The position numbers and the translations under genes were made by a program. The notes below the pieces were generated by a model. It saw only the letters and a program-made list of their open reading frames with translations. It ran no database searches and was not told the DNA's origin. A DNA stretch of 63,482 bases from Candidatus Saccharimonadota bacterium (GTDB taxonomy: Bacteria > Patescibacteriota > Saccharimonadia > Saccharimonadales > Saccharimonadaceae). The stretch spans positions 1 to 63,482 of the forward strand of contig JAFWDS010000017.1 of NCBI GenBank assembly GCA_017516075.1. Reading direction: 5' to 3'. Positions 1-63,482 of the stretch are shown piece after piece (within the stretch, counting starts at the first letter, position 1; the number at the start of each line of letters is the position of its first letter).

Positions 1-43
1 ATAAGCCCCTCGGGGTGAAGGTCGCGGTGGAAAGGTCATCACT

Positions 44-352
44 ATGATGAACTTTTCTTTTCTATCCCCTAATACTATTGTAAAGATTGCCCGTGGTTCT
101 GTTTCTCTGGAACAGCACTACTACTCCTATAATTATGGGAGGAGTAATCGTTACAATGTCAAGGTCACCTATCCTAACGGATATGATGCTTCCATCACTT
201 TCATCCCCGGTTGGGAAGATGAAGAGTGTTGGGATGTCGCTCTCCTGAAGGATGGCGAACTCTTGATTGAGGATGATGGGTACGACTACACTTGGTCGAA
301 CCTGACTGAAGCAGATGTGATCGAAATTTGCGATTATATCTTCTTTAAGTAG
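44..352 (+). CDS. Hypothetical acidic 102-aa protein
   Basis: I do not recognise this protein. It is rich in aromatic and acidic residues (Trp, Tyr, Asp, Glu) and has no membrane segment or known motif, so it is probably a small soluble cytoplasmic protein. A weak GGAAAGG about 10 nt upstream could act as ribosome binding site. The composition is protein-like, and the stop is followed by a strong GC hairpin at 367-387. It lies directly upstream of the structured RNA candidate, so its reading frame could be part of a longer transcript with that RNA. The start is uncertain because the window begins 43 nt upstream; two ATG codons follow one another. Confidence 0.55.
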   Translation: MMNFSFLSPNTIVKIARGSVSLEQHYYSYNYGRSNRYNVKVTYPNGYDASITFIPGWEDEECWDVALLKDGELLIEDDGYDYTWSNLTEADVIEICDYIFFK

Positions 353-366
353 TCATCCTTGGGGGA

Positions 367-387
367 GGCGGGCTCTAAGAGCCCGCC
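367..387 (+). terminator. Perfect 9-bp GC hairpin
   Basis: GGCGGGCTC pairs with GAGCCCGCC across a 3-nt loop. No U-tract follows directly, so it is either a weak terminator of the upstream small gene or the first hairpin of the structured RNA that follows. Confidence 0.5.
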
Positions 388-389
388 CG

Positions 390-877
390 GAAATATGTTT
401 TGAAGGCTCCACTCTGAGCCATATAAGTGTATCGAAGCCTGCCAAGGAAGTGGCATAGGGCGAGAGGCCGAAGCCTATCCAGGGAATGGGATAGGGATAC
501 ACATGGTCTGCTTTCCGCGGCAGTATCTCATGCGGAAACCTGCATTAGACCAGTGCAATAGGAGCACTGGTACTCGCGGAGCGAAAGAGCCAAGAAGTGT
601 TTGCCTTGGCGGACGCGCCGAGGTAAATCACTTACTTCTCGGCGGACGCGCTGAGAAGATGGCTTATAAGTAGCGAGTGCAGGTTGAGGATGAGTTTTGT
701 AGATTGTTTCCTGCCTATGGAGGGAGTGGAAAAATCTAAGCGAGCGCGATCCTGGTGAAGAGAAAAAATCCAGGAATATATCCAGAAGGGAGAAATCCCT
801 CGCGTTAGTCTGGGCGGGCGTAATGCCGCCCTAGGGGTTGGTATATCCCTCGGCAAGAATGTCGGGGGATTTTCTTA
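390..877 (+). ncRNA. Large structured noncoding RNA candidate
   Basis: No convincing reading frame covers this ~490-nt stretch, but it is full of nested complementary segments. GTGTATC (427-433) pairs with GATACAC (496-502) and encloses two hairpins, TGCCA/TGGCA (440-455) and CCTATCC/GGATAGG (474-495). GGTCT (505-509)/AGACC (547-551) encloses TTTCCGC/GCGGAAA (512-538). ACCAGTGC/GCACTGGT (549-571) follows. ACTCGC (572-577)/GCGAGT (673-678) then encloses AGCCA/TGGCT and two tandem hairpins (604-623 and 636-657) with the same GACG tetraloop. The 3' part has a GAAA-capped hairpin (787-800) and GGGCGG/CCGCCC (812-831), and ends in a terminator. It lacks RNase P P4 motifs, the SRP core and a tmRNA tRNA-like end, so I cannot assign a class. 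Confidence 0.6.
847..877 (+). terminator. Intrinsic terminator of the structured RNA
   Basis: CCCTCGGC (847-854) pairs with GTCGGGGG (861-868), allowing G-U pairs, around the loop AAGAAT. ATTTTCTT follows. This fixes the 3' end and the + strand orientation of the RNA candidate. Confidence 0.7.
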
Positions 878-981
878 TCGATAATAAAGCACCTAGTATC
901 TATTGGCAAATCTATATCTTATGTTATAAATAAAATAGGCAAGTTTCACTTTGTACATTTACACATAGGAGGCGTAGTGCG

Positions 982-1212
982 ATGAGTAATCATGTTGCTG
1001 AGAGCTTATATAATCTAGTCATTCTTGAATTGGTTCGCTGCATTGTTGGGGTGTTTATCTGTTTTATAGTCTTTTTTATTATCATCATTGCAGTCTCTTT
1101 GATAATTCGCAAGCATCAGCCTAATGATGAGATTTTTGATAAAGCAATAACCGAACGTCATGGAAAAGAAATTGATACTATTAATGACGCCAATGCGACA
1201 AAAACCCATTAA
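982..1212 (+). CDS. Small single-pass membrane protein, unknown
   Basis: This 76-aa protein has a very hydrophobic segment at about residues 12-42, rich in Ile, Val and Phe, followed by a charged tail. It is therefore predicted to be a one-helix inner-membrane protein. A strong AGGAGG (967-972) sits 9 nt before the ATG, which supports the start. The family is unknown. It stands alone between the structured RNA and a terminator, with no operon partner. A small toxin-like membrane peptide is possible, but nothing in the sequence proves it. Confidence 0.65.
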   Translation: MSNHVAESLYNLVILELVRCIVGVFICFIVFFIIIIAVSLIIRKHQPNDEIFDKAITERHGKEIDTINDANATKTH

Positions 1213-1302
1213 AAATGGAAAAAGAGACAGGGAAAAAGGCAAAAACTATGGTTAACGCCGAAGTATTCGAGATGATATTCTTGTTTCATTATACCCATTT
1301 AT

Positions 1303-1336
1303 CCCCGGAGGATTATTCCTCGGGGGTATTTTTTTA
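1303..1336 (+). terminator. Intrinsic terminator
   Basis: The hairpin CCCCGGAGG attatt CCTCGGGG (one bulged G) is followed by a run of seven T, downstream of the small membrane protein gene. Confidence 0.8.
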
Positions 1337-1394
1337 CTCTAAAACTCTTTAGGTAATCAAAACTAAATCCATGCTTGAAAACAAAAGGAGAATA

Positions 1395-1423
1395 TTTACA
1401 AATAGCAAAAAATATGATATAAT
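1395..1423 (+). promoter_or_regulatory. Sigma-70-type promoter of the 147-aa gene
   Basis: TTTACA (1395-1400), a 17-nt spacer, then TATAAT (1418-1423). The gene starts at 1483 and has an ordinary AGGAGGGA ribosome binding site, so it has a leader of about 50 nt. Confidence 0.75.
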
Positions 1424-1482
1424 AATACCAAGTTGATTCAATAACGAACCAATTCGACCTTTTCAGATAGGAGGGATCTACC

Positions 1483-1926
1483 ATGCAAAATGTCATCTAT
1501 TTTGATATAACTGATGGCCCTAGTAAAGATACAATCTTTGATGTATTCAAATACTATTTTGGGGGAAAGATTGATATTTGTTTCAAATTATCAGAATCAA
1601 ACATTCAGCCTTTCAAAGATTATTGCTCTAAGATCGCGAATCTAGGTACACCTAACGCTATTGCTGACCAAAGTTTTTTTATTGAAGCGATTGAGTATGT
1701 CAAAACAAATGCCTGGGACGAAAAACGCGGTCAGGTAATTCGCCTGAAAGGTGGTTGCGACCTGTTTTACTTAGACGCCAATGGCTGCACCGGCTTAAAT
1801 AGTCGTTACGATGGTAGAAAAGGTGCTTATCATGTAGATTTTCGGATGGTATACGACACCGAATCGCGTCAAGGTCAGATGAGATGCTATGACTTCAGGG
1901 ATTGCTATTTAGATCCTTATGAATAA
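1483..1926 (+). CDS. Hypothetical 147-aa protein
   Basis: This soluble protein has no recognised domain. Predicted strands and Asp/Tyr/Cys-rich stretches occupy its second half (about residues 88-147), with six Cys in total but no clear CxxC zinc pattern. AGGAGGGA lies a few nt upstream of the ATG, behind a good promoter (1395-1423), and an intrinsic terminator follows at 1947-1968. It is therefore a clean monocistronic unit. Its role is unknown. Confidence 0.65.
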   Translation: MQNVIYFDITDGPSKDTIFDVFKYYFGGKIDICFKLSESNIQPFKDYCSKIANLGTPNAIADQSFFIEAIEYVKTNAWDEKRGQVIRLKGGCDLFYLDANGCTGLNSRYDGRKGAYHVDFRMVYDTESRQGQMRCYDFRDCYLDPYE

Positions 1927-1946
1927 TACAACCTCATCACTCTATT

Positions 1947-1968
1947 GCCCCCATAAGGGGGCTTTTTT
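1947..1968 (+). terminator. Intrinsic terminator
   Basis: GCCCCC ataa GGGGGC followed by six T directly after the 147-aa gene. Confidence 0.9.
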
Positions 1969-2007
1969 AATGCTTCACTACAATGCTTCTAACAGCATCC
2001 AGGGTCT

Positions 2008-2349
2008 TTAGCGTTTATCTCCTTCGCCTTGAAGCCGATTCCGCTGATAACGATCCTCGAGTTTTTCAAGGTTACCTTTAGCCACTTCGGATAATGATAC
2101 TCCTAAATACCGAGAGACTGAAGCTATATACCACAAAGTATCGCCGAGTTCTTTTATTACTAGTTCACAATCTTCTTCAGATATCGCACCATCCTTGTCG
2201 CGTATTAGCTTCTTAATCTTATCTGCCGTCTCACCAGCTTCACCGACCAGCCCTAGCACTTTTTCGATAAACCCAGCATCTTTTAGGTCTTTCGTCGCTT
2301 TGGCTAGGTCGTATTTTGACGCCTTTTTCTGATAATCATCGAAATTCAT
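2008..2349 (-). CDS. MazG-like NTP pyrophosphohydrolase
   Basis: This 113-aa all-alpha protein is of the MazG/iMazG type, which hydrolyses NTPs or dNTPs to NMP and PPi for nucleotide-pool cleaning or stringent-response control. The metal-binding pattern is visible: GEAGE near residues 36-40 and KELGD near 66-70, giving the paired acidic residues that bind Mg2+ in this all-alpha fold. The length fits the single-domain subfamily, which works as a dimer or tetramer. It has a strong AAGGAGG site just before the ATG and a TATAAT further upstream. The gene is divergent from the SpoU methylase and shares a ~45-nt promoter region with it. Confidence 0.8.
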   Translation of the reverse strand: MNFDDYQKKASKYDLAKATKDLKDAGFIEKVLGLVGEAGETADKIKKLIRDKDGAISEEDCELVIKELGDTLWYIASVSRYLGVSLSEVAKGNLEKLEDRYQRNRLQGEGDKR

Positions 2350-2394
2350 TATACCTCCTTATCTCAAACTATTATATCATGCTATAATACAGAT

Positions 2395-2916
2395 ATGGAA
2401 GATACCCGAAATCTGATCGATGAATACAAAGGTCTTAGCAATGAACAAGTTTTTGATAATTTGTCTCAAAAACGCATTCCTCTCGAAATTGCTATTGAAA
2501 ATGTCGAACATGACTTTAATATCGGTTCAATCGTCCGCACGGCTAACTCATTTAACGTTAGCAAAGTTCACATCATTGGTAAGAAAAAATACAATCGTCG
2601 TGGCGCCATGTGTACCGACAAGTACCTTGAGATTATTCATCATTCCTCTATAGACGATTTTTTGAAAACCCAGACAGGTAGGGAATTGGTCGCTATTGAA
2701 AACAATATCCCGCGCGCTAAGGAGCTTCACTTAAAGAATTTCGCCCCCAAAACCACTCTGATTTTTGGTTCCGAAAACAATGGCATTACCAAAGAACTCC
2801 TCCACATTGCTACGGATGTCCGTTTTATTGAAAGTTTTGGCTCCACGCGCTCAGTTAACGTCGGCGTTGCCGCAGGGATTGCGATGTATGAATACGCAAG
2901 ACAAGTCATCTTCTAG
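2395..2916 (+). CDS. SpoU/TrmH-family RNA 2'-O-methyltransferase
   Basis: This 173-aa SPOUT enzyme is predicted to transfer methyl from SAM to a ribose 2'-OH in rRNA or tRNA. The three SpoU motifs are visible: motif 1 with NIGSIVRTAN (about residues 42-51, including the catalytic Arg), motif 2 IFGSENNGI (about 124-132) and motif 3 STRSVNVGVAAGIA in the C-terminal knot. It lacks an extra substrate-binding domain, so the substrate (TrmL-like or TrmH-like) cannot be fixed. TATAAT (2383-2388) ends 6 nt before the ATG and there is no ribosome binding site, so the mRNA is predicted to be leaderless. The 3' end overlaps the next gene by 29 nt. Confidence 0.85.
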   Translation: MEDTRNLIDEYKGLSNEQVFDNLSQKRIPLEIAIENVEHDFNIGSIVRTANSFNVSKVHIIGKKKYNRRGAMCTDKYLEIIHHSSIDDFLKTQTGRELVAIENNIPRAKELHLKNFAPKTTLIFGSENNGITKELLHIATDVRFIESFGSTRSVNVGVAAGIAMYEYARQVIF

Positions 2917-3772
2917 AAATAAATCAAAAGCCATAGGTAAGAGCGCTCTTAGCTATACCTCATCAAGAAACCCTCAAAAAACACCTTTCTTTCGTCGTCT
3001 CGATATCCGTTTCCCATGGCTAAAACTTATTTTCGTAGTTATTCTTGGCATAATTGCTATTGCCGACCTCTGTGATTTAACTATCTCTCGCGCGAATAAC
3101 TACATTATTATGGCGAAAATTGCCCCCATGCAAAAGCATGCCAAAATTGCTGAAAGAGACCTAAAAGGCAAAAAGCTTGTAGTTCTTACTTTTGATGACG
3201 GACCATCTAGCATCACTACGCCAGTTTTGCTCGATACTCTCAAAAAAAGAGATGTTCCAGCTGTGTTTTTCATGTTGGGCAATATGGCTAGAAATAATCC
3301 AGATCTCGTTCGCGAAGTAGAGAAGAATGGTCATGAAGTTGCTAGTCATACTATGTATCATCAAAATCTCACCTCTATCCCTTTGGCTTCGGCAGTGGCA
3401 GATATCAATGAGGCTAAGTCCACCCTAAGTGGCATTTTAGGACACGAGCCAGCCTATACTCGTCCTCCCTATGGCAACAACAATGACGCCATCCGCTCGG
3501 CTATGGGTACCCCTGTTATCCTTTGGTCTGTCGACACGTTGGATTGGAAGTATAAAAACACCGAGTCCATCGTCTCTATTGCCCTGTCACAAGTTCATGA
3601 CGGCGCCATTATCTTGATGCACGACATTCATCCCACCTCTGTCGAAGCCGTACCGGTATTAATCGATGAACTTAGAAAGGCTGGCTATGAATTCGTCACC
3701 ATTAAAGAACTCGCAGAAATTAAGGGAATTAAGCTAAATGCCGGAGGCCTTTACCGTAATATCCTCCCATGA
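2888..3772 (+). CDS. NodB-type polysaccharide deacetylase
   Basis: This ~294-aa membrane-anchored enzyme probably N-deacetylates peptidoglycan or another surface glycan, as PgdA does. An N-terminal signal anchor (about residues 38-58) follows a basic stretch. The NodB motifs appear in order: TFDDGPS (metal Asp), SHTMYH (the two metal His), RPPYG, and near the end LMHDIH with the catalytic His. I chose the ATG at 2888 because upstream in-frame residues only shadow the SpoU gene. This start overlaps the SpoU 3' end, implying translational coupling. An organism with an envelope exposed to a bacterial host could use it for lysozyme resistance. Confidence 0.85.
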   Translation: MNTQDKSSSRNKSKAIGKSALSYTSSRNPQKTPFFRRLDIRFPWLKLIFVVILGIIAIADLCDLTISRANNYIIMAKIAPMQKHAKIAERDLKGKKLVVLTFDDGPSSITTPVLLDTLKKRDVPAVFFMLGNMARNNPDLVREVEKNGHEVASHTMYHQNLTSIPLASAVADINEAKSTLSGILGHEPAYTRPPYGNNNDAIRSAMGTPVILWSVDTLDWKYKNTESIVSIALSQVHDGAIILMHDIHPTSVEAVPVLIDELRKAGYEFVTIKELAEIKGIKLNAGGLYRNILP

Positions 3773-3780
3773 ACTTATGG

Positions 3781-3808
3781 TTGACAAAAAAGCATTATTC
3801 GCTATAAT
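3781..3808 (+). promoter_or_regulatory. Promoter of tRNA-Ala
   Basis: TTGACA (3781-3786), a 16-nt spacer and TATAAT (3803-3808) sit 9 nt before the mature tRNA 5' end. The consensus is near perfect. Confidence 0.85.
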
Positions 3809-3817
3809 ATAGGGGAC

Positions 3818-3894
3818 GGGGTAATAGCTCAGTTGATTAGAGCGCTGCCTTTGCAAGGCAGAGGTCCAGGGTTTGAGTCCCTGTTACTCCACCA
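3818..3894 (+). tRNA. tRNA-Ala(TGC)
   Basis: This 77-nt cloverleaf has acceptor GGGGTAA/TTACTCC, anticodon loop TTTGCAA with anticodon TGC, and an encoded CCA. The D loop carries GA where G18G19 is usual, and the T loop reads TTTGAGT, with T at position 56 instead of C. The tertiary 19-56 pair therefore changes from G-C to A-U in a compensated way. The tRNA-Ile just downstream has the usual residues. Confidence 0.95.
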
Positions 3895-3909
3895 TGGTAG
3901 GAGATGAGA

Positions 3910-3988
3910 GAAAATCTAAAATTTATTTTAGATTTTCCGAATCGACGCCCCATGGACGACTTTTACGTAAGTCAAAAGTCGACCATGG
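3910..3988 (+). repeat. Two perfect hairpins in the tRNA spacer
   Basis: Positions 3910-3937 form a 12-bp AT-rich perfect hairpin (GAAAATCTAAAA with its complement, 4-nt loop). Positions 3950-3988 form a second one with arms CCATGG and CGACTTTT. They separate tRNA-Ala from tRNA-Ile and probably act as processing or terminator structures, although no clear U-tract follows. Confidence 0.6.
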
Positions 3989-3996
3989 TTCGTTAT

Positions 3997-4073
3997 GGGG
4001 ATATAGCTCAGCTGGTTAGAGCGCGTCACTGATAATGACGAGGTCTGTGGTTCAAGTCCACATATCCCCACCA
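3997..4073 (+). tRNA. tRNA-Ile(GAT)
   Basis: This 77-nt cloverleaf has acceptor GGGGATA/TATCCCC, anticodon stem CGTCA/TGACG with loop CTGATAA (anticodon GAT), a normal D-loop GG and T-loop TTCAAGT, and an encoded CCA. The Ala-Ile pairing resembles the spacer tRNAs of rRNA operons, but no rRNA flanks it here. Confidence 0.95.
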
Positions 4074-4087
4074 GATTGAATACGAGC

Positions 4088-4109
4088 CGGCACCTAAGGC
4101 CGATTTTTT
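4088..4109 (+). terminator. Intrinsic terminator after the tRNAs
   Basis: Short stem CGGC/GCCG around a 7-nt loop, followed by A and six T. It stops tRNA transcription just before the convergent permease gene. Confidence 0.6.
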
Positions 4110-4113
4110 GTTT

Positions 4114-5727
4114 CTATGCCGTGAGTTTCATATATTTCTCATCTCCCCGCATCGCTACGACAAAATACAAGAATAGCGCCACTATTACATAGATTGCATC
4201 CATCATCGCGAGCCCTGCCGTCTGTCCAGCCATAAATATCGTCGCAAAGGTCAGAGAAAAGGTCAGAAGCAGCATCCCGAGCCCTAGAAATGTCGCTACC
4301 ATCACGCTAGCACTCTGTCTCACTACTACCGTATCGTTGTCCGCATCAAAACGCGGATATTTCAGGTTTATCAGTATCCCAATTAATTCCGTCACTAGCG
4401 GCATCGCAATGGTCCCCACCAAGACCAAAATCGCATCTAGTACTCCAAATTGAAACCTAAAGAACATTACAAAACAGCCTAGCAAAGTCACTGGTAAAAT
4501 CAATAGCATCGCAGTCAGCACCTTGGTCATCAGGACTTTTTTGCCACTAATTGGCAGAGCCTTCAAGACATTGAACGCTTTGCCCTCTAGAGAAATCATC
4601 GTCGCCGTAATACAGGTGAGCAAACTGGCAAAAGAAACCATCGCAAACGTCACGCCAGGGAGATACGAACGCATCTGCTCTATCGTAAGCGGAAAGTTTT
4701 CGATAGAATTTGCCATAGAACTAGCAAAGTCGTCAAACTTAAAGCATAGAAGTCCTACTGCTATCACGAAAAACACCAGCCCTATCGCTGTATTTACCAA
4801 GAGAACCGGCGTATTAAAATACCTCGTCATCTCTTTTCTAATCATCGCTCTAGCCTGGCTTCGCCTCTTGAAATCATACCTAGCATTCGCATTTTCATCT
4901 AGCCGATTTGCCACACCCAGTCTCGTAATAATCTGGAAACAGAACCGGCTAATCAAAAACACCATCAGTGCCGCCACTGCTAGATTAATCACCACGAATA
5001 TCAAATATTCCCAGATATCAAAATGCTCCGCCAGATTCACGAACGTCGTCGCCGGATAATAATACTTAGTCATAGTATTACTCATTGCTACAAAGCTTTG
5101 TCCATCAGAATCCGACGTATTAAAAGCTAAAACTGCTCCCACCGTCGCAAACATCGTCACAAGTGACAAAGCCACCTGCCAGAACGTCCTATGTTTAAAC
5201 CTACCAGATAGCGCCGAAATCATCAACCCAATCATACAAGCCACCGCAATCGGTATCACTGGTATCAGAACTAGCATTGTAATCGCCACCAGCCAAAATG
5301 TCGCCCCTGCCTCCGCATTCATCGCATATGCAATAATTGCCGGCAAGAGAAAAATCAAACAATACACCATTTCAAACACATAGAACTTAATCATCCTCGC
5401 AGACACTATCGTAGAGCGCTTTATAGGCATCGCAAGCAGCATATCATTGTCGCGTGGCTTAAATAATAGGTCGCTAGCCTTATAGCTACCTTCCATCACT
5501 ATAATTACAGAAGTAACTATAGCATAAAGCGACAGTATCACGGATTGCATGCCGTCCATCGCTAGCTCGGTCGTCAGCGTTCCGGCGCTCAGAAGTATCA
5601 TCATACCCATCAAAGCCCCTAATGCTAGCGGCATTATCCGTCTAGAACTCTCACTCTTAGCTTGATAATTAAAAAGCCTTAAGCCCCCAGACATCGTAGC
5701 TTTGAGAAGGGAACTAAGCTTACTCAT
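4114..5727 (-). CDS. ABC-2-type exporter permease
   Basis: This 537-aa polytopic membrane protein has about twelve hydrophobic segments in two halves, as in fused ABC-2-like exporter permeases. Its substrate is unknown; lipid, peptide and antimicrobial export are the usual alternatives. It starts inside the stop codon of the ATPase gene upstream (TAATG overlap at 5727), so the two are translationally coupled and form one transporter. A cytoplasmic loop with many Arg and Lys (about residues 285-300) precedes the second half. No substrate-binding protein is nearby, in line with an exporter. Confidence 0.75.
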   Translation of the reverse strand: MSKLSSLLKATMSGGLRLFNYQAKSESSRRIMPLALGALMGMMILLSAGTLTTELAMDGMQSVILSLYAIVTSVIIVMEGSYKASDLLFKPRDNDMLLAMPIKRSTIVSARMIKFYVFEMVYCLIFLLPAIIAYAMNAEAGATFWLVAITMLVLIPVIPIAVACMIGLMISALSGRFKHRTFWQVALSLVTMFATVGAVLAFNTSDSDGQSFVAMSNTMTKYYYPATTFVNLAEHFDIWEYLIFVVINLAVAALMVFLISRFCFQIITRLGVANRLDENANARYDFKRRSQARAMIRKEMTRYFNTPVLLVNTAIGLVFFVIAVGLLCFKFDDFASSMANSIENFPLTIEQMRSYLPGVTFAMVSFASLLTCITATMISLEGKAFNVLKALPISGKKVLMTKVLTAMLLILPVTLLGCFVMFFRFQFGVLDAILVLVGTIAMPLVTELIGILINLKYPRFDADNDTVVVRQSASVMVATFLGLGMLLLTFSLTFATIFMAGQTAGLAMMDAIYVIVALFLYFVVAMRGDEKYMKLTA

Positions 5728-6434
5728 TATTTCGCCTCGAGCTCCAAGAATACTTTTTCGAGCGACTTGTCGCCCTTAATCTTCTTCATATCACCCACTT
5801 TGATAATCTGGCCTTTCTTCACTATCGCCACCCTATCGCAAAGCTTCTCCGCCATGTCTAGAATGTGAGTAGAGAAGAAAATTGTGCCACCATCCTTGAC
5901 GATCTTCTTCATCACCTCTTTCATATCAAAAATTGCCTTTGGATCCAGCCCTACAAACGGCTCATCCATTATCAAAACCTTCGGCTCGTGCGAAAGTGCC
6001 GCGATGATAGCGATTTTTTGCTTCATGCCGTGAGAAAACGACCTTATCGTGTTTCCAAGCTCTTTCTCCATCCCAAACATCTCTGCGAATCGCTCGATGT
6101 TCTTCTCACGCACCTCTGTTGGTACATCATACATATCACAAACGAAATTAATAAACGAAATCGCCTTCATATCCTCATATAACTCTGGATCATCAGGGAT
6201 ATAAGCCATCTCCTTCTTGCAAGCTAGCGGCTCATCCTTGATAGATTTACCATCAATCAAAATCTCGCCTTCCTCAAAATCCATAATTCCGCAAATAGAC
6301 TTAATCAGAGTAGTCTTACCGGCGCCATTATGCCCGATAAAAGCAAAGATTTCGCCCTTTTTCACCTCGAAAGAGACATTATCTAGGGCTTTTTTCGCCC
6401 CATAATATTTAGAGACACCTTTTATCTTAATCAT
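5727..6434 (-). CDS. ABC transporter ATP-binding protein
   Basis: This ~235-aa nucleotide-binding subunit drives the permease encoded next. It has Walker A GHNGAGKTT (about residues 34-42), a signature loop SFSHGMKQK that varies the usual LSGGQ, Walker B VLIMDEP followed by the D-loop GLDP, and the H-loop STHILD. The ATG at 6434 is chosen over an upstream ATG because the protein then starts as family members do (MIKIKGVSKYYG). In addition, TATAAT (6446-6441) ends exactly 6 nt before it with no ribosome binding site, so the mRNA is predicted to be leaderless. Confidence 0.9.
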   Translation of the reverse strand: MIKIKGVSKYYGAKKALDNVSFEVKKGEIFAFIGHNGAGKTTLIKSICGIMDFEEGEILIDGKSIKDEPLACKKEMAYIPDDPELYEDMKAISFINFVCDMYDVPTEVREKNIERFAEMFGMEKELGNTIRSFSHGMKQKIAIIAALSHEPKVLIMDEPFVGLDPKAIFDMKEVMKKIVKDGGTIFFSTHILDMAEKLCDRVAIVKKGQIIKVGDMKKIKGDKSLEKVFLELEAK

Positions 6435-6458
6435 ACTTCTATTATACACTATAAACAC

Positions 6459-6543
6459 AAAAAAGAGGAATCGCCCGACACTGAGCGATTCCAAGGTCAT
6501 ACATGTATTTTAAGTATCCTCGCAGTCGATTATACTTAAAACT
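6459..6543 (-). ncRNA. Small RNA candidate (~85 nt)
   Basis: On the - strand a promoter is visible: -35 TTGACA (6578-6573), a 17-nt spacer and -10 TAAAAT (6555-6550). The predicted transcript folds into a 10-bp hairpin (6508-6517 with 6532-6541) and then a perfect 8-bp terminator hairpin GGAATCGC/GCGATTCC (6467-6492), followed by TCTTTTTT. No reading frame of note lies inside. It ends just before the -10 box of the ABC gene, so it is separate from that gene. Confidence 0.55.
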
Positions 6544-6580
6544 ACCTCTATTTTATATCACAATTCGCATATTGTCAATA

Positions 6581-6640
6581 CATTTTTCCACAAAATGTGG
6601 ATATTTTTTGTGTTTTTTGTTCGGGTTTTTCCACAGCTAT
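6581..6640. other. AT-rich stretch with DnaA-box-like words
   Basis: TTTTTCCACA, TGTGGATAT and a second TTTTTCCACA occur within about 60 bp of AT-rich sequence between the small RNA and the KGG gene. They resemble DnaA boxes (TTATCCACA) but do not match the consensus closely. No dnaA or dnaN gene is in the window, so I do not call an origin. Confidence 0.3.
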
Positions 6641-6667
6641 TATAACATATTTTTTAGAATTAGCATA

Positions 6668-6696
6668 TTGACAAATAATAAGCACTATGTTATAAT
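6668..6696 (+). promoter_or_regulatory. Strong promoter of the KGG gene
   Basis: TTGACA (6668-6673), a 17-nt spacer and TATAAT (6691-6696), a perfect consensus at both boxes. The leader is about 45 nt and has a CAGGAG ribosome binding site. Confidence 0.9.
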
Positions 6697-6749
6697 GTAC
6701 TTATACTTTATTAATTTAAGAGTTTGGTGGGCAGAACAGGAGTTCTAGA

Positions 6750-6953
6750 ATGGCTGGAACTAAAGCTGGTGGCATGAAAGCCGCTGCAACCAATAAGGCT
6801 AAATACGGCAAAGAATTCTATGCTCGTATTGGTAAAAAAGGTGGCCAAAATGGTCACACTGGTGGTTTCGCTGCTAATCCTGCATTAGCACGTATTGCTG
6901 GGGCCAAAGGTGGACGTATTTCTCGTCGTGGCCCTGCAAAGAAGGCTGCTTAA
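6750..6953 (+). CDS. KGG-domain stress-type small basic protein
   Basis: This 67-aa very basic protein is rich in Gly, Ala and Lys and has KKGG, AKGG and similar KGG motifs, the signature of the GsiB/Con-10-like KGG family of hydrophilic stress proteins. In other bacteria such proteins accumulate under stress or starvation; the basic tail (RRGPAKKAA) could also bind nucleic acid. The consensus promoter at 6668-6696 predicts very high expression. A CAGGAG site precedes the ATG. The stop is followed at once by a long palindromic terminator. Confidence 0.8.
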   Translation: MAGTKAGGMKAAATNKAKYGKEFYARIGKKGGQNGHTGGFAANPALARIAGAKGGRISRRGPAKKAA

Positions 6954-7037
6954 GTCAAACAAGAATAACTCCTTTTGGGACCGTAAGCTTGGCCGAACGG
7001 CCTTGAGTGTGTCCCAAAAGGAGTTATTTTGTTTGAC
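6954..7037. terminator. Long bidirectional palindromic terminator
   Basis: Two arms, GTCAAACAA plus AATAACTCCTTTTGGGAC and their complements, pair almost perfectly around an inner GGCCG aa CGGCC hairpin. The palindrome begins at the base after the KGG stop codon and contains the stop codon of the convergent protease gene (7024-7026). Confidence 0.8.
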
Positions 7038-7434
7038 CTAGGAGTTCATTGCAGCGAGGACAATGATATCTTCCATCTGTGGTTTGAAATCGCGTTAGTC
7101 CGCAGGCTCGGCAACGCGATTTTTGGTGCAACCAATCTCTATAAGTATCTAGTTCATTTTGAATCATCTCTTCGTCTACCTCTATCCCATAAATCTGCGC
7201 TAACTCCTTGGCTTTCCCCCAGGCCTCACACTCCATTCTAACTCTCTCGACATCAACCCTAAAATCTTTATGTCCACAGAGAGCATGCGCCACTTCATGC
7301 AAAACCAACATCTCGTCTTTTGGCTTCTTGGGTCCCAAAATTATCGTCCTGGGTGGCCGAAAAGCAAATTTCTTGCCAGCTTTAAATCTTAAATCCGGAT
7401 AATCATTCTCTAGTTTTAGGACAAAATCATTCAT
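7024..7434 (-). CDS. HExxH zinc protease with C-terminal zinc ribbon
   Basis: This ~136-aa protein carries HEVAHALCGH, the HExxHxxxxH-like zincin core, with acidic residues in the following helix (ECEAW) that could supply a third ligand, as in ImmA/IrrE or SprT-like peptidases. The C-terminus has CRAC...CPRC, a zinc-ribbon pair. The likely activity is zinc-dependent proteolysis, perhaps of a repressor or of DNA-protein crosslinks; I cannot decide between them. The ATG at 7434 follows the ROK stop codon by 11 nt, so the two genes probably form an operon. A more upstream start would overlap the ROK gene and has no ribosome binding site. Confidence 0.65.
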   Translation of the reverse strand: MNDFVLKLENDYPDLRFKAGKKFAFRPPRTIILGPKKPKDEMLVLHEVAHALCGHKDFRVDVERVRMECEAWGKAKELAQIYGIEVDEEMIQNELDTYRDWLHQKSRCRACGLTRFQTTDGRYHCPRCNELLGQTK

Positions 7435-7445
7435 AAGAAAGGGAA

Positions 7446-8219
7446 TTACTCCCGCTCCTTTTGTTTTGCAAAGATATAGCAACCATAAATTACTGATTCG
7501 TTTGGTCGCTTTGGCTTCTTTAGCTTTACTCCCTTAATTTCTGGTAGATACTTCGAATATAATCTAAATATTTTGCCCATTGGCCCGCCAAGAATCACTA
7601 TATCAGGATTGTATTGTTTAACAACATCCGGTAATCCTAGGTATATTCGTTTTGCAACATCCTCCAGAAGTGTCTTTTTACGTAAATCCGTCGCATGATC
7701 AACGTGATAATAGTTTTCAATCGCATTAGCAGAGGCAATATCCTCCCATTCGCTAACTTTGCCATTATACCAGTACATTTTATGACCAGGTTCAAAACTC
7801 GCCGATTCCGGCAAGAGTCGGTTTTTTTCGGCAACTCCACCGCCAATGCCGGTTGAAAAAGTCAGAAAAACCGTCCGGCCTGGCAAACGAAATGATTCAT
7901 AAAGTGTGGCTAGACTTGCATCATTTTCAAAATGAATAGGACAGCTGAACAAGCATTTTATAGGGGTAAAAATGTCAATTCCGTCCCAATTTCGATTGCC
8001 AAATTTCACTGAATAATTTTTTTGTACAACACCCGGAATCGCGACAACCACAGAACGTACGCGAAATTTTTTGAATGGTTCCAAATTACGACAGAGCTCT
8101 GCAATAAAAGTTTTTGAACCCTGCGCGGTTTTGAATTTGTACCTCCGAATTACTCGCCCACGCCTAGAGAATAGCGCTATTAGTGTTTTTGTTCCTCCAA
8201 TATCTATAGCTAAGTACAT
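7446..8219 (-). CDS. ROK-family sugar kinase/regulator
   Basis: This 257-aa actin-fold kinase of the ROK type (glucokinase, fructokinase, N-acetylhexosamine kinase) has the phosphate-binding loop DIGGTKT at residues 6-12, a catalytic-type Asp in FENDAS (about 118-123), and STGIGGG (about 137-143). The typical ROK zinc motif (GHxxxxxxxxxCxCGxxGCxE) is missing; only GHKMYW remains. The substrate is unknown and the protein is somewhat short for the family. TATAAT (8231-8226) ends 6 nt before the ATG with no ribosome binding site, so a leaderless mRNA is predicted. Confidence 0.8.
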   Translation of the reverse strand: MYLAIDIGGTKTLIALFSRRGRVIRRYKFKTAQGSKTFIAELCRNLEPFKKFRVRSVVVAIPGVVQKNYSVKFGNRNWDGIDIFTPIKCLFSCPIHFENDASLATLYESFRLPGRTVFLTFSTGIGGGVAEKNRLLPESASFEPGHKMYWYNGKVSEWEDIASANAIENYYHVDHATDLRKKTLLEDVAKRIYLGLPDVVKQYNPDIVILGGPMGKIFRLYSKYLPEIKGVKLKKPKRPNESVIYGCYIFAKQKERE

Positions 8220-8245
8220 ATCTTGATTATATCACAGATATTTGC

Positions 8246-8427
8246 TATAATTAAGCATAGTTTAGGCTCATTCATTAGTTTCAATACTTTTGCTTAACAC
8301 CAGCGGGTGATGGTCGTGGAGGGGGTCGCCCAAAATTGCTATCAATTTTGGGGGAGGAGAACGACCGGCAGGACCCGCTGGGATGAGTAAATCTGTCGGG
8401 GACTAATGAATGGGCCTAAGGGAAGGA
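8246..8427 (+). promoter_or_regulatory. Structured leader of rpsA
   Basis: TATAAT (8246-8251) predicts a start near 8258 and a ~180-nt leader. A 16-bp outer stem (8264-8279 with 8402-8417, one G-U) encloses TTGCTTA/TGAGTAA, which in turn encloses the 82-nt palindromic element at 8300-8381. The ribosome binding site GGGAAGG lies just past the closing stem. Since S1 in other bacteria controls its own translation through its leader, this could be a feedback target; that is inference. Confidence 0.6.
8300..8381 (+). repeat. 82-bp palindromic element, copy E1
   Basis: The P1 arms are CCAGCGGGT and ACCCGCTGG, and the P2 arms are GGTCGT/ACGACC. G-rich internal segments GGAGGGGG and GGGGAGGA flank P3 (CCCAAAATTG/CAATTTTGGG). 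The conserved words GGGTGATGG and CCGGCAGGACCC match copies E2 (43777-43858), E3 (45301-45382) and E4 (47822-47898). Confidence 0.85.
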
Positions 8428-8436
8428 ATAAATTAA

Positions 8437-9504
8437 ATGGCAAATGCCAAAAAAATCACAATGGATGAACTCCTAGAGAGTAATGAGGATTCATTCAAAA
8501 AAGTCATTGCAGGGGATACCGTTAAAGGTACAGTCCTATCTGTTAAAAAACACGAAATACTAATCGACCTCGGTCCACAAGGTGTTGGTTTGGTCCCGCG
8601 TCGCGAAGCATCATTTGTTCGCAATCTAAACGTTGGCGACGAAGTTACCACCTCTGTAATCGAGTCGGAAATGGACGATGGATATGTTCTGTTGTCTCTG
8701 CGCAAGGCCGTCAAAGACAAAGGTTGGGACGAAATCCAAGCCAAGTTAGATAATGGCGAGATCGTCGAAGTCACCCCATTTGACGCTAATCGTGGTGGTC
8801 TCCTCGTCGAATACGAAGGTATCCGCGGCTTTATGCCCGTTTCGCAGCTTTCTGCTGAGCATTACCCAAGAGTAGGCTCCGCTGACAAAGAAGAAATATT
8901 ACAGAGGCTGAATTCGCTAGTGGGTAAATCCATCAGGGCTCGCATCCTTGATGCCAATAAGAAAGAAAACAAGCTTATCTTCTCTGAGAAGGAAGCCATC
9001 AAAGATGGCCTCGCCGAAAGATTTGCCGAACTCAAAGTTGGCGACATTGTCAAAGGTGTAGTTACTGGCGTAGTAGACTTCGGTGTATTCGTAAATGTTG
9101 ACGGCATTGAAGGTTTAGTTCATATCTCAGAGATTTCCTGGGAGCGTGTCAATAATCCTTCGGATTACGTCAAGATTGGCGATACGATCGAAGCCAAAAT
9201 TATCGCTATCGACAAGGAGCGCCTCTCGCTCTCTATGAAACAACTCGTCGAAGATCCATGGATTTCAGAGGTAGAAGGCTTGAAGAAAGGCTCTAAAGTC
9301 GAGGGAACTATCACTAGAATCACCCCATTTGGCGCTTTCGTTCAAATTAGCCCAGCTGTCGAAGCTTTGGTCCATGTCTCCGAGCTCGGCGAAGGTTCCG
9401 ATGTCGATCCAGAGAAGATTTTTACGTTAAACGAACGCAAGGGCTTCAAAGTTCTTGATATCGACAAAGAAGGCCGCAAAATCTCACTCTCTATTTCAAA
9501 ATAA
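8437..9504 (+). CDS. rpsA: 30S ribosomal protein S1 (four S1 domains)
   Basis: This 355-aa protein is made of four OB-fold S1 domains at roughly residues 25-92, 108-177, 193-262 and 280-350. The third (VKGVVTGVVDFGVFVNVDGIEG...HISEISW) is the most canonical. S1 binds mRNA upstream of start codons on the 30S platform. The protein is shorter than the six-domain E. coli form and close to Gram-positive-type S1. GGGAAGG precedes the ATG, and the leader is heavily folded. A terminator follows at 9520-9548. The many leaderless genes nearby, which do not need S1-assisted initiation, make its role of interest. Confidence 0.92.
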   Translation: MANAKKITMDELLESNEDSFKKVIAGDTVKGTVLSVKKHEILIDLGPQGVGLVPRREASFVRNLNVGDEVTTSVIESEMDDGYVLLSLRKAVKDKGWDEIQAKLDNGEIVEVTPFDANRGGLLVEYEGIRGFMPVSQLSAEHYPRVGSADKEEILQRLNSLVGKSIRARILDANKKENKLIFSEKEAIKDGLAERFAELKVGDIVKGVVTGVVDFGVFVNVDGIEGLVHISEISWERVNNPSDYVKIGDTIEAKIIAIDKERLSLSMKQLVEDPWISEVEGLKKGSKVEGTITRITPFGAFVQISPAVEALVHVSELGEGSDVDPEKIFTLNERKGFKVLDIDKEGRKISLSISK

Positions 9505-9519
9505 GCGCGACACTTATCC

Positions 9520-9548
9520 AAAATAGCCCATTAAATTGGGCTATTTTT
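9520..9548 (+). terminator. Intrinsic terminator of rpsA
   Basis: AAAATAGCCCA pairs with TGGGCTATTTT and is followed by T-rich sequence. Confidence 0.85.
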
Positions 9549-9628
9549 GTACTTGATTTTTTTAAGAACAAGCGTTATTATAATACACAGAAAAGTGTCA
9601 TACAACAAATTAACAAAGGAGAACCACT

Positions 9629-9931
9629 ATGTTCGATATATCAAACAATACAGAATTCCTGACAGCTATCGGGATTAACGATGCGCCAGAAGACGTTAAG
9701 GCAAAACTCATTGCTGGCATCGAAAATCTCGCCCAAGAAAGACTAATTACCAAGGTTTCTGATAGACTCACAGAAGAACAGGCCGAAGAGTTTGGTAATA
9801 TCACCGATGAGCAGCAAGCTGCTGATTGGCTAAACGCAAATATGCCGGATTTCCCAAATCTTGTAACCGAAGTTTTCGAAGAAATCAAAAACGATATCCT
9901 CGAACATAAGATGAATGTAGTGGGGAACTAA
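9629..9931 (+). CDS. DUF5663-like small acidic protein (paralog 1)
   Basis: This 100-aa helical acidic protein has the pattern LTEEQAEEFGNITDEQQAADWL, shared with a second gene at 26760-27059 (LTREQLDEFDAITDQAGATKWL) along with the following xxPDFxxxV segment. The two are clear paralogs and resemble the DUF5663 family seen in Saccharibacteria; that family name is from memory. The function is unknown. AAAGGAG sits before the ATG. The gene is separated by only two nt from the large 981-aa gene, so they are co-transcribed and perhaps act together. Confidence 0.7.
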   Translation: MFDISNNTEFLTAIGINDAPEDVKAKLIAGIENLAQERLITKVSDRLTEEQAEEFGNITDEQQAADWLNANMPDFPNLVTEVFEEIKNDILEHKMNVVGN

Positions 9932-9933
9932 AC

Positions 9934-12879
9934 ATGAGTGAAACTATCAACAATGGTGGAGAAAATCCAAACACAAGTCAGTGGGATAGCCTGACCAACG
10001 AAGAGCGACCCCGCGGTGCATATGTCAAAGGTCCAGATGGCAAATTAATTCCAAAAGACCAACTAGACGCTGCTATGAAAGCCTATGAACAAGCCGAATA
10101 CTACAGGAAGAATCCAGAAGCAGCCAAACACGATGCGGATCAGGCAATATTAGACGCTCGTCTTAAAGAAATGGAAGATAATCCTGATCGTTTTGAACGT
10201 TTCGAGGGCGAACATAGGAGAGGTGCAAGTAATCGCGCCAGTGAATACACTACTCTCAATGCTGGTCAGAACGGCATGTATGCTGCCGGTCCGGACGGCA
10301 CTCCATTGAACAACGCCGCCCGTAAAGAAATGGCACGCATGATGCATGACGCAGAAGACCTGCAGACTTTTGAAGAAAACCAAAAATATGCAGATTATAT
10401 AGCTCGTGAACGCGAAAAAATCGGTACGGTTTACAAAAACCGAGACGATTTCAACCATAAAGTAGTTGCCAGATTGAAGAGATTAGACCAAAGAGATACT
10501 ACTACAGCGCCGCAAAATGAGAACGTGACGAGTGACGCTAAAACACCAGACGAAAACCAGCCAGATAGCAGTAGTCAGCCAGATGATAAAAAACAACCAG
10601 ACGATGATGTAATTAGGCTCTCTGATGACGATGTCGATGTCATTCCGCCAGACCCAAATAGGTTTTTCCCTGGGAATAGAACGCCTCAAATCCCTGGGCC
10701 CACTACTATCAATAGAGCACCTCAGATTACTGGCCCGACAATAATAGACCAGGCGCCTCAACTCCCCGGTCCTACAACCGACGACAAAGCACCTCAACTT
10801 CCTGGCCCAGTTCAGGGAGAAAAGAACAAAGTAGAAATCGGCGAAATCAATATCGATGGTATAGAGCAGAAATTCGCCGAAGACAAATCCAAAGAATTGG
10901 CAGCAGTAGAAAAGGAACTGGAAGCGCTTATGCCCGAAATGGCGGAACTCTATGCTAGGAACCGTCGCCTCATTGTCGGCAATTGGAACCGCGCAAAATT
11001 CAATAAAGTCAGAGGGGAATATAGTAAACTCCTTGACAAGTGTTTGAAGCTTAGAGCCGAAAAAACCTTCGAAAAAGGTAAGCATGAAATTACCGACAAA
11101 ATCGACAAAAGAGTAGAAGAACTCCGTGCTAAAATCGAAAAAGAACTCACCGAATTCGCCGGCGGAGACCTTGAAAAAACCGAAAAATCTCAAGAAGAAA
11201 TTGATGCCAAAAAGAGCGAGTTGATTAAAGAGGCCGAGGAGGCCTTGCGCAAAGAATACGGCGAAGAAATTGATAAACAAAAAACCAAGATTAATGTCGA
11301 ATTCCTTGCTGATTTCATCGCACAAGAAACTAAACTGGAAGAAGCAACTGTCCATGCATTAGACAAGGGTAGCTTCTGTCGTAAATTCGTAAACAAAGTC
11401 ATTAACAATAAAGCTCTAAAAATTGCGCTAGTGGGTGCCGCAGCAGCAGGCTTAGCTGTCACGGGCGTAGGCTTGGTGGCTGGTGGATTATCAATCGGTT
11501 TTTCGCTCACTGCCGGTGGCTTTGCTACTGGCGCTCTAAAGGGCGGTCTTAGCGGCTTCCTTATGTCGCGCCAAAACTCCAAAAACAGCGCAGTCAGAGC
11601 ATTTGCCGATGAAAGCGAAATTGTCAGACAACTCCAAGGAATAGACGTCACCAAACAAGACGCCAGCACCGCCAACGTGGCTAAATGGCTCATGAAGCAA
11701 TATGGTAATGCTAGCGAAAAAGACAGGAAGTCCAACGTTAAGAAAACCGCTATCTCGGTTGGTTTAGGTGCTGCAATCGGCGGATTCACTAGTGGCATCA
11801 AACTTGGTAAAAATGTGACCCAAGAAGTGTCGTATTCTAAACAAACTGGTACTAACCCAATCAATACCGAATACAATATCGATGCCAACCTTTCCCAAGT
11901 CAACCAGCCACAAGGTACTGGCCTTTATAAAACCATGGAGCAAATGGGCGTGCCAAAAGAAAAATGGGATGAAGCACTTAAAATTGCTTATGACATTGAG
12001 CCAAGATACGGCTTATCGCCAGGTAGTAATGGTGTAGTTCCTGGATTTGATGGCACTATTGGCCGTCTCGCTGAGGCGTACCCAGGGCCTATCAATACTT
12101 GGCCAGATACAGCTCAAGCCTTTATTACTGAGACTGCCAAAGAATGGGCAAAACAAGGTCTCATGCCCTCAGATGTAATTAGAACTGGCGGTGAACCAAT
12201 ATATGATATCATTACAAAAACAACCACAGACTTTATTCCAAACGCTTTTATGAGTTTCCTCACCAGAGCCACAGCTTTAGCCGGTGCTGGCGCTCTTGGC
12301 GGCGCTATCGGTGGATTTGGCGGAACTGCTCGTGCTGAGCGGGTACCTACTCGTGCCGAACGGACACCTACTCGCGCTACAGGCGGGAACACCGCTCCGA
12401 ACCCGCGATCTCCAGAAGAACTATCCGGGATGGAAGGCGTAATAACGCCAGAACTACTCAGAGATTTGCTGGCATACTACGATAGCATGCCAGATGATGA
12501 TGTTACTGGTGCCCCCGAGGGTGAACCTCAGCCAGCCAATCCGGACGATACAAATAATCCAGAGACAGAACCTGCCAATCAGCCAAACAATCCCACCAAC
12601 CCAGAAGCTCAAACCAACAATTCTGAAACTGACACAGATGTCATAATCCCTGAAGATGTTCGTAGTCTTATAGGAACAGATAATATGAATCTTTTGATGA
12701 ATAAAAACGAATATAACGACGAAAGAGACAGAGAACGCTACGACAATCTCTGGAACGAACTACCAGAAGCCATCAAAAGTCAAATCGGACGCATCTTCTT
12801 CAACCAATATCGCAACTCCGAGAACGGTAGGACCTTTAGGCAGTGGTATAGTGCTCACGGAAACGCCACTAACCAATAA
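9934..12879 (+). CDS. Large membrane/coiled-coil protein with PGP repeats
   Basis: I do not recognise this 981-aa protein. The first 230 residues are charged and low in hydrophobics. At about 247-295 four tandem copies of a ~14-residue repeat occur (APQ-[IL]-[PT]-GPT type). A charged coiled coil spans ~300-480. Three Gly/Ala-rich hydrophobic segments follow (about 497-545, 605-625, 775-800). The C-terminus has an Asn/Pro/Glu-rich linker and a small helical domain. This suggests an envelope-spanning or membrane-remodelling structural protein. Its start follows the DUF5663-like stop by two nt. A host-attachment or cell-surface role is a guess only. Confidence 0.6.
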   Translation: MSETINNGGENPNTSQWDSLTNEERPRGAYVKGPDGKLIPKDQLDAAMKAYEQAEYYRKNPEAAKHDADQAILDARLKEMEDNPDRFERFEGEHRRGASNRASEYTTLNAGQNGMYAAGPDGTPLNNAARKEMARMMHDAEDLQTFEENQKYADYIAREREKIGTVYKNRDDFNHKVVARLKRLDQRDTTTAPQNENVTSDAKTPDENQPDSSSQPDDKKQPDDDVIRLSDDDVDVIPPDPNRFFPGNRTPQIPGPTTINRAPQITGPTIIDQAPQLPGPTTDDKAPQLPGPVQGEKNKVEIGEINIDGIEQKFAEDKSKELAAVEKELEALMPEMAELYARNRRLIVGNWNRAKFNKVRGEYSKLLDKCLKLRAEKTFEKGKHEITDKIDKRVEELRAKIEKELTEFAGGDLEKTEKSQEEIDAKKSELIKEAEEALRKEYGEEIDKQKTKINVEFLADFIAQETKLEEATVHALDKGSFCRKFVNKVINNKALKIALVGAAAAGLAVTGVGLVAGGLSIGFSLTAGGFATGALKGGLSGFLMSRQNSKNSAVRAFADESEIVRQLQGIDVTKQDASTANVAKWLMKQYGNASEKDRKSNVKKTAISVGLGAAIGGFTSGIKLGKNVTQEVSYSKQTGTNPINTEYNIDANLSQVNQPQGTGLYKTMEQMGVPKEKWDEALKIAYDIEPRYGLSPGSNGVVPGFDGTIGRLAEAYPGPINTWPDTAQAFITETAKEWAKQGLMPSDVIRTGGEPIYDIITKTTTDFIPNAFMSFLTRATALAGAGALGGAIGGFGGTARAERVPTRAERTPTRATGGNTAPNPRSPEELSGMEGVITPELLRDLLAYYDSMPDDDVTGAPEGEPQPANPDDTNNPETEPANQPNNPTNPEAQTNNSETDTDVIIPEDVRSLIGTDNMNLLMNKNEYNDERDRERYDNLWNELPEAIKSQIGRIFFNQYRNSENGRTFRQWYSAHGNATNQ

Positions 12880-12937
12880 ATCGTCCACTATTTTCTAAAA
12901 ACTCGTTCTATGATATAATTATCATAAGGAGTTTTTA

Positions 12938-14650
12938 GTGAAAAATAAGCAAAATTCGAGCCCTTGGCTCAAGTATTATGAGGAAGAAAATATTCCCAGT
13001 CATATCGATTATCCAGATTGTTCCATGGTGGACATGGTGATGCAATCTGCGGAAAAATGGCCAGACAATACCGCCTATATCTATTACGGCCACAAGGTTA
13101 CCTACAAAAATTTCGTCAAAAAAATCGAAAAAACCGCGCGTGCTCTTAAGAACTACGGCGTCAAAGAAGGCGACCGTGTCACTATTTGCATGCCCAACAC
13201 CCCAGAGGGAATTGCCATGGTTTACGCCGTTAATATGGTTGGCGCTATCTGCAACATGGTCCACCCCTTATCATCAGAGAAGGAACTCGAGTATTACATC
13301 AAAGTTGCCGAGTCCAAATACGTCCTCGTAATTGATGCGGTTTTTGATAAGGTTTACAGATTACGCGATACGGCACAGCTAGAGCGTATTATCGTGGTGC
13401 GCCCATCTGATGGTCTCGGTTTTCTCAAGAAAAAGCTTTATAACACCTTGCACGTCAAAAAGGTCCGCCTCCCCATCAACGATAATCGCGTCGTCCTCTG
13501 GGAAGATTTCATCGCCAACTCATACTTCTACCAGGGAAACTATCACGAAGAACGTAGCGGCGACGATCCGGCTGTGATTATGTACTCTGGTGGCACTACC
13601 GGCGCTCCTAAGGCTGTAATGCTTTCCAACCGCAATATCAACGCAGAATCTATCTGTGACGGCGCTATGATACGCCAGGTCGTCCCAGGAGCCACCGTGC
13701 TCTCGATTTTGCCGCTCTTCCACTGTTTTGGCCTAGGTGTCTGCATTCATACCCCTCTCTGTAGAGGCATGGGTTGTATCTTGATTCCGGCCTTCTCACA
13801 CAAACAATTTGCCGAGATTATTCGCAAAAACGAACCAAATTTCATCGTTGGCGTGCCTACTCTGTTTGAAGCTCTGGTTAATACTAAGCTAAAGCCTAGC
13901 GACCTCAAATCCGTCACTGCTGCCATCTGTGGTGGCGACGCCCTCAATCAGACCTTACGCGATAAAGTCAACGAATTTTTGAAATCTCACGGTTCCACTG
14001 CCAAAATTCGTGTTGGTTATGGTCTGACCGAAGGCTCCGGTGCAGTCTGTCTCTCCCCGGAAAATACCTTTGCCGATGGCATTATCGGTGTGCCGCTTCC
14101 AGATATGGACTTTAAAATTGTCAAAAACGACACCTTCAAGGAGTTGCCAGCCGGAGCAGAGGGCGAAATCTGCATCTCTGGCCCACTTGTGATGATGGGT
14201 TACCTCGGTGACGACGCTGAAACCGCTCAGGTCATTCGCCTTCATGATGATGGCAAACTCTGGCTTCATACCGGTGATATCGGTTATTTTGGCGAAGATG
14301 GTCTCATCTACTTTGCGCAGCGCTTAAAACGTATTATCATCTCCTCTGGCTACAACATCTACCCAACCCATCTCGAATCCATCATCAACTCCCACGAAGC
14401 TGTGCTTACCTCTACCGTTATCGGTATAGATCATCACTATAAAGGTCAAGTGCCAAAAGCCTTCATTGTCTTAAAACCAGGCTATAAGCCCGGCAAGCGC
14501 TTAGAGCGCGAAATCAGGGAATTACTCGAGCGCAACGTCCCGATCTACGCCCTCCCTGCCTCTTACGAATTTCGCGATAAACTCCCCACCACCAAAATCG
14601 GTAAAGTCGCCTTCCGCGAGTTAGAAAAAGAAGAACAGGATAAGAAATAA
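12938..14650 (+). CDS. AMP-forming acyl-CoA synthetase/ligase
   Basis: This ~570-aa member of the ANL superfamily activates a carboxylic acid as acyl-AMP, usually followed by transfer to CoA. It has the core motif YSGGTTGAPK (about residues 210-219), A5 YGLTEGSG, A7 HTGDIG, A8 GYNIYP and a C-terminal PTTKIGK with the adenylation Lys. It starts with GTG preceded by AAGGAG and a TATAAT. The natural acid is unknown; long-chain fatty acids are typical of this subgroup. Since Saccharibacteria usually lack fatty-acid synthesis, the enzyme could activate lipids taken from a host; this is inference. Confidence 0.85.
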   Translation: MKNKQNSSPWLKYYEEENIPSHIDYPDCSMVDMVMQSAEKWPDNTAYIYYGHKVTYKNFVKKIEKTARALKNYGVKEGDRVTICMPNTPEGIAMVYAVNMVGAICNMVHPLSSEKELEYYIKVAESKYVLVIDAVFDKVYRLRDTAQLERIIVVRPSDGLGFLKKKLYNTLHVKKVRLPINDNRVVLWEDFIANSYFYQGNYHEERSGDDPAVIMYSGGTTGAPKAVMLSNRNINAESICDGAMIRQVVPGATVLSILPLFHCFGLGVCIHTPLCRGMGCILIPAFSHKQFAEIIRKNEPNFIVGVPTLFEALVNTKLKPSDLKSVTAAICGGDALNQTLRDKVNEFLKSHGSTAKIRVGYGLTEGSGAVCLSPENTFADGIIGVPLPDMDFKIVKNDTFKELPAGAEGEICISGPLVMMGYLGDDAETAQVIRLHDDGKLWLHTGDIGYFGEDGLIYFAQRLKRIIISSGYNIYPTHLESIINSHEAVLTSTVIGIDHHYKGQVPKAFIVLKPGYKPGKRLEREIRELLERNVPIYALPASYEFRDKLPTTKIGKVAFRELEKEEQDKK

Positions 14651-14814
14651 GAACTAGAGTGTTTTTACTTGCATAAAATAGCCTCACCGACAGTCAAAAT
14701 TACAACAGTTACGGACGAGAATCTGATACTGAAATATCAGGGCGAGTCCGCCTAATCTGTTGTAATTTTGACGATCGCGAGAGGCGTAAAGCAAGTAAAA
14801 CACCCTAGTTCTTA
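14648..14814. terminator. 167-bp four-tier palindrome between convergent genes
   Basis: The arms begin with the TAA of the left gene (14648-14650) and end with the TTA of the right gene's stop (14812-14814). The first tier pairs 14648-14671 with 14791-14814 almost perfectly. The next tier is a perfect 16-bp stem, GTCAAAATTACAACAG with its complement. Inside are CGGAC/GTCCG and CTGATA/TATCAG. It probably terminates both transcripts, but it is far larger than a terminator needs to be. Confidence 0.75.
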
Positions 14815-15738
14815 TTTCCAATAATTTAATCTTACCCTAATCCGCAATTTAAGGGGTTTTTGCTTCAAAAATCGGTTTTTGCGCCAACTACGAAAGTATT
14901 TTTTGAGCATCTCGCGCGAGCGCTTAAATCCAGGTTTCCCCTCAGGGAATTGCCCAAAATCTTTCGCAGAATCTATCAGTAAATTCCAAATAAAAAACCA
15001 TTCCAGCTCATCATGATATTCCTTTTCAGCTTTAGCCTCTACGAACCTCTGATACAGCCCCTCTAGCGCTGGAAAAATATCAAAAATATGCGGACTATAT
15101 TTCTCTTTATGTAGCACCGACTCGGAGTTTTGACAATAAAAATATAGCGGCTCATCTACAGAAGCGAACTTATCGGTATAGAGTATCAGGGAAGACATCA
15201 GTTCCATATCTTCATGAATAAACCCTTCCTTGAAGGAAAACCCCTGTTTTAGCCACCATTTTCGGCGAATCAAAACTTGCCACGGCCCCATCCCATAGCG
15301 CACGAACCGACTCTTATGATTACGCTCCTCTGGTATAACAGGGGACAAGTAATCTCGATGTCCGTCGCAGTAGATGCGCTCCGCCCCCATCATCACCATA
15401 TCCGCCCCTGTTTTTCCAGCTTTTTCGACTAATTTCGGAACAGCGTCAGAAGCAATGTAGTCATCCGCATCAATAAACCAAATATAATCACCATTTGCTC
15501 TTTCGGCCCCAAAATTCCTCACCGCTGCCGCCCCAGCTGTATGACATTGTAATACAGAGATGGTTTTGAGGTGTTTTTTGGCATACCCCTTACAAATCTT
15601 AAGGGAATCATCAGATGAATCGTTATCTATTAAGAGGATTTCTCCAGAGACACCCTCAAGCGACTCTAACACCGCATCCACACATCGTTTCAAGTATTTC
15701 GCAGCATTAAAAACCGGAATTATGACCGATATTTTCAT
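14812..15738 (-). CDS. Family 2 glycosyltransferase
   Basis: This 308-aa inverting GT-A glycosyltransferase has the N-terminal nucleotide-sugar fold VIIPVFNAAKYL (about residues 4-15), the IDNDSSDDS loop, and the DxD motif in WFIDADDY (about 91-98). A catalytic-base region occurs near EDMELM (about 175-180). A basic C-terminal tail with many Arg and Lys could contact the membrane. It probably builds a surface polysaccharide or glycolipid. It lies 3 nt downstream of the HerA-like gene on the same strand. Confidence 0.85.
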   Translation of the reverse strand: MKISVIIPVFNAAKYLKRCVDAVLESLEGVSGEILLIDNDSSDDSLKICKGYAKKHLKTISVLQCHTAGAAAVRNFGAERANGDYIWFIDADDYIASDAVPKLVEKAGKTGADMVMMGAERIYCDGHRDYLSPVIPEERNHKSRFVRYGMGPWQVLIRRKWWLKQGFSFKEGFIHEDMELMSSLILYTDKFASVDEPLYFYCQNSESVLHKEKYSPHIFDIFPALEGLYQRFVEAKAEKEYHDELEWFFIWNLLIDSAKDFGQFPEGKPGFKRSREMLKKYFRSWRKNRFLKQKPLKLRIRVRLNYWK

Positions 15739-15741
15739 AGT

Positions 15742-17358
15742 TTATTTAAAGATATCCTTAAAGATTTTATCAATCGCCTTGCGCCCAATCGCACTTCCAG
15801 CTGAGCCTAGAATGTTGCCAATCACTCTATCCTTCACCTTCTGGGACTTTTCTTTGGCTTTCTCGGCCTCTCTTTCGGCCTGTACGCGCCTTTTCTCCTC
15901 AGCCCGAAGTCGTTCCGCTTCTGCTTTCTCGGCGGCCTTCTGGGCGGCAATACGTTCCTTCTCGGCCAATTTTGCTTGCTCACTAGCGGCCTTTTCCGCA
16001 GCTTTGTCGGCCATCTCTTGCTGCTTGCGGGCTACCTCAGCTTCTTCTCGTGCAGCATTCTCCGCAGCCAAAGTATCAGCTTTTTGCTGGATTATCTCTG
16101 CAGCCGACTCTGGATCTAGCGCTTCATCGTACTTACCAACCAAGGGGCTAGCATTTATTACCTTATTTCTAGTAATTCCATCTATTGCTCCCATCAAACT
16201 CTGCGGTGGCAAAATCGTCGCGCGCTCCACTATCTCTGGCGCACCCTTGTCATTTTGGAAGGAAATCAGGGCCTCACCAGTGCCAAGCTCCAAAATCGCC
16301 TTCTCTGTATCAAACTCCGGATTCACTCGGAAAGCCTGCGCTGCCGCATGTACTGCTTTTTGCTCTGATGGCGTATAGGCGCGCAACGAATGCTGCACTC
16401 TGTTGCCCAGCTGCGCCAAAATCTCATCTGGTATATCTGTCGGACTCTGGGAAATGAAATAAAGTCCAATCCCGCGCGAACGAATCAGCTTGACTATTTG
16501 GACAATCCGCTTCAATCTGTAAGCCGGCATCCCATTAAAGAGTAAATGCGCCTCATCAAAGAAGAAAACCAATTTTGGCTTATCAAGATCCCCCACCTCT
16601 GGCGAAGTAGAAAACAGGGTGGTGAGAAGCCAGAGTAGAAACGCCGCATACATATCTGGGCTTTCAAACAGCGTTACGGCGTGGAGGATATTAATTACCC
16701 CTCGCCCGTCCTCTGTGGCGAAGAAATCACTCACCTCTAGCGCTGGCTGACCAAAGAAATGGTCGGCACCTTGGTTTTCGAGCGTGAGGAGCGACCTCTG
16801 TATCACCCCAATGCTTTGGGTGGTGATATTGCCATATCTAGTAGAGTATTTATCCTTGTTATCGGCGACATATTGGAGCACCGCACGAAGATCCTTGAGG
16901 TCAATCAGAGCCAGATTCTCATCCTTGGCTATCGCAAAAGCGATCGCGAGGTTACCTTCCTGCGCTTCAGAAAGCCCCAACATAATCGACAGCACCTCTG
17001 GGCCAACAGACTCTACCGTAGCTCGCAAAGGATGCCCCTCGGTACCAAACAAATCCCAAAATCTCACAGGGAACGACTCCGCCTCAAAATCCTTAATTGC
17101 TAGCTTATCTAGGCGATTCTGAATTGCCTCTGTAATTTCACCTTTTACCGCCGTACCAGCGAGGTCACCCTTCACATCGGCAAGAAACACCGGCACCCCA
17201 GCATCCGAAAAACTCTCCGCCATCACCTTGAGGGTGATAGTTTTACCAGAGCCAGACGCCCCAGTGATAATGCCGTGCCGATTTGCCATCTGGGGCAGAA
17301 TCGCGAGCTCGTCACCTTTTTCGGTTTTACCAATTAATAATTTCCCATTTGCCAGCAT
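15742..17358 (-). CDS. HerA-like (DUF853) ATPase with coiled-coil tail
   Basis: This 538-aa P-loop ATPase of the FtsK/HerA superfamily, DUF853 type, has Walker A GASGSGKT (about residues 34-41), Walker B VFFFDEAH (about 264-271), and an arginine-containing segment at LIRSRGIGLYFISQSP. Relatives are hexameric DNA translocases or helicases. Residues ~425-505 form an Ala/Glu/Lys-rich coiled coil. AAAAGGAG precedes the ATG, so it is not leaderless. The glycosyltransferase gene follows within 3 nt, although a functional link is not obvious. Confidence 0.8.
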   Translation of the reverse strand: MLANGKLLIGKTEKGDELAILPQMANRHGIITGASGSGKTITLKVMAESFSDAGVPVFLADVKGDLAGTAVKGEITEAIQNRLDKLAIKDFEAESFPVRFWDLFGTEGHPLRATVESVGPEVLSIMLGLSEAQEGNLAIAFAIAKDENLALIDLKDLRAVLQYVADNKDKYSTRYGNITTQSIGVIQRSLLTLENQGADHFFGQPALEVSDFFATEDGRGVINILHAVTLFESPDMYAAFLLWLLTTLFSTSPEVGDLDKPKLVFFFDEAHLLFNGMPAYRLKRIVQIVKLIRSRGIGLYFISQSPTDIPDEILAQLGNRVQHSLRAYTPSEQKAVHAAAQAFRVNPEFDTEKAILELGTGEALISFQNDKGAPEIVERATILPPQSLMGAIDGITRNKVINASPLVGKYDEALDPESAAEIIQQKADTLAAENAAREEAEVARKQQEMADKAAEKAASEQAKLAEKERIAAQKAAEKAEAERLRAEEKRRVQAEREAEKAKEKSQKVKDRVIGNILGSAGSAIGRKAIDKIFKDIFK

Positions 17359-17409
17359 AAAAAACTCCTTTTTTCCATTTTACCACAAATCCAGTTTCAA
17401 AAACTAGCC

Positions 17410-17682
17410 TTACACCAGCTTCGCTGACGGATGTTGGCTGGCGAGCTTTTTATCAAAGGTAAGTAGTGGCTCTGCTCCGTTGATTTCCGCCATAGTCGCA
17501 AGGCAACAATCCGCAAAGGATAGCTTAGGATGCTCCAAATAAAAAGGGAACACCGCTCTAGTCAGTGACCGATTATACTCAATCACGTCGCAATAATGGG
17601 TCAGGAACATATTCAAATGGTTAACAATTTCCGCACGAGAGAAATGATAATACATCTTTATATCACAAATTAATAATAGCAA
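17410..17682 (-). pseudogene. Truncated PIN-domain (VapC-like) toxin remnant
   Basis: About 80 residues match the C-terminal half of VapC-type PIN RNases: SFADCCLATMAE holds the second acidic cluster, followed by PLLTFDKKLA with the last Asp. The N-terminal half with the first catalytic Asp (DTN motif) is missing. Upstream, the frame runs into AT-rich sequence with no DTN-coding segment and only a TTG start. No VapB antitoxin is adjacent. I read it as a decayed toxin gene. Confidence 0.6.
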
Positions 17683-17751
17683 ACTAAATTAATAATAAAA
17701 ACCACCAAAAACCGAACAACTAAACCGAACACAGACTACCCAGGCAGTATT

Positions 17752-19677
17752 CTAGAAGAACTTCTGCACCGCTGACCTCTGGAACAAAATCGTACGGCGA
17801 TGCTTTCTAGCGTATTTCTCGGCGTTATCGAGTCTTTCTTTATCGCATCCTAGCTTCAGTAACTTCTCCTTGATAGATTTTAGTGGCGGGAATTCGCTCT
17901 CCTCCGAAACCCCTTTGCTCATCGCCACAAACAAATCCGACAGCGCCTCTAGTGGCTCCATTTTTATAGCCTCCACCTCGTGCGAAACGATATTTACAAA
18001 CTGCTCAAAATGACGATCAATAAAATTCAAAATATACTCCCCCACACCAATCGTATTCGGTGTAATCACTAGCGACTCCAGCGTCGACATCCTCGCGTAC
18101 CCAGTAATTCGCGCTTTCTCATCTGTCCGGAATAGCTCATCCATCAAAAGCTCGGCATCTCGCATCTTGCTCGGATAAGTCAAAAACCTACAATAATCCT
18201 GCGGCTCTATCACGTCAAGAATCCGCTCAAATTCTTGTTCCGAACTCAGTCCCTTATTAGCATAACAAAACGCTCTTCTACCCAGAGGCCCAGCATTATA
18301 GCCAACATGTGCGGCGTGTGCCTTCAAAAACTCCCTCACCTCTATATTTCTCTCATCGATGTCATTCAGGCTCATCACAAATCCCAAAGCATCCTCAAAG
18401 AACTTGCTAGCCGACTCGCGCTTGAACTCAAATTCATCACGATGAATCACTGGCCACAAACCTCCCACTCTCGGCCAATACAGCTCATAGATTATATCGC
18501 GGTATTTCTTCTGTACCTTCTCGTCCTCTTCTAGATACCTCCAAATGCGGTCGATAATATCCCCACAGAACCAAAACAGCTCATCTGTATGCGTTTGATT
18601 ATAATCATCATTCGGAATCGTCTCTGCGATATGTACCACTGCCGGCAAAATATCAGAATAGGGAAGCGTATCTTCATGTAAAATATAATTAGCCAGATAA
18701 TACGCTACCGCTTGCGCGTCTGGATTAAACGAATTACCAGGGCGTTCCATAATATCCTTGATAATCTTCGCATGGGCCGCTTTGGAAAACTCCACCAAAA
18801 CCGGCCGCTTAAATAGTTTATCGATACTATCAACATCCGACGTATTCAAACTAGTATGGTCAGACTTAATGGTTTCTAGTTTGCTGTAAGTGTCCACTAC
18901 GTTTTCGCCAAGCTCTTTTCCGATACGCGCAAACAAATCCGTCTCATTTTCTTTGACCATTTGAGCAACGATTTTATCCAGCTTGTTCCAACCAAGTTTA
19001 TTCACAATGTAATTCAAACGATATTTGTAAATCGCACTCGACGTTTCGGCAACATCGTTTTCGTTCAAGATATAATCTTCGCCTGACAGATGTTGCAAAT
19101 GCTTCACTGCCTTGTAGTAATCCATTGCCGTTAATTCTATCCAACCTTGACCAGCGTCAGTGCGCCGAATTTGGAAAATATATTGTTCAAGAAAATAAAC
19201 TATACACTTAGGAAGAACAAACTTATTATTCTCAAAGTATTCTTCTATTGTCTCAATCGGCATTTCGCGTTCCGCAAAAATTGCCACTACGTGCTCGTAA
19301 GCGCCTTTGCAGGAAGCTGGAATTTTGTAGGTTTTGGTCTTAGCCTTATAAATAAAGCTCGCATTGTCATCGTCGCGCGCAAATCTAATAAAAGGTGCCT
19401 TGTAAGCATAGTTGCCAAACCCTGCATAGACATATTCCAACATCTCAGCGTCCTTTAGCTTATCTAGATACGCGCTAACCTCAGCATAAACCTTGGAGTT
19501 CTCTTGATTACTAAAGATATCATCAACTAAATAAAACTTCAGCTCTCCCTTTTCCAGCGTAAAAATCCTGGCCGTACCACACGCCCCCATCGCACCTTCA
19601 TTAGCAAACTCCGCATAGAGAATCTCTTTCGGTTTGATTTGTTTTAGAATCTTTTGAGTTAACTTAATAGCCTTCAT
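17752..19677 (-). CDS. Unknown 641-aa soluble protein
   Basis: I do not recognise a family. The protein is mixed alpha/beta at the N-terminus (about residues 1-130) and then largely helical, with no signal peptide, membrane segment or catalytic motif I can name. The start is set at 19677: TATAAT (19689-19684) ends 6 nt before that ATG and no ribosome binding site exists, which predicts a leaderless mRNA. An alternative upstream start would lie inside the -10 box. It is transcribed alone, downstream of the divergent HD-protein promoter, and has no nearby partner pointing to a pathway. Confidence 0.65.
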   Translation of the reverse strand: MKAIKLTQKILKQIKPKEILYAEFANEGAMGACGTARIFTLEKGELKFYLVDDIFSNQENSKVYAEVSAYLDKLKDAEMLEYVYAGFGNYAYKAPFIRFARDDDNASFIYKAKTKTYKIPASCKGAYEHVVAIFAEREMPIETIEEYFENNKFVLPKCIVYFLEQYIFQIRRTDAGQGWIELTAMDYYKAVKHLQHLSGEDYILNENDVAETSSAIYKYRLNYIVNKLGWNKLDKIVAQMVKENETDLFARIGKELGENVVDTYSKLETIKSDHTSLNTSDVDSIDKLFKRPVLVEFSKAAHAKIIKDIMERPGNSFNPDAQAVAYYLANYILHEDTLPYSDILPAVVHIAETIPNDDYNQTHTDELFWFCGDIIDRIWRYLEEDEKVQKKYRDIIYELYWPRVGGLWPVIHRDEFEFKRESASKFFEDALGFVMSLNDIDERNIEVREFLKAHAAHVGYNAGPLGRRAFCYANKGLSSEQEFERILDVIEPQDYCRFLTYPSKMRDAELLMDELFRTDEKARITGYARMSTLESLVITPNTIGVGEYILNFIDRHFEQFVNIVSHEVEAIKMEPLEALSDLFVAMSKGVSEESEFPPLKSIKEKLLKLGCDKERLDNAEKYARKHRRTILFQRSAVQKFF

Positions 19678-19801
19678 AACTCTATTATACCTCATATATC
19701 TATAATATGGGGTATAAAAAGCTAATAAAACTCTAATTAATCGTTTTTTTGTGCAGAGCTGTCGTTTGACTTTTTAAACTAAACCATTATAATTTACCTA
19801 G

Positions 19802-21433
19802 ATGAACGAAAAATTATCAAGTAGGAGAGAGGCCGCGTCGGTCGAATACGAACAGACCAAACAATATCAGGCGATGCAATACTTAAACCAAGTTGGTGTC
19901 GTAAAAAGAGTCAACCAAATTGGTCTATTTCATGGTCGGGATGGCGATGGCACTGGTGGGTGGCAAGTAGATCCGGATTTCGATAACTCCGACAACAACA
20001 CCGGGCACCATAACATCAATAAGCGTTCCGCTTTGAACACTTCCGATCTTGGCACCGCACACGAATTTTCTGTAGCAAGGTCGCAAGGCACTACAGCTGT
20101 TGCCGAAATTTATCATATTGTCTCGGAGGACCCCGACGCAGCTATCATAGACGAAGACAATTTTGCTAGACTTACTCGTAGTCAAAAAGCCAATGTCAAT
20201 AAAGCTATCGCAGCGACTTTAATTGGTGTAACCAACGGAGCTCCGCTAAGCTTTGAAGAGAGGCACGCGCTGGACAGATACAAGAAGAAAGACTTCCAAA
20301 ACCAATATGGCTTAATGTTTAGCGAAGAAGTTGGTCAATTCTCTCAAAAACTAGGCCTTAGTAGTAATGTCACTGGACATGTTGGTTCGACTATTAATAC
20401 TATCGAGTTTCTCAAAACTGGTCATCTTCAAGAACTCTGTAATGCTTTTATGGACAAAAAACCATCTATAATAACATCAGCTGGCGATGGTAGGATTCAT
20501 GCCGCGCCTATCAACCACGAGTATCTTGCAAATTGGTTCAGGAAAAACCACATCGTTGGGTATAAAAGAAAGGTACAATCCGCTACACTACGCGGTCAAC
20601 ATATTGATAACTATATGCTATTTGATTTAGAGAAGGTCAACACTGAGCAAGAAATCGAAAAAAGACAAAGAGAAAGAGATCAGCGATATAGCGAAATCGA
20701 TTCCGCCATCAAGAGACACAAAGACAAAAGTCCTAATTATTTTGCAAACTATCTTTCCAAAAACCTCTATATCAGCCCCAGGGATATCGTTAAACTTGCA
20801 AAACTCACCAAAGGGTTCAAAGAAGTCTTCGAATCTGACACGGGTAATTGGGAAAAGTTCAAACTCGAAGAACACACCGAAACTGTCCTACGGGTCTTTG
20901 ATGATAATTACGCCGATTATTTGCCGGCTTCCGTCATCCCGCTAATGCGAATGGCGCTATTAGTGCATGATCTTGGCAAGCCAGAAGCCGCCAGGAATCA
21001 GGACAAAGCCAATCAAAAACAATACAATCTATTTTATGCTGATAAATTTCTCAAATCCAACAATGTTAGTATTGATGAGCCGACCGCCAAGCTAATTAAA
21101 ACTATGATCGGCGAAGGCATGAAGTGGACAGAGCGCTGGATGATCAGAAGAGACAGAAGTAGCGGCACGCAGTTTTACGATTTTTGTGCCAGGACTATGA
21201 AAGAATACTTAGGCACAAATCGTGTTAATCAAAAAACCATTTTCGCTTTCAGGAATATGCTCGAAATTCTACAAACTTGCGATAGTGCCGCTTATACCAC
21301 TATGGCAGTCACGCGGTCGGCGGACGGCATCGTGTACAGAAACTACGGCTCATTCAATGATACATTCAAACCCAATGGCACACCTGATTCATTCCAGAGA
21401 TTAATCGGTCGTCGCGCCAGAATAAAGGATTAA
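19802..21433 (+). CDS. HD-domain protein (phosphohydrolase-like)
   Basis: In this 543-aa protein the HD signature appears at HTETVL (about residue 360) and MALLVHDLGKPEA (about 381-393), which bind the metal of HD phosphohydrolases. The N-terminal ~240 residues carry no motif I know; a Lys/Arg/Glu-rich helix spans ~270-310. The substrate (nucleotide, cyclic dinucleotide or RNA) is open. The promoter TTGACT (19772-19777), 16-nt spacer plus TATAAT (19788-19793) puts the transcript start at or one base before the ATG, so it is probably leaderless. The exporter gene begins 5 nt after the stop. Confidence 0.7.
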   Translation: MNEKLSSRREAASVEYEQTKQYQAMQYLNQVGVVKRVNQIGLFHGRDGDGTGGWQVDPDFDNSDNNTGHHNINKRSALNTSDLGTAHEFSVARSQGTTAVAEIYHIVSEDPDAAIIDEDNFARLTRSQKANVNKAIAATLIGVTNGAPLSFEERHALDRYKKKDFQNQYGLMFSEEVGQFSQKLGLSSNVTGHVGSTINTIEFLKTGHLQELCNAFMDKKPSIITSAGDGRIHAAPINHEYLANWFRKNHIVGYKRKVQSATLRGQHIDNYMLFDLEKVNTEQEIEKRQRERDQRYSEIDSAIKRHKDKSPNYFANYLSKNLYISPRDIVKLAKLTKGFKEVFESDTGNWEKFKLEEHTETVLRVFDDNYADYLPASVIPLMRMALLVHDLGKPEAARNQDKANQKQYNLFYADKFLKSNNVSIDEPTAKLIKTMIGEGMKWTERWMIRRDRSSGTQFYDFCARTMKEYLGTNRVNQKTIFAFRNMLEILQTCDSAAYTTMAVTRSADGIVYRNYGSFNDTFKPNGTPDSFQRLIGRRARIKD

Positions 21434-21438
21434 ATAAT

Positions 21439-21927
21439 ATGTTTTGGAAAATTTTCATAGTTTTGCTAATATCAATGGTGCCCCTGATTGAACTTCGCGG
21501 CGCCATTCCGGTTGCCGTCGGGATGGATCTTGGTCTTCCAGAATGGCTCGTTCTCATCGTCGCCATCATCGGCAATATTATCCCCGTGCCCATCATCTAC
21601 TTTTTTGCACGCAAAGTTTTAAACTGGGGAGTCAAATGCAAATGGAAACCTTTCAAAAAATTCTGTAATTTCTGCCTCAAAAAAGGCGAAAAAGGTGGCG
21701 AGAAACTATTACAGAAAACAGGGAAATATGGTACCTATTTTGCGCTATTTCTTTTTGTCGCCATTCCGCTGCCTGGCACAGGCGCCTGGACCGGCACTCT
21801 TGCTGCCAGTGTTTTAAACCTTGATTTCAAGAAAACCATGATTGCTATCGTCGCCGGCGTTTTGCTCGCTGGCCTCATTATGTTAGCTATCTCGCTCGGC
21901 CTTTTCAAAGTCATGTTTGGTGGATAA
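21439..21927 (+). CDS. Putative small multidrug export protein
   Basis: This 162-aa membrane protein has four hydrophobic segments. Its N-terminus (LISMVPLIELRGAIPVA) and central PLPGTGAWTG match the small multi-drug export family (Pfam sm_multidrug_ex, related to DedA-like folds). The transported compound is not known with confidence for the family. It starts 5 nt after the HD gene with no ribosome binding site of its own, so translational coupling is likely. Confidence 0.75.
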   Translation: MFWKIFIVLLISMVPLIELRGAIPVAVGMDLGLPEWLVLIVAIIGNIIPVPIIYFFARKVLNWGVKCKWKPFKKFCNFCLKKGEKGGEKLLQKTGKYGTYFALFLFVAIPLPGTGAWTGTLAASVLNLDFKKTMIAIVAGVLLAGLIMLAISLGLFKVMFGG

Positions 21928-22016
21928 GTTTTTTAAAAATTTATGGCAAAATTTAAAACGCATGTGCTATAATTAATACATTAGTTTTAAACATTAGAGG
22001 AGGCAATAGGAGGTAA

Positions 22017-24302
22017 ATGAAAAACAAACTAATCATGCTAAAGCTCGCCTTGCGAAACTATAGCAAAAACGGCAAGCTTTTTGTCGGCGTTTTTGCGTTC
22101 ACGCTTTTAGGCTTATCTCTACTTATCCCCAAAATCAGTATTCATGCCGACCCGACCGAAGGGCCAGAACCAATTTTTTCTATCGATTACGATTTCAATG
22201 GTGGCACTAAAGCTGGCGAGGGCACATACCACGAAGAATCCGTCGGTGTAGGCATGGAACTCTCGGAAGAAAGCCTTATCAATCTTCTTGGTGTTACAGC
22301 TCCTGCAGACCAAGTGCTAAATTATATTACAATCAATGACGAACCTTTCAATGTGGGTGACGGTTTCATGCTAGACAGAAATATTGTCATAAAATACTTC
22401 TGGCGTGAAGACACCGGTGTCATGTATACAGTCACTTTTGACCCGAATGGTGGCACCCCAACCGAAAGCTACCAGGTTCCGCCCGAAGTCCCCGCCGGTC
22501 AAACCTTTATCTTCAACGCACCAGACGAAACTCAAGTTATTCCTCCAGAAAACAAAGAGTTTGACGCTTTTGAAATAAACGGCGAAAGACGTGAGAATGG
22601 CTATATCTTTACAATGAATCAAAATTCCACCTTCAAGTTATTATGGCGTGATATTCAGTCTGGAGGTTTCAACCGAAACGATTACACTACTATCGAAATC
22701 GGTGGCGGTGCTACCTCTATCACTGAGGCCGATGGTGACGACACGACTGTTATGGTAACCTACGAGCACGGCAGTGTTACCATTCTTGGTACCGACCTCT
22801 ACTCAGATACCACACCAAATGGCAATGGTAACTTCGAGATCTATGCCCTAGGCGATGTTGCTATCACTGCTACTGCAAATGAAAACTACACCGCTAGCCT
22901 CTTTGATAGCGGCACAAGATTAGATACTCTTACCCAAGAATACCAAAACCTTACCCCCGGTGAGTATAGGCGTATTGACGCAGAATTTAGCGAAGAAGGC
23001 CAAGCCCCTGGTCAAGATTACGAAGACATTTCCTTTAATCTTCACTGGGTTGGCACATACATTAACGTCTGGATCAACAATCGAGAGGTTATGCCAGAAA
23101 GCCAAGATTACACCTCCCCAGAGTTTACATTCGATGATGTAGTTGTTAATTCGGCTGGCTACACTGATCCCGCAGAGACTAATGTTATCCGCTTACTGAG
23201 TCGTTTTGGCGACCCAGTTGCTACCGAATACACTATCAACGGCACAGTTTACAATGCGGAAAACGAAAATGTCACCGTGGATGACAATGATGGTAGTTGG
23301 CTTGTCACCGTACCGGGCTCGCCTACTTACACCATTAGCGGCACTGGTGACTCAAGTATTGCAGTTCCGCGCACTATCATTTGGGCCAATGTTGATGCCG
23401 ACCATAACGCCGAAAATTTTGAAGAAGACATGTTGCTTGAGCACGGTCGCGCCAAAGTCATTGCTATCTATGATGGCGAGACACAAGTTGCTGGCGAAAC
23501 CGACGTTGACGAAACTGGCATGGGCTGGGTCCAGGTCATACCAGGACACCAAGTCGTCTTTGAATTTGTCCCAGAGTACGGCTATCAGCTTACTAGCGTA
23601 GAAGCCAATGGTTTAGCCCTGGAGCCACAAGATACCATGAACCAATACATTTTCGAAATGCCCGACACTAATGTTCACTTCTCAGCCACTTTTACAAGAA
23701 CAGAGGATGTCTTAGAAGCTAACTCCGAGAAAATCACCAGTGGTTCCATTGTGCTAAATGGTGGTCTTGAAGGTGGTTCTGCTCAATTAACTGTTAATGA
23801 TGTTGAGCTCAGCCCCGACAAGATCGTTGGCTTCGAAAACGCTGCAGGCGACTACACCATTACTAGCTTCCTAGACATTGACCTCTACAACATCTTCCAA
23901 AAAGCCAACTCGGACGAAGATGAAGTCTGGTCCAACAAAATCGACGAGCTCGATGAAGAAGCTGTTATTACGATTCAGCTAGCAGAGGGAATTGATGCCA
24001 GTAGTATTGTGATTGTACACAATATCCACGATGGCGAAGAGTACGAAATCATCGAAATTGATTCCTATGATCCAGAAACCAATACTATTACCTTTAGAAC
24101 TAAGTCCTTCTCGAATTATGCTATTGCGACGTCGGATGCTGTCGTACCGGCAACCGATGGTTCGGAATCATCCGCGGCCTCTCCGGAAACCGGTGCAATG
24201 CCTACCGAGAGTGGTTCTGCTACTGCAGTAATCGCTGGATTATTCCTAGCCCCTATCTTGATAGTGGGCTTCGCCGTAGTACGCGCCGAAAAGAAGAAAT
24301 AA
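22017..24302 (+). CDS. Secreted surface protein with SPETG C-terminal anchor
   Basis: This 761-aa exported protein has a signal peptide or anchor at residues ~20-42 ending in ISIHA, then beta-rich extracellular modules, including an InlB-B-repeat-like YTVTFDPNGGTP near residue 140 and a late segment with repeated Gly and Val. The C-terminus reads SPETG, then a Ser/Thr linker, a ~20-residue hydrophobic helix and a KKK tail, the architecture of sortase substrates with a variant LPxTG box. It is probably displayed on the cell surface, perhaps in host contact. Two GGAGG sites precede the ATG, with TATAAT ~45 nt upstream and a terminator at 24317-24344. Confidence 0.75.
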   Translation: MKNKLIMLKLALRNYSKNGKLFVGVFAFTLLGLSLLIPKISIHADPTEGPEPIFSIDYDFNGGTKAGEGTYHEESVGVGMELSEESLINLLGVTAPADQVLNYITINDEPFNVGDGFMLDRNIVIKYFWREDTGVMYTVTFDPNGGTPTESYQVPPEVPAGQTFIFNAPDETQVIPPENKEFDAFEINGERRENGYIFTMNQNSTFKLLWRDIQSGGFNRNDYTTIEIGGGATSITEADGDDTTVMVTYEHGSVTILGTDLYSDTTPNGNGNFEIYALGDVAITATANENYTASLFDSGTRLDTLTQEYQNLTPGEYRRIDAEFSEEGQAPGQDYEDISFNLHWVGTYINVWINNREVMPESQDYTSPEFTFDDVVVNSAGYTDPAETNVIRLLSRFGDPVATEYTINGTVYNAENENVTVDDNDGSWLVTVPGSPTYTISGTGDSSIAVPRTIIWANVDADHNAENFEEDMLLEHGRAKVIAIYDGETQVAGETDVDETGMGWVQVIPGHQVVFEFVPEYGYQLTSVEANGLALEPQDTMNQYIFEMPDTNVHFSATFTRTEDVLEANSEKITSGSIVLNGGLEGGSAQLTVNDVELSPDKIVGFENAAGDYTITSFLDIDLYNIFQKANSDEDEVWSNKIDELDEEAVITIQLAEGIDASSIVIVHNIHDGEEYEIIEIDSYDPETNTITFRTKSFSNYAIATSDAVVPATDGSESSAASPETGAMPTESGSATAVIAGLFLAPILIVGFAVVRAEKKK

Positions 24303-24316
24303 TCTTAAAAGACCTT

Positions 24317-24344
24317 AAAAAAGCAGGCATACACCTGCTTTTTT
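24317..24344 (+). terminator. Intrinsic terminator
   Basis: AAAAAAGCAGG catacac CCTGCTTTTTT, downstream of the surface protein gene. It is symmetric, so it could work in both directions. Confidence 0.85.
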
Positions 24345-24349
24345 CACGT

Positions 24350-24491
24350 AGCTGGGACTGGACATCGGGTGTTCACTACGCTCACACCCTCGCTCGCATC
24401 GTCGTCTCAGAAAAAGAAAAGCAAGCTTTTCTTTTTCGCTCGTCTCCTCGCTCGCCGAACCAGCTTCGCTGGTTCTCGCCCAGCCCCAGCT
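24350..24491. repeat. 142-bp multi-tier palindrome
   Basis: Outer arms AGCTGGGACTGG and CCAGCCCCAGCT enclose GGGTGT/ACACCC, a perfect 13-bp hairpin GAAAAAGAAAAGC/GCTTTTCTTTTTC (24410-24437) and GAACCAGC ttc GCTGGTTC. There is no reading frame. It lies between the surface-protein terminator and the palindrome next to tRNA-Asn. Confidence 0.7.
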
Positions 24492-24500
24492 CCAGAAGTG

Positions 24501-24619
24501 CCAAGAAAATTTCGAAATTAGAAGCCGCCAAGGTGGTATTTTCTCATGCCGAAGTGCGTCTAATGGACGAGCGAGGCATGAAAAATGCCGCATTGGCGGC
24601 TTCTAACTCGAAATTTTGG
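24501..24619. repeat. 119-bp palindrome abutting tRNA-Asn
   Basis: Arms 24501-24531 and 24593-24619 pair over ~25 bp with small mismatches. An inner stem ATTTTCTCATGCC/GGCATGAAAAAT and a small CGTC/GACG hairpin follow. The right arm includes the tRNA CCA end (24617-24619), so on the - strand the structure starts exactly at the tRNA 3' end and may terminate or process it. Confidence 0.7.
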
Positions 24620-24691
24620 CTCCCGGGACTGGACTCGAACCAGCAACCTCGAAGTTAACAGCTTCTTGCTCCACCATTGAGCTACCCGGGA
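24617..24691 (-). tRNA. tRNA-Asn(GTT)
   Basis: This 75-nt cloverleaf has acceptor TCCCGGG/CCCGGGA, anticodon loop CTGTTAA (GTT), T loop TTCGAGT, discriminator G and encoded CCA. The anticodon stem has one mismatch at 27-43. A TATAAT-like box lies about 20 nt upstream on the - strand. Confidence 0.93.
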
Positions 24692-24796
24692 TTAATGAAC
24701 GTACCCCTATTATAGCATATTTTCTCAAAATGTGATACAATAATATGAGATTGTATTTGTTTTTAAAATATGGGATTTCGTGAGCATTGGTTAAAC

Positions 24797-24900
24797 CCAA
24801 GAAAGTTTTTATGGAATTTAGGAAAATTTGACTCGCGAGCCCTGAAGAGAGCCGCGAGACGAGCAAATTTTCCGTTAAAATTTCATAAAAACCTTCCTGG
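24797..24900 (+). promoter_or_regulatory. Long hairpin in the infB leader
   Basis: GTTTTTATGGAATTT pairs with AAATTTCATAAAAAC, GGAAAATTTG with CAAATTTTCC and CTCGCG with CGCGAG, giving a nearly continuous ~95-nt hairpin. A TACAAT box near 24736 could start transcription ~60 nt upstream of it. It leaves the AAAGGAG ribosome binding site of infB free. Confidence 0.6.
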
Positions 24901-24964
24901 CGTACAGCGAAGCGCGAACGAAATATTATATTTTAAAAACAGAACAATAATAGAAAGGAGAGAG

Positions 24965-26731
24965 ATGGAAGAAAAAACGATTCAGATTGCTGGTTCTATT
25001 ACTGTTGATGAGCTATCCAAAGCTCTGGGCCTTTCTGTGACCGATTTAATCGGCACTCTCTTTAAAAACGGCATCGTTGCCACTATTAATCAGCGCCTCG
25101 ATTTTGAGACCGCCTCTATTATTATTGATGAATTAGGCCTCAAAAACGTCAAACTCGAGCGCAAAAATACTTCTACCAAAACTTCCGATTATCACAGGGA
25201 ATTATCTGACAAAGCCGTACTGAGACCACCCGTCGTTGCAGTAATGGGTCATGTCGATCACGGCAAAACCACTCTTCTTGATACCTTGCTCAACAAGAAA
25301 ACCGTCGACGACGAAGCTGGTGGCATTACTCAGCACATCTCTGCTTACCAATTAAAACATAATGATCGCCTCATCACTTTCCTAGATACCCCAGGCCACG
25401 AAGCTTTCGCGGCAATTCGTCAACACGGCGCTATGCTTACCGATATTGTCGTTATCGTTGTTGCTGCCGATGACGGTGTCAAACCTCAGACTGTCGAGGC
25501 TATCAATTTCGCCAAATCTGCCAACGCCAAGATTATTGTCGCTATTAACAAAATCGACCGCGACGGCGCCGACATCAATCGCACTATGGCAGATCTTTCT
25601 CAAAATGGCCTGCAGCCGGAAGAATGGGGTGGCGATATCATCATGGTGCCGATTTCTGCCAAGCAGAATCAAAATCTCGACCAGCTTCTCGACATGATTC
25701 TCCTGACTGCCGATATTGAGGAGCTCAAAGCCGATGTCGACATCCCAGCCGAAGGTCTGGTAATTGAGTCTCACATGGAAGTCGGCAAAGGTTCTGTTGT
25801 GAATCTCTTAGTCACCGGCGGGGAATTAAAGACTGGCGAATTTATCGTCGCTGGCTCTACTTACGGCAAGATTCGCACAATGTTAGACTGGAAGGGTAAA
25901 CCTAAGGGTAAAGCCACTCCGTCTACCCCTGTTACAGTTACTGGCTTTAAGGAGCTTCCCGACTTTGGCGATAGATTTATTGAGGCTAAAGACGAAAAAA
26001 CTGCTCGTAAAATGGCACTCCTCAATGCTCAAGCTATCGCAAATGAGTCTGCTGATGCCAATGTTACTAGCTCCGACCTCCTTCGCATGATGAATGTCGC
26101 TGACAACACCAAGACCTTCAACGTCATCGTCAAGGGCGACGTCCTTGGTTCAGTTACTTCTGTTGTTGACAGCCTCCGCCTCATCGACACTCACGGCGAA
26201 ATCACCTTAAATATTGTTTCTACCGGCGTTGGCGACATCAACGAAAACGACGTTTACATGGCCGCCGGCGAGAATACCGTGATTTATGGCTTCAACGTCT
26301 CTGTTCCTATCAACATCTCCAAGATGGCGGCGCGCGACAATGTTCCGATTCGTACCTACAAGGTTATCTATGAGCTCCTCGATGATGCTAAACATGAGAT
26401 GGAGAGTTTATTAGATGCCGAAATTATCGAAGAAGACAAAGGTGAACTCAAGGTCTTAGGGGTTTTTCGTACCGAGAAGACCAACATTATCGCCGGCGGT
26501 GAAGTCTTAAGTGGCGACATCAAACCGGGCTATCTCGTCCGTGTTGTCCGTGACAAGAAGTACCTTGGCGAAGCCGAAGTCACTAGTGTCCAAAAGGAAA
26601 AAATGGACGTAAAAGAGCTGATTTCCGGCGAAACCGGCGGTCTCGCTCTTAAAACCACCTCCAGGATTGACCTTCAAATTGGTGATCGTCTCAAATTCTT
26701 TACTCGTGAATCCAAAAAACGTACTTTGTAA
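24965..26731 (+). CDS. infB: Translation initiation factor IF-2
   Basis: This ~588-aa GTPase delivers fMet-tRNA to the 30S subunit and promotes subunit joining. After a short IF2_N-like N-terminus the G domain shows GHVDHGKTT (G1, about residues 98-106), GGITQHI (G2), DTPGHEAF (G3), NKID (G4) and SAK (G5), followed by the beta-barrel domains and the fMet-binding C2 domain. It lacks the long N-terminal extension of E. coli IF-2. The ATG at 24965 has AAAGGAG 4-5 nt upstream and begins as family members do; longer in-frame starts would translate the leader hairpin. fmt and def lie just downstream. Confidence 0.95.
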   Translation: MEEKTIQIAGSITVDELSKALGLSVTDLIGTLFKNGIVATINQRLDFETASIIIDELGLKNVKLERKNTSTKTSDYHRELSDKAVLRPPVVAVMGHVDHGKTTLLDTLLNKKTVDDEAGGITQHISAYQLKHNDRLITFLDTPGHEAFAAIRQHGAMLTDIVVIVVAADDGVKPQTVEAINFAKSANAKIIVAINKIDRDGADINRTMADLSQNGLQPEEWGGDIIMVPISAKQNQNLDQLLDMILLTADIEELKADVDIPAEGLVIESHMEVGKGSVVNLLVTGGELKTGEFIVAGSTYGKIRTMLDWKGKPKGKATPSTPVTVTGFKELPDFGDRFIEAKDEKTARKMALLNAQAIANESADANVTSSDLLRMMNVADNTKTFNVIVKGDVLGSVTSVVDSLRLIDTHGEITLNIVSTGVGDINENDVYMAAGENTVIYGFNVSVPINISKMAARDNVPIRTYKVIYELLDDAKHEMESLLDAEIIEEDKGELKVLGVFRTEKTNIIAGGEVLSGDIKPGYLVRVVRDKKYLGEAEVTSVQKEKMDVKELISGETGGLALKTTSRIDLQIGDRLKFFTRESKKRTL

Positions 26732-26759
26732 CATAAGCTTTTTGTGCTACAATAAAAAT

Positions 26760-27059
26760 ATGGAATTTGACGATAATTTTTTACAAGAAATGGGTCTTTC
26801 CGCGATGCCGGAAGATCAGAAACAAAAGTTTTTAGATTACGTGCAAGAAGAATTAGAAGTTCGTATTGGTGAACGTATTTCTAGAGGTCTCACTAGAGAA
26901 CAATTAGATGAATTTGACGCCATCACCGACCAAGCCGGAGCGACCAAGTGGCTCGAAAAAAACCGCCCAGATTTTCGCGAAATCGTTGCTCGCACCATCG
27001 ATGAAATGAAAGCCGAAATCCGCGCTAATCGCGCTAGGCTTGTCGGCGCCGCGGAATAA
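26760..27059 (+). CDS. DUF5663-like small acidic protein (paralog 2)
   Basis: This 99-aa acidic helical protein is a paralog of the gene at 9629-9931; both share LT[RE]EQ...EF..IT[DE]..A..WL followed by a Pro-Asp-Phe segment and a helical tail. Here it follows infB. TACAAT (26748-26753) ends 6 nt before the ATG and no ribosome binding site is present, so a leaderless mRNA is predicted. The function is unknown. It ends 1 nt before the convergent fmt stop, with no space for a terminator. Confidence 0.75.
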   Translation: MEFDDNFLQEMGLSAMPEDQKQKFLDYVQEELEVRIGERISRGLTREQLDEFDAITDQAGATKWLEKNRPDFREIVARTIDEMKAEIRANRARLVGAAE

Positions 27060-27060
27060 T

Positions 27061-27849
27061 CTACCTCTTATACCCATTCAAAAACGCTTTAGTATCCATC
27101 GGTTTGCGGCCTTCTGGTTGTAATCTGTCGATAGCCACTACACCGCCATCGGCGCAGGGAATTGAAAGAGTCGCTGTTTCACCTTGCTTTAATACGTGCG
27201 CCTCTAAAATGATGCATTTTGTGCCGTAGAACGTATATTTCGGTTTCGGAAACCCCTGAAATGCCACGATTTTGCGAAAAGTTTGCTCCGCCGTATCTGT
27301 TTCCGGTGTTAATTCTCCCATAGATTTTTCTAATTTTCCGCAAAAAGTCGCCTTCAAATCATCTTGTAAAACTGGTTTTGGTAAATTCGCCAGATTATCG
27401 CATATCCATTTCGCCCCCGTTTCTGCTAATGCTTTGTAAATTTCATCTTTACAAATTGGCAAATCGGAAAGTGTCGTCTGGTAATAAATCGGCCCTGCAT
27501 CCATCGCTTTGACTAGCTTCATTACAGATACGGAAAACTCTGAATCCCCAGCTAGAATCGCACTTTCTATCGGCGAGGCACCTCTAAAAGAAGGCAATAG
27601 GGAAGGATGGATGTTTAAAATCCCTTCTGGCTCAAACAAATCCAAAACATCAGATTTAATCAACACTCCAAATGACGCCAACACACCATGCGCTTCTGGA
27701 ACCTCATTTTTAAGCCGACAAACTTCCTCTAAATCCTCTTTACGTCTTGCATGAAAAACCACCTCGCATTTCTCTGAAACAACCCCTAGCGCATACTCCG
27801 CCAGAGGTCCATTACCGAAAAAAATAATCTTCTCTCTAAGCATGAACAT
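27061..27849 (-). CDS. fmt: Methionyl-tRNA formyltransferase
   Basis: This ~262-aa enzyme formylates initiator Met-tRNA using 10-formyl-THF. The formyltransferase core is clear: NIHPSLLPSFRGASPIESA (about residues 95-113) with the catalytic Asn and His, and the Asp within VKAMDAGPIYYQT. The C-terminal OB-like domain is shorter than in E. coli (315 aa). TATAAT (27862-27857) lies 7 nt before the ATG at 27849, predicting a leaderless mRNA; an upstream start would cross the -10 box. It forms a functional group with infB and def. Confidence 0.9.
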   Translation of the reverse strand: MFMLREKIIFFGNGPLAEYALGVVSEKCEVVFHARRKEDLEEVCRLKNEVPEAHGVLASFGVLIKSDVLDLFEPEGILNIHPSLLPSFRGASPIESAILAGDSEFSVSVMKLVKAMDAGPIYYQTTLSDLPICKDEIYKALAETGAKWICDNLANLPKPVLQDDLKATFCGKLEKSMGELTPETDTAEQTFRKIVAFQGFPKPKYTFYGTKCIILEAHVLKQGETATLSIPCADGGVVAIDRLQPEGRKPMDTKAFLNGYKR

Positions 27850-27859
27850 CCCTCGGATT

Positions 27860-27984
27860 ATAAAATGGATTATCATGAGTACTATACAAGGAAAGGTTGA
27901 GTAGCGGAATGAGCCGTACTAGGCGTACGGCGAATGAGCAACGGAGACCTTGACGAAGTAGAGTGCCATGATAATTCATTTTAT
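27860..27984. repeat. 125-bp palindrome between def and fmt
   Basis: The 18-bp arms (27860-27877 with 27967-27984, one mismatch) enclose an AAGGT/ACCTT stem and GCCGTAC/GTACGGC. The right arm includes the def stop codon and the left arm touches the fmt -10 box, so the palindrome exactly fills the space between the two genes. It may terminate def transcription. Confidence 0.75.
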
Positions 27985-28553
27985 TCCTCGCCCCAGAGTT
28001 TTTTATTGTTATCAATCTTCTTTTCATAATCCACCGGAATCAAATCGCCTTTTTCGTCCATCTCATAAAACGCGTCTTTCACTCCCTTAATATGATCAAT
28101 AAACAAAATCCCATTCAAGTGATCAATCTCATGTAGAAGTGTTCGCGCAAGCTCATCTGTAGCCTTGATTCTCACCTCTGTTCCATCTTCCAACTTCGCC
28201 TTTACGCGTACCTTGGTCTCTCTAGGCACCATCCCATAAATAGAAGGGACCGAAAGACACCCTTCATAATCCGTCTTAACTTTACCTTCCGCCCTAATCA
28301 CCTCTGGGTTAATCAGTGCTGTAAAAGAGGCGTTTTTCTTATCCTCCATATCGTCGCGAATGATGATGATTCGCTTCAAAACCCCCATCTGAGGCGCCGC
28401 CATCGCCGCCGAGAGCTCATAAGGGTGTTCTTTCTCCCAATCCAGAGATAATTTCCGCATATCAGCAATAATCCCGCGAATTTCGTCATCAATTTCGCGG
28501 ACTTTTTCTGACTTCTCCCTGAGGCGCGCATCCGGCGTGGTAATTATTTTCAT
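27981..28553 (-). CDS. def: Peptide deformylase
   Basis: This ~190-aa metalloenzyme removes the N-formyl group from nascent proteins. The motifs are AAMAAPQMG (motif I, where GxGLAAxQ is usual), EGCLSVP (motif II, with the metal Cys) and HEIDHLNG (motif III, HExxH). The Gly-to-Ala change in motif I is a small oddity. I use the ATG at 28553 (MKIITTPD start); TATAAT (28565-28560) ends 6 nt upstream without a ribosome binding site, so the mRNA is predicted leaderless. It lies next to fmt. Confidence 0.92.
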   Translation of the reverse strand: MKIITTPDARLREKSEKVREIDDEIRGIIADMRKLSLDWEKEHPYELSAAMAAPQMGVLKRIIIIRDDMEDKKNASFTALINPEVIRAEGKVKTDYEGCLSVPSIYGMVPRETKVRVKAKLEDGTEVRIKATDELARTLLHEIDHLNGILFIDHIKGVKDAFYEMDEKGDLIPVDYEKKIDNNKKLWGEE

Positions 28554-28644
28554 AAGCCCATTATACCATACTCTAGGGGTAATGTGAAGCAAAGAGTGGG
28601 GAAATGATTTATTAAAAGAATTATAAGTATGTTATAATAAGTTT

Positions 28645-30537
28645 ATGCTAAAAGGGAATAACACTGCGTTTGAAACGGATGATTATACAGGGATACAAAG
28701 TACCCACAAGGTAAAATCGAATCCAGTCAGTATTGTCTTAGGTGGTTTAGTTGCTGTCGCTATCATCTCTGGGTTCTATCTATTTGACTCTTTTGTTTCT
28801 GCTGGGACTGGCTTAGTAGACGAAATCAACATTACCATCCCAGTTTCCTGTACACTATCCGGTACGGGTATGAATACTCACAATGCCAATATAGCTAACG
28901 GCACCTACACTGCAGACGTTGGCGCTACTACTCTTAAAGCCTTCTGTAATGATAGCGAAGGTTTCGCCATTTACGCTACTGGCTATACGGAAAACACCAT
29001 AGGAGAAACCAACAGCAACAAACTAGTAGGAGCTTCCACTAACACCACAATAGAAACCGGTACAGCTACTACGGCGGGTAACCCAGATGTGTCTAACTGG
29101 GCCATGAAACTGTCCACAGATGCAAATGCCACCTACCCAATCACTCTAGACAATAGCTTTAATGCTTATCACGCAGTTCCAAATACCTACACTAAAGTAG
29201 CTCATAGGAACTCTGGTACAGGCATAGGCGCATCAGCTACTGGTGCAGAGCTCACCACTACCTACGCTGCTTACGTGTCAAAAACCCAGCCCGCCGACAC
29301 CTACGCTGGCCAAGTCATCTACACCCTCGTTCATCCTGCTAGTGAAGAACCACTACAACCTCGTGCCGCATCCCCAGGGTGTATCAGCTATTGGCCCAAT
29401 GCGCACGGAGTTGTTGATACCATGGGAGACGATTGTGGCGGCAGTAGTAGTGGAGGCGGATATGGTAATAATGTTGTACTATCCTCGCTTTGGGCAAACA
29501 ACTTTCAGCATCCAGGTTATGGTTTTGCTGGTTGGTCCGACAAGTTTGACTGGGTTATAAATGAGAACGATATAAACGGCAACGGTACTGGGGTTAACGA
29601 GGGCTATCATATCTATGGTCCTAATGCTTCATTCACCACTCCATCTAATATTTTAACCAAAGGTCTCTCGCTCTACGCTATCTGGGTTCCAAGCTCTGGC
29701 GATTTTCAGGACTTTAGCTGCCCGAACAATTCTGCTATGCCTATAGGCACTATTACTGCACTAAGAGATCAAAGAGATGATAATGTCTATACGATAGCTA
29801 AATTAGCTGATGGTAAATGCTGGATGACGGAAAACCTCAGGCTAGACGATACAGCAGCTCATAACTCAGACGGCTCCCTAGCTCAAGGCTACAATTCGAG
29901 TTTTGTAGGCCTAGCCAATCCAGAAGATTCTAATTTTAACAACGCTGACCCACCAGTAGCCAATAGTTTATATAGTCCATCAACCTCTGAAGGCAAAATA
30001 GTTATAGGGACAGATAACTACTCATATGCCAGAATGCCACGCTATAATAACCAAAATACAGCAAATCCAGTCGCTAACATGACCATCTGGGACAATTCAA
30101 ATAATGTGTATTCTGTAGGCAACTATTACACCTGGGCCTCCAGTATTGCGGATACCAACTATCATACTAACGGCACGTACTCTGAAACATCTATTTGTCC
30201 TACTGGTTGGCATATTCCTTACGGTAGAGATCGCACCGGTAATGGAGGGGGGAATACTGCTGGTGGGTTCTATTATCTGAACTATAAAATAAATAATAAT
30301 CAAAGCATTACGAATGCTACAGCGAGTAAAAAATTCAGAGATTATCCCAATAATTTCATTTACTCTGGTCGCTTCAATGGTTCATCTGTGATTCTTTTAG
30401 GTGATAGTAGTTGGTATTGGTCCAGTACAGGGTTCAATTCCGACCAAACATACTATTTTTTTCTATATAGCTCTAATGCCTCGTTTAATACTAGTATCGG
30501 CAAGTATAACGGCCTATCGATTAGATGTGTGCAATAA
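28645..30537 (+). CDS. FISUMP-domain surface protein
   Basis: This 630-aa protein is predicted to be exported or anchored through a hydrophobic segment at about residues 26-50. A beta-rich N-terminal region (Ala/Thr/Asn-rich, about 50-235) is followed by a Gly/Ser linker. The C-terminal FISUMP domain runs from about residue 370 to the end, with DQRDDNVYTIAKLADGKCWM, a YTWAS segment, CPTGWHIP and the final SIRCVQ. Such domains are used as adhesin-like or structural surface modules. TATAAT (28633-28638) ends 6 nt before the ATG, so a leaderless mRNA is predicted. Related genes lie at 53536 and 61856. Confidence 0.8.
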   Translation: MLKGNNTAFETDDYTGIQSTHKVKSNPVSIVLGGLVAVAIISGFYLFDSFVSAGTGLVDEINITIPVSCTLSGTGMNTHNANIANGTYTADVGATTLKAFCNDSEGFAIYATGYTENTIGETNSNKLVGASTNTTIETGTATTAGNPDVSNWAMKLSTDANATYPITLDNSFNAYHAVPNTYTKVAHRNSGTGIGASATGAELTTTYAAYVSKTQPADTYAGQVIYTLVHPASEEPLQPRAASPGCISYWPNAHGVVDTMGDDCGGSSSGGGYGNNVVLSSLWANNFQHPGYGFAGWSDKFDWVINENDINGNGTGVNEGYHIYGPNASFTTPSNILTKGLSLYAIWVPSSGDFQDFSCPNNSAMPIGTITALRDQRDDNVYTIAKLADGKCWMTENLRLDDTAAHNSDGSLAQGYNSSFVGLANPEDSNFNNADPPVANSLYSPSTSEGKIVIGTDNYSYARMPRYNNQNTANPVANMTIWDNSNNVYSVGNYYTWASSIADTNYHTNGTYSETSICPTGWHIPYGRDRTGNGGGNTAGGFYYLNYKINNNQSITNATASKKFRDYPNNFIYSGRFNGSSVILLGDSSWYWSSTGFNSDQTYYFFLYSSNASFNTSIGKYNGLSIRCVQ

Positions 30538-30643
30538 TTACTTTTTGAATTATTATAGTCAAATTATCTAGTAATCATCGAAACAATTTACAAATATCCA
30601 TTTGTCATCTTTCACTAACTATTGAAAAGGATAGATTTATAGT

Positions 30644-30800
30644 CTGTTGTAGTCTCTACAATTTTTCAGCGCATGAGCGACCCTCCTGAGTGCTTCATAG
30701 ATAAACATTACGCAGGGGCGGCAAGAATCAATTAGCTTTGTTAAAACATTGCAATAATGCATAAGGAGCGAATGCCTGACAAAAATTGTAGAGACGACAG
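30644..30800. repeat. Palindromic repeat B (full copy)
   Basis: The 15-bp arms 30652-30666 and 30781-30795 are perfect, and CTG/CAG pairs extend them. The interior shares with element A (48859-49098) the words CCTGAGTG, GGYGGCAAGAATCAAT, a TGCAAT-like word and TGAC before the closing arm. No reading frame is apparent. It lies upstream of the toxin-antitoxin genes. Confidence 0.75.
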
Positions 30801-30852
30801 CGGACCAAGTCGAGTTCTGAAAATAGAGTGATGATTGATTGGAGACTGCATA

Positions 30853-30905
30853 AAGCGCTCGCATCTGACGGATTTTGTAAAAACCATCAACAGAACAAGT
30901 CCAGC
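30853..30905. repeat. Partial copy of the A/B repeat (right half)
   Basis: GCATCTGACGGATTTTGT followed by CAACAGAACAAGTCCA matches 49029-49067 of element A almost exactly. Only the right half is present, right after full copy B. Confidence 0.75.
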
Positions 30906-30947
30906 GAAGAAAACTAATGGAGTTTGTTTTAATGACGGAGACTAGTA

Positions 30948-30976
30948 TTGACAATGTACTAAATATGTCATACAAT
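30948..30976 (+). promoter_or_regulatory. Promoter of the toxin-antitoxin operon
   Basis: TTGACA (30948-30953), a 17-nt spacer and TACAAT (30971-30976), followed by CAAGGAG before the antitoxin ATG. Confidence 0.8.
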
Positions 30977-30993
30977 ACTTTCAAGGAGAATAT

Positions 30994-31272
30994 ATGTACG
31001 ACACAGCAATCACATTTAGAACCAATAGCAAAACAAAAGCAGAAGCTCAAAAGGTTTTTTCAGAGCTTGGACTAGATCTAAGTACCGCCCTTAACATTTT
31101 TCTAGCCAAAGCTACCCGCACCAAGAGTATTCCTTTTGATATAGCTTACGAAGACGAAACCCCAAACGCCGAAACCCTCGCTGCCATCAAGGAAACTTAC
31201 GAGCATCCAGAACGACTAGAAGGTCCTTACACCACCAAGAAAGAAATAGTGGAGGCTTTACGTCGTGCTTAA
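30994..31272 (+). CDS. RelB/DinJ-family antitoxin
   Basis: This 92-aa antitoxin has an N-terminal ribbon-helix-helix segment (AITFRTNSKTKAEAQKVFSE and SELGLDLSTALNIFL) that would bind its own promoter, and a C-terminal acidic and then basic tail (about residues 45-92) that wraps the toxin. It is the first gene of a two-gene operon with its own promoter; the toxin start overlaps its 3' end by 8 nt, as is usual for RelBE/DinJ-YafQ pairs. Autorepression by the RelB-toxin complex is expected from the family. Confidence 0.88.
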   Translation: MYDTAITFRTNSKTKAEAQKVFSELGLDLSTALNIFLAKATRTKSIPFDIAYEDETPNAETLAAIKETYEHPERLEGPYTTKKEIVEALRRA

Positions 31273-31543
31273 AGTCCACCTTTCAAACCATTTTCGTAAA
31301 GATCTAGCGAAAATGAAAAAGCGTGGGCTAAACGAAAGAAAATTAGAAAAAGTAGTTCTGATGCTGGCAAACAAAAAACAGTTACCTCCCAAGTATCGTG
31401 ACCATGCGCTCAAAGATTCACGTAACTTCAAAAACGTCCGAGAGTGCCATATCGAGCCAGACTGGCTCCTTGTCTATAGGATAGAAAACGATACGCTAAC
31501 CCTATTTCTTATGCGCACCGGTAGCCACAGTGATTTGTTTTAA
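31265..31543 (+). CDS. yafQ: YafQ-like mRNA interferase toxin
   Basis: This 92-aa RelE-superfamily toxin is of the YafQ type, which cleaves mRNA in the ribosomal A site. The conserved DHALK, RECHIEPDWLLVYRI and TGSHSDLF segments are intact; the latter contain the catalytic His residues and the C-terminal Phe. The GTG start at 31265 lies in the antitoxin 3' end, so translation is coupled. All key residues are present, so the toxin is probably active. The palindromic repeats A/B just upstream suggest a recombination-prone site. Confidence 0.9.
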   Translation: MLKVHLSNHFRKDLAKMKKRGLNERKLEKVVLMLANKKQLPPKYRDHALKDSRNFKNVRECHIEPDWLLVYRIENDTLTLFLMRTGSHSDLF

Positions 31544-31551
31544 CTAGAGCC

Positions 31552-32274
31552 TTAATCGTTATAAACTCTCTTCATATACAGCGTTTTCGGTATCATCGAC
31601 ATCGCCTCGCTAGTGGCGTCAGAATCCAATTTTACAGAGTAGATCACTGCATATACTTTGCCGTCTAGCTCTGTTGCATAAGCCAGCATAGAACCATTTT
31701 CACCCTCGACCCACTCTGTGCCATTCATTTCATACTCATCATCGTTGATATCTAGGTAAGGGCTCTTCTTGAGCAAATACGCTTCTGGCGACAGGGAAGT
31801 TTTCTCCGCATAGACCACCACCTGTGCCCAGCCGTCATCATCTGTCAGATTAAAAGTATAGGCTCCATCCGCATTTTTTCCGCCAGCTTCAAACTCTTTC
31901 GGTAGATAAAACTCCAAATCATCCACTTCTGCCAAAATGCCATTTACTTTCACCCTTGTATTTGGGTTTTCGATAATATCATCATCAGAGGAACCTGTCT
32001 GTGGCTTTTCGGTTTTACCACCAGTGGTCGTGCCTCCACCATCTGTAATCATTCCAGGTGCCTCGTTTCCGGCGCCGCTGAATCTGATTACTCCAGTAGC
32101 AGCCAAAATTGCAAAAGTAATCACAAAACAACCCAGCGCCGTCGCTAGTACAGCGATTGCAATTGTCTTACCATCACCATTGCCACCACCAATATCACCA
32201 CCGGTGTTTTTATTATCACCAGGCTCCACCTTGGCTACCTCTTTTTCTGCTTTTTTAACTGTTTCTTCGGGCAT
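31552..32274 (-). CDS. Membrane-anchored exported protein, unknown
   Basis: This 240-aa protein has an acidic, Gly-rich cytoplasmic N-terminus and one transmembrane helix (about residues 35-60), followed by a Gly/Thr/Glu linker and a ~130-residue extracellular domain that I cannot assign. AAAGGAGG lies before the ATG. It begins 21 nt after the stop of the bile-salt-hydrolase-like gene on the same strand, so the two are probably one operon and may act in the same envelope process. Confidence 0.65.
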   Translation of the reverse strand: MPEETVKKAEKEVAKVEPGDNKNTGGDIGGGNGDGKTIAIAVLATALGCFVITFAILAATGVIRFSGAGNEAPGMITDGGGTTTGGKTEKPQTGSSDDDIIENPNTRVKVNGILAEVDDLEFYLPKEFEAGGKNADGAYTFNLTDDDGWAQVVVYAEKTSLSPEAYLLKKSPYLDINDDEYEMNGTEWVEGENGSMLAYATELDGKVYAVIYSVKLDSDATSEAMSMIPKTLYMKRVYND

Positions 32275-32295
32275 TTTGACCTCCTTTTGCCATCA

Positions 32296-33243
32296 TTAAG
32301 CTATTATTAATTCCTTTGAATCGAGTTTCTGATCCTTCAGCGTCACACTTTGAATCGCCGGGTCCTCATAGGTATTGTAGTAATATGTCTGAGTAGCTGT
32401 CGAATACCCACCAGTATAAACTGTTTTCTCAAAAGCACCATCTGCCATTGCGGCGCCACCATCAATCATCGCTACGCCTGCTAGAGTATGGAACAACCGC
32501 GACACATTTGTTGCCTCATCTGGCTGCACTGGGTAATGTGTATTGAGATACGCCACACGGATAAATCTATCCGTAGAATAGAATCCGCCAGGGAGTCCGC
32601 GCATCAAAGAACCTGACCCAAACGCCGTCATGACAGCCTTACCCCATTTCACCCCTTTCGGCATCACAGGGAAGAGATTCATATAATTACGCAGATTCTC
32701 TTTGTGCCAAGCATAGCCAGGTTGATTCGTCAAAATATCTACCTCGTTGTCAAAAATCTCCATCCCGGCCGACGTATATTCCACTACGATCGACCTCTTA
32801 GCATCCCCAATCAACCAATGAAGCTCGGATACCGGATATTGCTCGTTGATTGGTTTTGCCACTATCGCTACATTGCGGAGAGCTTTTTCCACTTCATCCA
32901 CAGTCTTAAAATTCAAAGCTACCCACAGCGGAAACTCATAAGCCGCCACATTAGTCTTGCCGTCCACCGCCGAAGGGGCATATGCAGCATAACCAGGGAA
33001 ATTCAGCCCTGCAACCGCCAGACCATGCTCATTTGCGCAGTCAAAATACAGAGGCGTATTCTCTGCCACAATTCCCATGCCAATCACCGCTGGTGAATTT
33101 GCCATTTCCCCCAGGAATGCTGATTTGTATTTATAACCTCTCGGCGTAATCACCACCTTTTGTCCATATCCTACCGACCAGTCCAAATTCCGCCCAAAAT
33201 ACATGTTTCCTGCACCATCGCTAAACCTCACCCCTGTACACAT
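32296..33243 (-). CDS. Choloylglycine hydrolase / penicillin V acylase family
   Basis: This 315-aa Ntn-hydrolase cleaves linear amide bonds, for example conjugated bile salts, penicillin V or acyl-homoserine lactones. The catalytic set can be placed: Cys2 (nucleophile after Met removal), Arg18 and Asp21 in GRNLDW, the Asn in NEHGLAVAGLN, Asn in LTNQP, and Arg in STDRFIR. There is no signal peptide, as in intracellular bile salt hydrolases. AAAAGGAGG lies before the ATG. It is divergent from a TetR-like gene that could regulate it. The presence of this family suggests life in a gut or oral community and possible transfer from Firmicutes or Actinobacteria. Confidence 0.88.
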   Translation of the reverse strand: MCTGVRFSDGAGNMYFGRNLDWSVGYGQKVVITPRGYKYKSAFLGEMANSPAVIGMGIVAENTPLYFDCANEHGLAVAGLNFPGYAAYAPSAVDGKTNVAAYEFPLWVALNFKTVDEVEKALRNVAIVAKPINEQYPVSELHWLIGDAKRSIVVEYTSAGMEIFDNEVDILTNQPGYAWHKENLRNYMNLFPVMPKGVKWGKAVMTAFGSGSLMRGLPGGFYSTDRFIRVAYLNTHYPVQPDEATNVSRLFHTLAGVAMIDGGAAMADGAFEKTVYTGGYSTATQTYYYNTYEDPAIQSVTLKDQKLDSKELIIA

Positions 33244-33332
33244 TTTTCCTCCTTTTATTTTATCCTTACGCCTATTTTATCACATTTTAAAACGCTCTTG
33301 TATTTTTTTAACCGCCAAACTATAATAAACCC

Positions 33333-33896
33333 ATGAAAACTAGCGACATAACAGAGAAGCGCATGCAAAATAGGCGCTTTTTTAAAACCGAGCGCGCCAT
33401 CTTTGTCGCCTATTACAAATTCAAAGACTACCCTAGCGCCAAGAAGCTGGCATGGACTGCTGGCGTCTCTCGTTCCACTCTCTATCGTCACCACAAAAAA
33501 GTGCAATCTATCCCCGCAGATTACGAGGATTATCTATTAAAAAACTACACCAGAACTATCAAAAAGTTTCTCAAGAATGATTCCAGCCTCAAGATTATCT
33601 TCTTGCGCACCCTTATTTTTATCACGAATAACAGGGAATTTTTCGGAATTCTTTTCAAAGATAATCGCAAAGAAATCATCAAAAGGATGTTTGAGTGTCT
33701 CAAGCCGAGAATCCTTGACGAGTGGCATCTCTCTGGAGATATCGACAAAATGTACAGCGTCTACAAGAATGGCATTCTTGGCATCATAGAGATGTGGCAC
33801 AAACAAAAGTTCGCCAACAACCGCCTAGAACCCATTCTGAATGATATTTTATATCTAACTCGGGCTTCGCGCCGCCACCTTTTACCTCTACAATAA
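33333..33896 (+). CDS. TetR-like transcription regulator
   Basis: This 187-aa protein has an N-terminal helix-turn-helix at about residues 30-55 (SAKKLAWTAGVSRSTLYRHH), which resembles the TetR DNA-binding domain, and a helical C-terminal part without recognised ligand motifs. TATAAT (33321-33326) ends 6 nt before the ATG, so the mRNA is predicted leaderless. It is divergent from the bile-salt-hydrolase-like operon over a ~90-bp shared region and is the natural candidate for its regulator. Its 3' end overlaps the convergent priA gene by 9 nt. Confidence 0.65.
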   Translation: MKTSDITEKRMQNRRFFKTERAIFVAYYKFKDYPSAKKLAWTAGVSRSTLYRHHKKVQSIPADYEDYLLKNYTRTIKKFLKNDSSLKIIFLRTLIFITNNREFFGILFKDNRKEIIKRMFECLKPRILDEWHLSGDIDKMYSVYKNGILGIIEMWHKQKFANNRLEPILNDILYLTRASRRHLLPLQ

Positions 33897-36047
33897 TCCT
33901 GGCGGATCTAGCGTAATCTTGAAATTCTGATCCAGCCCCTCGCATGCCTCAATTAAAGCCTTACGGGAGCGGCTGCGCACGATAATCTGCCAAGTGTACC
34001 CCCTTGCCGTCCTCTCGTGAAATGCCGGCTGGGCAGGGGAGACTACCAGCCTGTCATCCATAGATAGTCTCCTAACCAATTCTCGCACTTTTTTTAGCAC
34101 TATCGCCTCTGTTTTCATCGTAATTTCTAGCTTCAAAACAAACTTAAACGGCGGAAATCCAGCGCGCCTCCGTTTTTTGATCATATACTCATAGAATCCT
34201 AGATAATCTTCGTTAGCCGCAAATTTCAGTGTGGGATGCTCTGGCTGAAAAGTCTGAATCAGCACCTCTGCATCTGTAATGTGACCACGCCCCACCCGTC
34301 CAATCACCTGAGTCAGCAGCTGAAAAGTCCGCTCTTCCGCCATGTAATCAGGGAGCGACAGCCCAGCGTCTGCCTGTACCACCCCTACTGTTGCTAGATG
34401 CGGCAAATCCAGTCCCTTGGCCAGCGTCTGCGTCCCTACCAAAATATCCACTTCGCCATCTTTTACAGCGCTATACTGCTCCTCTAGACTCTCACCCTTT
34501 TTATTGTCGGCATCAAAACGCTTTATTCGTGCCTTTGGGAAGAGTTTTTTTAGCTCTGTCTCTAGTAATTTCGTCCCAAATCCCTTATGAATCAGCCCTG
34601 GAGCCTGGCATTTTGGGCAGCTCCCAGGCACTTTCATCCGAAATTCACAGGTATGGCAGACCAATTCGTAGCTATCTGCGTGTAAATTTAGGGGTAAAAA
34701 GCAATTTGGACACAAAATCTCCTCACCGCATTCTTCGCAAATCGTCAGAGGTGCCGACCCTCGTCGATTATGAAAAATCAGTGTCTGTCGCCCCTGTTCT
34801 AAGTTCTTTGCTAGGGCATTTAGGAGGAAATTAGAAAAATATTTATTTCTAGAGAAATTCTCTCTGTTTTTGAAATCTATTATCTCTATCTTTGGCTTCA
34901 CGGCGGTAATTTTGGCTTTTTCCATCAAAGTCACTACCGACTCCTGCCTTGAAGCTAGATAGTAATCCTCTATCGTCGGTGTCGCCGAACCAAGTATTAG
35001 GGGGCAATCAACTGCTCCAGCCATAAAACTTGCCACTCGAATAGCTGAATATTTCGGTGAATTCTCCTGATAATAAGTGTTCTCATGCTCCTCGTCAATA
35101 ATAATCAGTCCTAAATCCGACAGGGGAGCAAACAATGCTGACCTTGGCCCAATTACGACCATAGGTTCCTCAGACGCCAGAATCTTATCAAAAATCAAAT
35201 GCCTCTCCGCCTCTGTTTGTTTAGAGTGCATCGTAATCACCCTACCGAAAAAAACCTCTTCAAACACTCTTACTAACTGCCCCGTGAGAGCGATTTCTGG
35301 CACCAGAAGTATTGTAGACTTATGGGTCTGTAACGCATTTAGAGCCATTTTGAGATAGATATTAGTTTTACCACTACCAGTAACGCCATGAAGCAGTTTC
35401 GTGGCTCCTACGGCCTTCTGAAGCCCTTCTAGCGCGTTTTTTTGTGAGGTATTAAGCTGAATGTGTGACGGACAAATGTTTTGCGGTGGGTGGTTCACGT
35501 ACTCTATCGAAGGGGGCTCGGAAGTATATTTATGGGCGGGTGGTTGAATCCTATCTTTCTCGGCATCATAAAATTGATTTGAAATTTCAACACGTATATT
35601 CCTGACGCGCCCAAGAGGTTCGTCCCGAAGGGACGGTTCTCCTGGCGCGCCAGCGTATGACGTGCTTGAAATTTCAAGTCCAGATGCCGAAAAGATAGGT
35701 TCAACCAGGCCCTGCCCATGAACATTCCCGAACATTTGTTCGGTTTTACGCCGCTTCTTCTCAACCCCTCTAGGCAGTATCAGAGACACTGCGGAACCAG
35801 ACGGCACCAAGTAATATTCATGTACAAAACGCACTGTTTCTAAAAGATGCATCGGCAGCGGCTTTGAATACAAAACTTTTATAATTGATTTGGTTTTAAA
35901 ATCCGGTTGCGCAACTTTTTTAACAACCACGCCCGGCACTATGCGTCGCCCAATCGGCACCATCACAATCTGCCCTACGGAAAGGGAATCATCATATTCA
36001 TACGTCAACGCCTCCGTCCTACCCTCCGGTATCACCTCATAAAACAT
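33888..36047 (-). CDS. priA: Primosomal helicase PriA, with in-frame palindromic insertion
   Basis: This 719-aa replication-restart helicase has an N-terminal 3'-DNA-binding domain (residues 1-95), GVTGSGKTNIY (Walker A), DEEHENTYYQ (Walker B/DEEH), GSATPTIEDYY (motif III) and a two-zinc cluster made of CEEC, CPNC, CHTC and CPKC. The C-terminal helicase half follows with QVIGRVGRG. Between the N-terminal domain and the helicase core, about residues 110-172 are encoded by a 188-bp palindrome (35532-35719), leaving a Gly/Pro/Ser-rich segment with no counterpart in other PriA proteins. TATAAT (36059-36054) ends 6 nt before the ATG, so the mRNA is predicted leaderless. Confidence 0.92.
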   Translation of the reverse strand: MFYEVIPEGRTEALTYEYDDSLSVGQIVMVPIGRRIVPGVVVKKVAQPDFKTKSIIKVLYSKPLPMHLLETVRFVHEYYLVPSGSAVSLILPRGVEKKRRKTEQMFGNVHGQGLVEPIFSASGLEISSTSYAGAPGEPSLRDEPLGRVRNIRVEISNQFYDAEKDRIQPPAHKYTSEPPSIEYVNHPPQNICPSHIQLNTSQKNALEGLQKAVGATKLLHGVTGSGKTNIYLKMALNALQTHKSTILLVPEIALTGQLVRVFEEVFFGRVITMHSKQTEAERHLIFDKILASEEPMVVIGPRSALFAPLSDLGLIIIDEEHENTYYQENSPKYSAIRVASFMAGAVDCPLILGSATPTIEDYYLASRQESVVTLMEKAKITAVKPKIEIIDFKNRENFSRNKYFSNFLLNALAKNLEQGRQTLIFHNRRGSAPLTICEECGEEILCPNCFLPLNLHADSYELVCHTCEFRMKVPGSCPKCQAPGLIHKGFGTKLLETELKKLFPKARIKRFDADNKKGESLEEQYSAVKDGEVDILVGTQTLAKGLDLPHLATVGVVQADAGLSLPDYMAEERTFQLLTQVIGRVGRGHITDAEVLIQTFQPEHPTLKFAANEDYLGFYEYMIKKRRRAGFPPFKFVLKLEITMKTEAIVLKKVRELVRRLSMDDRLVVSPAQPAFHERTARGYTWQIIVRSRSRKALIEACEGLDQNFKITLDPPGLL
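35532..35719. repeat. 188-bp palindrome inside priA
   Basis: Outer arms ATGGGCGGG/CCTGCCCAT, then TGGTTGAA/TTCAACCA, CCTATCTTT/AAAGATAGG, CGGCATC/GATGCCG and TTGAAATTTCAA on both sides make a long multi-tier hairpin around a CGTCCC gaa GGGACG tip. The reading frame of priA is open throughout. It shows only weak similarity (GGGTGG...CAGGCCC) to the E family. Confidence 0.8.
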
Positions 36048-36068
36048 ACAACAATTATAGCACAGAGT

Positions 36069-36258
36069 ATGGAAGGTAATTTATGAGCATTTGACGAACC
36101 CAGTTAATTTTTACAACTTTTCCTCATCCGAGGCGAGTAAAGTTGCCGAGCGAGGCCTTAAGCCTCGCGAGCTAGCAACTTGATCGAGACGAGGATTGAG
36201 TGAAACGTTGTAAAAATTAACATGGCGTGAAGTCGACCGCGAATAAATTGCCTTCCAT
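36069..36258. repeat. 190-bp palindrome between divergent genes
   Basis: The ATGGAAGGTAATTTAT arm (36069-36084) pairs with 36243-36258. A perfect 15-bp stem, GTTAATTTTTACAAC with its complement, comes next, then CTCATCC/GGATTGAG, AGTTGC/GCAACT and GCGAGGC/GCCTCGC. It lies between the -10 boxes of priA and of the winged-helix gene, so neither gene needs a terminator here. Confidence 0.8.
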
Positions 36259-36326
36259 GCGATATGTGAAGCTGTTGTAATTTTTACAGCTTTTGTGTAT
36301 AATAGGGAGAGTTAAAACGAGGTATT

Positions 36327-36617
36327 ATGTTAGAAATATTTGTTACATCTAGAGTGCGCCGCAAAATCCTGGTCGTTTTTGCCAAATATCCGGATTTCAA
36401 AACTCATGTCAGAGGCTTAGCCAAGCTCATTAAAGAGGATCCTGGCAACATCCAGAGGGAATTAGAGCGTATGGCGCGCGGCGGATTCTTAATTGTCACC
36501 AAAAAAGGCAAGACCAAAATCTACCAAACCAACAAACAATTCCCAATTTTAAAAGAGCTTCAAAGCATCGTGATAAAAAGTCAAAAGGGTAGCAAACCAT
36601 CAAAAACTATCGGATAA
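36327..36617 (+). CDS. Winged-helix DNA-binding protein
   Basis: This 96-aa protein has a single winged helix-turn-helix: helix pairs around residues 5-60 (HVRGLAKLIKEDPGNIQRELERM) and a wing GGFLIVTKKGKTKIYQTN. The pattern resembles the ArsR-like or nucleotidyltransferase-associated wHTH found in archaea and CPR. It is probably a small transcription regulator. TATAAT at 36298-36303 gives a ~20-nt leader with a modest GAGG site. recJ begins 12 nt after the stop, so the two form an operon. Confidence 0.7.
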   Translation: MLEIFVTSRVRRKILVVFAKYPDFKTHVRGLAKLIKEDPGNIQRELERMARGGFLIVTKKGKTKIYQTNKQFPILKELQSIVIKSQKGSKPSKTIG

Positions 36618-36629
36618 CAGGGGTCTAAA

Positions 36630-38255
36630 TTGAATAAATTATTTATACGATTACTGGAAAAGCGTGGGCTTACACCATCTTTTTTGCATCCGAAATATGA
36701 GGACTATATAGACCCATTTGAACTTACCGACATGGACAAAGCCGTCACCCGCATCAAAACAGCCATCAAAAACCAAGAAAAGATCTTAATCTATGGCGAC
36801 TACGATGTCGACGGCGTCACTTCTAGTACCCTGATGGAACAGACTTTGATTCTCGCCGGCATCCCTAGCGAAAACATCGAAATCATGCTTCCAGATCGCT
36901 TTGCCGATGGCTATGGCATGAGCCCTAAACTCATCGACCGCGCCAAAAGCCATCAAATCACCCTTGTTATTACAGTAGATTGCGGTTCGCACAATCACGC
37001 CATTATAGATGAATTAAACACTCTAAACATCGATACTATCGTCACCGATCATCACGAAACTAGCGACAAAATCCCTGATGCATTCGCAGTAATTAACCCC
37101 CATAGAAAAGACACTCCTACTGAGTCTCTGCAAAACCTCGCCGGCGTCGGCGTCGCCTTCAAACTCGCCGAAGCCCTTAAAAAAGAGGGAATTATCGACT
37201 CCGGTCAAGAAAAATGGCTCCTCGATCTCGTCCTACTGGGCACCATCTGCGATAGCATGACAATTCTAGGTGAGAACCGCCGCCTCTGTTACTATGGCCT
37301 CAAAGTTTTGGAGAAAACCCGTCGCCCCGGCCTCAAAGAACTTATGCAAAAAGCCGGCGTGAGAACCTTAAACTCTGACGCTATCGGTTTTCAGCTCGGC
37401 CCGCGTCTTAACGCCGCCGGTCGCCTAGAATCTGCCACCACCTCTCTAGAACTCCTTCGCACCAAGTCTCCCACCGAATCTGCCGCTATCGCCGAAAAAC
37501 TCGAACAACTCAACAAAAAACGTAAAACTGAGCAAAATTCCGCCACCAGAGAAATCAAAGAGCGTGGTGTCAGCGATGACCCAGTAATAATAGAAACGGG
37601 GAAATGGCACGAGGGTATTCTCGGTATCGTCGCCGGTCGCCTTGTCGAAGATTACAAAAAACCGGCTTTCGTCCTTACTGAGACTACGGAGGGTGTTCTT
37701 AAGGGCTCCGGTCGTAGTTTCGGAGATTTTAACCTCGCCGATGCTTTAGCCCACGCCAAAGACACCATCATCGGTGGCGGCGGCCATGCTAGCGCCGCTG
37801 GCGTCAAAGTCGCCAGGGAAAATCTCTTCAAATTCCGTGAACAACTAAACGAATATTATCGCAGTTTGCATCTAGTAGACCAAGAAAAATACTTCACCAA
37901 AAGCCCAGATCTTGAGCTGACTGATTTTTCCGACCTCACTCTAGAGCTATTAGATGACCTCAAATCTCTCGAGCCCTTTGGACCAGGGAATGAAGAACCG
38001 ATTTTTCGCCTCAAAAATGTGCAATTAGTCAATGTCGCTCGCATGGGCGCCGACCAAAACCATCTCCGCCTCGACCTCCGGGACAAAAACGGCAAGTATT
38101 TAAAGCTTGTCGCCTTTTTCGCCCCAGAAAAATGGTTCACTCTCGACCCAGCTTATGATCAAATTGAGCCCATTATTAAAGTCACCGAAAACGACTTCAA
38201 CGGCGTTAAATCCGTCGAGGCCCGCCTCCTCGACCTCATAATACAAGAAGTCTAG
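36630..38255 (+). CDS. recJ: Single-stranded-DNA exonuclease RecJ
   Basis: This 541-aa DHH-family 5'-3' exonuclease acts in recombination and repair. The phosphoesterase motifs are YGDYDVDGVTSS (about residues 50-61), TVDCGSHNH and the DHH box VTDHHET (about 138-144), with GGGGHASAAG (DHHA1, about 377-386). A C-terminal OB domain completes it. The start is TTG, in line with the preceding short gap. The recJ stop TAG and the stop of the convergent gene share the bases CTAG (38252-38255). Confidence 0.92.
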   Translation: MNKLFIRLLEKRGLTPSFLHPKYEDYIDPFELTDMDKAVTRIKTAIKNQEKILIYGDYDVDGVTSSTLMEQTLILAGIPSENIEIMLPDRFADGYGMSPKLIDRAKSHQITLVITVDCGSHNHAIIDELNTLNIDTIVTDHHETSDKIPDAFAVINPHRKDTPTESLQNLAGVGVAFKLAEALKKEGIIDSGQEKWLLDLVLLGTICDSMTILGENRRLCYYGLKVLEKTRRPGLKELMQKAGVRTLNSDAIGFQLGPRLNAAGRLESATTSLELLRTKSPTESAAIAEKLEQLNKKRKTEQNSATREIKERGVSDDPVIIETGKWHEGILGIVAGRLVEDYKKPAFVLTETTEGVLKGSGRSFGDFNLADALAHAKDTIIGGGGHASAAGVKVARENLFKFREQLNEYYRSLHLVDQEKYFTKSPDLELTDFSDLTLELLDDLKSLEPFGPGNEEPIFRLKNVQLVNVARMGADQNHLRLDLRDKNGKYLKLVAFFAPEKWFTLDPAYDQIEPIIKVTENDFNGVKSVEARLLDLIIQEV

Positions 38256-39229
38256 CCCCTCGGTGGCTCACCATCTGGCTCATTTAATAGTTTCTTGGAC
38301 TTAATCTCATAGCGTCTACCATTCACCGGCGAAATATAATAATCCTCATTCAAAAGATTTACAAACATCGTGAGATCCTTATCATCCATGATGATAATCG
38401 AGCCATCATCGTCAGTCATCAGCTCTAGCTGCATCTCGTCTGCATAATCCAGCAGTTTATCTTGTGGCATTTCTTCGGCAATTTCCATCGCCTGCACTTT
38501 TTTCAAGATAGGTTTTTTATCGGCTAAAAGCCCATCCAGCGTCAAACCTTCCGCAAACGACAGCTTATACTTTTCAGTCAACTCCTTCGCCTTCGCTTCG
38601 GCAATCACTTGCGACTTGTAATCATACTGGAACAAATTCTCAAACTTCGCCTGATTAAACACGACAATATTACCATCCACAATCGCCACTTGATTATCAT
38701 CTGGCATCTTGAGCGCTATCTCAGCAGAGAAGGGTTCAAAGCTTTCACCATTAATCTCCCAAGAAGTTGATCCTTTGAGTGCTGCCGAAGCTGGCAAAAT
38801 TTTGGCAATATAAAACGTTTTCATTCCTTCTTCGCCCGGATAAGTAAATCGCGCTATAATCCCTTTGACCTTCTTGAAATCGTACTCGTTTTCCGAGAAA
38901 TAATCAATATCCTTATACTCGTTTTCAATCAGGTGGATCAAAGTCTCAGCGCGCCCTACCTTGTCGACCGTTGTCCGATAAATCACTTTCTCTTCACCAT
39001 CGGCGCGTTCATATTCACGGCACTCTAGCCCTTTATCTGCCTCCGTAATAATATAAGAAATCGCCTCCTGCATAAACATTGCCTTTACCGCCCCAGTCAG
39101 CTTATCGGAATACTTAATCTTAAACGGCGTATAATTTTTATTGAACAAAAAGAGCTCCGCTGAAACGTTATTCTTGACCTCATCTACTTCATTTGCCCAC
39201 AGAAACACGTCAAAATCATTTTTTTCCAT
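38252..39229 (-). CDS. Possible DUF4868/KwaB-like protein
   Basis: This 325-aa protein may belong to the DUF4868 (KwaB) family. Its middle part is beta-rich. It has the segment GNIVVFNQAKFENLFQYDYK (about residues 210-229), which resembles the 'interior strand plus FE-F-Y' pattern of DUF4868. KwaB is the cytoplasmic partner of the Kiwa phage-defence membrane protein KwaA. No KwaA-like membrane gene is adjacent, so a Kiwa system is not supported, and I hold the family call loosely. The start is set at 39229 because GGAGGAAATTC precedes that ATG. It lies downstream of an alpha-CTD-like gene on the same strand, with a terminator between. Confidence 0.45.
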   Translation of the reverse strand: MEKNDFDVFLWANEVDEVKNNVSAELFLFNKNYTPFKIKYSDKLTGAVKAMFMQEAISYIITEADKGLECREYERADGEEKVIYRTTVDKVGRAETLIHLIENEYKDIDYFSENEYDFKKVKGIIARFTYPGEEGMKTFYIAKILPASAALKGSTSWEINGESFEPFSAEIALKMPDDNQVAIVDGNIVVFNQAKFENLFQYDYKSQVIAEAKAKELTEKYKLSFAEGLTLDGLLADKKPILKKVQAMEIAEEMPQDKLLDYADEMQLELMTDDDGSIIIMDDKDLTMFVNLLNEDYYISPVNGRRYEIKSKKLLNEPDGEPPRG

Positions 39230-39273
39230 GAATTTCCTCCACTTATTTTTATCCATTATACCACACAAAATAA

Positions 39274-39297
39274 ACCCCCAGTAATTAATCTGGGGGT
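39274..39297 (-). terminator. Intrinsic terminator of the alpha-CTD-like gene
   Basis: ACCCCCAG attaatta CTGGGGGT followed on the - strand by TTATTTT. Confidence 0.85.
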
Positions 39298-39314
39298 AAA
39301 TTTGTAAAGCTGTT

Positions 39315-40172
39315 TTACTTCATTCGAGTCGTAAAATCATCGTATCCAATTTTGTGCATTTTTTCTTCCAAATCTTTAGCGCAGCAAGGTCCAAAACCGC
39401 GAATATTACCAAAACAATGCGGATAATTCAAAACATCCAGAATAGTGTCAATGCCGCCATTCTTGAGGCAGTTCTTGGTTCTGGTCGTCAAGCCGAGCTT
39501 ATCGATGGAAACATCGATAGATACCATTCTTCCACTTGCGGTTAGCAGGAGAGAACTATTACTAAAACGCGTCCAATCCGCATCGTCGTACCTATGAGCT
39601 TCTCTAACGTGAAGCTTAGATCTTGAAGCTGCATCGATTTCGAATTTCTTGACCCAAAGCCACGGGTTTTCGGAATTAGGTTTTGTATCTTTGCAGAACC
39701 TTCTATGACGATAAGCCGTTACGGACAGGCGATAATCATGTAATACATGGATGCTATACCGCTCGGTCTCGATACCATCATCTTCATACACGGAAAAATA
39801 AAAGAATAAATTAGCATTGGCAATTCTGAAATGGGCGTGTCTGCCATTATCGATTTGAACCTTCAAAGTCAAACTAAAATCTTCAACATTTACACCAATG
39901 GAATGAATGTGAGCATACTTATCGAATCCCGAAACGATATTATGAGCATGCGACTTGCAATACTCAACGATGTATAGTTCGGATTGATGATCTGCACTTG
40001 ACTCAGGAAAAACAAACAAAGGATCGGCGAAAATGTCATCTTTTAAATAATGACAATAATTCCACATATCGATAACAATATGACCAAATTGGCTTTCTGG
40101 GCAAAAAGAAAGTAAATCCTCGCCAGAAGAATTCGATTGACTAATGTCGAAATGATACCTTATAACTTGCAT
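39315..40172 (-). CDS. Protein with C-terminal RNA polymerase alpha-CTD-like domain
   Basis: The last ~60 of 285 residues (SIDKLGLTTRTKNCLKNGGI, then DTILDVLNYP and the helix-hairpin-helix IRGFGPCCAKDLEEKM) match the C-terminal domain of the RNA polymerase alpha subunit, which binds UP elements and activators. The first ~220 residues are a beta-rich domain I cannot name; there is no alpha-NTD. It is therefore not RpoA but a stand-alone protein that could bind DNA or contact RNA polymerase. A GGGGGG stretch before the ATG is the only ribosome-binding-like signal. It has its own terminator. Confidence 0.65.
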   Translation of the reverse strand: MQVIRYHFDISQSNSSGEDLLSFCPESQFGHIVIDMWNYCHYLKDDIFADPLFVFPESSADHQSELYIVEYCKSHAHNIVSGFDKYAHIHSIGVNVEDFSLTLKVQIDNGRHAHFRIANANLFFYFSVYEDDGIETERYSIHVLHDYRLSVTAYRHRRFCKDTKPNSENPWLWVKKFEIDAASRSKLHVREAHRYDDADWTRFSNSSLLLTASGRMVSIDVSIDKLGLTTRTKNCLKNGGIDTILDVLNYPHCFGNIRGFGPCCAKDLEEKMHKIGYDDFTTRMK

Positions 40173-40787
40173 ATTAGACCCCCCCTAGAATAATGTAAAA
40201 CAATTTAAAGTTCATTACTGTATCATAAGTCAGTAACTTAATGATATTATACCATATTCAGACATAATAGTCAAAACGAAAAAAACAATCTGATAAACAA
40301 CAGGGAAATGTTCGGTTATTACAAAATAAAACACCAAAAAATCAAGACTGATGTGTTCGGTGATTTAACAGAGAACATATCCACATACTGTGGAAAACTT
40401 ATGCCTATAAATAGTCCAAAAAAGCACTTGCATTTTTTGAAAATTTGTACTAAACTTAAATCAGCGAACAATAAACAAAAACGCTAAACAAACTAAAAAG
40501 TCGTACATTAAAATCCATTTGAGACCGATCATCTAGGAGCTTCGCGCGCATTAAAAGATAGCGAGATGCGTCAAAAAAATCGTGCGTTCTTTCCTCTAAA
40601 ACACACCTCCCAATAAAACTCTATATGGTCTACAACACAATAAGTCTCTCAACGGCTGCGATTGTAAGATTAGCTTCGCGCTGGTAAAATCGTGGTGGAT
40701 TAATTGTGTAATAAAACAAAAATCAAAGCAGAAACAAAACCGCTGAAGTTTCTAGTTGAACGGTCTCAAATACTGTATAATAAATAC
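40173..40787. other. 615-bp AT-rich intergenic region
   Basis: There is no convincing gene. At 40380-40397 the words TATCCACA and TGTGGAAA form a small inverted pair resembling DnaA boxes. A possible promoter, TTGCAT (40428-40433), 17-nt spacer and TAAACT (40451-40456), points toward rsmH; its transcript would carry a ~325-nt leader or a separate RNA. The rsmH promoter itself is at 40776-40781. Confidence 0.5.
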
Positions 40788-41660
40788 ATGGAGAAACTTC
40801 ATATTCCAGTGTTATTATCAGAAGTCCTAGCATACCTGAAACCGCAGCCAGACGAAACATATTTGGATCTGACCGCCGGATACGGAGGGCACGCTAGAGC
40901 GATTTTGGATGTAACACAGCAATATAAGAGTTCATATTTAATCGATCGTGACGAATTCGCTGCGGATTATTTAAGACAGGAATTTCCGATCACAGAGATT
41001 ATCAACCAGGACTTTTATAGTGCTCTGCTACAGCTTATCGAGTGTGGAAAGACTTTTGATATAATACTAGCCGATTTTGGAGTTTCCTCTCCGCAACTAG
41101 ATATGGAAAATAGGGGTTTTGCGTTTAAAAGCGACGGACCTCTGGACATGAGGATGGATAGAAGGCAAAAGTTAACGGCAGACGAAGTAGTAAATAAATA
41201 TAGTGAAAGGGCCCTAGCGGATATTTTCATGACCTACGGCGAGGAACCGAAGGGTCGCGCTAATATGCTAGCTAGAGAGGTAGTACATCATCGCCCGATT
41301 AAAAGTACCAAGGAACTTGCCGATATCATCAAAGCGAAATCAAAATATTCAAAAACCCATCCCGCCACCAAAATCTTTCAGGCTATCCGTATAGTAGTAA
41401 ACGATGAATTAAATGAGATCGAAAAATCCCTCCCGCTTCTGCCAAAACTACTAAATAAAAACGGTCGCCTCGGGATTATTACCTTCCATAGCCTAGAAGA
41501 CAGGCTGGTCAAGGACTTTTTTAAGGATGCATCTAGTCATGGCGAAGAATCAACGTTACGAATCCTCACCAAAAAGCCTATCACTGCTGGAGAGCATGAA
41601 TTAGTTATCAACCCGCGCTCTCGTAGCGCGAAACTGCGAGTAGCAATCAAGCGGATTTGA
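40788..41660 (+). CDS. rsmH: 16S rRNA m4C1402 methyltransferase
   Basis: This ~290-aa SAM enzyme methylates N4 of C1402 in 16S rRNA. The family start HIPVLLSE, the SAM site DLTAGYGGHARAIL (about residues 25-38), ADFGVSSPQLD and the late GRLGIITFHSLEDR are all present. The ATG at 40788 is chosen because it gives the canonical N-terminus, and TATAAT (40776-40781) ends 6 nt before it with no ribosome binding site, so it is predicted leaderless. It opens the dcw cluster and ends in TGA, used here as a stop. Confidence 0.94.
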   Translation: MEKLHIPVLLSEVLAYLKPQPDETYLDLTAGYGGHARAILDVTQQYKSSYLIDRDEFAADYLRQEFPITEIINQDFYSALLQLIECGKTFDIILADFGVSSPQLDMENRGFAFKSDGPLDMRMDRRQKLTADEVVNKYSERALADIFMTYGEEPKGRANMLAREVVHHRPIKSTKELADIIKAKSKYSKTHPATKIFQAIRIVVNDELNEIEKSLPLLPKLLNKNGRLGIITFHSLEDRLVKDFFKDASSHGEESTLRILTKKPITAGEHELVINPRSRSAKLRVAIKRI

Positions 41661-41689
41661 TAAAAATAAAAATAAAAAAGGAGGCAAAC

Positions 41690-41755
41690 ATGCCAAAGCA
41701 AATCATGGTTGCGAATAAATCCCGCAAACAAACGATTAAAGTTAATTTTCGCTAA
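41690..41755 (+). CDS. 21-aa basic leader-type peptide
   Basis: This 21-residue basic peptide (MPKQIMVANKSRKQTIKVNF plus R) has a very strong AAAGGAGG site 4 nt upstream of the ATG, much stronger than most genes here. Its TAA (41753-41755) is the first base triplet of a 100-bp palindrome. The combination of a strong short reading frame, a long hairpin and a downstream operon (ftsL-ftsI) resembles a leader-peptide attenuator. It could also be a small functional peptide. I know of no family. Confidence 0.6.
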   Translation: MPKQIMVANKSRKQTIKVNFR

Positions 41756-41972
41756 GGTTTGCAGCTAGTGTTATGTTCGCGGTCGCCGCGACTGATAACG
41801 AGCGGAATAAGAAGCAGGCGAGCCGCGAGCTTAACAGCTAGTGCAAACCTTAAGGGGTGACATGGACCATTAGGTCCGCCAATTTAGAGTTCACACGGAG
41901 AGTGTGGAGTGTATGACCTTCCCGGGCAAGCTTTTACGATTTACTTATAGCTCTGATCGTAAAAGCCCCCGG
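41753..41972 (+). promoter_or_regulatory. Structured region between the leader peptide and ftsL
   Basis: The first structure (41753-41852) pairs TAAGGTTTGCA with TGCAAACCTTA and GCTAGTGTTA with TAACAGCTAG around a CGCGG tcg CCGCG tip. GGACC atta GGTCC follows near 41873. The third structure (41922-41972) pairs CTTTTACGAT with ATCGTAAAAG inside CCGGG/CCCGG. No T-run follows, so these may regulate rather than terminate. Confidence 0.6.
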
Positions 41973-42044
41973 ACTATGATAAGAATCAAAGATAATGATA
42001 ACGAAACAAAACAAAACAAAAACAAACATTAAGCGAGGAAATCA

Positions 42045-42395
42045 ATGAGTATATCAACTACAACATATGTATCGAGACGAGTAGAGGGAATTAGTTTTGC
42101 ACGCAATCGCAATACTATCCGTCACACCAAAAGGAGCCTAGGCTCAATCTCTCAAATAGTCATCGTCAGTATGCTTACTCTCGTTTTTGGGCTTATATAT
42201 GTTGCTGAAGGTACCAAAGCTACCAGTTTTGATTACGAACTATCCTCTGTCGAATCTGAAATATCTGAAATGAATGTCAAAAAAGATGATCTCGCAGTAG
42301 AAAAAGCACGTCTTACGTCCGTTGCAGCCGCCAAAAATAGTACTGTCGCTGCCACCATGGAAGACGCCACGGTGACCGGCTATGTCGCAGAATAA
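42045..42395 (+). CDS. ftsL: FtsL-like cell division protein
   Basis: This 116-aa bitopic membrane protein has a basic cytoplasmic N-terminus (about residues 1-38), one transmembrane helix (about 41-60) and a coiled-coil periplasmic part rich in Glu, Lys and Val. These are the size, topology and dcw position of FtsL, which joins FtsQ and FtsB at the septum. Sequence conservation of FtsL is low in general, so the call rests on architecture and position. Its 3' end overlaps ftsI by 14 nt. Confidence 0.75.
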   Translation: MSISTTTYVSRRVEGISFARNRNTIRHTKRSLGSISQIVIVSMLTLVFGLIYVAEGTKATSFDYELSSVESEISEMNVKKDDLAVEKARLTSVAAAKNSTVAATMEDATVTGYVAE

Positions 42396-44235
42396 CGTCA
42401 ACATCAAAAAACGCATCAATATTCTTAAAAGAGTCGTTATGTTCGCACTACTAATTATTTTAGTGCGACTTTTTTTCATTCAAATTTTTGAGCATGACAT
42501 CTGGGTCGCCAAAGCCAGTGAACAGCACACTCTGCTCGAGACTATCACGCCAAAACGCGGCGAAATCTATATGATGGACAAGGGTGAACCAGTCGCTGTG
42601 GTCCTAAACCAGACCGCCTATCAAATCATTATTGACCCAGCCGTCACCGACAAAGATCAAATCAAATCTGCTCTCGAAACTCACGCCAAAGACTATATCT
42701 CTGTTAATCTAGATGAAATCTATCAACAAGAAGGCCTCCGTTATGCCATTGTTGCCAAAAACGTTCCTCGCGAGAATGCCTCCAAGATTGCCGAGGCGGA
42801 AATCTCAGCTGTTTGGTTCCAAAAAAACAACCAGCGGGTCTATCCGGAAGGAAACTTGGCCTCCGAAATCCTGGGTTTCGTCAATGCAGACGGCATTGGC
42901 CAATATGGCGTGGAGGGCTCGCTCAATCAGCAGTTAGCAGGGAAAGAAGGTCTCCTCAAAACTACCGCCGACGTCAATAATGTTGCTCTTTCCATCGGCA
43001 AAGATAACGTCAAAATTCCCGCCGAAGATGGTAAAAACGTAGTTCTCACTATTGATCGTGGCCTCGAGCAGGGTATCGAAGAAATTGGCGCAAGACACAT
43101 CGATAGTACCGCAGCTACCAATGTATCAGCTCTAGTTTTAGACGCCAACACCAGTGAAGTACTCGCCATGGCCAATCTACCAAATTACAATCCTGCTGAT
43201 TACGGCAACGTCACTGACGCCTCGGCCTACCTTAATTTCATCACTGAAGTTCCATATGAGCCCGCCTCAGTTTGCAAAAGCTTTGCCTTTTCTTCTGCCA
43301 TCAACGAGGGGGTCATGAGCGCTAGTACCACCTACTTTAATCAAGGCTACGAAATCGTCGATGGCTGGAAAATCCAAAACGCCGAGCAACGCGCCAGTCT
43401 TTATGGCACTATTGATATGAAAACCGCACTCTACTGGTCGCTTAACACCGGCTCGATTCATGCTCTCAAGCTTCTCGGTGGTAACCCAAATCAAATCACT
43501 CAAGTGGGCAGAGAGAAACTCTATGATTATTATCACAACAAATTCCGCCTCGACTACCCCACCGGCATCGAACTTTCCGAAGCCGAAGGTGTAATTCCGG
43601 ATCCAAACGAGGGTTGGGGCCGTGACTCCGTCTATGCCAACATGACTTTTGGCCAGAACCTCAACATTACCATGCTTCAAACCGCTACTGCGTATACCTC
43701 CGTAGTTAATGGTGGCACTTGGCGCACTCCTACGATTGTAAAGGGAGAGCTAGTCGATGGTCAGATTGTTGACACATGGACGGGTGACGGTCGCGGAGGG
43801 GGTACCCCAAAAGTGCAGTCACTTTTGGGGGAGGACAGCGACCGGCAGGACCCGTCCAGAGTGGCAGGACCCGTCGAGAATAAAATAGAGGATAAGATTC
43901 TCTCTGATGAAACTTCTGCTACTATGCGTGATATGTTCATCAATAACCGCAATTACAAAAAGCGCGCCGGAATCGATCGCAATGGTTACGATATTGGTGG
44001 TAAATCCGGTACCGCCCAGGTTATCAAGGACGGCGCCTACGATAACACTATGAGCGAAACCGTCGGTACTTATATTGGCTTTGTTGCACCGAGCGGGGAA
44101 ATGCCAAAATACGTCATCATGGTCAAAATGTCCGCCGAAGGTCAATATCTCGACGGCGGTATCGCCAGCAATTTCTTTGATGACGTCCAAAACTATTTAA
44201 TAGATTATTTCAAAATAAAGCCAGGAAATAATTAA
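42382..44235 (+). CDS. ftsI: Division-specific transpeptidase FtsI (PBP), with element E2 in frame
   Basis: This 617-aa bitopic class B penicillin-binding protein cross-links septal peptidoglycan. An N-terminal transmembrane helix (about residues 16-34) is followed by the PBP dimer domain. The transpeptidase has ASVCKSF (SxxK), WSLNTG (SxN) and GGKSGTA (KTG-type). Residues ~466-499 are encoded by the palindromic element E2 and its 3' duplication (43777-43878), adding a Gly/Asp/Pro-rich loop before the helix with TMRDMF. The loop lies away from the active-site motifs, so the enzyme can remain functional. Confidence 0.92.
   Translation: MSQNNVNIKKRINILKRVVMFALLIILVRLFFIQIFEHDIWVAKASEQHTLLETITPKRGEIYMMDKGEPVAVVLNQTAYQIIIDPAVTDKDQIKSALETHAKDYISVNLDEIYQQEGLRYAIVAKNVPRENASKIAEAEISAVWFQKNNQRVYPEGNLASEILGFVNADGIGQYGVEGSLNQQLAGKEGLLKTTADVNNVALSIGKDNVKIPAEDGKNVVLTIDRGLEQGIEEIGARHIDSTAATNVSALVLDANTSEVLAMANLPNYNPADYGNVTDASAYLNFITEVPYEPASVCKSFAFSSAINEGVMSASTTYFNQGYEIVDGWKIQNAEQRASLYGTIDMKTALYWSLNTGSIHALKLLGGNPNQITQVGREKLYDYYHNKFRLDYPTGIELSEAEGVIPDPNEGWGRDSVYANMTFGQNLNITMLQTATAYTSVVNGGTWRTPTIVKGELVDGQIVDTWTGDGRGGGTPKVQSLLGEDSDRQDPSRVAGPVENKIEDKILSDETSATMRDMFINNRNYKKRAGIDRNGYDIGGKSGTAQVIKDGAYDNTMSETVGTYIGFVAPSGEMPKYVIMVKMSAEGQYLDGGIASNFFDDVQNYLIDYFKIKPGNN
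43777..43858 (+). repeat. 82-bp palindromic element, copy E2 (inside ftsI)
   Basis: P1 is TGGACGGGT/ACCCGTCCA, P2 CGGTCGC/GCGACCG and P3 CCCCAAAAGTG/CACTTTTGGGG, with GGAGGGGG and GGGGAGGA between them. The 3' word GGCAGGACCCGTC is repeated at 43863-43875, 19 nt after its first occurrence, a short tandem duplication. The ftsI frame stays open. Confidence 0.9.
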
Positions 44236-44267
44236 AATGAAAGGGTTATTGGTGATATAATATGGTT

Positions 44268-45290
44268 ATGAGTATCAATGACGAGATTTTTTACGGACTT
44301 TTATTAGCGCTCGGCGGATTTTTGTTCTCGATGGTCTTGACTCCATTCTATACACATTTCGCCTACAAATATAAATTCTGGAAAAAGCAGAAAAAAACTA
44401 CTGTAGACGGCAAAGACCTCCCAGTCATGACCAAGCTTCACGCTCATAAATTTAAGCACGTTTTTCCCACGATGGCCGGCCTCATCGGTGTCATTTCTGT
44501 CACAGCAGTCACTTGGATTTTCAATCTAGATCGTGGTCAGACTTGGCTTCCGCTCGTTGGCTTTTTAGGTGGCGCTTTGGTAGGCGTGATTGACGACGTC
44601 ATCAATATTTTTGGTTCTGGGCGCGGCGCGGCAGGCCTGCGTGGCCCAGTTAAGTTTATTTTGATTACGATTGTAGGTTTAGCGCTCGGTTGGTTCTTTG
44701 CCGTTAGGCTAGGTTGGACCGATATCATGGTGCCTTTTATTGGTGATTTCAATGTCGGCGTTTTCTGGATGATTCTGATTTTCGCCTTCGCAGTTGTAGC
44801 TACATCAAACGCAGCTAATATTTCCGATGGTTTAGATGGTCTATCTGGTGGTCTTTCTATGATGGCATACGGAGCTTTTGGTGTCATTGCCTTGTTTCAG
44901 GGGCACATTATGCTCTTTGGCTTTTGTCTCACCGTAGTTGGTTGGCTCCTTAGCTATATTTGGTTCAATGTGCCACCTGCTCGTTTTATGATGGGTGATA
45001 CAGGCTCATTTGCCCTTGGTTCTGGGCTGGGCGTGGTTGCCATGATGACTAATTCATTCCTACTTTTACCGATTATTTGTCTTCCGTTCGTTATTGAGGC
45101 TGGCTCCAGTTTAATTCAGCTTGCCTCCAAAAAATTCTTCCACCGCAAAGTTTTCATCTCCGCACCACTCCATCATCATCTCGAAGCAATTGGCTGGGGT
45201 GAAGCCAAGATTGTGATGAGGTTCTGGATTGTTGCCGGCGTCTGTGCAATATTGGGTATATTTATTGCTGCTACTGGTGGTGCACTATGA
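44268..45290 (+). CDS. mraY: Phospho-MurNAc-pentapeptide translocase MraY
   Basis: This ~340-aa polytopic enzyme makes lipid I from undecaprenyl phosphate and UDP-MurNAc-pentapeptide. About ten transmembrane segments and the MraY motifs are present: ANISDGLDGLSGG (catalytic Asp pair), RFMMGDTGS and APLHHHLE. Two ATG codons stand 6 nt apart; TATAAT (44256-44261) puts the expected transcript start at the second (44268), making the mRNA leaderless from that codon. The stop is TGA, and element E3 fills the space to ftsW. Confidence 0.93.
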   Translation: MSINDEIFYGLLLALGGFLFSMVLTPFYTHFAYKYKFWKKQKKTTVDGKDLPVMTKLHAHKFKHVFPTMAGLIGVISVTAVTWIFNLDRGQTWLPLVGFLGGALVGVIDDVINIFGSGRGAAGLRGPVKFILITIVGLALGWFFAVRLGWTDIMVPFIGDFNVGVFWMILIFAFAVVATSNAANISDGLDGLSGGLSMMAYGAFGVIALFQGHIMLFGFCLTVVGWLLSYIWFNVPPARFMMGDTGSFALGSGLGVVAMMTNSFLLLPIICLPFVIEAGSSLIQLASKKFFHRKVFISAPLHHHLEAIGWGEAKIVMRFWIVAGVCAILGIFIAATGGAL

Positions 45291-45300
45291 TAGTGCTACA

Positions 45301-45382
45301 CTGGTGGGTGACGGACATGGAGGGGGTCCCCCAAAATTGCCGTGGGTTTGCGGGGAGGAGAATGTCCGGCAGGACCCACCAG
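45301..45382 (+). repeat. 82-bp palindromic element, copy E3 (mraY-ftsW spacer)
   Basis: P1 CTGGTGGGT/ACCCACCAG and P2 CGGACAT/ATGTCCG, followed by a weaker P3 (CCCC, CAAA with TTTG, GGGG). It is flanked by 10 bp on the left and 11 bp on the right. Its last AG is the start of AGGAG (45381-45385), the ribosome binding site of ftsW, so folding could restrict ftsW translation. Confidence 0.9.
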
Positions 45383-45393
45383 GAGATTGAACT

Positions 45394-46623
45394 ATGATAA
45401 TTCGCAAGCATCGCTCGGATCTTGCGATATTATTTGCCACATTGGGCCTGATGGCGCTAGGTCTCATCATTATTTATGCCATTGGTCCTATGCGCGCCAA
45501 TGTTTTGAATAGCACCTATGGTACAGATTATGACCCCAATTATTTTTTCTTGGGTCAACTTCGCTCTGTCGGGCTTTCTGTCCTCGCCTTTTTTGCGGCA
45601 TTTAAATGGATTCCTTACAAATACATCCAGAAAATCGCTAAACCTCTGATGATTGCTGCTTTAGCTCTCTCTGTTTTACTCTGGATTCTCTCTATGGCCG
45701 GCTCGTCTCTAGCCAAATGCGAACTAGGAGAATGTCGTTGGTTCAACCTCGGTGGTCTCAGCTTTCAGCCAGCAGAGTTGGTCAAGCTCGCTCTAGTGAT
45801 TTATCTGGCTGATTTTCTCGCTCGCAAAAAAGAGGAGGGAACTATCGGCAAATGGCAGGAGTTTTGGCTCCCGCTTCTGATTGTTTGTGGCGCTTCGCTC
45901 TTTCTTGTAGTGATTGCGCAGGGCGATCTTGGTACGGGTGTAGCAATTATCTCCATTATTTTTGGCATGCTGCTAGTTTCCGGCGTTCCGGCCAAGCAAT
46001 ATCTCATCATGCTAGCTTTGGTCATAGCGGCCGCAGTTGGCGCCGTTGCCACTTCGTCTCATCGCATGGAGCGTATTGATGCCTGGCTCACCACCTTGAC
46101 CGGCGGCGAGAGCTCCGACTCCACTTATCATGTCGAAAACGCCATGCTAGCCATCGGTACAGGCGGGTTCTTTGGTGTTGGGATAGGGAATTCTATCCAA
46201 GCCACCGGTTATCTCCCGGAATCCATCAATGACTCGGTCTTTGCCATTATGGGCGAAACTTTTGGTTTTGTCGGTCTCGCTCTCGTGATTATGGTGTTTG
46301 GTGTGATGCTAGTTCGGATGTTGAAAGTGGCCGAAGCCACGCCCGAGTCAGAGCCAAAACTCTACGTAGTAGGTGTTTTCTCCTGGACTTTAGCTCAAGT
46401 TGTCGTCAATATCATGGCTATGACTAGCCTCGTGCCAGTAACCGGTATTACCTTGCCTCTACTCTCTTATGGTGGTACCAGTATGGTCTTTATTGCTTTT
46501 GCTTTAGGTTTTGTTTTGCAAATTTCATGTTATACTAGTAGAGAGGTAATTAAGAATGAAAATATTAGTAGTGGGCGGAGGCTCCGGGGGACATATCACT
46601 CCAGCCGTCGCCGTAGTTCGTGA
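45394..46623 (+). CDS. ftsW: SEDS glycosyltransferase FtsW
   Basis: This 409-aa polytopic SEDS protein polymerises lipid II at the septum as partner of FtsI. About ten transmembrane segments, the GWRWFNLGG-type segment (here ECRWFNLGG), FQPAELVKLA and the late PLLSYGGTSM are typical of FtsW/RodA. AGGAG at 45381-45385 precedes the ATG and overlaps E3. Its last 68 nt overlap the start of murG in another frame, an unusually long overlap for this pair. Confidence 0.92.
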   Translation: MIIRKHRSDLAILFATLGLMALGLIIIYAIGPMRANVLNSTYGTDYDPNYFFLGQLRSVGLSVLAFFAAFKWIPYKYIQKIAKPLMIAALALSVLLWILSMAGSSLAKCELGECRWFNLGGLSFQPAELVKLALVIYLADFLARKKEEGTIGKWQEFWLPLLIVCGASLFLVVIAQGDLGTGVAIISIIFGMLLVSGVPAKQYLIMLALVIAAAVGAVATSSHRMERIDAWLTTLTGGESSDSTYHVENAMLAIGTGGFFGVGIGNSIQATGYLPESINDSVFAIMGETFGFVGLALVIMVFGVMLVRMLKVAEATPESEPKLYVVGVFSWTLAQVVVNIMAMTSLVPVTGITLPLLSYGGTSMVFIAFALGFVLQISCYTSREVIKNENISSGRRLRGTYHSSRRRSS

Positions 46624-47791
46624 AATTCTCGGCCTAAAACCACGCGCTAGCGTAGAATTTTGGACTGATTTTAAGTATTACAAAAACGTCACCAAGCTCA
46701 CCACCGAAATCGGTGTTGCTTGGGGCGAAGATAAAAAATCCCAACACGGCAAATCCGATCCATACATTCGTGTCCGTCGCTTGCCGGCTGGCAAATTTCA
46801 TCGCTATTCCAACTGGTCGTTTCGCGACTATTTCGTGCATTTTGATATCACCTTAAAAGACCTAATTATCGGTAATATCCTAGGGTTCTTTGGTTTTCTC
46901 GGTGGACTCATCACTAGTTTTTGTCGGCTTGTTAGCAAAAAAACCCGTCCCAATATCATCTTTTTAAAGGGTGGCTACGTCTGTTTACCGGTAGGATTGA
47001 TGGCCAGATTATTTAAGATCCCTTATATCATTCATGAGTCCGATGTTGTTGCCGGCCTTGCCAATCGTATTCTCATGAAAAAGGCCAAAAAAGTCGCCTT
47101 TGGCATGCCAATACCAGAGGAAATGCAGGAAGCTCACCCCAACTATATCTGGACCGGCATCCCGGTTGGTCCCGAATTCAAAGCTGTATCCGAAGCCAAG
47201 CAGTTCTCGCTCAAAAAAGCCTTCTCATTCAATCCAGAAAAACCTCTTGTAGTAATTACTGGTGGCTCACAGGGTTCCGAGAATCTCAACGAAGCTACCC
47301 GCGCCATCCTGCCAGATTTACTTAAATTTACTTCGGTGGGTCTCGTCGCCGGCCGCAAGCATTACGAAAACATGATAGATCTCAAAAAATACGAAAACTG
47401 GGAAAAAGCCAGCCTGGAATCTAATTTCTGCATGTGGGAGTTTAGTACTACTATGAACGAACTCATGGGTGCCGCCGATGTGGTGGTATCGCGTGCTGGC
47501 GCCACCACTATCGCCGAGCTAGCAGCTCTTAGAAAAGCCGCTATTTTGGTCCCATTTGAACGTTTGCCGGGCGGTCACCAGGTCAAAAACGCCGACCGCC
47601 TCGAAGAAGTCAAGGCTGCCTTGGTCTTAAGCGATGCTGATATGGTAGCTGATCCTACCAAACTCCTCGAGCAAATCCGCCATCTTATCAAAAGTCCACG
47701 TCTCCGTGCCGACATGGCTGATCGTTTGCACGAAGAAGCCCGTTCCGACGCCGCCCACCGCCTCGCCGAGATTATTTTGGAGGAGAAGTAA
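46556..47791 (+). CDS. murG: Lipid II synthase MurG
   Basis: This 411-aa GT-B glycosyltransferase adds GlcNAc to lipid I. The N-terminal GGGSGGHITPAVAV (residues 7-20), HESDVVAGLANR, ITGGSQGSENLN and GATTIAELA (UDP-GlcNAc site) are present. It is longer than E. coli MurG (355 aa), with an insertion in the N-lobe carrying a hydrophobic segment (about residues 90-125) that may anchor it to the membrane. The gene begins inside ftsW; TATACT upstream with an AGAGG site could give an internal promoter. Confidence 0.92.
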   Translation: MKILVVGGGSGGHITPAVAVVREILGLKPRASVEFWTDFKYYKNVTKLTTEIGVAWGEDKKSQHGKSDPYIRVRRLPAGKFHRYSNWSFRDYFVHFDITLKDLIIGNILGFFGFLGGLITSFCRLVSKKTRPNIIFLKGGYVCLPVGLMARLFKIPYIIHESDVVAGLANRILMKKAKKVAFGMPIPEEMQEAHPNYIWTGIPVGPEFKAVSEAKQFSLKKAFSFNPEKPLVVITGGSQGSENLNEATRAILPDLLKFTSVGLVAGRKHYENMIDLKKYENWEKASLESNFCMWEFSTTMNELMGAADVVVSRAGATTIAELAALRKAAILVPFERLPGGHQVKNADRLEEVKAALVLSDADMVADPTKLLEQIRHLIKSPRLRADMADRLHEEARSDAAHRLAEIILEEK

Positions 47792-47798
47792 GGTCTGA

Positions 47799-48518
47799 AT
47801 GGGTAAAAACGACGATAGACATCGACGGGTGACGGATTTTCAGGGGGACCCCCAAACCAGCGGATTTGGGGGAAAGAAAATCCGGCAGGCCCCGTCGAAA
47901 GTATCAGGCAAAACCCATCCGGAGCTTGCCAAGCGACACGCCCCGAGGTTTAGCAGGAGATCTTATCAGATAGTTGTCGGCCGCACCATCGGCGAACGCA
48001 GAGAAAAACTCGAAACCAAAAATGAGCGCATCGCTGCCCGCAAAAAAGACAAAAAGAAAAAGGCCACCAGGATTATTATCACGATTATCGGCTTTGCGGT
48101 TTTAATTGTAGTTTTGATTGTGTTGTATCATATCTTTCTGAAGCCAGAAACCAGTCCAATCATCGCGCCAGAGCCAACCGACGAACCCGTCACTACGGCG
48201 ACGATACCTATTACCGATGAAGGCTCAAATACTAGTGATATGATTTCAACACGCATGAAAACCTATGTTGCCGAAATCGAGCAAGATTTAAAGAGATACG
48301 GCTACCACCCTGCTAAAGCCGTAGTGCCAAGCAGCTCCATCCGCGAAGTTGACATCTATCTCGAGGAATACCCTGGCTATATCAAGACGGTCATCGATCG
48401 TGGTGCCGGCGTCACTGCCGAAGACGCTGATAGATTGCTACGTTATCTAGCAGGACAGGGGATTACCGAGTTCGAATATATCGATGTTCGCATTGATGGT
48501 AAAGCCTTCTGGAAGTAA
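47799..48518 (+). CDS. FtsQ/DivIB-like division protein, with element E4 in frame
   Basis: This 239-aa bitopic protein has a basic cytoplasmic N-terminus (about residues 1-90), one transmembrane helix (about 90-112) and a ~120-residue outside part ending EYIDVRIDGKAFWK, the typical close of FtsQ/DivIB. A full POTRA is hard to recognise, so the family call rests on topology, ending and dcw position. Codons ~8-33 are supplied by element E4, placing a Gly/Asp/Gln-rich stretch in the cytoplasmic tail, where it is easily tolerated. It starts 8 nt after the murG stop. Confidence 0.7.
   Translation: MGKNDDRHRRVTDFQGDPQTSGFGGKKIRQAPSKVSGKTHPELAKRHAPRFSRRSYQIVVGRTIGERREKLETKNERIAARKKDKKKKATRIIITIIGFAVLIVVLIVLYHIFLKPETSPIIAPEPTDEPVTTATIPITDEGSNTSDMISTRMKTYVAEIEQDLKRYGYHPAKAVVPSSSIREVDIYLEEYPGYIKTVIDRGAGVTAEDADRLLRYLAGQGITEFEYIDVRIDGKAFWK
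47822..47898 (+). repeat. 77-bp palindromic element, copy E4 (inside ftsQ-like gene)
   Basis: P1 TCGACGGG/CCCCGTCGA, P2 CGGATTTTC/GAAAATCCG and P3 CCCCAAACC/GGATTTGGGG. It is five bases shorter than E1-E3. Near its 3' end the translated frame gives IRQAPS, parallel to DRQDPS from E2 in ftsI, although the 5' ends are read in different frames. Confidence 0.85.
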
Positions 48519-48789
48519 AAGGGAAATAAACCTCAAAATTAACAGAGGTCTACCCCTGTTAAAAACGATTCTGTTATCCCCTACTTTTGTTCGGTTTTTG
48601 TTCTGGCTTTTTAGTGTATGTTTAGAAAAGGGCAGGAGAAAACTTCGAAAATAACAGAGGAGGGAAGCAAAAAGGGAAACAAAACAAGGGAAAAGTCAAA
48701 TTCGCAAATTTGGGCCCAAAAATCCGCCCAAAAAGCAGATTTACAGAGGTAGACGTCGAATAGGCTCATATTTTTACAAGCTGGACTTG

Positions 48790-48836
48790 GACAGTTGTAA
48801 CTCCTACAACAGCCCAGTATGCGAGCGTTCAACCTA
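48790..48836. repeat. Partial copy of the A/B repeat (left half)
   Basis: GTTGTA...TACAACAGCCCAG followed by TATGCGAGCGTTCAACCT matches the left half of element A (TACAAAATCCCAG, TATGCGAGCATTCATCCT). It precedes the full copy by ~25 bp. Confidence 0.65.
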
Positions 48837-48858
48837 ACATCTACTGAATGGGCGTTTA

Positions 48859-49098
48859 TCATCCGAATATGATTTTTTAAGGATATTTCTAGATTTGTTA
48901 TGTTGTAGTTATTACAAAATCCCAGTTATGCGAGCATTCATCCTGAGTGAAATGTAAAACAGATTAGTTTTAGGGTGGCAAGAATCAATAAGCGATTTAG
49001 GAAAAATGCAATCCGGCATAAAATGTGAGCATCTGACGGATTTTGTGATAACTACCAACAGAACAAGTCCACATCCTTTAAAAATCATATTCGGATGA
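48859..49098. repeat. Palindromic repeat A (240 bp, full copy)
   Basis: The outer arms 48859-48884 and 49073-49098 match in 25 of 26 positions. The inner arms GTAGTTATTACAAAATCC (48905-48922) and 49038-49055 pair over 17-18 positions. The interior shares CCTGAGTG, GGTGGCAAGAATCAAT and CATCTGACGG with repeat B at 30644-30905. No reading frame is apparent. The rest of the intergenic region 48519-48858 has no gene I can support. Confidence 0.8.
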
Positions 49099-49140
49099 TT
49101 CTCCGCTCATACAAGACGATAACTTAATCGTCTTTAAAAC

Positions 49141-49186
49141 ATAAGCGTAATGTCCTAAAATCTATATTGTGCGACATTAAGCTTAT
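49141..49186. repeat. 46-bp AT-rich palindrome
   Basis: ATAAGCGTAATGTC pairs with GACATTAAGCTTAT apart from one G/A position, with an 18-nt centre. A smaller ACGAT/ATCGT pair lies just upstream. It could be a recombinase-type site (dif was considered), but the dif consensus does not fit. Confidence 0.5.
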
Positions 49187-49212
49187 ACTAAAACCACGAT
49201 CCAGCAATCGTC

Positions 49213-49249
49213 AAAAATCCGGCTAGTTTTTTGGTCCTGCCGGATTTTT
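49213..49249 (-). terminator. Intrinsic terminator of the VirD4-like gene
   Basis: AAAAATCCGGC and GCCGGATTTTT pair around a 15-nt loop; on the - strand ATTTTT follows the stem. The stem-loop junction, read on the - strand, is ATCCGGCAGGACC, the same word as in the E-element 3' end. Confidence 0.8.
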
Positions 49250-49290
49250 ATTGGATTTTTTGTTTAATTCCCGTCTGTGTTTATATTTCT

Positions 49291-52212
49291 TTATTTCTCG
49301 TGTTTGATTGCCAAGAATCCGTCTACTGAATTATCCTTGCCAGCAAACTCATCTGCGCGACGAACAGGGGTCGACAGAGGTAGAGAATTATGAGATGGGT
49401 GGATTTCTACCACTGACTTCTCCTGGTATTCTACCTCTGGTTTAACAGAGGGAACTACAGGGGTAGGATTTTGTTGCTTCTTTCCCTTATTTTTAGGTTT
49501 TTTAAATGATTTCTTCCCTTTTTTCTCATTCTTTCCCTTTTTTACGAATTCGACTTTTCCCTGCGCATTTTTATCTGCTACAAGTTTGGCAAGATCTTTT
49601 AGACCTAATCTTTCTTTGCCCTCGGCAGCGTTGGGGCTGAGTTTTTGCTTTTTGAAATCCGCTACCGGATCGGCAAATTTAGTGTTCGGTTTTTGTTCGG
49701 TAGAAACAGGCTTAAACACCGGTTTTTCAGAAGTATTTATCACTAGTTTTGGTTCCTCTTGCCTACCAGAATCCGATAATTCCCTCTTGTATTTCTCTGA
49801 TTGTTCGATGGTTTCACGGATTTCGCGCTCGACTTCGAGTCTCGGACGGGCATAATATTCTCTAGAATGCGCCACAATGGCGTCGAAATTGTCCTTCGGT
49901 GTATCGGGGATGGACAGAGTAGTAGCAGAGAAGGCCGGGACCTTTTCGCCGTTGATAATCATCGAGATTACAAAGTGGCGGTTGTTGAGCTGGATGATGT
50001 CGGACTCCTCAAAGGTTGGTTCAAACTGCTTGATAAGAGCCGGCGCATCTTCCGGCGAGACACGGAAGGATATCGTCGTACCGACGTTACCAAATACCGC
50101 ATCGCGGACCGAATCGGTCATCTGAGCGACGTATTGGTTGGCTACGGTTAGATTTAGGCCGTATTTGCGCGCCTCAGAGAGAATTACGGCGAACGAATCT
50201 GTTGCGAAGTTCTGGAACTCATCTACATAGAGATAAAATGGTCGCCTATCCATCACGTTTGGGATATCAGAACGCGACATCGCAGCGAGTTGCACCTTGG
50301 TAACCAAGAAAGAGCCCAAAATCGCAGCGTTGTCCTCGCCAATGAGGCCCTTTGATAGATTCACAACCAATATTTTGCCTTCGTCCATGATTTTTCGCAC
50401 ATCAAAGGAAGATTTTGCTTGCCCGATAATATTTCGAATAATCGGATTAGCTGTAAAGGCTCCAACTTTATTGAGCACTGGCGCAATCGATTCGTTAACC
50501 TGTTTTTCGTTCCACTGACCAAATTCGTGTTTCCAGAATTGCAACACTGTCACATCCTGACAATAATCCAAGGTTTCTTTACGGAAATCCTTATCTGTAA
50601 GCAATCTAGAGATATCGAGTAGCGTTGTTTCTGGACGATCAAGCAAAGCTAACAGGGTATAACGGAGAATATGCTCTAGCCTCGGGCCCCAAGAGTCGCC
50701 AAACATCCGCTTCAAAACCCCTATCACCTCAGAGCAGATATTTGGCTTTTTGGCGGGGTCAGACACTTCTAGGGGATTAAATGCGACAGGGAAAGCCGTA
50801 TCTGCCGGGTTGAAGTATACCACGTCTCTCACGCGCGATTCTGGCACGAAACGGAGATTGTCAATCGCAAAATCCCCGTGCGGATCAATAATACAATACC
50901 CCTGATTATAAAATACATCAGATAGCGCCATCAATTCTAGTAGTCCACTTTTCCCTGCCCCTGTCTGACCGATGATATAAACATGACGCGAACGATCCCT
51001 GCGAAGAAGCCCAAATTGATGGTTGATTCCCCGGAAATTTGTTAGACCAAAGGCTGAAATATTCTCGTCATTTGATGTTTCACCCGTGAGAATTGGCAGC
51101 TTGGCTGGTGGCTCAGCAGTTTTAGAGGTGGCCCAGACGATATTCGGCGTCTCTACAGATGTATGTGGCAAATGATACACCGAAGCGAGCTCGGAGATAT
51201 TGAGAATAAATCCACGATTCGAGAATTGACGCATCTTGTAGGCGTCTAAGTCTTCCGGGTTGAAGCTATTTCCTATCTGTTTGAAGCCGTTCAAGTTCGT
51301 AGAATTATATTGCTTAAAGGTGCCTACTAGTGCCTGCATGTTGAGTCTAGCATCGGTTTGATTCTGCCCCAGATAAGCTAATCTGATTTTGACCTCATAA
51401 CCTAGCTTTGTAGCCTTCTCTTCGGCCTTAGCAATACGAGTTTTGTCGCGCTCGGAGAGCTCAATTGTAACATCTGAGGTAGTGCCACCGGCAGGTGGAC
51501 GGAAAAGTGCCCCTAATACCTCTACTAGCCATGTCCAATCTACCCCTGTCCCAGCTAGAATCGTCTTTTTACCAGATTTGACCTTCTGGATCCATTTATC
51601 TGTAGTGCTCTTGTGCCAATCATCTGGAATAGGTCTAGCTAGTATCTGAATCCATAGTTCCTCTGAATTGTTAGGGTTGAGTTTCGCGAGCGTCCCTGTA
51701 ATACCAGCCAAAGGGTCTACCTCGAAATTCTCAAAAGTCTTGATCGGTAGAGCTTCGTTATCGATTAGCCCAAGTTCCGCCGAATATTGCACCGGGTAAT
51801 TGGTGCGGTTGTCGACATAATCTTCATTCATCTTATAAATTTGTACGGTGGGATATTGTGAATAAATTTGCCCCTCTACAAATGCCTGCAGGACCTTTGG
51901 TACCCAGACATAAAATCTAATCTGCCCGCTAGCCGACACAATTTCAAACGACAGATGTTCCTGCACTCCACCGGAGTTCTTTAGCTCGTTCTTATCTCTC
52001 AAAATTCCGTGCAGAGAGGCAAACAACTGCTCCGCTGCGAGTTCTTTTTTGTCATTTTCACGCGGAATTTCTAGCATCAAAAGCACCGAGTCAACATTCA
52101 AGACCTTCAATTTGTTTAATTTTTTGTAATTTCTATATGTCAAAAATGCCAAAATGCACACCACTGGTATCCAGAATATCGGCATCAGAATAAAATGTAT
52201 GACGTTTTCCAT
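49291..52212 (-). CDS. VirD4/TraG-type (DUF87) DNA-translocase ATPase
   Basis: In this 973-aa protein an N-terminal transmembrane helix (about residues 4-24) is followed by a ~380-residue domain of unknown fold. A RecA-like ATPase follows, with GQTGAGKSGLLE (Walker A, about 408-419), IDPHGDF and YLYVDEFQNFA (Walker B, about 655). The last ~150 residues are Lys/Pro-rich and disordered. Such proteins couple DNA to type IV secretion or conjugation. No other T4SS gene is in the window. TATAAT lies 7 nt before the ATG, so it is predicted leaderless. It might serve DNA uptake, DNA transfer or secretion toward a host. Confidence 0.8.
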   Translation of the reverse strand: MENVIHFILMPIFWIPVVCILAFLTYRNYKKLNKLKVLNVDSVLLMLEIPRENDKKELAAEQLFASLHGILRDKNELKNSGGVQEHLSFEIVSASGQIRFYVWVPKVLQAFVEGQIYSQYPTVQIYKMNEDYVDNRTNYPVQYSAELGLIDNEALPIKTFENFEVDPLAGITGTLAKLNPNNSEELWIQILARPIPDDWHKSTTDKWIQKVKSGKKTILAGTGVDWTWLVEVLGALFRPPAGGTTSDVTIELSERDKTRIAKAEEKATKLGYEVKIRLAYLGQNQTDARLNMQALVGTFKQYNSTNLNGFKQIGNSFNPEDLDAYKMRQFSNRGFILNISELASVYHLPHTSVETPNIVWATSKTAEPPAKLPILTGETSNDENISAFGLTNFRGINHQFGLLRRDRSRHVYIIGQTGAGKSGLLELMALSDVFYNQGYCIIDPHGDFAIDNLRFVPESRVRDVVYFNPADTAFPVAFNPLEVSDPAKKPNICSEVIGVLKRMFGDSWGPRLEHILRYTLLALLDRPETTLLDISRLLTDKDFRKETLDYCQDVTVLQFWKHEFGQWNEKQVNESIAPVLNKVGAFTANPIIRNIIGQAKSSFDVRKIMDEGKILVVNLSKGLIGEDNAAILGSFLVTKVQLAAMSRSDIPNVMDRRPFYLYVDEFQNFATDSFAVILSEARKYGLNLTVANQYVAQMTDSVRDAVFGNVGTTISFRVSPEDAPALIKQFEPTFEESDIIQLNNRHFVISMIINGEKVPAFSATTLSIPDTPKDNFDAIVAHSREYYARPRLEVEREIRETIEQSEKYKRELSDSGRQEEPKLVINTSEKPVFKPVSTEQKPNTKFADPVADFKKQKLSPNAAEGKERLGLKDLAKLVADKNAQGKVEFVKKGKNEKKGKKSFKKPKNKGKKQQNPTPVVPSVKPEVEYQEKSVVEIHPSHNSLPLSTPVRRADEFAGKDNSVDGFLAIKHEK

Positions 52213-52240
52213 AAGTCTAATTATATCACAATACTGGGAT

Positions 52241-53269
52241 TTATGCTAAAGTATATAGGTTTTTGTCAACTTTCTTAAAAAGCTTCTTGTTCTGTAAATT
52301 TAATAGGATAGTGGTCTCTTTGACTTTGCGCACGTGTAGGACGTGCTTGACGATTTCTTCCCTGGTCAGTGGCTTTTCGGACTGTTCTAGCACGCGCACA
52401 ATAATATCGGAGATAGTTCCCTTCTTGTATCCCCAGCTAGAGAGTGCATAGATGCCACGCCCAATTAAAACAAACCGCGAATCCTTGATCAGCTCATTAT
52501 GAATCGCCTGCACGGTGACGTTTTTGCGCTTGAAGTTTGATTCCCTGATCTCTCTAGCAATATCTGAAAAATGCATCGGCTCTTTCTTGGCTTCTAAAAT
52601 CACATATATCTTGTCGCGAATATTCTTGGGGTTGACCGATGGCCATTTCGAGAGCCCCCAGACGCCGTTAAGAGTAGCTAGAAGCTTGGAAATTGACGCC
52701 ACGGCTTTTATATGGTCAGGATGCTCATAATTTAGCCTTTCGTCAAGCTCGTCAAGGGTCATCGGCTGTTTGTTCTCTTTGATGATTTTGACAATCTCGT
52801 CTACGCGCTCGCGGATTTTCTTGCTATCACCATATTCTGAGATGCCAATCGCCGAATTGTATTTGTCGTTCTCTTCTACGATAGCGAGACTCTTGGAAAA
52901 AGTCGCGATAAAATAAATGCCGGTTTTCTCTGATTCGGTAGTAACTCTGCCATATACTTTATCTGCTAAATCTGATAGTTTAGCCACGCGACCCATTTCG
53001 GTGAGATTACGGATTAGTAGCTTTTCAGCGGGAGCGAGTTCGGGGATTTGGTTCTCCTCAGCGGAAATTTGGAGACGGATTAATATAGCTTTTTCTAGCT
53101 GCCTGACGCGTTCCCTAGTAATTGACAACATTTCGCCAATTTGTTCAAGTGTTTCTTTGCGACCATTCAGACCAAAACGACGAGAGATTATTTCTTTTTC
53201 GCGGTCTTGTTCGATAATGTTCAGACTGCCGGAGATTGCATTTTTTAGGATTTCCGCATTTTGCTCCAT
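52241..53269 (-). CDS. Sigma-region-4-like protein with HARE-HTH domain
   Basis: The first ~65 of 342 residues (EKEIISRRFGLNGRKETLEQ, then IGEMLSITRERVRQLEKAI) are a canonical sigma-70 region 4.2 helix-turn-helix that reads -35 elements. There is no region 2, so it cannot melt promoters alone. Further on are winged-helix modules; the one at ~235-290 (MHFSDIAREI, VTVQAIHNELIKDSRFVLIG) matches the HARE-HTH fold also found in RNA polymerase delta. It may act as a transcription cofactor. An AAGGAAAG site precedes the ATG. It is 28 nt upstream of the VirD4-like gene. Confidence 0.75.
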   Translation of the reverse strand: MEQNAEILKNAISGSLNIIEQDREKEIISRRFGLNGRKETLEQIGEMLSITRERVRQLEKAILIRLQISAEENQIPELAPAEKLLIRNLTEMGRVAKLSDLADKVYGRVTTESEKTGIYFIATFSKSLAIVEENDKYNSAIGISEYGDSKKIRERVDEIVKIIKENKQPMTLDELDERLNYEHPDHIKAVASISKLLATLNGVWGLSKWPSVNPKNIRDKIYVILEAKKEPMHFSDIAREIRESNFKRKNVTVQAIHNELIKDSRFVLIGRGIYALSSWGYKKGTISDIIVRVLEQSEKPLTREEIVKHVLHVRKVKETTILLNLQNKKLFKKVDKNLYTLA

Positions 53270-53535
53270 CTATATCTTTCCTTGTCTCACCCCTTAAAAT
53301 GTTATTGATTTATACTATAATATCATGAAATACAGACTTTGTCAACTATGGATTTCATTATTTCTAAAAACTATTGTAACACACTTTTTACAAAAATCGA
53401 AAATAATTTTAAAACATAAACGAAATATGATATTCCACAACTTTTTTTCAAAAAACTCTTGCACTTTTTGCGTAAGCGTGATTCAATAGAATTAGCACAA
53501 GGTCATACAATAACATAAAAAGGTGTGCTTTATTA
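53270..53535. promoter_or_regulatory. Intergenic region and possible promoter of the FISUMP gene
   Basis: The region is AT-rich. TTGCAC at about 53459-53464 followed by a poor -10 resembles the arrangement at 40428 (AAAAAA, then TTGCAY and a T-run). An AAGGTG site lies 12 nt before the ATG. A TATAAT at 53318 points to a short frame that I do not consider real. Confidence 0.4.
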
Positions 53536-56500
53536 ATGAACATATACAAAAACAAATTGTTCCTCGCATGTATTATGCCGGTCCTGGCTGGTATTTTGGT
53601 TTCTAGTCTTTATTCTGATTCTGTCTTTGCGCATACTGCTACACTTACAACTGCTAGTTCTATTAGTCTCAATGCTATTCCTTCGAGTAGCGGCGTTTCT
53701 ATTGATGAAGAATCCATTAATGTGACTACTACTTGTCATGCTGGATATAATCTATCCGTAGCTACGTCTACTAGTCCGGATCTTTATCTTAATGGGGATG
53801 GTACTAGCACAGCTACATTTACGGCAGTAGATGGCACTTCTACACTAGCTAATTCTACTAACAAATGGGGGTATACTATGACATCTAATGCTTCTGCTTC
53901 TACGGTCTTTTCTCCACTATCCACTACGGCGAGTGTACTTAAGACTCCATCCCAAACTGCTAGCCAGACCGATATAGATGATACCTTTTCTATATATTAT
54001 GGCACCAAAGTAGCAGATTCTGTCACTCCTGGTTCATACCAAATGGCAGATAGTGGAGCGATTGTTTATTATCTCACTATGGACGCAACTTGCACTGAAT
54101 ATATAGTTTCTTTTAATGCTAATGGTGGTACTGGTGTAGTAGCTAACCAAGGTATCCAGGAAGGTATAGCTACCAAACTCACTTCAGCAGATACTCTTAC
54201 TGCGCCTACTGGAGCTAGCTATACAGATGCAGACAATAATACTATTACCGGAGATGCAGACAAACTCTGGACTTTTTGGGGTTGGAATACCGAGGCCGAT
54301 GGTACAGGCGATTGGTATAAAGACAAGGAATCAGTAGAAGACTTAGCTAATGTAGGTAGTACTATTACACTATATGCCCAATGGAAACAAGCCACACTAG
54401 CCGATCTTACCACCAGTACTCCAGTAGGCACCGAAAAGACTATAGACCATAACGAAATGCAAGATATGTCTCCGGCTGCTTGTTATAATTCACCCGTCAC
54501 CACCGCAGCTAATGCTCCTGCCGCTACGCTTCTGGATTATCGTGGTAAAGTCACAACTGGAGAGAACCCAGAGCAACCAGAACAGTATACTATCTCAAAA
54601 CTCCCAGATAACAACTGTTGGATGACTAAGAACTTAAACCTTGGTAGAACCGGTACTGAAGGTCCAAATAGTGACGGCACAATCACATTAACATCAGACG
54701 ATACAGACTTAGCAGAAAACACTACCTTCACTTTACCTGTCAGTACCACCACTTCTAGCACCACCACTACCGCTGCTAGAATCCGTGTCACCAATACCAG
54801 CGACAATAACAACAACGGCACTTACTATTCCTGGCCAGCCGCTATTGCTAGTACTGCTGCCTATACCGCTGCTGATGTAATAGTGACTAGTTCTGTTTGC
54901 CCAAAAAACTGGGACTTACCGACCAATGACCAATATACTAATCTTCAAACCAAAGCTGCCTATACTTCCTCTAACACAACCACATCCGCTCCGAGTAGCT
55001 TTCTCACGAATGGTGGCTTCACTAATGGTGCCACCTTTTACCAAACCAGTTACAGTCATTTCTGGACATCAAAGACGGCTGGAACTTATGCCTATGGATC
55101 TAGAGCCAATGCTTCTTCTATTTCCGTTAACTCTTCTAGTGGCACTACTTACGGTGGCGATAAATACTATGAAAAGAACATCCGTTGTATCGCCTCTAAC
55201 GGCACTGTCACCATTAACTACGACGGCAATGGAACCACCGAGTACCCAGTCACCGGTACCACCGCTTCCCAAGAAAACGTAGAAATAAACTCCGCCAATA
55301 CCCAAGCAAACGGCTTCACTAGGACTGGCTGGGCCTTCAATGGTTGGAATACTAAGGCTGATGGTACTGGCACATCTATCGCCGCTAGTGCCTCAATTGC
55401 AACCCTAAACCTTGCTCCCGGCTCCACTATTACTCTGTACGCTCAGTGGTCCCCAGCTCTCACCATCAATTTCAATAGCAATGGTGGCACCGGCACCATG
55501 ACTCCCCAGCTCATTCCAGAAAACACTTCCAAAGCTTTGAAAAGCAACAGCTTCACCGCTCCATCCGGCAATTACTTCATCGGCTGGATGACCGAAGAAA
55601 GTAGAGTAAATAATGAAGCAGTCTACACTAATGGTGCTACTTATACCACACCTACTACCATCACTCCAGGCGATTCCATCACCCTCTACGCCAAATGGGG
55701 TCCGAGATATACCATTGTCTACAATGGTAATAGCTCTACAGGTGGTAGCATGGTTAGTAGTGGTACAGAATTAAAGCATACTAATATTAATGAAGGCAGT
55801 ACCGTAAACCTCTACGCGCCCAACTACTGGAAGACAAACTACGGCTTCGTTGGTTGGTCACCTAGCTCTACTGCTACAGTTGGTGGTACTGACCTTATCT
55901 ACGGCCCTAATGAAACCATTAGCGCTCCAGCCTATGATAAATATGGCCAGGAAATCAGTGGCACTAAGACTATTCCCTTATACGCCATTTGGCTAGAAGC
56001 AGATTCTAATAAAACCATGCAAACATTTGAACTTGCGGATTGCCAGAATATGACTCAAGCTACTTATGATTCCACTACCGGCAAAATCACCGCCCCAGCC
56101 GGAAGCGTGATAGCCCTAAAAGACCAACGTGATAATAATGTCTACACTATAGCCAGACTAGCTGACGGTAAATGCTGGATGACTGAAAACCTAAGACTAG
56201 AAGCGGAGAATACAGTGGGAAACAATCAATATGATTCGTCAGTCACTAACCAGAGCCTCTCTCAAAACTATGGTGGAGTCTTCACGGGCCTAGATAGCTC
56301 AGAAAATGCTAACTTTACGGATTCTACCACCGCCACTCCAAACAACTTATATAACAGCACTAACATTACGGGTAGCTACCCAGGTTACAGATTCCCGCGC
56401 TATAATAACAATAACACTAAAACCAGCCTCACTGCTAGTTACAATGGTACGGGTAGCAGTACCTACTACAGCTGGTACAGTTACGGCAACTACTACACTT

Positions 56501-56919
56501 GGGCTACTGCTATGGCAAATACTACTTACTATAGTTCAGCTACTGGTACATCTGGCTCTGAATCTGCTGGCACTTCTATCTGTCCCACTAACTGGACTTT
56601 GCCAACCAGCGGTACTACTACTAAAGATTTCGGTACCCTTTCTAGAAGTTATGATGGAAGTGGGGAAAACCAATCAGGCACCGGTACCGGTGACATTATG
56701 AGTAATCGCTTTAGAAGCTTTCCGAACAATTTCCTTTACTCCGGCCGCTTCGATGGTTCGTCCGCGAGCAATCGCGGCTCGAGCGGCTACTATTGGAGTA
56801 GGTCGGCGAGCAATAACGGCGCCTCTTACAACCTGAACCTATACTCTACGTACTTGAACCCGTCCAACAGCGGCACTAAGAATTACGGATTTAGTGTCCG
56901 TTGCTTGGTGGGGAGTTAG
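53536..56919 (+). CDS. Large FISUMP/InlB-B-repeat surface protein
   Basis: This 1127-aa secreted protein has a signal peptide at residues 1-33 (LACIMPVLAGILVSS...VFAHTA). Then come a beta-rich head, and at least four InlB-B-like repeats (the FNANGGTG, YDGNGTTE, FNSNGGTG and YNGNSSTG types, each ending YAQW or similar) at about 195-285, 555-635, 640-715 and 720-815. Two FISUMP domains follow the pattern NNCWMTKN (first) and DQRDNNVYTIARLADGKCWM (second, ~residue 870 to the end). It is Thr/Ser/Asn-rich and has no C-terminal anchor, so its attachment is unknown. It is likely an adhesin or structural surface component. Confidence 0.85.
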   Translation: MNIYKNKLFLACIMPVLAGILVSSLYSDSVFAHTATLTTASSISLNAIPSSSGVSIDEESINVTTTCHAGYNLSVATSTSPDLYLNGDGTSTATFTAVDGTSTLANSTNKWGYTMTSNASASTVFSPLSTTASVLKTPSQTASQTDIDDTFSIYYGTKVADSVTPGSYQMADSGAIVYYLTMDATCTEYIVSFNANGGTGVVANQGIQEGIATKLTSADTLTAPTGASYTDADNNTITGDADKLWTFWGWNTEADGTGDWYKDKESVEDLANVGSTITLYAQWKQATLADLTTSTPVGTEKTIDHNEMQDMSPAACYNSPVTTAANAPAATLLDYRGKVTTGENPEQPEQYTISKLPDNNCWMTKNLNLGRTGTEGPNSDGTITLTSDDTDLAENTTFTLPVSTTTSSTTTTAARIRVTNTSDNNNNGTYYSWPAAIASTAAYTAADVIVTSSVCPKNWDLPTNDQYTNLQTKAAYTSSNTTTSAPSSFLTNGGFTNGATFYQTSYSHFWTSKTAGTYAYGSRANASSISVNSSSGTTYGGDKYYEKNIRCIASNGTVTINYDGNGTTEYPVTGTTASQENVEINSANTQANGFTRTGWAFNGWNTKADGTGTSIAASASIATLNLAPGSTITLYAQWSPALTINFNSNGGTGTMTPQLIPENTSKALKSNSFTAPSGNYFIGWMTEESRVNNEAVYTNGATYTTPTTITPGDSITLYAKWGPRYTIVYNGNSSTGGSMVSSGTELKHTNINEGSTVNLYAPNYWKTNYGFVGWSPSSTATVGGTDLIYGPNETISAPAYDKYGQEISGTKTIPLYAIWLEADSNKTMQTFELADCQNMTQATYDSTTGKITAPAGSVIALKDQRDNNVYTIARLADGKCWMTENLRLEAENTVGNNQYDSSVTNQSLSQNYGGVFTGLDSSENANFTDSTTATPNNLYNSTNITGSYPGYRFPRYNNNNTKTSLTASYNGTGSSTYYSWYSYGNYYTWATAMANTTYYSSATGTSGSESAGTSICPTNWTLPTSGTTTKDFGTLSRSYDGSGENQSGTGTGDIMSNRFRSFPNNFLYSGRFDGSSASNRGSSGYYWSRSASNNGASYNLNLYSTYLNPSNSGTKNYGFSVRCLVGS

Positions 56920-56985
56920 TACGTGTTATCCCCTTAAATGTAGGTAGCGGAGCCAGCTTACTTTTAATCCCCGTTGTCCTCGACC

Positions 56986-57882
56986 CTAAATCTCCACCCC
57001 TTCCCCATCCACAAACTCCTCCGCCAGCCTCCATTGCCCGCGTTGGCGGAAAGCTGGGATGGTCTGGCGCTTGGCTTTGTTTAGAGCCGAAGCCGGCGAT
57101 ACCCCGTTCTTCTTCGCCCAATCTACCAGCGGCATAGTCTTCACTCCATTCATAATCGCAATATATTTATGTAGAGACTCTAGAAGAAGCACTGCCAAAT
57201 ATTCCTCCAGGGGCGCCAAATCATTCTTTTTGTCATACGCGTCTAGCGCTGGATAATAATCTTGGAATTTATTCTTTGCTGGAATCATAATAGGCGGCAA
57301 TCCTTCTTTCATTAGCTGCTGATTGATCAAAACTCTCCCAATTCGCCCATTTCCATCGCAAAACGGATGAATGTATTCGAATTCATTGTGAAAATATGCG
57401 ATTTTACTAATCAATTCACGCTCGTCCGGCTTATTGTAATTCTCTACTAGTTTATAGACTAAATCGTTTACGAAATCCGGGTTTGCCCCTATGTGCGTAC
57501 CTACGCGCACCCACTCATTGCCACAGCGAAATCTTCCGGCAAAACCATCGTTAATGCCAGAGAGCAGTACTTTGTGTAGAGCCAAGATTAGCTCTATGGT
57601 CAAATTCTGATTAGGATTTTCAGATAGCAATTCGAGGGCTCTGCCTAGGTTTTTTGCCTCATAAACCTCCCTAATCTCTGCATCGCGCATAATCTGCCCA
57701 CGAATCAAAATATCCTCTGTATCCTTGAGAGTCAAAGTAGAATTTTCTATCGCATTAGAGTTAAATACTTGTTCCGGTATTTCCGCAAAAGTTATCTCTC
57801 TTGCCGCCTGCGGATATTTTTTGGCAAGGGACTGATAAGCTTCGCCTAGTTTTCTAATTCTATCAAAAACAATTTCACTCAT
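56986..57882 (-). CDS. Fic-domain protein (AMP transferase type)
   Basis: This 298-aa Fic protein has the active-site loop HPFCDGNGRIGR (about residues 167-178). An N-terminal inhibitory helix SNAIEN (about 38-43) fits [ST]xxxE[GN], so it belongs to the class with built-in autoinhibition. Fic enzymes transfer AMP, or remove it, from Tyr, Thr or Ser hydroxyls of target proteins. A C-terminal winged-helix-like tail follows. TATAAT (57894-57889) ends 6 nt before the ATG, so it is predicted leaderless. The target is unknown and no antitoxin gene is adjacent. Confidence 0.88.
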   Translation of the reverse strand: MSEIVFDRIRKLGEAYQSLAKKYPQAAREITFAEIPEQVFNSNAIENSTLTLKDTEDILIRGQIMRDAEIREVYEAKNLGRALELLSENPNQNLTIELILALHKVLLSGINDGFAGRFRCGNEWVRVGTHIGANPDFVNDLVYKLVENYNKPDERELISKIAYFHNEFEYIHPFCDGNGRIGRVLINQQLMKEGLPPIMIPAKNKFQDYYPALDAYDKKNDLAPLEEYLAVLLLESLHKYIAIMNGVKTMPLVDWAKKNGVSPASALNKAKRQTIPAFRQRGQWRLAEEFVDGEGVEI

Positions 57883-57939
57883 GACTCTATTATATCATAG
57901 TACCGTGAATGAACCAAGAAAACGGCATTTATTCACGCT

Positions 57940-60363
57940 CTAAGCTTTTTTGGTTTTCTTCTTGGCTCCGCGTTTACCGCGGCGAGTTTTGGATTTGGTG
58001 CCAGATTTTGCCTTGGTTTTGGGCTTGTTTTCTAGCATTTCGCGTGCTTCGGCCTCGGTAATCTTCTTAGGGTCCATATCTTTTGGAATCTTCACGTTAT
58101 TGCGCCGCCCTGGCCCCTTGACGTACGGCCCATACGCGCCATTAATAATCTGAATCTCGCCCCAGTCGGCAATCATCGAATCAATCTTTTTATGATACAG
58201 AGGCAAAGCTTCCTCTAGGGTCACGGTGTATGGGTCATAATCTTTCATCGGAATATTATATTTGCCACCTTTGAGATATGGTCCAAACGGCCCGCTCGCC
58301 GCGATTAGCTCAGAGCCATCCGGTGCTTTGCCGAGTAACCGCGGCAAACTTGGCAGCGCCAGTTGCTTCAAGGCCTGCTCCAAAGTCACCATCTTGACCG
58401 ACTTTCGCTTTGGTAAAGGCGCAAATTGCGGTTTTTCTCCTACCTCTTTCTCATTGTCTCCCAGCTGGATGAACCCACCATTTTTCCCTACTTTCGCATA
58501 AATCGGCTTGCCATTTTCTGGGTGGTGCCCTAGCAGGCGCGCATTGTTGTAACGTTCGATTCCCTGCGCCGCCAGTACAGTATCGCGAAATGGTCCATAA
58601 AAATCCTTCAGCATCTTTACGCGCTCCAATTTCGCGTCAGCGACGAGGTCCAAATCCTTTTCGATATTTGCCGTAAACTTATAATCCACGATGTTTTTGA
58701 AATTGTCCGTCAAAAACCCAGAAACTAGTTCGCCGATCGGTGTCGGAATTAACTTACCTTTGTTTGCTCCATATTTCTCCTTAACAATAGAGCGCGTAAC
58801 CTTTCCATTCTGAGCCCTGAGTTCTACTACTTCGCGTTCTTCTCCCTCGGATTCGCCCTTTTCGACATACTTTCTCGCCTGAATTGCGGTCATGATGGAA
58901 GCATAAGTAGACGGCCGCCCGATTCCTAGTTCCTCAAGTTTTTTCACCAGCGAACCCTCGGTGTATCTTGCCGGTGGTTTTGCATAGGTTTGCTTTGCTG
59001 TCAGCTCCAGGCAATCTAAATGGTCACCCTTGGCCAACTTTGGCAATGCGATGTCCTTACTATTACCATACACCTTAAGAAAACCATCAAATACCACCAC
59101 TTCGCCTTTTGCAACAAAATCATGCGAAAGCCTAATAGTAGTTTTGGCGACTTTGGCGTTCGCCATCTGTGTAGCAACCGTTCTACTCCAAATTAATTTG
59201 TAAAGCTTTTTTTCGTAGTCATTCTTCCCTGCACTGATGCGACTTACATCGGTGGGGCGAATCGCTTCGTGTGCTTCTTGCGCAGAAGCATCTTTGGTTT
59301 TAAATGTTCGCACTTTCAGGTATTTTTCACCATAAGCACCTTTTATATAGCTAGAAATCGCCCCGATGGCTTGTTTTGACAGATTAAGTGAATCGGTTCG
59401 GTGATATGTAATCAGACCAGCCTGATATAGTCCTTGAGCTGCGCTCATTGTTGTGCGCGACGAAAATCCCAGCTTCGCATTCGCTTCGATTTGTAAAGCT
59501 GCCGTCGTAAACGGCATCGGATTCGCCTTAGTCCCCTCCACTTCTTCGATATCTGTCACTACGAAATCAGAGCGAGACAAAGATTCGAGCAAATCTGAAG
59601 CAGATTTTTCATCTTCTGGAGCTTTGCCGTCATAAGAAGCTGAAAATGTATGTGAAGGGGTGGCAGATGATTCTTGGCGAAGGGGGGTTCGGAGCGCGGC
59701 AGCGCGAGAGGTAGCGCGCGAGCCCCGTGGCGACGGGCGCGAGCGACGCGCCCCCGAGCGAGAATCATCTGACAGGACCCCCTCAGAAGCAAATTCTCCA
59801 AAAATTTTGAAACTAAACTTCGAATCAAATTTCTCGATGTCTTTTTCTCGCTCTACAATTAACCTTAGAGCTGGCGATTGCACGCGCCCCGCCGAAATCG
59901 CTCCCGGCACTTTTTTTCGCACAATGTCCGACAAATCATATCCCACCAGCATATCTAGCGTTTGCCTCGCCTGTTGCGAAGACACCATATCCATATCTAC
60001 GACACGGGGGTTTTTGATTGCTTCATCTAGTGCTGGCTTTGTAATCTCGTGAAATGTAATTCTGGCGGTGTTTTTTGGTAGCTTCAACACTTCACATAGA
60101 TGCCAAGAAATCGACTCACCTTCGCGGTCTTCATCGGTCGCGAGCCAGATTTTGTCGGCCTTTTTGGCCTCGCGTTTGAGTTCAGAAATAATAGTTTTGT
60201 GCCCCGGGTCTATTTCGTAAGTCACATCAAAAGTAGATTTGTCTACTTTGGTGTCTTTTCTGATATGCCCCACGCTCGCTAGTACTTTAAAATCCGATCC
60301 GAGATATTTCTCGATCGTGTGTGCTTTTGCCGGGCTCTCTACTATTACTAAATTTTTTGCCAT
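57940..60363 (-). CDS. topA: DNA topoisomerase I, with in-frame palindromic insertion
   Basis: This ~807-aa type IA topoisomerase relaxes negative supercoils. It has the Toprim domain with IVESPAKA and TDEDREGE (about residues 5-12 and 62-69), the active-site Tyr in ITYHRTDS, and C-terminal Topo_C repeats (KNGGFIQLG, SGPFGPYLKGG, GAYGPYVKGPG) without zinc fingers. The tail is Lys/Arg-rich. Residues ~193-237 come from a 133-bp palindrome (59653-59785), an Arg/Ser/Ala-rich stretch with no counterpart in relatives. The start is at 60363; TATAAT lies 7 nt upstream, so it is predicted leaderless. Confidence 0.93.
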   Translation of the reverse strand: MAKNLVIVESPAKAHTIEKYLGSDFKVLASVGHIRKDTKVDKSTFDVTYEIDPGHKTIISELKREAKKADKIWLATDEDREGESISWHLCEVLKLPKNTARITFHEITKPALDEAIKNPRVVDMDMVSSQQARQTLDMLVGYDLSDIVRKKVPGAISAGRVQSPALRLIVEREKDIEKFDSKFSFKIFGEFASEGVLSDDSRSGARRSRPSPRGSRATSRAAALRTPLRQESSATPSHTFSASYDGKAPEDEKSASDLLESLSRSDFVVTDIEEVEGTKANPMPFTTAALQIEANAKLGFSSRTTMSAAQGLYQAGLITYHRTDSLNLSKQAIGAISSYIKGAYGEKYLKVRTFKTKDASAQEAHEAIRPTDVSRISAGKNDYEKKLYKLIWSRTVATQMANAKVAKTTIRLSHDFVAKGEVVVFDGFLKVYGNSKDIALPKLAKGDHLDCLELTAKQTYAKPPARYTEGSLVKKLEELGIGRPSTYASIMTAIQARKYVEKGESEGEEREVVELRAQNGKVTRSIVKEKYGANKGKLIPTPIGELVSGFLTDNFKNIVDYKFTANIEKDLDLVADAKLERVKMLKDFYGPFRDTVLAAQGIERYNNARLLGHHPENGKPIYAKVGKNGGFIQLGDNEKEVGEKPQFAPLPKRKSVKMVTLEQALKQLALPSLPRLLGKAPDGSELIAASGPFGPYLKGGKYNIPMKDYDPYTVTLEEALPLYHKKIDSMIADWGEIQIINGAYGPYVKGPGRRNNVKIPKDMDPKKITEAEAREMLENKPKTKAKSGTKSKTRRGKRGAKKKTKKA
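59653..59785. repeat. 133-bp palindrome inside topA (E5, distant E-like)
   Basis: P1 TGAAGGGGT/ACCCCCTCA and P2 CAGATGATTCT/AGAATCATCTG enclose a very GC-rich centre with GGGGGG and GCGCCCCC. The words GGGTGG and ACAGGACCC recall the E family, but the centre is unrelated. The topA frame is open through it. Confidence 0.75.
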
Positions 60364-60396
60364 ATCACACATTATAACATACCATACTTTTTTAGG

Positions 60397-60483
60397 TAAA
60401 ATCTGTCAGATTGGTGTTTTCTCTGACCGAAGCGCTATTATTGATAGAGCGAGGTCAGAAAAACGCCAAGATGGCAGATTTTA
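60397..60483. repeat. 87-bp two-tier palindrome upstream of topA
   Basis: AAAATCTGTCA/TGGCAGATTTT, then a 16-bp stem with GGTGTTTTCTCTGACC (60413-60428) and its near complement, then GCGCTAT/ATAGAGC. It lies between the RNA terminator and the topA -10 box. Confidence 0.7.
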
Positions 60484-60485
60484 AC

Positions 60486-60746
60486 AAAAAAGGACTCAGG
60501 TAAGGGTGGGCATCACCTGAGTCCTTTTTGGCCCTCTAACGCTTCTCTATTTTATACCGGGGAGACCCCGGAGCGTAACCCACCTCACACAAATTGGGGC
60601 CCGCCGGTTAGAGGGATTGCTAAGCCTTCGAAAGAGTCCTTTCAAAAGTGGAGGTAATACTTATAAACTTGAGAACCATGAAGAAATTCTAAGCCCGAAA
60701 GGGTTTCAAAAGCTCGCAATTTCTGCTATACTAGGAGTAGTATAGC
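60486..60746 (-). ncRNA. Structured noncoding RNA candidate (~260 nt)
   Basis: The - strand promoter -10 TATAAT (60756-60751) would start a transcript near 60746. It opens with a perfect 9-bp hairpin GCTATACTA ctcc TAGTATAGC. ATTGC/GCAAT, an AACCC tttc GGGCT hairpin, CCCTCTAAC/GTTAGAGGG (enclosing CCGGGG tct CCCCGG) follow, and a 10-bp terminator hairpin with GGACTCAGGT ends in six T at 60491-60486. No reading frame of note exists. It does not show the 6S, SRP, RNase P or tm RNA hallmarks I know, so the class is unknown. The transcript end is sharply defined. Confidence 0.6.
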
Positions 60747-60827
60747 TGAAATTATAACTTATTTAGGTGCGGTGTGGAGCACTTTTTTGTGCCCCAACTG
60801 ACTTTATTATATCACACAGGAGAAAAT

Positions 60828-61814
60828 ATGTCAACACTTTTTACCAACTTTTTTAATAAAATCAACCAAATATCACCCCTAGAGCACGATTTTACAGAGG
60901 TGTTAGAGCCTATTGCGCTTAAGCCTAAAACATTGTATTTTCGTGGAAAATTGCCAGAAAATGTGGCAAAAAATGGCAAACAGGGGCGCCCAAAAACTGT
61001 CGCTATCGTGGGTTCTCGCCATAATACTAAGTATGGCGAAGAGGTCGCCTTCCGACTTGCACGCGAACTCGCAAGGCACAAGGTGATAGTGATTTCTGGC
61101 CTCGCTTATGGCATAGATAGTATTGCGCACAAAGGCTGTCTCGCCGGAGATGGCGTGACTATTGCCGTGCTAGGCACACCTATCAATCGCATCTACCCCA
61201 CAGCTCATCATTCTCTCGCACGCGAAATCATCAAAAAAGACGGCGCTATTATCTCTGAATATGCGCCCCGCACCGAGGAATACAAAAATGCACCATTAGC
61301 CCCTGGCGAGTATTTTACCGAGGAAGGCAAGCGCACCCAAGACCCCAAAGGTTCCTTCCTCTATCGCAATCGTCTCATCTCTGGTCTTTCAGATATAGTA
61401 GTCGTAGTTGAAGCCGCCGAGCAATCTGGCTCTCTTAATACTGCTACTCATGCCCTTAATCAAGGCAAATACGTCTTCGCTGTCCCTGGCAATATCACCA
61501 ATCCCTATTCTCAGGGGTGCAACAAGCTAATTAAGCAAGGCGCGCTTCCCTACACCGAACCTAAAGATGTTTTAGAGCTCCTCTTCCCAGAAGAATACAC
61601 TAAAAAGTATAAAAAACAGAGACAGCAAAACCTCATCGGTGACACCGATGTTGAGACGCTGATTCTTGTAGCTCTCAGTCAAGGCCTTCGCTCCGGTGAA
61701 GACATCATGGCTGCCGCCAAGCTGCCGCCAGAGGTTTTTAATCAGGCTACCACTCTCCTTGAGATCAAAGGCCGTATCCGCTCTCTCGGCAGCAACCACT
61801 GGAGTTTATCGTGA
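60828..61814 (+). CDS. dprA: DNA processing protein DprA
   Basis: This ~328-aa protein loads RecA on incoming single-stranded DNA in natural transformation. The Rossmann core has VGSRHNTKYGEEVA (about residues 60-73), SGLAYGIDSIAHKGCL (about 93-108), NRIYP, and a winged helix-like C-terminus (LILVALSQGLRSGEDIM...GRIRSLG). The start at 60828 has CACAGGAG just upstream; a longer in-frame start would translate a leader hairpin (GGAGCAC tttttt GTGCCCC). Its presence supports natural competence. Confidence 0.92.
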   Translation: MSTLFTNFFNKINQISPLEHDFTEVLEPIALKPKTLYFRGKLPENVAKNGKQGRPKTVAIVGSRHNTKYGEEVAFRLARELARHKVIVISGLAYGIDSIAHKGCLAGDGVTIAVLGTPINRIYPTAHHSLAREIIKKDGAIISEYAPRTEEYKNAPLAPGEYFTEEGKRTQDPKGSFLYRNRLISGLSDIVVVVEAAEQSGSLNTATHALNQGKYVFAVPGNITNPYSQGCNKLIKQGALPYTEPKDVLELLFPEEYTKKYKKQRQQNLIGDTDVETLILVALSQGLRSGEDIMAAAKLPPEVFNQATTLLEIKGRIRSLGSNHWSLS

Positions 61815-61855
61815 ATAACAGTTGCAAAAAATAGTCCTTATGCTATTATGGTATT

Positions 61856-63482
61856 ATGAAAAGGTTTAGCGCAAAAATAAACACTTCTTTGTTTATAATA
61901 CTGGGGTTACTATTTTCGGCATTGGTTAGTAGCACTAGCGCTTCCGCCCTTACTTATTCTTCCGACGTGGGCGTACAATTCACCTTTAATACGGCTCTGC
62001 AGATAGACTTATCTTCTGCCGATATTCATATTCTTAATCTCGCTCCTGGGACTACTTCGGATTCTAATGTGATAGATGTCATTGTTAAGACTAATAATAT
62101 TACTGGCTATACTTTGAATGCTACAGTGGGCAATAATACTACATATGATACCCGTGATTTAGTGCATGAAGTATCTGGTTCCGAGGCTAATTTTGCTAGT
62201 ATTAATTATGGTGCTAGTTTAGCTAGTCTTACTACTGATAATACTTGGGGCTATTCTTATTCTACTGATAGTGGAAGTAACTGGGAAGCTTATGATGGAC
62301 TGCCATTATATAGCGATGTTACCAATATTGCTACATTAAAGGATTCTGCTACCCCTCCTGCTACTAGTACTGGAGATGTAGTAAACTTCAAAATTGCCGC
62401 AAAAGCCAGTACTATGCAAGCTTCTGGCGATTATAATAACGTGATTAATTTCATTGCTACGGCAAATCCGGTGCCAACACTTGGCCCCGTTGCCTGTGAG
62501 TCTGGTAAAATCTGCTACAATGCTAACGTAGTAGATTCTAATGAAGTAGAAGGGACTATGGGAAAGCAAGTGTATGCTGATGGCACAGGCACTGGTACCA
62601 CTGTCACAGGCGGTAGCGCGGCAACACTTTTAGCGTCTAACTTTAGTAGAGAAGGTTATGGCTTCGCTGGCTGGAGCGACACTTACGACTATAGCGGTAA
62701 TCTCTACGGTCCACAGGAAGAGATTATTACTCCGGCTGATATGAGCTCTGGGCTTCCGCTTTATGCTATTTGGATTCCGTCTGCTGGTAGTATGCAGACT
62801 AGCGATGCTGTGAGTGCTTGCAATAGCTTGACCGCTGCAACTAATGGGCTCAAATCCCTAGCCAGCGTCACAGCTCTTACCGACCAACGTGACAACGAAA
62901 CCTACGCCGTAGCCAAACTTGCGGATGGTAATTGTTGGATGATTGAGAACATGCGCCTAGAAAACACTGGAACCGATAATACTAATGGTTCGCTTGCGCA
63001 AGGCTACAATGCTAGCTTTGCTGGATTAGCTAATCCAGAAGCGCCATGGGCGATTAATAGTACTACTGCAAATAGCCTATATAGCATCGATGACTCTACC
63101 GATAAAACTATTTCTGGTAGTAACCAAGACTATAGATTCCCACGTTATAACAATGTAAACACGCCTACTACGGCTACAGATAGACCAAGTAATCCAACAA
63201 GTAACTCTGCTACTAATAGTACAACGAACGCTAGTATGTATAGTTATGGTAACTATTACACTTGGGCGGCAGCTATTGCGGATACTACCGACTATACCAC
63301 TAGGAACCAATCCATCACTAGTACTTCTATCTGTCCTACTGGCTGGCATTTACCGAAAGGTGGTGATAAGTCCAATGAAGCTAACAATGATTTCTGGGCG
63401 CTAGTCGTAACTGGCATTAATGGTGGTACCAATCCAGCAAACTATGATAGCAGTATAGTTCCATATTATACCGGTACTCCAG
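61856..63482 (+). CDS. FISUMP surface protein, cut by the window end
   Basis: The frame is open from the ATG at 61856 to the end of the window (542 full codons), so it is partial. There is a signal peptide at about residues 1-33 (LFIILGLLFSALVSSTSASA), followed by a beta-rich Thr/Ser/Asn head. A FISUMP domain starts near residue 345 (DQRDNETYAVAKLADGNCWM), with YTWAAAIAD and CPTGWHLPKGG at the end. TATTAT (61844-61849) ends 6 nt before the ATG with no ribosome binding site, so the mRNA is predicted leaderless. It is the third FISUMP gene here. Confidence 0.85.
   Translation, partial: MKRFSAKINTSLFIILGLLFSALVSSTSASALTYSSDVGVQFTFNTALQIDLSSADIHILNLAPGTTSDSNVIDVIVKTNNITGYTLNATVGNNTTYDTRDLVHEVSGSEANFASINYGASLASLTTDNTWGYSYSTDSGSNWEAYDGLPLYSDVTNIATLKDSATPPATSTGDVVNFKIAAKASTMQASGDYNNVINFIATANPVPTLGPVACESGKICYNANVVDSNEVEGTMGKQVYADGTGTGTTVTGGSAATLLASNFSREGYGFAGWSDTYDYSGNLYGPQEEIITPADMSSGLPLYAIWIPSAGSMQTSDAVSACNSLTAATNGLKSLASVTALTDQRDNETYAVAKLADGNCWMIENMRLENTGTDNTNGSLAQGYNASFAGLANPEAPWAINSTTANSLYSIDDSTDKTISGSNQDYRFPRYNNVNTPTTATDRPSNPTSNSATNSTTNASMYSYGNYYTWAAAIADTTDYTTRNQSITSTSICPTGWHLPKGGDKSNEANNDFWALVVTGINGGTNPANYDSSIVPYYTGTP

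Follow-up and report, generated by a model that had tools for sequence, protein, structure and literature searches.

Very few RNA classes of the size and complexity considered here are known, and the formation of RNA-only complexes by OLE, ROOL and GOLLD came as a surprise, as all three assemble into homo-oligomers (PMC12286853). In GOLLD, a conserved 3' region is joined to a variable 5' part, which can harbor tRNAs; ROOL has been described in phages and prophages, frequently close to tRNA islands; and both are accessory RNAs of unknown function (PMC12286853). In the main texts of the open-access library searched, no earlier account of non-coding RNAs from Saccharibacteria was found. The window analyzed in this study, a stretch of 63,482 nucleotides from a Candidatus Saccharimonadota bacterium, constitutes contig 9 of a genome of 0.92 Mb. 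In an initial annotation, positions 390 to 877 had been described as a large, ornate RNA that matched neither RNase P, tmRNA, 6S nor SRP RNA. This observation was confirmed and the interpretation is supported by the present analysis, which further identified three properties that had been missed: the RNA belongs, as its 3' module, to a longer predicted transcript, it has an accessory distribution, and the promoter found in its relatives is shared with other genes. The features of the unit are compiled in Table 1.

Table 1. Features of the RNA-bearing unit in the window, and the second RNA of related islands.
Feature	Position	Strand	Remarks
Structured 5' leader, 3' remnant	1-43	+	Aligned with the complete leaders of nine loci
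Small orphan ORF, 102 aa	44-352	+	Uninterrupted in all relatives; third-position excess
GC-rich hairpin, GGCGGGCUCU 367-376 / AGAGCCCGCC 378-387	361-389	+	Between ORF and RNA
Large structured non-coding RNA domain	390-877	+	z -7.0, covariation, homologues
5' hairpin GGCUC/GAGCC	405-420	+	Tandem repeat in G025, G152
Multibranch domain, GUGUAUC 427-433 / GAUACAC 496-502; inner CCUAUCC 474-480 / GGAUAGG 489-495	427-502	+	Interior variable
Conserved hairpin, near-invariant loop GCAGUAUCNCAU	513-537	+	Double changes in 6/7 pairs (13 sequences)
Core domain, CCUGCA/UGCAGG closing helix	537-685	+	62-pair core model
Core domain inner parts: ACCAGUGC/GCACUGGU hairpin, ACUCGC/GCGAGU, GAGCC/GGCUU, junction strand UAUAAG 665-670		+	
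Tandem hairpins 595-633, 635-658	595-658	+	GACG tetraloops 612-615, 645-648
Long A/U-rich helix AGAUU...AAUCU	700-738	+	
3' domain helix GAGCGCGA / CGCGU around hairpin GGGAGAAAUCCC	740-809	+	GCGCGA / UCGCGU pairs with changes on both sides
Intrinsic terminator	845-877	+	11-bp stem (845-870) + TTTCTTA; equivalents in homologues
Second RNA	L188 promoter at 8994 to about 7900; L183 from 11187	-	

The 488 nt of the domain were predicted to fold with a minimum free energy (MFE) of -205.1 kcal/mol, whereas 100 dinucleotide shuffles gave -159.3 +/- 6.6 kcal/mol (z -7.0) and none of them was as good. The MFE structure contains 21 helices where at least ten had been claimed, and the pairing density is, as annotated, far above background, on the + strand only: 150-nt windows of this strand reach down to 4.5 SD below a GC-corrected background, whereas the - strand stays near it. 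Beyond about position 900 the excess stability of the + strand falls to background. A coding function of the domain was rejected because indels of 1-2 nt among the homologues disrupt every reading frame; no internal ORF is conserved. The multibranch domain exists as annotated. The MFE structure of the single sequence misfolds positions 508-523, where the homologues favour pairing of UUCCGCG (513-519) with UGCGGAA (531-537). The tandem hairpins with identical GACG tetraloops are present in the window (GGACGC at 611-616 and 644-649), but this loop is not universal in the family, as hairpin 1 of G136 and G148 carries a UGCGCA- or GUGCAC-like loop instead. The terminator at the 3' end also holds; the terminator scan by itself was at chance level (0.8 expected), and support comes from the homologues, which end alike. 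With respect to the extent of the element, the structured domain is real but the unit does not start at position 390, as the GC-rich hairpin, the 102-aa ORF and the leader precede it as parts of one predicted transcript.

A blastn search against 60 relatives yielded one homologue with 81% identity, located at the same chromosomal place in G025 between the same small ORF and the mazG/SpoU-methylase genes. A second match, in G024, consisted of a terminator-like fragment only and was discarded. Searching with a conserved 23-mer identified four more genomes, and further copies were detected with a covariance model built on the core: in G066, G124, G136 (two), G148, G152 (two) and G163, besides one doubtful copy in G189 and one copy in a sister genus (G311). 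According to this model (E<=1e-4), the RNA occurs in 12 of 174 genomes of the genus (~7%), corresponding to fewer than 12 independent cases because G103 and G117 have one contig in common (G117:C9 = L025, 3941 bases, identical throughout). This identity might mean that both represent the same strain or that the metagenome-assembled genomes (MAGs) were cross-contaminated. Individual copies showed peculiarities: in G148 the core hairpin module is tandemly duplicated within one predicted transcript (L048:1300-1600), and in G124 the -35 region of the promoter abuts the middle of the RNA (L044), which could reflect either truncation of this copy or faulty assembly.

In the alignment of 13 sequences to the core model, 39 of the 62 base pairs show pair-keeping changes on both sides, and 96.3% of the cells are paired, versus 34-45% when the partners were slid; none of 500 shuffles matched any of the five measures. 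Since this alignment was fitted to the core structure, it is relevant that RNAalifold predicted the same core from an unfitted MAFFT alignment of nine sequences, with double changes in 45 of 110 pairs. Support for the multibranch domain is weaker, because its closing helices are well paired but mostly invariant: 99% of the cells are paired in seven homologues and two of the 14 pairs covary; a change from A-U to G-C keeps the pair. In each of the five syntenic copies the GC-rich hairpin lies behind the ORF and shows changes in its pairs, and it is also found behind the ORF in G128:C9; it is possibly a processing or attenuation site. Comparison of the homologues thus shows a fold that is, to judge from its compensatory changes, under selection.

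In its complete form the unit spans about 1.1 kb and comprises, in this order, promoter, 5' hairpin, leader, an ORF of about 102 aa, GC-rich hairpin, RNA and terminator. Base 1 of the window falls within the leader. Neither the promoter nor the regulator described below was found in the window's own genome, and because the contig starts inside the leader, both are inferred from the relatives. The leader has the layout AUAAG, hairpin CCCCUCGGGG, GGUCGCGGUGGAAAGG and a start-codon hairpin. In the consensus of nine loci, nine of 32 pairs show changes on both sides, among them pairs of the start-codon hairpin and of the core helices. A conserved structure that is able to hide the start codon is located in the leader upstream of the ORF, and the hairpin around the AUG might tune translation of the small protein.

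The ORF is open in all relatives, with 27-66% identity of the encoded proteins, and changes are in excess at the third codon position, as for example in the comparison with G025 (20/23/42 differences at the three positions). AlphaFold2 modelled the protein as an alpha-beta5-alpha domain (pLDDT 80, pTM 0.73). The sequence has no match in Pfam or PHROG and the predicted fold no confident match in the PDB. Viral fold libraries gave no confident match either; the best one, an uncharacterised Streptomyces phage protein, was weak (E 0.02, TM 0.56). Within the ORF, about 27 nt (CCTATCCTAACGGATATG-TGCTTCCAT, window 100-240) are nearly identical in five of five syntenic copies, synonymous sites included. 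The coding region may possibly contain an RNA element here.

The arrangement of the unit varies among the relatives. The same RNA follows the 102-aa ORF in G000, G025, G103, G111 and G128, an unrelated ORF of about 112 aa in G152 and G066 (L040, L045), and, in G136, an ORF of 93 aa or one for a proline-rich peptide (L047, L051). In G152:C14 (L050) and G163 (L046) the RNA is located directly behind the promoter; unlike in the window, no ORF is present, and the RNA is bounded by a promoter and a terminator of its own. Conversely, leader and ORF occur without the RNA in G026, G128:C9 and G111:C9; the copy in G064 is cut by the contig end. RNA, leader and ORF therefore represent exchangeable modules of one kind of predicted transcript, and RNA and ORF need not work together. 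It is mainly this modularity that argues for an independent function of the RNA, and the position of the RNA between its own promoter and terminator in other genomes indicates that it works as an RNA and is not merely an untranslated region (UTR). The proline-rich ORF in front of one copy in G136 (L047/L186, near 6730-6920) is small and contains repeated PPPLPPRR motifs, which resemble SH3-binding peptides.

The aligned starts of these units share a strikingly uniform promoter with an inverted repeat (TTTGTAAAA-N4-TTTTTACA), a TTTTTACCYCTGTTATT box, TTTACTTTTTGTCAA, a spacer of six bases and TATATAAT, in short an operator repeat, a CTCTGTTATT box, TTTACTTTTTGTCAA and TATAAT. Its core was detected in nine of 174 genomes of the genus, with up to three copies per genome within a few kb, whereas the reversed control gave none, and it matches across predicted transcripts with and without the RNA. 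Genes for a TrmB-type regulator (PF01978) are located near the promoters in G025, G111, G128, G163, G189, G107, G125 and G152; G124 is truncated by its contig end, and in G136 another repeat takes the operator position. A close homologue of the regulator is encoded in seven of the nine promoter-bearing genomes versus 12 of 174 overall (hypergeometric p 3e-8, uncorrected for shared ancestry). The TrmB-type protein presumably binds the inverted repeat and would switch the transcript on or off at this operator.

Other genes are located behind the same promoter. G128 harbors a Csx3-family ORF (Pfam E 9.6e-8, PADLOC 1.7e-19), to which ORFs in G111 and G125 were assigned as Csx3-like by their close similarity. 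G189 contains an operon-like pair of STIV B116-like/Csx16 ORFs (L185:10693-11007, 11340-11660) and G163 an HD-domain ORF. The standalone Csx3-like ORF lies behind the promoter at 11918 on the - strand of L188, with similar ORFs in L183 and L191. A second RNA of about 1.07 kb, conserved between G128 and G111, also follows this promoter; no long ORF was noticed in it and it has no match in Rfam. By visual inspection, the promoter islands adjoin an EF-G-like gene in five genomes (L183, L184, L185, L188, L189); on their other side, G128 and G107 carry an EF-Tu-like gene. Csx3 and B116-like proteins degrade cyclic oligoadenylate, and some are used by viruses against type III CRISPR systems. As ring-nuclease-like genes are located behind the promoter, a role of the regulon in counter-defence or in mobile elements is the most economical guess. 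For the RNA, an (anti-)defence role is likewise a guess, by association, as RNA and ring nucleases share the promoter but not always the locus. This link nevertheless suggests where a function should be sought.

All relatives whose contigs could be named belong to Candidatus Saccharibacteria, originating from sheep duodenum and jejunum and other MAGs; the RUG isolate names of some are taken here to denote rumen. A scan of genome contigs for the degenerate RNA motif resulted in 93 stretches, and those confirmed among the stretches of named source were from Candidatus Saccharibacteria only. A tRNA-Ala gene is located about 3 kb downstream of the RNA, and the window and G025 have this chromosomal neighbourhood in common. 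RNA copies of the window type adjoin the 16S rRNA gene or mazG/SpoU methylase genes. The window also contains an orphan ORF of 147 aa (1483-1926), which on visual comparison is similar to one located close to the SpoU methylase gene of G066 (L034), so that this region looks like a hot spot of small-gene exchange. The RNA family probably belongs to accessory islands of gut Saccharibacteria.

A permissive scan of positions 330-1000 against the 4227 families of Rfam 15 (E<=5) returned only sub-threshold noise (best E 1.7), there was no match to the RNA in the window at gathering thresholds, and the eleven related loci gave chance matches only (E up to 0.5-1). Assignment to RNase P, tmRNA, 6S or SRP RNA is contradicted by these scans and by the presence in ~7% of the genus, where near-universal occurrence would be expected; ARAGORN detected no tmRNA at the locus. 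Resemblances to group I/II introns and to RNase P noticed by eye were dropped, as no model matched. Neither the RNA nor the protein had DNA or protein similarity matches in phage and plasmid collections or viral contigs. In the viral contigs, none of ten stretches with the degenerate RNA motif was confirmed by the RNA model, and three exact matches to the promoter core lacked the upstream CTCTGTTATT box and were taken as chance. Mobility is thus deduced only from the patchy distribution and the varying neighbours. Taken together, it is well supported at the level of sequence comparison that the RNA is real, new to Rfam, accessory, modular and acting as an RNA. It probably represents a new family of large structured RNAs of about 490-600 nt, which in the window forms the 3' module of the predicted transcript.

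Several other explanations were considered. The RNA directly follows the ORF in five genomes with no promoter in between, as would be expected for a structured 3' UTR whose only role would be to stabilise or regulate the mRNA encoding the 102-aa protein. We regard this as unlikely, since unrelated ORFs precede the same RNA, RNA-only copies have their own promoter (L050, L046), and in the same five genomes the RNA core is better conserved (86% mean column identity) than the faster evolving protein (47-66% identity). A role as a regulatory sponge, in which repeated loops such as the GACG hairpins and UAUAAG strands titrate a translational regulator common to the leaders of the regulon, would account for the identical loops in tandem and for the finding that UAUAAG adjoins a hairpin in the leaders of various ORFs and occurs twice in the RNA (window 422-427, 665-670). 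The contexts of the motif differ, however, and loop 1 has diverged in G136 and G148; such a role appears just as doubtful as that of a 3' UTR. GGA motifs in loops of the RNA had also led us to consider a CsrA sponge.

It is very improbable that the RNA is a divergent GOLLD, ROOL, OLE or similar RNA missed by the covariance models. The size range, the accessory location and the GOLLD-like combination of a conserved 3' and a variable 5' part (PMC12286853) would fit, but Rfam provided no match even at E values of up to 5 for the window and 0.5-1 for the eleven loci. We consider it most improbable of all that the unit is a ribozyme or the remnant of a mobile intron (group I/II, HEARO-like) with an internal ORF: structured RNA does flank the ORF on both sides and the predicted transcript starts with GUGUG as in group II introns, yet no intron or ribozyme family of Rfam matches, the unit is bounded by its own promoter and terminator instead of exons, and the ORF matches neither reverse transcriptases nor endonucleases.

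In the preferred reading of an independent accessory RNA family, the RNA would form a stable folded particle that acts in trans, either by itself or together with a partner, for example the co-encoded protein. It would be among the cargoes of a regulon made up of small genes for counter-defence or from mobile elements, the ring nucleases included. A more far-reaching version would be a counter-defence regulon specific to Saccharibacteria, in which two large RNA families are effectors that are switched together with the ring nucleases by one TrmB-type regulator, the small proteins are cargo exchanged in front of a constant RNA chassis, and the RNAs possibly form RNA or RNA-protein particles; as a whole, this version is rather unlikely. 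What this family adds is a modular design, in which a constant RNA is combined with exchangeable small ORFs; its promoter is sharply defined and a candidate regulator is linked to it, and these properties make the function directly testable.

With respect to the described systems, the RNA resembles GOLLD in being large, ornate and accessory, with a conserved core and 3' domain and a 5' part that contains varying ORFs or none. It differs in that it carries an ORF where GOLLD has tRNA cargo, and in its location in Saccharibacterial islands with a TrmB-type regulator. GOLLD occurs in phages and prophages, often near tRNAs, whereas this RNA has no match among phages, plasmids or viral contigs. With ROOL it shares a length of about 500-660 nt, many hairpins, a multibranched layout and the gut or rumen habitat, but ROOL has been described from phages and prophages. 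OLE is likewise an ornate RNA of ~600 nt with protein-coding neighbours, but none of its hallmark partner proteins was noticed here. The covariance models of all three failed to match. The Csx3 and STIV B116-like/Csx16 ring nucleases, which share the promoter in sister islands, are neighbours in the regulon and not counterparts of the RNA itself. As no model matched and no viral relatives were present in the searched collections, the RNA is not assigned to GOLLD, ROOL or OLE, and it is best read as comparable in kind to GOLLD and ROOL while apparently unrelated to them by sequence.
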